Below are positions 1-20,296 of a stretch of DNA of 20,296 bases, piece after piece. A program made the translations under genes and the position numbers. Numbering within the stretch: position 1 is the stretch's first letter; each line of letters starts with the position of its first letter. The notes under the pieces are model-generated. The model saw only the letters and a program-made list of their open reading frames with translations, ran no database searches and had not been told where the DNA came from. The DNA is from a virus: the IMG/VR virus record IMGVR_UViG_3300009502_000249, positions 1 through 20,296 of that record; one strand, 5' to 3'.

Positions 1-318
1 CAATATACGTGTAGGCCGAATGGGGCGCAGTGGTTGAGCAAGTGGGGGATGGAGCAATCTTATGGGGTAATGTATATTTGGGGAGCAGATTTGAATTTTT
101 ATCACGGAGCAGATGTAAGTTACAACTGGAGGAATGTTACTGGAGGTAGGGGTTATATTTACACGACACCTGACGGTATGGTAGCAGGTTTGTACGGTGG
201 CTATTGGTCTGATGGTTTCCTTGCTGGTTCTCGTAATTCGCTTTGGTTTTATTACGTTTGGCTTAGTTTCTACAATATTGGGTTGCGTGGCCGCTGTGAA
301 CATATTGTTGTTCCGTAG
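1..318 (+). CDS. DGR target protein, C-terminal part with variable lectin-like domain (partial)
   Basis: The frame is open from base 1, so only the last 105 codons are visible and the true start lies outside the window. The TTG at 34 is an internal codon, not a convincing start. The C-terminus is the variable repeat of a diversity-generating retroelement: residues 64-98 of the visible part are encoded by a near copy of the template repeat at 726-830. The conserved frame around the variable codons (GG-W-G-AGSRNS-W-YVW, then NIGLRGR) is typical of the C-type-lectin/formylglycine-enzyme fold found in DGR targets. In phages such proteins are usually receptor-binding tail-tip or fibre proteins. 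Variable codons here mostly encode Leu, Phe and Tyr, as expected of a ligand-contact surface. The stop is TAG, 41 bases before the avd start. The assignment as DGR target is firm; the place in the virion is inferred. Confidence 0.88.
   Translation, partial: QYTCRPNGAQWLSKWGMEQSYGVMYIWGADLNFYHGADVSYNWRNVTGGRGYIYTTPDGMVAGLYGGYWSDGFLAGSRNSLWFYYVWLSFYNIGLRGRCEHIVVP
190..294 (+). repeat. DGR variable repeat (VR)
   Basis: These 105 bases align without gaps to the template repeat at 726-830 (offset 536). There are 21 mismatches, and 20 of them sit opposite template adenines: 15 become T, 4 become C and 1 becomes G. Twelve further template adenines are unchanged. The only non-adenine change is T at 218 for C at 754. 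The last 20 bases, ending in GGGTTGCGTGGCCGC, are invariant and correspond to the initiation-of-mutagenic-homing region expected at the VR 3' end. Similarity decays upstream of about 195 and downstream of 294. Confidence 0.95.
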
Positions 319-328
319 CGGAGCGGAA
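311..328 (+). other. Small hairpin just downstream of VR
   Basis: TTCCG (311-315) pairs with CGGAA (324-328) around an 8-base loop that contains the target gene stop codon. Known phage DGRs often carry a hairpin or cruciform shortly after the VR that helps target recognition. This one has the right position, but its 5-bp stem and 8-base loop are weaker than the 7-10 bp stems with tight loops described for the best-studied cases. Confidence 0.3.
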
Positions 329-359
329 GCGAAGTGGAGGAGCAACACTAACTCGTCTT

Positions 360-710
360 ATGGAAGAAGCAATAAAACAACTTGAGATCATTGAAAAGTA
401 CGAAGAGTTTGTCAATTATGTATATCCAATTTGCATTAATATTCCGAGGGGTGGACACGTAACATTGAGGAACAAGATGACGGAGTGCATATTTAATCAG
501 GTGGAATTATTTGTACAGGCGAAGAAATCCAATCAGATATCAAAACTTTACTTAGCGGATGCTGGGTTGGCTCTGCTGAGATTTTATTTACGGTTTTTGG
601 TTCATCCATCCAGAAAACTTATAAGCAATAATCAACATAAAGTAGCGACGACGCATTTATGTGAGGTTGAGGATATGTTGAATGGGTGGGTCAAAACTAT
701 GAAATCGTGA
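360..710 (+). CDS. avd: DGR accessory variability determinant (Avd-like four-helix bundle)
   Basis: This 116-residue helical protein matches the Avd family in length, position and C-terminal pattern. Residues about 70-116 (LLRFYLRFLVHP, then a Q-containing helix, then a final helix ending in LNGWVKTMKS) follow the Avd layout of two long basic helices and a terminal 'E-x-x-L-x-GW' segment. In the Bordetella phage system, Avd forms a pentamer that binds the RT and the template RNA and is needed for mutagenic cDNA synthesis. Here it lies between the VR and the TR, the same order as in phage BPP-1. The start is ATG at 360. A GGAGGAG run near 336-342 is about 17 bases upstream, too far to be an ideal ribosome site. 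The stop TGA at 708-710 lies just before the TR. Confidence 0.85.
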   Translation: MEEAIKQLEIIEKYEEFVNYVYPICINIPRGGHVTLRNKMTECIFNQVELFVQAKKSNQISKLYLADAGLALLRFYLRFLVHPSRKLISNNQHKVATTHLCEVEDMLNGWVKTMKS

Positions 711-725
711 TAGGTTGGTTGTGTC

Positions 726-830
726 AAAAACGGTGGCAATTGGAATGAAGGTTCCAATGCTGGTTCTCGTAATTCGAATTGGAATAATTACGTTTGGAAT
801 AGTAACAACAATATTGGGTTGCGTGGCCGC
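726..830 (+). repeat. DGR template repeat (TR)
   Basis: This is the adenine-rich donor copy of the VR. Read in the target frame it gives a string of Asn codons (AAT/AAC) between conserved Gly, Trp and Ser residues and ends in NIGLRGR. It contains 32 adenines, of which 20 are changed in the VR. AAY codons in a TR are the classic DGR design, since mutating the two adenines gives many residues but no stop codon. The 5' edge is uncertain within a few bases: matching is solid from 731, and 726-730 is a run of adenines. It begins 15 bases after the avd stop and is not itself part of an obvious gene. Confidence 0.95.
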
Positions 831-1019
831 TTTGTGACGGTAATGTATTTTTGGATTTTTTGTTTCCATATGATTATGGTTGTATGGACAAGACCAATGA
901 TTATGTTTGAAATAACAACAGAATGGTCAGCATAACCACCCTGCGATAAGCAAACAAATAACAGGTGATTGCGGTGAATAGTAGAGGTCAAACTCAAATT
1001 TCATCGCAATTTTTTTATT
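831..1019 (+). ncRNA. Spacer of the DGR template RNA, with hairpins
   Basis: This stretch between the TR and the RT has no convincing gene. In Bordetella phage BPP-1 the equivalent spacer is part of the functional template RNA and provides the site where cDNA synthesis is primed, so a structural role is likely here. Two hairpins are visible: CCATA (866-870) pairing with TATGG (875-879) around TGAT, and a strong 11-bp hairpin at 968-1010 followed by a T run, described separately. The exact ends of the RNA cannot be read from the sequence. Confidence 0.55.
968..1016 (+). terminator. Terminator-like hairpin just before the RT start
   Basis: ATTGCGGTGAA (968-978) pairs over 11 positions, with one G-U pair, with TTCATCGCAAT (1000-1010) around a 21-base loop. 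Seven T residues (1010-1016) follow directly. The shape is that of an intrinsic terminator. It lies only 4 bases before the RT ATG, so it could end a separate TR-spacer RNA, attenuate RT expression, or serve as a structural element bound by the RT/Avd complex. The long loop makes efficient termination less certain. Confidence 0.55.
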
Positions 1020-2012
1020 ATGGCTAAAAAATATAAAAACTTAATGCATTTGGTAGTGGAAGATGATAATTTGCGAAAAGCATATAAACAAGCAAGGAAA
1101 AATAAACGGTATAAAAAGGATGTATTGGTATTTAAAGAGAGATTAGAATATAATTTGCAGCAAATCAAAAAGGAGATTTTAGAAAAAACATATAAGGTCG
1201 GTGCTTATAAAAATTTTACTATCTATCATCCGAAAGAAAGAAAAATCTCGGCATTACCATTCAAAGATAGAGTAGTCCAACACGCTTTATGCAATATTAT
1301 AGAACCGTTATTTGATAGATATATGTACTCCTGTAGTTATGCTTGTAGGAAAGGCAAAGGAACTCATCGATGTATGTTCAAAGCACGAGAAATAATTCGG
1401 TCGGTATCAAAAAATACACCATTATTTTTCTTAAAAATGGACTTTAGAAAATTCTTCCCATCCATAGATAAACAAATATTATACAAAGAAATAAACAGAA
1501 AAATAAAAGATAAACATATTCTCTGGCTACTAAATCAAATTATACCAATCACTGGAAAAGGACTTCCAATTGGTAATCTAACCAGTCAATTATTTGCTAA
1601 TGTATATGGAACTATTTTTGACAGATATATCAAACAATCGCTGATGGTTAAACATTATATAAGATATATGGACGATACTGTTATTCTATCCACCGACAAA
1701 GAATATCTAAAGTCGGTGCTCCAAAAATTAAGTTTATTCATAAAAAACGAATTAAATCTGGAATTTTCAAAGTGGTATGTAGAAAATATTAAAAAAGGAT
1801 TAAACTTCGTCGGATATAGAATATTTAGAACCCACACTCTTATAAGAAAATCGTCGGTAATCAGATGTAAAAGAAAGGTTCGAACATATTTATATCATAA
1901 GAACTATAAAGAATTATATAAATCATTAGTGAGTTGGTGCGGTCATATTCAGTGGGCAGATTCCTACAATCTGATGAATTATATTGAAAAGGAAATAAAA
2001 ACATATGAATGA
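1020..2012 (+). CDS. Diversity-generating retroelement reverse transcriptase
   Basis: The 330-residue protein is a compact RT of the DGR clade. Catalytic aspartates are visible in LKMDFRKFFPSID (D141) and in YMDD (216-219). Between them is IGNLTSQLFANVY (184-196); the IGxxxSQ form instead of the QGxxxSP of retroviral and group II intron RTs is the hallmark of DGR RTs and is linked to low fidelity at template adenines. A NFVGYRIF segment follows. No maturase or nuclease domain is attached, and the length is normal for the family. The start is ATG at 1020. There is no Shine-Dalgarno sequence, because the terminator-like hairpin and its T run abut the ATG. The end overlaps the next gene by 8 bases. 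Confidence 0.95.
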   Translation: MAKKYKNLMHLVVEDDNLRKAYKQARKNKRYKKDVLVFKERLEYNLQQIKKEILEKTYKVGAYKNFTIYHPKERKISALPFKDRVVQHALCNIIEPLFDRYMYSCSYACRKGKGTHRCMFKAREIIRSVSKNTPLFFLKMDFRKFFPSIDKQILYKEINRKIKDKHILWLLNQIIPITGKGLPIGNLTSQLFANVYGTIFDRYIKQSLMVKHYIRYMDDTVILSTDKEYLKSVLQKLSLFIKNELNLEFSKWYVENIKKGLNFVGYRIFRTHTLIRKSSVIRCKRKVRTYLYHKNYKELYKSLVSWCGHIQWADSYNLMNYIEKEIKTYE

Positions 2013-2301
2013 ACTAGGAAATATAACGACGTACACATTATTAAAGTCCGAAGGAGAGTTATGGCAATCTGCTGCTATTGCAGCTATGAAGGCTGCTGTA
2101 AACATAAAGAATGAGAATCCAGAGACAAATAGGCATACAGAGAGAATGCAATGGGCATATAATGTTTTAGCCAATCCAGATACGTGGGTATCCGCACATA
2201 GGTGGGATATTATACAGAATCCGACTATTGCTGCGAATGGACATACTTCTACTGATAGTGATATTGAGTTTGTTGTAGCAGGATTAGTTCCGATATCGTG
2301 A
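2005..2301 (+). CDS. Conserved-looking phage protein of unknown function, overlapping the RT
   Basis: This 98-residue soluble protein starts with an ATG 8 bases inside the RT gene, preceded by AAAGGAAAT at a suitable distance, so translation is probably coupled to the RT. The first part is helical and Ala-rich (SAAIAAMKAAVNIKNENPETN). The second has WAYNVLANPDTWVSAHRWDII, and the C-terminus reads TDSDIEFVVAGLVPIS. No enzyme motif or signal peptide is seen. I do not recognise the family. The 'lives between tail genes' context favours a small structural or assembly protein, but tight coupling to the RT leaves open a DGR-related role. Confidence 0.72.
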   Translation: MNELGNITTYTLLKSEGELWQSAAIAAMKAAVNIKNENPETNRHTERMQWAYNVLANPDTWVSAHRWDIIQNPTIAANGHTSTDSDIEFVVAGLVPIS

Positions 2302-2328
2302 ATATAACGGCGGCGATATAAAAGTATG

Positions 2329-2367
2329 ATATTCTTAGGTAGAGATGACTATTTATATTAAGAATAT
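2329..2367 (+). promoter_or_regulatory. AT-rich hairpin in the leader of the first repetitive appendage gene
   Basis: ATATTCTTA (2329-2337) pairs perfectly over 9 bp with TAAGAATAT (2359-2367). The 21-base loop contains TATTTATA (2350-2357), a sequence that recurs upstream of other genes here. There is no T run, so it is not a clear terminator. It may be a leader structure or a promoter region for the gene at 2414, which itself has a GAAGGA ribosome site. Confidence 0.3.
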
Positions 2368-2413
2368 ATAATTTAATTAATTATTTAATCTGGAAAGTGA
2401 AGGATAAAATAAT

Positions 2414-3952
2414 ATGGCCTCTGAATTTGTAATAAAGAATGGATTAATTTCCAAAGGTAATGTAATAGTTACTGGTAGTGTAGGGATAGGAGTATCTGCA
2501 TTTAACATTACCAATCCTGAAAAACTATTAGTAGATTCCACTGGTAGTAATTCAATAAACATAATAAGTGGATATGGCACCGCTGGTAATTATATACAAT
2601 TAAATATAAAGAATAGGAGTTCTAGTGTTGCCGCTTCATCGGATATAGTTGCCACGAATGATACTGGTACTGAATCTGGTAATTATGTTGATATGGGAAT
2701 AAACAGTAGTGGTTATACTTCTAATTTTGTTGGACAAGCAAATGATGGTTATTTGTATCATACTGGAAGTAATTTATATATTGGAAATGTTACCGCCAAT
2801 AAAAATCTGTATCTGTTTGCTGGTGGTACAACTAATACCGCTTCAATAACTGTTTTATCAAACGGTAACGTCGGCATCGGTACTATAACACCCAGTCAGA
2901 AGCTTGAAGTACTCGGTAATATATCTGCTTCTGGTTATATTATTTCTACCACCGCTGGTTCAAAGATAACTGGTTCATTGTTAGGTACTGCTTCGTGGGC
3001 AACAACTGCGACAACGGCAAATGCAATTTCATTTGTTCCTATAACTGCTACTTCTGCTTCGTGGGTTAGTGCTTCTGTTTTTATTACAACGGCACAGACA
3101 GCATCATACATTTCATCATCTGCAATATTTGATAATAGAGTTTACAATCATACTGCATCGTTTTCAACAAGTGCCAGTTATTCCAATAATTCAACATCGG
3201 CATCCTATGGAATATCTTCTTCTTATAGTTTGAATACCACAAGTGCTTCTTTTGCTATTACTTCGGCATTCGCATCAACTCCGTGGATTATATCGGCATC
3301 AAATGTATATTATAATGCGGGCAATGTCGGCATCGGGACGACGGCACCTACCGCCAAATTTCAGACAGTTGGAGATATTATTGTTTCAAGGATAGCTGAT
3401 GCTGGTGGGGTTATACGAGGAGATAATGTGAATGGAGGTATCGGCGGTGCTTTGAAACTTGGTGTCTCAAACACGGCATCTGATCAATTTATTGCTTTTG
3501 GAACTACGGTTTCTGGTGCGACTGGTGAAGCTGCGTTTACGGAAAAGATGAGAGTATTAAGCAGCGGCAACGTCGGCATCGGTACCACTACACCCAGTCA
3601 GAAGCTTGAAGTACTCGGTAATATATCTGCTTCTGGTTATATTATTTCTACTACCGCTGGTTCCAAGATAACTGGTTCATTGTTAGGTACTGCTTCTAAT
3701 GCTAGTACATCCAGCTATTATACAGCAAATAACTATTTTTGCCGTCAGACACCAATTTCAGGGGCAATAAATGGGTCAAATTATAATTTTACGTGGTCAC
3801 CCCCCCCTATTGCGGGAACAGAAATGGTATTTTGGAATGGTGTTTTATTGAGTTCAGATGGGGACTATACGATTTCAGGCGGCAATGTTACACTAACCAA
3901 TACCCGCATTCCATTGACTGGAGATAAGCTCGTGGCAACTTATTTTGCGTGA
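2414..3952 (+). CDS. Repetitive phage structural/appendage protein (tail fibre-like)
   Basis: This 512-residue protein has low Cys and is rich in Ser, Thr, Ala and Gly. It begins with SEFVIKNGLISKGNVIVTGSVGIG. It carries NGNVGIGT-PSQKLEVLGNISASGYI modules like those of phage fibre shafts and bacterial surface repeats, and long stretches of GTASWA/SASY-type heptad-like repeats. Two modules are nearly identical at DNA level (2867-2994 and 3569-3696), and a third diverged NVGIGTTAPTAKF module lies near codon 305. The C-terminal 60 residues (FWNGVLLSSDGDYTISGGNVTL) form a separate beta-rich cap. No S74 self-cleaving chaperone end is evident. The start ATG is preceded by GAAGGATA. It probably forms an elongated virion appendage; exact placement is inference. 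Confidence 0.8.
   Translation: MASEFVIKNGLISKGNVIVTGSVGIGVSAFNITNPEKLLVDSTGSNSINIISGYGTAGNYIQLNIKNRSSSVAASSDIVATNDTGTESGNYVDMGINSSGYTSNFVGQANDGYLYHTGSNLYIGNVTANKNLYLFAGGTTNTASITVLSNGNVGIGTITPSQKLEVLGNISASGYIISTTAGSKITGSLLGTASWATTATTANAISFVPITATSASWVSASVFITTAQTASYISSSAIFDNRVYNHTASFSTSASYSNNSTSASYGISSSYSLNTTSASFAITSAFASTPWIISASNVYYNAGNVGIGTTAPTAKFQTVGDIIVSRIADAGGVIRGDNVNGGIGGALKLGVSNTASDQFIAFGTTVSGATGEAAFTEKMRVLSSGNVGIGTTTPSQKLEVLGNISASGYIISTTAGSKITGSLLGTASNASTSSYYTANNYFCRQTPISGAINGSNYNFTWSPPPIAGTEMVFWNGVLLSSDGDYTISGGNVTLTNTRIPLTGDKLVATYFA
2867..2994 (+). repeat. Direct repeat copy 1 (fibre module)
   Basis: This 128-bp in-frame module encodes NVGIGT, then PSQKLEVLGNISASGYI, and ends in GSLLGTA. 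It matches 3569-3696 at all but 5 positions, at a distance of 702 bp. Such high DNA identity inside a diverged repeat protein points to recent duplication or gene conversion. Confidence 0.9.
3569..3696 (+). repeat. Direct repeat copy 2 (fibre module)
   Basis: This is the second copy of the 128-bp module at 2867-2994. The differences are clustered near the ACTATA/CCACTA position and in the ACCGCTGGTTC segment. It is placed just before the C-terminal cap domain. Confidence 0.9.
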
Positions 3953-3996
3953 TTCTATGTTCCAAATATTCAAACTTTTGAAAATACTAAAATAAC

Positions 3997-5583
3997 ATGA
4001 GCACACCGACATCAGTAAATGGATTACAAATTAAAGACAATACAATTACAGTAGCAGACCTTGATGTTAACAATATCAACGGATTATATCCTTCGCTTTC
4101 GCAATCCAGGGCGCAGCACGCTGTGTTTATTGGACCGATATGGTCTGATGGTGCCCCCACTTTTAGATTACTTGACTCAAGCGATCTTCCAGCCGTTACT
4201 CATGCAACAAATGCTGATACTTCTTCGTTAGCCACAGGTATATCCCCAGGAACATATAGTATAACTTCCTCATGGGCAGTAAATGCCAGTACTGCTGCAT
4301 TAGCTACAGGATTGAATAATACAACATATAATATGACGGCGGCATTTGCTAATGGATTAACTGGTGGATCATACAATATATCTGCCTCATGGGCCAGTGC
4401 ATCAATTAGTGCCTCATATGCAAAAACTTCATCCTATGCAACAAATGCTAGTACTGCAGCACTAGCAACAGGTATATCTCCAGGAACATATAGTATAACT
4501 TCCTCATGGGCCACAACTGCTTCCTATGCGGACAATTCTTCCAAAACAAATATTTTTGCTACTACTCTTGATAGTAATTTTTATCTAACATTTATAACCA
4601 GTGCATTCTCCGCAATGCAATCTTTGTACGCCGATAATAATCTTAAATATAATCCATCAACAACTATATTATCAGTACCAATCATTGCGGCCACAAGTGT
4701 AACTGCTTCATTAAAAGGTACTGCTTCTTGGGCTACTAATGCTAGTACTGCAGCACTTGCTACAGGTATATCTCCGGGAACATATAGTATAACTTCATCA
4801 TGGGCCGTAAATGCCAGTACTGCTGCATTAGCTACAGGTATATCTCCAGGAACATATAGTATAACTTCCTCTCTTGCATTTGGATTGACTGGTATACCAA
4901 TAAGAATTACTGGATCAATAGTTGGCAATGATAGCATTTTATCTATATATAATTCTACTGGAGGAGGAGGGGGGAATACTCTAAACTTAAAAAATGCTGT
5001 GGGAAATTCATATGCATTATTTGATTGTATCAATTCAGGAACAGGACCAATTGCTACATTTAGTGGCTCTGGTAATGTTGGTATTGGTATCACCAATCCG
5101 TTAAATGCATTACATGTATATACTACTACAGTTGCCGATGGAATTTCATTGGACGGTACAACCGACCCCTGTATAGTTTTACGGTCTGCTGGGGTTGTAA
5201 GAGGATACGCACCAGTAGTTGTAACTGCTCCTGGTGATTTCTTTGCAAATTCACTTGCTGGTGATATGGGATTTAGAAGTGAAGGATATAGAATATTGTT
5301 CGGAATAGGTGGCGCTAGTCCAGCAATAATAATATCTGGAAGTGACAATAAAGTAGGAATTAGTATAATTAGTCCAGTAAATAAACTTGATGTATCTGGT
5401 AATATATCATGTTCGGTGATAACAGCATCATTATTTAATGGTACGGCAACACTTGCAAAAACAGCAAGTTATTTAAGTTGTCCGGCTGCGACGGCTCCAT
5501 ATACAGGTGCTATTGATGGATTTATTGAAATCCTTGTTGCTGGTGTAATTAAAAGAGTTCCTTATTACAGATTATCGCCATGA
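3997..5583 (+). CDS. Second repetitive phage structural/appendage protein
   Basis: This 528-residue protein starts with MSTPTSVNGLQIKDNTITVADLDV, a typical N-terminal anchor style for phage fibre-like proteins. The middle consists of Ala/Ser/Thr repeats including four copies of LATGISPGTYSITSS. It then has a GSGNVGIGITNP module (near residue 360) related to those in the upstream gene, and a terminal segment GFIEILVAGVIKRVPYYRL. It lies 44 bases after the related gene, so the pair probably arose by duplication and both may be parts of one appendage. No clear Shine-Dalgarno sequence precedes the ATG. The last 19 bases overlap the convergent glycosyltransferase gene. Confidence 0.8.
   Translation: MSTPTSVNGLQIKDNTITVADLDVNNINGLYPSLSQSRAQHAVFIGPIWSDGAPTFRLLDSSDLPAVTHATNADTSSLATGISPGTYSITSSWAVNASTAALATGLNNTTYNMTAAFANGLTGGSYNISASWASASISASYAKTSSYATNASTAALATGISPGTYSITSSWATTASYADNSSKTNIFATTLDSNFYLTFITSAFSAMQSLYADNNLKYNPSTTILSVPIIAATSVTASLKGTASWATNASTAALATGISPGTYSITSSWAVNASTAALATGISPGTYSITSSLAFGLTGIPIRITGSIVGNDSILSIYNSTGGGGGNTLNLKNAVGNSYALFDCINSGTGPIATFSGSGNVGIGITNPLNALHVYTTTVADGISLDGTTDPCIVLRSAGVVRGYAPVVVTAPGDFFANSLAGDMGFRSEGYRILFGIGGASPAIIISGSDNKVGISIISPVNKLDVSGNISCSVITASLFNGTATLAKTASYLSCPAATAPYTGAIDGFIEILVAGVIKRVPYYRLSP
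4228..4872 (+). repeat. Four-copy coding repeat LATGISPGTYSITSS
   Basis: Four 45-bp units start at 4228, 4462, 4756 and 4828. Each encodes LATGISPGTYSITSS, usually after ASTAA. The copies keep the amino acids but differ in synonymous positions (for example TTAGCC, CTAGCA, CTTGCT, TTAGCT at their starts), which shows selection on the protein. The last two are in close tandem with a 72-bp period. Confidence 0.88.
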
Positions 5584-6659
5584 TCTTCAGGAAATCCATC
5601 AGCAATCATTCTTAATAATTTTTGGGCATGTTTATAATCAGGTTCGGCCCATTCGTGATTATGGATGTTCCACGGAGTTTCTTGTCGTCCATCGGCTTTT
5701 ACCAATGAATAATCTACAAAATATTGGTAATTCTCAGGGAAATATTCGACCTGACCGCCAAACCTGGTTACTATAACTGGTTTATTATTAATATATGCAT
5801 CATATGATGCCAGTCCAAGGCCCTCACCTCTATGAAGCAAATAATAACAATCCCCCAAATTATGAATCTCATTTATTTCTACATTATCATAATTTTCTAA
5901 AAACAATACAAAATCTGGAGGATCTGGAAATTCTTGTAAAATTTCTTCAAACTCCCGCCTAATTTCTAGTTTACCACATTCACTGTAATTTTCCATTGTA
6001 GTTTTAATTAAGTAATTAACATTATCAGAAGATGTAAAAGTTCTACAAAATTCCCGAATTGTGTTTTTATAATTCTTTCTTTCTGTCCAACTACTAATCG
6101 AATAAAAATTAAAAGTTTTGGTTATATCCTTGGTTCCATATTTTATATGAGATGGTATAATTACTTCATCTTTCGGTTTCGAGACAACGAAATTATAACT
6201 CATGTATCGTTTAACAACTATTTTTGTCTTTACTCCACAATTCTTAAATACGTTTTTATTAAACTCGGAAGGAACCCATATTTCGTCTATTATAAAGTTA
6301 TTCATGATTTCTACCCAATGTAAAGGTAATTTGGTAGTTTCCCAAACTGTTTGTAGAATTATTTTACAATGCTCATTTCTTATATATTTTTTAAAATCAA
6401 TACATTCAGTATATAAACTTTTAAAGAGTTCAGGCACAAAATGAATAATAATATAATTATATTCGCTATAAAGAGTTAACGTACAGTCATTGATTTTACT
6501 GTTTATTATATCATCATAATCATGCTTCGAATTATCCACCGTCAACGGTATAAATGTTACATTATACCCATTTTGTAAATAGTTAAACATGAAATATTTG
6601 GATGCTATTGCATAACCACCAGTTCCTGCCGGACTAATATATAATATATTTTTTTCCAT
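5565..6659 (-). CDS. Glycosyltransferase, GT-B fold, GT4-like
   Basis: This 364-residue protein is the only minus-strand gene in the window. The N-terminus (NILYISPAGTGGYAIASKYF) is a Rossmann-like acceptor domain with a Gly-rich loop. The donor-binding half has SSWTERKNYKNTIREF (189-204) and HRGEGLGLASYDAYINNKPVI (276-296). The latter resembles the E-x7-E nucleotide-sugar motif of GT4 enzymes, here with E279 and an Asp (D287) in place of the second acid. FGGQVEYF follows, as in many family members. It likely transfers a sugar from a nucleotide donor to a virion protein, phage DNA or a host surface glycan; the acceptor cannot be told. It has no signal peptide. Its 3' end overlaps the convergent structural gene by 19 bases. 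Its different orientation suggests independent control or acquisition. Confidence 0.85.
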   Translation of the reverse strand: MEKNILYISPAGTGGYAIASKYFMFNYLQNGYNVTFIPLTVDNSKHDYDDIINSKINDCTLTLYSEYNYIIIHFVPELFKSLYTECIDFKKYIRNEHCKIILQTVWETTKLPLHWVEIMNNFIIDEIWVPSEFNKNVFKNCGVKTKIVVKRYMSYNFVVSKPKDEVIIPSHIKYGTKDITKTFNFYSISSWTERKNYKNTIREFCRTFTSSDNVNYLIKTTMENYSECGKLEIRREFEEILQEFPDPPDFVLFLENYDNVEINEIHNLGDCYYLLHRGEGLGLASYDAYINNKPVIVTRFGGQVEYFPENYQYFVDYSLVKADGRQETPWNIHNHEWAEPDYKHAQKLLRMIADGFPEDHGDNL

Positions 6660-6791
6660 CTAATTTGTTCGTAGTTAATCTCATATTTCGAAGAATCGTG
6701 GAATTCTCTCAAAAATAAGTATTTTTCCATTATCTGAACTATATATCTAAGATAGGATACCAAAAAATAAATAGGATGTCAATAAAAATAT

Positions 6792-7076
6792 ATGAGTGAA
6801 ACATCAAAAAAAATAGATGAGGCCAGTTATTCGGAAATAAAAATGTTACAGGGCAAATTTCAGGAGTTAATTTTCAAATTAGGTACTCTCCAAGTTGAGA
6901 AAATTGAATTAGATCGCCTCGTTACAAATTTCGTCGAAAATGAAAAAAAACTTAAGGATGAATGGGTAACACTCCAAAAGCTTGAACAGGGTCTCCTAGA
7001 CAAGATAGTTAAGACTTATGGCGAAGGTTCGATTAATATGGGAGATGGAACGTTTACTTCTACTCCTCCGAAATAA
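6792..7076 (+). CDS. Small coiled-coil protein, unknown function
   Basis: This 94-residue protein is almost wholly helical and charged from residue 8 to about 75, with heptad-like spacing of Leu, Ile and Val (for example LQVEKIELDRLV and LQKLEQGLLDKIV). It ends in a short tail YGEGSINMGDGTFTSTPPK. Small coiled-coil proteins with such a Gly-Asp tail occur in large phages, but I cannot assign a role. The start ATG has no clear Shine-Dalgarno sequence. It lies in the divergent 132-bp region opposite the glycosyltransferase and 13 bases before the HNH gene. Confidence 0.75.
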   Translation: MSETSKKIDEASYSEIKMLQGKFQELIFKLGTLQVEKIELDRLVTNFVENEKKLKDEWVTLQKLEQGLLDKIVKTYGEGSINMGDGTFTSTPPK

Positions 7077-7089
7077 CCACTAAAAGGTT

Positions 7090-7647
7090 ATGACTTCGGC
7101 GGAATTCATTTTCGAATATTTCAAAGCCGACCAAGATACAGGTGCGGGATCATATGAAAAAATGATCTCCATCACCAATACTCTCAATTGGGAAGAAATC
7201 AAACCGTATATTCTATCGGAGAAGTATTTTTATTTCTTGAAATCCGCATATTGGCGTATTATCAGTGAGGAAATTAAACGCCGTGCTGGGCGAAAGTGTT
7301 TTTGTGGATGCCGAGAAAACCTCCAGACCCACCATCTTTCATATGACCATCATGGAGAAGAACATTTGTATATGGATAATCTCCAAGTTCTATGTAGTAA
7401 ATGTCATCAAGGAGGTGCCCACAAAGAAAATGTCTCGGTGAAAATTGCTGAGAAAAAACGTCGGCGGGATAATAAAAAAGAAAATATCCTCGCCCAAATC
7501 CCTATCAGTCCATTGAGAGTATCAGAAAGTAATATCACTGGGTCTTCATTCGGATTAACTCGCAAATTATTAGAAGAAATGGAAAGTGAACGCCGAATAT
7601 GGATTGATCGACCACTCTATGATGAATGGCAAATTCACCATATATAA
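7090..7647 (+). CDS. HNH endonuclease
   Basis: This 185-residue protein has a central HNH nuclease module. CFCGC (70-74) and CSKCH (102-106) provide the zinc knuckles. THHLSYDHHGEE (80-91) carries the first His pair and the conserved Tyr and Gly-Glu, and DNLQVLC (96-102) supplies the Asn. This makes a complete beta-beta-alpha-metal active site. The C-terminal 70 residues are basic (KKRRRDNKKE) and may bind DNA. It is probably a free-standing homing-type endonuclease, common in large phages, that cuts related phage DNA lacking the gene. AAAAGG is only 2 bases before the ATG, so the ribosome site is poor. A structured non-coding region follows directly. Confidence 0.87.
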   Translation: MTSAEFIFEYFKADQDTGAGSYEKMISITNTLNWEEIKPYILSEKYFYFLKSAYWRIISEEIKRRAGRKCFCGCRENLQTHHLSYDHHGEEHLYMDNLQVLCSKCHQGGAHKENVSVKIAEKKRRRDNKKENILAQIPISPLRVSESNITGSSFGLTRKLLEEMESERRIWIDRPLYDEWQIHHI

Positions 7648-7657
7648 GTGTACAAAA

Positions 7658-7692
7658 GAAATGCTTCGAAGGAACGGCCAACGAAGCATTTC
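7658..7692 (+). other. Perfect 11-bp inverted repeat
   Basis: GAAATGCTTCG (7658-7668) pairs without mismatch with CGAAGCATTTC (7682-7692) around a 13-base loop. It lies 11 bases after the HNH stop codon. There is no T tract after it, so it may be an RNA-stabilising 3' hairpin, part of a structured RNA, or a protein-binding inverted repeat. Confidence 0.7.
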
Positions 7693-7706
7693 AAGTTGAA
7701 GAGCAA

Positions 7707-7752
7707 AGTGGTGGTAATCGAAAACAATGAACATTGTGTTATTCCGACCACT
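7707..7752 (+). other. Long imperfect hairpin
   Basis: The outer stem AGTGGT (7707-7712) pairs with ACCACT (7747-7752). Inner pairs GG/CC and AAT/ATT follow, and the tip is ACAAT (7724-7728) with ATTGT (7733-7737) around GAAC. Bulges separate the segments. This looks like a folded RNA arm more than a terminator. Confidence 0.5.
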
Positions 7753-8005
7753 CGTCTCTATGCATCGTAACTGATCGTATATGAAGTATCCACTTGATTA
7801 GGATATCTGGATTTCTATAGGCCACTTCCTGGCCCTGAGAATGCTAATCTTTTTAGGATTGCTTCCTACAAAAATATATATCATTCATTTTTCTAAAAAA
7901 CACCGTTTCAATGATCATTTCGCATATTAAATATTAAATAATTTGATTTCCTGATATTTAAGCAATATTTATATTCGACAATGAACAATTATAAAGGATA
8001 AATAT

Positions 8006-11000
8006 ATGCCAATAGTTGAAGGAGGACGCTTCAGTCCGGAGAACAGAATTACGAGTCCAGGCGTTTTTACCCGGGAGATAGATCAATCGGGTCTTGCTCA
8101 AGGGGTAGCCCAAATAGGTGGTGTCGTAGTGGCACCATTTTCCAAGGGGCCAGGTTTCAGCCCAACCCTGTGTAATACCGTAGCCGAACTCCAACAGAAA
8201 TTCGGTGTTCCCGATGGAACCTTGTATGGTCCATATACCGCAACACAATACCTTCAAGAAAAGGGATTTGTAACTGTTTGTCGTGTTGGTGCCCTCACAG
8301 GATACCACCAAAAGTACCCGTGGTTCATATGGGCAGAAGAAGGTGAATGGACCAGAGCAATTGATCTTGGTTGGACAAACCCAACAGCTTCTTTTGTTTC
8401 ACTTACAGGAACGTATTTCTCGGGGTCAATGACTACATTACAGACTATTCTTGCGGATACATATACATCAACAAGTGCTATGGTTGGAAGTGTCTCTTGG
8501 AGTTATAATTATACTTCGAGCGTTACCAATTTTGGAACTCAAAGTTTTCAAGGTGTACCCACAGCTACAGACCCTTTTTTACTGGTTTTCACACAAAGTA
8601 TAGCCCCATTATCAGTAATTGGTGTTATATCTCAGAGTTATACTCATCAATTTACAACCTCTTACTGGGGATCAATATTCCAGGGGGCGATTGTTTTCCC
8701 ATATGTACCAATCTCAGTCAAATTAATGCCAAATGCTATTAATGCAAGCGGTTCAATTTCTCGGTTCCCAAATATTAGTGCCTCATGGTCAATCCCTAAT
8801 AGTGGTTCAACCCTTTACGCTGGACAGACCATAACAGGACTCGTTAATGCGTTGTTTTATTTTACAACTTCGTTGAATGTTCTTACTGCATCAGTTAATT
8901 CATCTTCGATTGTAGATACTCTTATTGGTGAAGCCAAACTCAAAGGTGATTTGGATATTATCTCCCCATATGGATTCGTCACGGCTACAGAACCATTTGT
9001 TAATGCAGATTTCTGGGAATTTGCCTCAACTCAAATCAGCCAATCAGTTGATTTCTGTGATCGTCCATCGTTGAACTTCCTTGGATTGCTCGAAGGTCCG
9101 ATTGGGTTGTATGATGGTGGATTCATTCCAGGAGCAAATGTAACCTTTGACCAATGTACACAGGCATGGGTAGGTACTGGCTCTGCGTACAAAGTACTTG
9201 CTGTTCTGGCTGATACCGAATGGTCAAGTATTAATACCAAACTCGAAGCTCCTGGTTTTTATGCCTCGACTCAGAGTTATCATCCAGATCCAAATGGAAG
9301 CGCAACAATCGTCCAAGAGTTCAATCTCGATTTGAGCCAATCATTGGATGGTGGATACGGTACATATCACTTCTCACTCGATCCGAACGACCCACAGTAT
9401 ATTACAAATATATTTGGAAGAAGTGCAACAGTTGGAAATCAAGACTTCTATGCACAGGGCACAAAGAAAGAAGCCGCATATCTCTACAAAATCTTTGAAG
9501 ACGATATTGCGACTATCATCGCCGACCCAATTCACTGGAAAGTTCACGGAACTGTGATGCCTTCTGGTTCGTGGATCGATGAACCAATGAATTTCACTGA
9601 CCAGTGGTCTCTCGACCTTCTGAACGGTGACTCAGCATATAGTTTGACCAATGCCTTCACTCCTTGGGTTCTTTCCCAAAAAGTGTCTCCTTGGAATGGT
9701 GGAGTCTCACATCGTTTCCCATTATTCCGTTTTGCGACATTGGCAGATGGCACAGATACTAATACTCAATTCAAGATTGAAATTAATACTGTCAAGTTGG
9801 CTGGCACAGTTGCAGGTAGCGATTGGGGCACATTCACAGTAGTTGTTCGTGATTATAGTGACACTGACAAACGCACCAAGATTCTTGAACAGTATCCAAA
9901 CTGTAACCTCGATCCGACCTCGGCAGACTTCATTGGTCGTCGTGTTGGTGATAGATACAATTACATCCGCTACGATGGTAAAATCATCGAATTCGGAACG
10001 TATAGCAATAACAGCAAGAATATTCGTGTTGAAGTTGCATCAAATCCTTATCCAGTGACAGCGGTGCCTTATGGCTTCCAAGCTTATGCAACGCCAGTAA
10101 ATGGTCAAATGGGTAATTGGTGTAATCCAATTGCTTATACGAAAGCCTCAGTATATGCATTGTATCCAGGCAAATATGCCTCGGGTATTGATTTCAGTGG
10201 TCCTCCAATCGGAGCCGATGCTGAATTAACATCTCTGTATCCTACTGCCTCCACAGGCACGGAACATTGGAGAGATAATCAACAATACTTTGCTCCATTG
10301 CCAGCAGAAGCAAGCGTGGGTCAAAACACAATCTTCGCTCTTGACGAAGTAATCACTGATAATGGTGTGGGCACTGGCTCTTACCTTGATTCGACATTGA
10401 ACGGGGAAATTCCATCCATCTATGATGGAGCAAATGAAACTACCTATATCAAGATGCGTAAATTCGTATTTGGATTCCAAGGTGGATTCACAGGTCAATC
10501 TCCAGCAATTCATATCAATGTGGGAGCAGATATTACTGCTGGTAATACCCAAGGTTTGGATTGTGCTACTAGCACACGGGCTGGTTCGATTGCTTATAGA
10601 CAATGTATCGGTGCTCTTGGTAATGCCGATGAGTTTGACATCAACCTTATCGTAACACCAGGTATCATCTACGGATTGCACTCATATGTGACTAATCTCA
10701 CAGTTGAAATGTGCGAGAATCGTGGAGATTGTTTCTATATTCTTGACCTATACAAAGACGATGGAAATCCAACGTCTGGTCAGATTGATGAGACAGTTTC
10801 TTTTGCAAGCGAGTTTGATACAAGCTATGCAGGCACCTACTATCCGTGGATTAAGATTAAGGATACAAACATCAATCAGATTGTGACCGTTCCTCCATCG
10901 GTGGTTATGCCAGCCGTTTACGCCTCCAACGACAGAGTTGCGGGTGAATGGTGGGCGGCTGCTGGTCTTAATCGTGGTGGTATTGCTCAGGCTACGCAAG

Positions 11001-11452
11001 TAACTGACCGCACCACTCACTTGGAACGTGACACCCTCTATGAGGGCCGCGTCAATCCAATTGCAGCATTCCCAGGCCAAGGCATTGTGGCATGGGGTCA
11101 GAAGACTCTTCAAGTGAAGGCTTCGGCTCTTGACCGTATCAATGTTCGTCGCTTGCTCATCGAAATCAAGAAGTTCTTCGCTTCAACGGCAAGATACTTA
11201 GTGTTCGAGCAGAACACTGCCCAGACTCGTAATAAGTTCTTGGCAATTGTTAATCCTTATCTTGAGAGCGTGCAGCAACGTTCGGGGCTATATGCCTTTC
11301 AAGTTGTAATGGACGACAGCAATAATACTCCCGACTTGATTGACCGCAATATTCTTTATGGTCAAATCTATCTCAAGCCCACCAAGGCAGCGGAGTTCAT
11401 AATCCTTGATTTTAATATTTTGCCTACGGGTGCAAGTTTCCCGAACGCATAA
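8006..11452 (+). CDS. Contractile tail sheath protein (T4 gp18-like)
   Basis: The N-terminus has the classic sheath opening SPGVFTREIDQSG (17-29) followed by VVVAPFSKGPG and an early beta-rich domain. The C-terminal 140 residues form the conserved sheath core: GRVNPIAAFPGQGIVAWGQKT, then the RINVRRLLIEIKKFF helix, TARYLVFEQN, and a final beta strand ending in FNILPTGASF. These C-terminal strands interlock neighbouring subunits and drive contraction around the tail tube. At 1148 residues it is much longer than T4 gp18 (659). The extra mass is in the Ser/Thr-rich middle (about residues 120-900) and probably forms domains facing outward. The ribosome site AAAGGA is well placed. A strong terminator follows 31 bases after the stop. 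Confidence 0.93.
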   Translation: MPIVEGGRFSPENRITSPGVFTREIDQSGLAQGVAQIGGVVVAPFSKGPGFSPTLCNTVAELQQKFGVPDGTLYGPYTATQYLQEKGFVTVCRVGALTGYHQKYPWFIWAEEGEWTRAIDLGWTNPTASFVSLTGTYFSGSMTTLQTILADTYTSTSAMVGSVSWSYNYTSSVTNFGTQSFQGVPTATDPFLLVFTQSIAPLSVIGVISQSYTHQFTTSYWGSIFQGAIVFPYVPISVKLMPNAINASGSISRFPNISASWSIPNSGSTLYAGQTITGLVNALFYFTTSLNVLTASVNSSSIVDTLIGEAKLKGDLDIISPYGFVTATEPFVNADFWEFASTQISQSVDFCDRPSLNFLGLLEGPIGLYDGGFIPGANVTFDQCTQAWVGTGSAYKVLAVLADTEWSSINTKLEAPGFYASTQSYHPDPNGSATIVQEFNLDLSQSLDGGYGTYHFSLDPNDPQYITNIFGRSATVGNQDFYAQGTKKEAAYLYKIFEDDIATIIADPIHWKVHGTVMPSGSWIDEPMNFTDQWSLDLLNGDSAYSLTNAFTPWVLSQKVSPWNGGVSHRFPLFRFATLADGTDTNTQFKIEINTVKLAGTVAGSDWGTFTVVVRDYSDTDKRTKILEQYPNCNLDPTSADFIGRRVGDRYNYIRYDGKIIEFGTYSNNSKNIRVEVASNPYPVTAVPYGFQAYATPVNGQMGNWCNPIAYTKASVYALYPGKYASGIDFSGPPIGADAELTSLYPTASTGTEHWRDNQQYFAPLPAEASVGQNTIFALDEVITDNGVGTGSYLDSTLNGEIPSIYDGANETTYIKMRKFVFGFQGGFTGQSPAIHINVGADITAGNTQGLDCATSTRAGSIAYRQCIGALGNADEFDINLIVTPGIIYGLHSYVTNLTVEMCENRGDCFYILDLYKDDGNPTSGQIDETVSFASEFDTSYAGTYYPWIKIKDTNINQIVTVPPSVVMPAVYASNDRVAGEWWAAAGLNRGGIAQATQVTDRTTHLERDTLYEGRVNPIAAFPGQGIVAWGQKTLQVKASALDRINVRRLLIEIKKFFASTARYLVFEQNTAQTRNKFLAIVNPYLESVQQRSGLYAFQVVMDDSNNTPDLIDRNILYGQIYLKPTKAAEFIILDFNILPTGASFPNA

Positions 11453-11483
11453 GTCATTAATAATACAGAGTTTACCCAACAAC

Positions 11484-11513
11484 AAAGGACCGCTTTAGAG
11501 CGGTCCTTTTTTT
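11484..11513 (+). terminator. Intrinsic terminator after the tail sheath gene
   Basis: AAAGGACCGCT (11484-11494) pairs perfectly with AGCGGTCCTTT (11499-11509) around the tetraloop TTAG, and T residues continue to 11513. This is a textbook rho-independent terminator 31 bases after the sheath stop. It isolates the sheath transcript from the following nuclease gene. Confidence 0.95.
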
Positions 11514-11526
11514 CGTCAATAATAAA

Positions 11527-11555
11527 TTGACATTTGAGTTGGTTAGGAGTATATT
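11527..11555 (+). promoter_or_regulatory. Sigma-70-type promoter for the homing endonuclease gene
   Basis: TTGACA (11527-11532, perfect -35 consensus) and TATATT (11550-11555, 5 of 6 in the -10 box) are separated by exactly 17 bases. Transcription would start about at the ATG at 11563, giving a leaderless or nearly leaderless message. An AGGAG at 11545-11549 lies inside the spacer and could only be used by a transcript starting further upstream. Confidence 0.65.
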
Positions 11556-11562
11556 CATCCAC

Positions 11563-13521
11563 ATGAATAAAGAAGACTTAAAGTTTTTTATTGGAGCAAA
11601 TACTGATAATTACAGTATTCAGTTAAAGCGGCATCATTTAGAATTATATACTGAAATTGACAAATCTTATAATTTCAGTACATTTGGGCAAAAGCTATAT
11701 CATTTTTTATATGGAGATGATAATGGAAAATGCGAAATGTGTGGAAAACAATGTAAATTCGATGGATTATATAAGGGATATAGAAAACGATGTTCCTATG
11801 CTTGTATGGGGCAAAGCAAATACAGTAACAGTCACGAGACCCGCAAATGTGTTATATGTGGTGCCAACTTCGAAATATATAAAAACAGAGAAAAGACAAC
11901 TTGTTCCAATGAATGTTTATTAGAACTCAATCGTTCAGCAGAAGTAACCAATAAGCGGATGACTTCCTTGACGCGAACTATGCTCGAAAAATATGGAGTT
12001 AATCATTCATCAAAAATACCGGGATTCTCGGCAAAACTAAAACAAACCAAGATGGAAAGATATGGAGACGAGAATTATGTCAATATAGAAAAAAGTAAAC
12101 AAACCAAGATGGAAAGATACGGAGATGAAAATTATGTTAATGTGGAGAAAAATAAACAAACTAAGATGGAAAGATACGGAGATGAAAATTATAATAACAG
12201 GGAAAAATTTAAAGTTACTAACATGAAATTATATGGTGTAAAATATCCAATACAGTCTTTATTTTTTAAAGATAAACAAAAAAATACATTTTTGGAAAGG
12301 TTTGGCGGGATTGGTCTTCAATCGCCAGAATTAAAAGAAAAAATATATGCTACCAATTTATCGAAGTATGGATATGAAGTAGCAATACAGAACAAAGATG
12401 TAATAGAAAATTTAAAACGAACATGGTATGATAAAATATATGACCTGTTAATAAATACTGATCGATTGGAAAATAAAGTAAAACCACTGTTTTCCAAAGA
12501 AGAATATCTTGGGTCTAAGGAAGAGTATAAGTTTTTATGTTTAAAATGTAATGCTAAGTTCATCGGAAAGATAGAAGATGGAAAAGTGCCGAGATGTTTA
12601 ACGTGTTATCCATTCACTACAAATTATTCTAAGCCAGAAATAGAAATATTGGAGTTTTTAAAAGATATAGGAATATCCGAGAATGATATAATAACCCATG
12701 ATAGAAAAATATTGGGTGGATTGGAATTGGATTTTTATTTGCCAAAATTTAATATGGCGATTGAATTTAATGGAATGATATGGCATTCCGAATTTATGGG
12801 AAACAAGAATAAATCGTATCATATTAACAAAACCGAAAAATGTGAGAAACTCAATATAAAGTTAATTCATATATTTGAATACGAATGGGAAACAAAAAAA
12901 GAAATTATAAAATCAAAGCTAAAACATTTGTTGAAATTAAATAAGTCGGATATCATCTATGCCAGAAAATGCAAATTACAAGAAATATCATCATTTATTA
13001 AAAATCAGTTTCTAAATGAATATCATATTCAGCATGACGATAAAAGTATGATAGCTATCGGGGCATATTATAATGAGGAATTGGTATCTGTAATGACATT
13101 TGGAAAACCAAGGATAGCATTGGGAAATAAAAAATCTATAGATAATGAATATGAATTATATCGGTTTTGTGTTTCGAAATCTGTAATTGGTATAGCAGGA
13201 AAAATGTTCAAATACTTTATAAAAAACTATAACCCGTCCAAAGTAACAACATATGCTGATCGACGGTTTAGTAACAATACATCGTTTTATAATAAACTGG
13301 GATTTGTGTTTATAAAAAATACGCAACCAAATTATTGGTATTTTTCATTAAAGTCATCATATACTGTGTATCACCGATATTCGTTTAGAAAATCCGAATT
13401 AGCAAAAAAATTATCTGTATTTAATCCTAATTTAACGGAGTGGCAGAATATGCAGATGAATGGTTATGATAGGATATGGGACTGTGGAAATTTGAAATAT
13501 GAATGGATAAGGGAGGAATAG
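11563..13521 (+). CDS. Homing endonuclease-like protein, Vsr/EDxHD nuclease with zinc fingers and NUMOD-like repeats
   Basis: I start it at ATG 11563 (652 residues), because the only longer start is a TTG that overlaps the -35 box. Numbering is from this ATG. Paired Cys knuckles occur at 57-81, 96-118 and 326-348. Residues 160-216 are three tandem 19-residue repeats KQTKMERYGDENYVN, within a longer series of 'T-x-x-YG' units like NUMOD-type DNA-binding repeats. The nuclease core at 357-409 reads SKPEIEILEFL, LELDFYLP, IEFNGMIWHSE, fitting the E-D-x-H-D arrangement of the I-Bth0305I/Vsr-like class (E359, D390, E401, H408). A C-terminal domain (about 440-640) with AIGAYYNEELVSVMTFGKPR and TYADRRFS resembles the C-terminal part of many phage-encoded homing nucleases. 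It sits between a terminator and the next structural gene and overlaps that gene, as expected of an invading element. Confidence 0.85.
   Translation: MNKEDLKFFIGANTDNYSIQLKRHHLELYTEIDKSYNFSTFGQKLYHFLYGDDNGKCEMCGKQCKFDGLYKGYRKRCSYACMGQSKYSNSHETRKCVICGANFEIYKNREKTTCSNECLLELNRSAEVTNKRMTSLTRTMLEKYGVNHSSKIPGFSAKLKQTKMERYGDENYVNIEKSKQTKMERYGDENYVNVEKNKQTKMERYGDENYNNREKFKVTNMKLYGVKYPIQSLFFKDKQKNTFLERFGGIGLQSPELKEKIYATNLSKYGYEVAIQNKDVIENLKRTWYDKIYDLLINTDRLENKVKPLFSKEEYLGSKEEYKFLCLKCNAKFIGKIEDGKVPRCLTCYPFTTNYSKPEIEILEFLKDIGISENDIITHDRKILGGLELDFYLPKFNMAIEFNGMIWHSEFMGNKNKSYHINKTEKCEKLNIKLIHIFEYEWETKKEIIKSKLKHLLKLNKSDIIYARKCKLQEISSFIKNQFLNEYHIQHDDKSMIAIGAYYNEELVSVMTFGKPRIALGNKKSIDNEYELYRFCVSKSVIGIAGKMFKYFIKNYNPSKVTTYADRRFSNNTSFYNKLGFVFIKNTQPNYWYFSLKSSYTVYHRYSFRKSELAKKLSVFNPNLTEWQNMQMNGYDRIWDCGNLKYEWIREE
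12040..12210 (+). repeat. Three tandem 57-bp coding repeats
   Basis: Units at 12040-12096, 12097-12153 and 12154-12210 each encode 19 residues beginning KQTKMERYGDENY. The first 13 residues are identical in all three; the last six vary (VNIEKS, VNVEKN, NNREKF). Synonymous differences exist but DNA identity is high, suggesting recent expansion of a DNA-binding array. Confidence 0.92.
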
Positions 13522-16500
13522 GTCCGAAAAATCTTGACTGGTATGCTCTACTACCCTATATTTATACCTATAATAATATGGATCAAGAATATCTTCGAAA
13601 TATAATGGGGTCTCCTTATGTCAATGAAGGAGCATTTACTCAATTAAAGGTCAAAAGTGCTCAAGCAATGAGTATATTTGAAGGTCTTGAATCTACAGAC
13701 CCCACGCTTCGTTATTTATGGGAAGGTTTCATGCGATACCTTAAATATGCCATGAAACACTGGGAAAGTAAAATTTCACCGATGTTAAATGGTGTTGCAC
13801 CAGGAAAACAAAAACAAGTTAAAGATCAATTGGATGCATTGGCGAAAATTCTTTTTCCTGCAATTCCACCGACAATTGGAACACCTCCATCATCGGCTCC
13901 ACCTTCGCCTCTACCATTAGATAGTGACTATACAATTGAGGAGGGGTTTTGGGATACTATAAAACAAGGTATGGGGATGAATAAGACTTTCGGGTCTAAT
14001 GATTCATTGACAATTTTGAATAATTGGAAGAATTATATAGTATCTGTATTTCAGGGATTCGTGAAGAAGGCTAGTAGGAAGACAAAAATGGCAGAACCGC
14101 AGATTTATGCGGCATTGGCTAGAATACACCTTGAAAATCCGACATGGCAGATTGCGAGGAACATGCAGCAGATTGTTAACCACTTTAAAACAATTCAAGG
14201 TATTGGAGATATTAGGGAACCAGTTACGACTGCACCTGCATCAGTACCGCCTACATCAGCAGGAACGCCTCCAGCACCGCCTACATCAGCACCGCCTACA
14301 TCAGCAGGAACGCCTCCAGCACCGCCTACATCAGCACCGCCTACATCAGCAGCGCCTACATCAGCAGCGCCTGCATCAGCAGCGCCTGCATCAGCAGGAA
14401 CGCCTTCAGGTGGGGGTGCCGAGCCTTCAAGCGAAGAGCCATCAATTACACACGGCGGCGTCTTTAAAATTTTACCGAAGGATTATTCATTTATAATCCT
14501 GCACGCAATTAAGGTTATTAACAATGCAGTCATGTCCGACAAATCTCATACGGGACATTATTTTGATAAAGATCCAACGACTAATGCATATATTCCATTA
14601 CCAACTGAATTTGAAGGCCCATCGCCGATTAAAGAGTCTAGAATTAAGCTTAAGTGGTTGTTGAGAGAAATTACCTCACCTCCAAAGTCAAATGCCCCAG
14701 TTCATACACCTCCACCAGATGATAACGTAGAACCCGAAATTCCTGGTGAATTTCTATATAATTTTCACAGTAAATTCCGTAAACTTCCAGCGACGTCTTG
14801 GAACATAGACGTTAAACCAATTGACCCGAACTTAAAGAAGGATGTTGAAGGATTGCCAGGAGTTAAGATTAAAGTGATTTGGAACTGTCATAAGGGAGAA
14901 AACAAAATATATGTTGTCGCTTACAAAGATGGTAAGTCAAGTGACTCTCTTATGATTATGAGGTTTGGTGATGATGACGTTAATTCTAAGGCAGGAGCTA
15001 CAACACAAGGTGATGACCAATTTTTTACGACTAATAAAATAGTTCAGGATTCCGACCCTTATAACGATAGTAAACTGGAAGGTGCTTCTCCCGAAATTCT
15101 TCAACAGATTAAAGTAGAGGAAGAAAAGTTATTAAGATCATTGATGGCTACTACCCATCGTAAGATAATGGAATTCAAATCCAAGAAGGGCTTAGCTGTG
15201 TTTCCGCTTAAATGGTATGATGATGGTAGTGTTACTTACAAACAGAATCCAGGGGATGGAACCCCGACGAACGAACTAAACGGTATATGGATTGAACCTC
15301 CGATCAGCCGAGTCGAAGTTGGGAAAAAACTTCAAGGTAAAGATTATAAGAAGTGGGAAGATTCATTGAATCATACTGGATATTTTGAGCAATTTCCGAA
15401 TATAAAGCCAAAGGACATTAGTGCATATCCTGCATATGCTGAAGCCGAGAAAACAATGAAGCAGGAACATCATGATCTTACACTTTTGATGAGTGCATGG
15501 ATGAAATTGAGACAAGACGGAATTGCTCCCGAACATATTACGGCTGACCAATTGCTTGCGGAGGCATTAAAACCAAAAGTATATTATGATGCCATAAAAG
15601 GCTTAGTGAATAGTTCCCATATGAATAAGGAAGAAGCAACGGCGAAAGTGGATAATGCCGAAATGTTGTATGCTGCCATAGGTAAGAAATTGACCGATAT
15701 TTCACTTGAGGACTTACTTAAGGCAGCTTACAAAGGAAAAATTCCTACCGATACAACCAAAGAACCAGGAGGACCAGGAGGACCAGAAGGACCAGAAGGA
15801 CTACCCCCTACCCCACCTGTAAAGCCTCCTGGTGGTGGATCTCCGACATCTATTCCAAGCGGTATTGTTAAAATGGATGATACAGGCGAGACTGCTGGAA
15901 ATAAATTTACTGTGACTGACGTTAGTCCCGAAAAAATAGAAATTAAAATCGATAAAAAAATAATTTCCATGCCAAGAACGAATTGGGATGCGGGAATTAA
16001 AAATGGAAGTATTACACTTGATAATCCAACGGATAAACCACCCGAAGATTTGTCTGTATCTTCTGCTCCAAAGTCTCCCAGTGGACCAACTGCACCAGTA
16101 AAAATTCCGGATGATTTATCGGCAGATGATATTGTGCCTCATTCAATAGATGGATTTATAACTTATCCGATGGACGGCGGAAAATACTATTATTATACGC
16201 CAATCAAAACTATGAAACTTCCAAGTGGAATTAAGGTTGAAGAGGGAGGTCTATACAGTTTGAAAAGGCTAAAGGAACAGGGGGTTCAAGCCATTCCAAC
16301 GAATAAATCTGCGGACGAACTAGCAGATAATACTGTGCCTCATTCAATAGAAGGATTTAAAACTACTCCGATGGACGGCGGAAAATACTATTATTATGAG
16401 CCAATCAAAACTACGGTACTTGCAAATGGAACTAAGGTTAAACACGGAAATCTATACGATTTGAATTGGCTAATTAAAAATGGGGTACCTGTTCAAGCCA

Positions 16501-16907
16501 TTTCAACGAATAAATCACCTGACAAATCACCTGACAAATCACCTGACAAATCATCTGCTGTCCCATCTACAAATCCAGGTAGCAAATCACCTGCATCAGA
16601 CCCTGCAAGCGGTTCTGAGCCAAGCCAGACGCCATCAATATCCAATCCTGACAAGAAGAAGAAGAAGAAGGTTACTCCTGAACTATCAATTGATAAAAAT
16701 GACGGCACATTGATGTATATGAACAAGGATGGATACAAACATTATATAAGTAAGAAGACTGCTATGTACTATGCCAAAAAATATTCTGCTTTTGCTGACT
16801 TAGTGAATAATTCAGGAATAGATTTAAACACACTGAAAGAATCAAGATACAGTTTAAACGAGAAACTTATTAATCCATTTCAGCGAGATAATTTTCTCCT
16901 GTCTTAG
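13503..16907 (+). CDS. Large proline-rich repeat protein, probable phage structural protein, function unknown
   Basis: The longest reading is 1134 residues from ATG 13503, overlapping the upstream nuclease by 19 bases. ATG 13578 is a credible alternative start, because a promoter-like TTGACT-17-TATATT lies just before it. The protein is modular: a helical N-terminal domain (about 20-140), a proline/serine/threonine linker (245-300), a middle domain (about 310-430, 'KILPKDYSFIILHAIKVI'), another domain with IKVIWNCHKGENKIYVVAYKDG, a GPGGPEGPEG linker near 755, two 67-residue repeats with MDGGKYYYY, a SPDKSPDK linker, a KKKKKK stretch and a conserved-looking C-terminal end. No catalytic motif, signal peptide or membrane helix is evident. 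Its place after the sheath suggests a virion or assembly role, which is inference. An intrinsic terminator overlaps its stop. Confidence 0.78.
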   Translation: MDKGGIGPKNLDWYALLPYIYTYNNMDQEYLRNIMGSPYVNEGAFTQLKVKSAQAMSIFEGLESTDPTLRYLWEGFMRYLKYAMKHWESKISPMLNGVAPGKQKQVKDQLDALAKILFPAIPPTIGTPPSSAPPSPLPLDSDYTIEEGFWDTIKQGMGMNKTFGSNDSLTILNNWKNYIVSVFQGFVKKASRKTKMAEPQIYAALARIHLENPTWQIARNMQQIVNHFKTIQGIGDIREPVTTAPASVPPTSAGTPPAPPTSAPPTSAGTPPAPPTSAPPTSAAPTSAAPASAAPASAGTPSGGGAEPSSEEPSITHGGVFKILPKDYSFIILHAIKVINNAVMSDKSHTGHYFDKDPTTNAYIPLPTEFEGPSPIKESRIKLKWLLREITSPPKSNAPVHTPPPDDNVEPEIPGEFLYNFHSKFRKLPATSWNIDVKPIDPNLKKDVEGLPGVKIKVIWNCHKGENKIYVVAYKDGKSSDSLMIMRFGDDDVNSKAGATTQGDDQFFTTNKIVQDSDPYNDSKLEGASPEILQQIKVEEEKLLRSLMATTHRKIMEFKSKKGLAVFPLKWYDDGSVTYKQNPGDGTPTNELNGIWIEPPISRVEVGKKLQGKDYKKWEDSLNHTGYFEQFPNIKPKDISAYPAYAEAEKTMKQEHHDLTLLMSAWMKLRQDGIAPEHITADQLLAEALKPKVYYDAIKGLVNSSHMNKEEATAKVDNAEMLYAAIGKKLTDISLEDLLKAAYKGKIPTDTTKEPGGPGGPEGPEGLPPTPPVKPPGGGSPTSIPSGIVKMDDTGETAGNKFTVTDVSPEKIEIKIDKKIISMPRTNWDAGIKNGSITLDNPTDKPPEDLSVSSAPKSPSGPTAPVKIPDDLSADDIVPHSIDGFITYPMDGGKYYYYTPIKTMKLPSGIKVEEGGLYSLKRLKEQGVQAIPTNKSADELADNTVPHSIEGFKTTPMDGGKYYYYEPIKTTVLANGTKVKHGNLYDLNWLIKNGVPVQAISTNKSPDKSPDKSPDKSSAVPSTNPGSKSPASDPASGSEPSQTPSISNPDKKKKKKVTPELSIDKNDGTLMYMNKDGYKHYISKKTAMYYAKKYSAFADLVNNSGIDLNTLKESRYSLNEKLINPFQRDNFLLS
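13534..13562 (+). promoter_or_regulatory. Promoter-like sequence inside the 5' end of the large repeat protein gene
   Basis: TTGACT (13534-13539) and TATATT (13557-13562) are separated by 17 bases, the same arrangement as at 11527-11555. Transcription would begin around 13569, nine bases before ATG 13578. If real, this supports 13578 as the gene start and gives the gene expression independent of the upstream nuclease. Confidence 0.45.
14235..14399 (+). repeat. 15-bp/45-bp tandem repeats coding a Pro-Thr-Ser-Ala linker
   Basis: Eleven consecutive 15-bp units run through this stretch, mostly variants of CCTACATCAGCAGCG. Two perfect 45-bp copies (14250-14294 and 14295-14339) lie inside it. The encoded sequence is PTSAG, TPPAP, PTSAP, PTSAA and similar, a flexible extended linker. 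Such arrays change length easily by slippage. Confidence 0.92.
16113..16513 (+). repeat. Two tandem 67-residue domain repeats
   Basis: The segments beginning VPHSIDGF (16134) and VPHSIEGF (16335) are 201 bases apart. Both continue to PMDGGKYYYY, then PIKT, and end in a helix before AI-TNKS. The stretch coding PMDGGKYYYY is identical in DNA. Behind them, a 12-bp unit TCACCTGACAAA is repeated three times (about 16516-16551). Confidence 0.88.
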
Positions 16908-16931
16908 TACTCTTGTCTTAGTACTTTTTTC
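16906..16931 (+). terminator. Weak AT-rich intrinsic terminator overlapping the stop codon
   Basis: AGTACT (16906-16911) can pair with the second AGTACT (16920-16925), since the sequence is self-complementary, around an 8-base loop. A T run follows (16925-16930). The stem has only 6 bp, so efficiency is uncertain. The TAG stop overlaps the 5' arm. A further pyrimidine-rich run extends to about 16990. Confidence 0.45.
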
Positions 16932-17041
16932 TTATTTCTTTTTTTGTACTTATTATTTTTTATTTTTATTTTTTTTCTTTCTTTCTTCCTGGTACTGTAC
17001 AATTATACAGGAGAAAAATTCGGGCGTCAACTTATTATAGC

Positions 17042-17647
17042 ATGAAAAACTCAGAATACACAATTTTTTTGGACATGGATGGCGTACTTGTTGATTACAG
17101 TAGTGGGTGGTGGACAATTGCTAAGCAAATTGGCATTAAGCCTATAGAAGTCCAGGGCAAGACAGATTATAGGAAGGATGATGTTGCCCGAGTTCATGAT
17201 CAAACTCGCAGTTCTAAATTCTGGGAATCTTTAGCATGGGAGCATGGTGGGCAGGAATTATGGGATGTGGCAAATGACTTATTTGAGAATATTCATATAC
17301 TTTCATCAACGGCTACTGGAAAAGATATTGAGGCTGGTAAAATTGTAGAGGAAGGAAAACTTGAATGGATCAAACACAATCTTCGTCCACATCTTCCGCC
17401 TGGCAATATTCATATTGTCTCTGGGGGTGTTTTAAAGGCTAAGTTTGCCAATCATTTATCAATTCTTGTAGATGACCGTAAAAGTACAATTGATGCATTT
17501 GTTCAGGCGGGTGGATATGGTATTCTTCATGATGCAAACAAGTATCGTAAAACCATTGAAGAATTAAAGGAAATTGCATCACCACTAAGTCTTGGTGAAA
17601 TTGCTCATGGATTGATGTCAAGACGCCAATTATGGCATCCTGCCTAG
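17042..17647 (+). CDS. HAD-superfamily phosphatase, 5'-nucleotidase C-like
   Basis: This 201-residue protein has all four HAD motifs. Motif I is FLDMDGVLVDY, with nucleophile D11 and acid D13. Motif II is ILSST (87-90 region). The motif III lysine lies in LKAKFANH (K132 or K134). Motif IV is ILVDDRKSTID, with D144 and D145. The DMDGVLVD form, the size and the Trp-rich cap (FWESLAW) resemble 5'(3')-deoxyribonucleotidases (NT5C family), which dephosphorylate nucleoside monophosphates. A role in phage nucleotide metabolism is likely, but some phage HAD proteins act on polynucleotide ends. ATG 17042 lacks a Shine-Dalgarno sequence at normal distance; GGAG lies 28 bases upstream. It is followed 13 bases later by the final multidomain gene. 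Confidence 0.83.
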   Translation: MKNSEYTIFLDMDGVLVDYSSGWWTIAKQIGIKPIEVQGKTDYRKDDVARVHDQTRSSKFWESLAWEHGGQELWDVANDLFENIHILSSTATGKDIEAGKIVEEGKLEWIKHNLRPHLPPGNIHIVSGGVLKAKFANHLSILVDDRKSTIDAFVQAGGYGILHDANKYRKTIEELKEIASPLSLGEIAHGLMSRRQLWHPA

Positions 17648-17660
17648 TATTTATATATAT

Positions 17661-20296
17661 ATGAGCAAAGACCTTAAGCGAATAATTACAGAGACAATTG
17701 ACAAAGCGTTTTGCGAATCTCCAGAAAGACTAATTAAACGAAATGCTCATGAAATTCAACACGACATTTGTCCACATTGTAAAAAAAGGATAAGTGAACG
17801 GATGGAATATACCGAAGATGGAGGTATTACATGGCGGCATTCAACTTGTAAAAATTTGATTTCCCGTCCTGAGACTCCTTTAGAGAAAATTAACGACTGG
17901 CTTTGTCCTTATGTGGTAGAGGCTCGCAAACAGCGTAATGAGGCCCGCCAAGCGTTAGGATATGCCCCACTGCCATCGGATGAACCTGGTGGGCAAATGG
18001 CAGCAGTTAATACTGCTGGGCTTGCGACCGAAGTTGATTATAAGATCGATAAAAAATCAAAGGGATATAAGCAAGATAGTGGAAAATTTCCCAAATCTCC
18101 AGATAATGATCCCGCTTCACCAGATTATGATCCTTCAAAACCAACGGTTATTCTTCATCCGCGTCCCGAGAAATTACCTCAGCATGGAGTCAACGAAAGA
18201 ACAACTTCGGTGTGGGCGGATGGAGCAGATGAAGATAGTATGGAAATATTAAATAGATGGTTAGAAGCTAGAGGCGTAGTGAATCCACGACATTATCAAA
18301 CTTTGGTTGATTATGCAATGGCTAATAAAGGACGATTGGAAGAGTCCAATTTCCGCATTTATAACGAAACCCTATGTCCCGATTTGTGGGATGGATATTT
18401 GCATTTAGATCCCACGATAAGGATAACCCTGTTAAGATTGGCGTATGATTTCTATGAGAAGACAAAGTTTCCATCTCCAGTCATTGATGTCTATTTGATG
18501 GGGTCCATAGCAAATTATAATTGGACAGTTGATAGTGACATTGATGTTCATATTATCATAGACTATTCCAGACTTCAAATGCCAATGGAAACTGCCATTA
18601 AGGCAGTCAAAACTGCTGGCACACAATGGAATGCCGAGCATAATATAATAGTTAAAAATTTCAAGGTTGAAATGAATATTCAGAATGCCACGGAACAGAA
18701 ACCACACGTGACTGGTGTATATTCTCTCACAAAGGATCAATGGATTCGCAGACCTTTCAAGATGCCATTACAAATTAACGGGAACACTCTCCGATTTCAG
18801 TATGATATTATGAAAACTTACATTCAGAATGTTCTGAATAGTAAGGATAGGGAGAAAATGAAGGCTGCGAAGAAGTATCTTGATGCGTATCGTCAGTATG
18901 GACTTGATACTTATGGCGAATTGAGTTATGAAAATATTATATTCAAGATTCTTCGTTCCCGTGGTATCATTAAACAACTCAAAGATGGTATCGTAGCAGT
19001 ATATGACAGGGAAATGTCGGTGAATGAACTTGGTAAAATTAAGGATACAGATATTAATCAAGCACTTCCTGATCTTACAATGACCGACAGTCCTGAGTTA
19101 GGAGACCCAAAGTTTGATCGAAGCTATTGGGACAAAAAGGACATAAAAAACGGGGAATTTCGGCGCGATAGATTGGTCACGAGTGAAGTCAAAGCTCTTC
19201 GGGAAAAGGCACTTAGACTGTGGACTGCGTATGAGGAGAACGGCAATCTTCAACAGGCCGAAATTCATAAAAACGAATATTACAAATATAATGCCGAATT
19301 AGTATGGCGAATGGAGCATATGAATGCTCCAATTACTGAATCTCCATTGATGACTAAGCAGGGTCAAACGGCTATTGCGGGAGATAAACCATTAAAAGGT
19401 CAGGATGTGGAAGAAGTAAGGGGAAATATCGTTGTTATTCGGCAGGGGAAGGGCGGAGGATTTCTGGCCGAGGGATGGACATTGGTTTATTTTATGGACT
19501 CCGATGAATCTGCCAATGCAATGAAACAAGGGCAAATTCCATATCTTATGGTTCCACGTGGAACTTTTATGGGCGGCGGGAGTCCTATTACTGATGTTTG
19601 GAAGAAAGAATTTCAAAAACCAGGGACTGAACATATTCTTGGAATCATTGAAGGTCACAGTGACGATGAAACTATTTTTATTGATATGATCTCTGTTCGT
19701 CCAGGATGGAAGCGAAATCATATCGCCAAATTAATGATGGATAGACTTAAGAAAACCTTCCCAAAGGCTAAATTAACAACGTCAACTCAGACAGATTCGG
19801 GGAAAAAGTTATTTAAGGGCTATGGGGGCGAACAACAGAAACTTACGGAAGTTAGTATTCCTACGAAGGTAATCGATCCCGATAATTTTCAAGAAAAATA
19901 CAGAGGGAGAACGGACAGGAGAATACCTGCGGTTATGCATGTTCCAACTGGAACTGTAATTACTGGAAAATGTCATGGCACGGCGTTTGCATGGGCGCAA
20001 GAAAATGGACTTCCCAAAGAAACTGGCGAGTGGGACTATAATACTGCAACGGTTGGTGCCTACTTGTATGGATATTTGTGTCCTGTTGATAGCAAATTCT
20101 ATTCATATCCCGAAATAGAAAAAATGGATATCGAAGACATGCGGCGTAGAATGAAACTTGTTGAATGTGGCGTTGGAAATCTAGAGAATGAACGCTTTAT
20201 GCTTATTACGGAAATTCTCAATAAAGATGCCGTCAAAGCAGCACTTGATAGATCAAATAAATCCGATTATTATGATAAAATATTAAGCTTGGACCC
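17661..20296 (+). CDS. Multidomain protein with nucleotidyltransferase and GNAT-like segments (partial, runs off right edge)
   Basis: From ATG 17661 the frame stays open to the end of the window, at least 878 codons, and continues beyond. Residues 37-63 form a small Cys/His cluster (CPHC, then HSTC), possibly a zinc knuckle. Residues 275-340 are a nucleotidyltransferase of the polymerase-beta/MNT type: YLMGSIANYNWTVDSDIDVHI gives G281-S282 and D293/D295, and E337 in KVEMNIQ could be the third acid. Residues about 600-710 look like a GNAT acetyltransferase: MDSDESANAM, a beta strand FIDMISVRPGW, then KRNHIAKLMMDRL, where the acetyl-CoA pyrophosphate loop would lie although it lacks the usual Gly-x-Gly. 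The far end (KCHGTAFAWAQENG) is unassigned. Such chains resemble large-phage polyvalent proteins that may be packaged and injected; that is inference. No Shine-Dalgarno sequence precedes the ATG. Confidence 0.82.
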   Translation, partial: MSKDLKRIITETIDKAFCESPERLIKRNAHEIQHDICPHCKKRISERMEYTEDGGITWRHSTCKNLISRPETPLEKINDWLCPYVVEARKQRNEARQALGYAPLPSDEPGGQMAAVNTAGLATEVDYKIDKKSKGYKQDSGKFPKSPDNDPASPDYDPSKPTVILHPRPEKLPQHGVNERTTSVWADGADEDSMEILNRWLEARGVVNPRHYQTLVDYAMANKGRLEESNFRIYNETLCPDLWDGYLHLDPTIRITLLRLAYDFYEKTKFPSPVIDVYLMGSIANYNWTVDSDIDVHIIIDYSRLQMPMETAIKAVKTAGTQWNAEHNIIVKNFKVEMNIQNATEQKPHVTGVYSLTKDQWIRRPFKMPLQINGNTLRFQYDIMKTYIQNVLNSKDREKMKAAKKYLDAYRQYGLDTYGELSYENIIFKILRSRGIIKQLKDGIVAVYDREMSVNELGKIKDTDINQALPDLTMTDSPELGDPKFDRSYWDKKDIKNGEFRRDRLVTSEVKALREKALRLWTAYEENGNLQQAEIHKNEYYKYNAELVWRMEHMNAPITESPLMTKQGQTAIAGDKPLKGQDVEEVRGNIVVIRQGKGGGFLAEGWTLVYFMDSDESANAMKQGQIPYLMVPRGTFMGGGSPITDVWKKEFQKPGTEHILGIIEGHSDDETIFIDMISVRPGWKRNHIAKLMMDRLKKTFPKAKLTTSTQTDSGKKLFKGYGGEQQKLTEVSIPTKVIDPDNFQEKYRGRTDRRIPAVMHVPTGTVITGKCHGTAFAWAQENGLPKETGEWDYNTATVGAYLYGYLCPVDSKFYSYPEIEKMDIEDMRRRMKLVECGVGNLENERFMLITEILNKDAVKAALDRSNKSDYYDKILSLD

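Follow-up and report, generated by a model that had tools for sequence, protein, structure and literature searches.

Evidence for a BPP-1-type DGR in a myovirus that is probably a jumbo phage

Background

A 20,296-base record, which is a fragment of a viral genome and was taken whole as the window of this analysis, opens with a pair of imperfect repeats lying close to a reverse transcriptase (RT) gene. This arrangement raises the question of whether the cassette is a diversity-generating retroelement (DGR), to which type it belongs and whether it is still at work. Our results showed that the cassette is an ordinary, well-supported DGR. We are highly confident that it is a BPP-1-type DGR of a (probably jumbo) myovirus, operating by the mechanism proposed below and likely acting on two mtd targets.

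Accessory gene and reverse transcriptase

Gene avd (accessory variability determinant, 116 aa) occupied positions 360-710 and the DGR reverse transcriptase gene (330 aa) positions 1020-2012, both on the + strand. Avd matched Pfam bAvd (PF22296) at 1.4e-28, exceeded the cut-off of the NCBIfam model DivGenRetAVD (NF033474) and was similar to the solved Avd structure 4dwl (8.5e-25). The RT was recognized by RVT_1 (1.2e-17) and by the PHROG RT family (5e-120), and displayed 44% identity with BPP-1 bRT over 98% of the length. Likewise, its best match among solved structures was BPP-1 bRT (8ub7, 2e-86), the next RTs following at 6e-17, and group II, retron and DRT models all remained far under their cut-offs. 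Both catalytic motifs were intact (IGNLTSQ at 1569-1589 and YMDD at 1665-1676); judged by its sequence, this is a DGR-type RT. A sequence-only reading of this DNA had proposed an Avd-like gene, a DGR-type RT with these two motifs and a BPP-1-like gene order, and all three proposals held, the order in the window (target-avd-TR-RT) matching that of BPP-1.

Template and variable repeats

The variable repeat (VR, 194-298) and the template repeat (TR, 730-834), both on the + strand, are 105-nt repeats of each other. Their 3' ends are formed by a GC-rich IMH-like stretch (280-295) and an IMH*-like stretch (816-831), respectively. Translated in the VR frame, TR reads NGGNWNEGSNAGSRNSNWNNYVWNSNNNIGLRGR. 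The earlier count of 20 mismatches out of 21 at TR adenines between 190-294 and 726-830 was reproduced exactly (hypergeometric p=2.6e-12), and none of the mismatches in this comparison fell on a VR adenine. Positions 190-193 recur unchanged in another VR from this phage type, which probably places them beyond the repeat; they were left out and the conservative core 194-294 was used for counts. This core contained 17 mismatches between VR and TR, 16 of which were at TR adenines (p~3e-10). The sole remaining change (TR C754, VR T218) is private to the window VR, as the sister VR keeps C.

Such a bias is hard to reconcile with a chance repeat, or with a plain tandem duplication followed by neutral drift and involving no retroelement. 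No point in favour of this reading was found, RT and Avd are in place next to the repeats and relatives show the same pattern. We give it practically no credence, since RT, Avd and adenine bias jointly refute it.

One trait of the window VR differed from other DGRs and was counted against the DGR explanation preferred here. Its adenine changes within 194-294 led to T (12) or C (4) but never to G (0 of 16), whereas G accounted for 46% of changes in 44 other TR/VR pairs, none of which was devoid of it. The sister VR at L091 (see below) was also T-rich (10 T, 3 C and 3 G). T-rich and G-free changes could reflect selection on residues or a different error profile of the RT.

Target gene

Only the 3' end of the target gene is present (1-318, + strand), its ORF being open to the left edge of the window as previously described. 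The fragment codes for the C-terminal 105 aa, i.e. the C-type-lectin part, of an Mtd-like receptor-binding protein and matched the tail protein family phrog_11262 (3.7e-19). It is 88% identical to a full-length target (463 aa, L091:5986-7374) located terminally on an IMG/VR contig of 82,907 bases, where this complete target is followed by a second one cut by the contig end. The full-length L091 target matched the solved Mtd of BPP-1 (1yu2) at E=5.5e-55. This similarity covered the second and C-terminal domains, while the N-terminus and a stretch of ~75 aa after the second domain were without counterpart in Mtd. A close correspondence was also observed at the codon level: in the compared part, nine of the ten AAC codons of the BPP-1 TR align to AAY codons here (Fisher p=1e-5), the tenth aligning to GAA. 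On these sequence comparisons the truncated target is an Mtd homologue. The lectin-like target proposed earlier is likewise borne out by full-length relatives homologous to Mtd, for which solved structures display a C-type lectin domain. An AlphaFold model of the full-length target built from a five-row alignment was unusable (mean pLDDT 28), so the fold assignment rests on Mtd homology.

The target of one relative (L005:132-1823) displayed ~95 extra residues inserted within its lectin part. By eye, this insert resembles the ~75-aa stretch found ahead of the lectin domain in all these targets.

Relatives and a second target

Four IMG/VR contigs (L002, L003, L004 and L005) carried an RT 81-85% identical to that of the window. 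L003, which belongs to a 368,758-base phage contig, displayed two tandem targets (465 and 459 aa) ahead of avd, and the differences between their VR cores and the single TR were all at adenines (14/14 and 10/10). The same held for L005 (18/18). L003 and L004 were identical across 7,947 bp, VR included.

The targets of the window and L091 differed at 18 of 101 VR sites, 17 of them at TR adenines, compared with 4 of 247 sites outside VR (VR vs flank p=1.6e-7). In addition, the L091 VR displayed 16 differences from the window TR, all at adenines. Change between these two targets is confined to VR and to adenines (all but one VR site), whether they are paralogues or orthologues from sister strains. 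Common descent of changes in both VRs was considered and discarded, as 7 shared changes were counted and ~5 are expected by chance from base frequencies.

When placed on the 369-kb relative (G001), L091 ended at 116,100 and the window started at 116,185, the two being colinear. The L091 contig is probably the left neighbour of the window, as indicated by this placement, with the break inside the repeated target, and both would then derive from the same genome. It is very probable that one TR serves two tandem mtd paralogues in this phage type, so that a single genome may possess two binding tips that vary independently of each other. A different origin of the two contigs, with the L091 target as a sister-strain orthologue and perhaps a single target in the window phage, seems rather unlikely to us and would still leave the cassette a DGR. 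The 84-nt gap between L091 and the window, which has no sequence cover, and the four differences outside VR fit such an origin; yet both contigs end within the repeated target, colinear with G001, and G001 itself contains two tandem targets.

Phage context

A myovirus structural context had been proposed for the window and was confirmed by a tail sheath protein (1148 aa, 8006-11452, + strand; phrog_23 at 1.9e-70, Phage_sheath_1), which is ~60% identical to its counterpart at 137-140 kb of G001. From its relatives, the window is probably a piece of a jumbo phage: set against the >200 kb of this class, the window measures 20.3 kb, the colinear relative 368.8 kb and the candidate neighbour 82.9 kb. 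No DNA-level match to the window was found in the phage collection, and searching for the patterns of the VR flank and of TR retrieved no further strains.

The RT stop is overlapped by 8 nt by a 98-aa ORF (2005-2301, + strand), which is 91% identical in the L003 and L004 contigs and kept beside the DGR in both. Its assignment as a homologue of BPP-1 bbp4 was rejected, no match to bbp4 being observed. Further downstream are two repeat-rich, tail-fibre-like ORFs (2414-3952 and 3997-5583, + strand), the first matching a PHROG tail fibre (3.9e-6); repeats of the same type occurred in fibre-like ORFs of L003 and L091. In the interval from the fibre genes to the sheath gene, weak matches pointed to a glycosyltransferase-like gene (5565-6659, - strand) and an HNH-endonuclease-like gene (7090-7647). 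A 664-aa protein (11527-13521) combined DUF7487 with a weakly acetyltransferase-like end and internal repeats KQTKMERYGDENY. Since it has homologues elsewhere in G001 and in G005, it is possibly encoded by a mobile endonuclease-like gene. Towards the right edge, the ORF at 17042-17647 starts with a HAD-phosphatase-like motif (FLDMDGVLVDY), and a large ORF from 17661, open at the edge, gave weak nucleotidyltransferase-like and acetyltransferase-like domain matches.

Spacer RNA and priming

According to PMC12875486, cDNA synthesis is primed by an internal adenine of the spacer. The spacer RNA (Sp) between TR and RT extends here from 835 to 1019 (+ strand) and contains TGGTCAGC at 924-931. Conservation was high, with a mean column identity of 91% across the TR 3' end and spacer of four phages, and three pairs displayed compensatory change among the four sequences. 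A cmscan analysis aligned 872-1010, including the invariant UGGUCAGC core, to the full length of Rfam RF03022 (Phage_DGR) at a sub-threshold 24 bits (threshold 50), BPP-1 itself reaching 104.7 bits in the Rfam spacer comparison. Positions 845-1012 gave a full-length, again sub-threshold alignment to RF02921 (RT-14). A929, within the window TGGTCAGC, aligns with A56 of the BPP-1 Sp, which we take to be the priming adenine; on this alignment A929 is a candidate priming site. The status of TGGTCAGC as a general DGR mark was rejected, as among 53 spacers the exact motif was limited to this clade and BPP-1, making it a mark of the subfamily.

RT-14, RT-9 and Phage_DGR all matched the window spacer at one place, below threshold in each case. 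Five DGR loci (L008:5783-5944, L013:5840-5966, L016:3639-3807, L018:5762-5930 and L020:5837-5981) moreover contained an above-threshold RT-14 (RF02921) in the interval separating TR from RT, so that RT-14 looks like a DGR spacer RNA. This suggests that RT-14, RT-9 and Phage_DGR form one broader family. A type II hammerhead ribozyme (45.4 bits) was also recorded in a DGR-carrying viral contig (L008:10434-10499).

Homing signal

Phage DGRs are known to display a GC-rich hairpin of 7-10 bp with a 4-nt GRNA loop, located 4-34 bp past VR (Guo et al., PMC3240598). No canonical GRNA hairpin was found in five targets of the present clade (including those of the window, L091, L003 and L005), where stems with a 4-nt loop were at most 5 bp long. 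Throughout the data set, such stems reached at least 7 bp in 20 of 51 targets and were shorter in many others. Directly after VR, at the place of the canonical hairpin, the window displayed an inverted repeat, TGTTGTTCC / GGAGCAACA (306-347, + strand), with one G.T and a loop of 24 nt. The form common to the clade is TGTTGTTCC...GGA(A/G)CAACA (GGARCAACA) with a 24-25-nt loop, and both L003 targets as well as L005 displayed it with a perfect stem of 8-9 bp. When the stretch of the second L003 target was shuffled, 7 of 2000 shuffles reached 9 bp. Folding of L003 with DNA parameters gave the outer stem of the inverted repeat topped by a GC-GGAA-GC apex, whereas the minimum-energy fold of the window is a different one.

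The inverted repeat after VR may be a homing signal. A wider proposal, which we put forward tentatively as possible rather than probable, is that the clade homes via this long inverted repeat (~25-nt loop, possibly with the GC-GGAA-GC apex) instead of the GRNA hairpin, and that one TR varies two tandem Mtd paralogues to produce a tail tip with two specificities.

Activity and proposed mechanism

Concerted evolution of TR and VR was apparent across lineages. The TRs of the window, L003 and L005 differed pairwise at 9, 9 and 2 non-adenine sites, where VR carried the base of its own TR in 18/18, 18/18 and 4/4 cases. VR tracking its own TR at 40/40 such sites across three lineages indicates that TR-to-VR transfer has recurred, since divergence at these sites would be expected if copying had not been repeated. 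The sequence-only reading had called the DGR probably active. It receives evolutionary support from this tracking, and from two VRs that differ nearly only at TR adenines. DGRs are in general broadly active (Roux et al., PMC8144416). The window DGR may well be active today, and variation of its target would be a means of tropism switching.

It could also be that the DGR once worked but has fallen silent in this lineage, e.g. through decay of the homing hairpin, leaving TR and VR as frozen records. The missing canonical hairpin (window, L091, L003 and L005), the non-adenine change at 218/754 and the identical VRs of L003 and L004 are all compatible with this, but RT, Avd and target reading frames are open and free of stops, and the spacer RNA is strongly conserved. 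Adenine sites distinguish two VRs found in one phage type, VR follows TR from lineage to lineage, and absence of the hairpin is common to a clade that kept homing. We therefore regard silencing as improbable.

For the preferred reading, a BPP-1-type DGR, all parts were observed, together with adenine-specific TR/VR differences, two VRs differing at TR adenines (but for one site) and the concerted evolution of both repeats. Besides the missing A-to-G changes, points that speak against it are the identical VRs of L003 and L004, the missing canonical hairpin and spacer scores under the curated Rfam thresholds. According to the proposed mechanism, an avd-TR-spacer RNA would be bound by RT and Avd, a spacer adenine (A929 by alignment) would prime cDNA synthesis through TR, and the RT would misread template adenines. 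The resulting cDNA, with its mutations, would take the place of VR in the 3'-terminal part of the target gene; the GC-rich 3' end common to both repeats (IMH) and the inverted repeat after VR would guide this step. The C-type-lectin face of the Mtd-like receptor-binding protein would be rewritten at about a dozen residues.

Comparison with known systems

DGR surveys have recorded >30,000 loci. Our literature searches, whose coverage was incomplete, found no description of an Mtd-type DGR in a jumbo phage. The Mtd-like tail fibre of 'Escherichia phage T7' LR745708.1 (L121) was rejected as a natural case: this entry is annotated as a T7-BPP-1 chimaera and, being man-made, is not countable as a natural Mtd host.

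The BPP-1 DGR (mtd-avd-TR-brt) has the gene order, strand and single TR of the window. Its target (Mtd), Avd and RT are homologous to those found here, the diversifiable residues nearly coincide and the spacer core (TGGTCAGC...CCTGC) is the same. Yet BPP-1 is a 42-kb phage, whereas the window belongs to a myovirus with a 369-kb relative, and the two RTs are only 44% identical. Further differences are the two tandem targets of the window phage type, the N-terminus and ~75-aa stretch of these targets, and the canonical 8-bp hairpin with a GAAA loop after the BPP-1 VR, which is absent from the window. The window thus extends the best-studied DGR type, with solved Mtd, Avd and RT, to very large phages with duplicated targets. 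Priming site, homing signal and the rule of varying residues can therefore be compared at this level of RT identity, and the clade is a natural setting in which to test how strictly a hairpin after VR is required.

The relatives L003/L004 (368.8-kb phage), L005 and L002 display the same layout and adenine-only core VR/TR differences. They differ from the window in silent TR bases, and for L005 one target is in view, whose lectin part contains an inserted domain. DGRs with several VRs are common, representing 28.6% of 948 (PMC6642488), and in them a single TR serves at least two VRs or target genes, as is very probable for the phage type of the window. Two targets were also described for the DGRs of phages nd4 and nd12 (PMC10743442), although these are different proteins there and tandem Mtd paralogues here.
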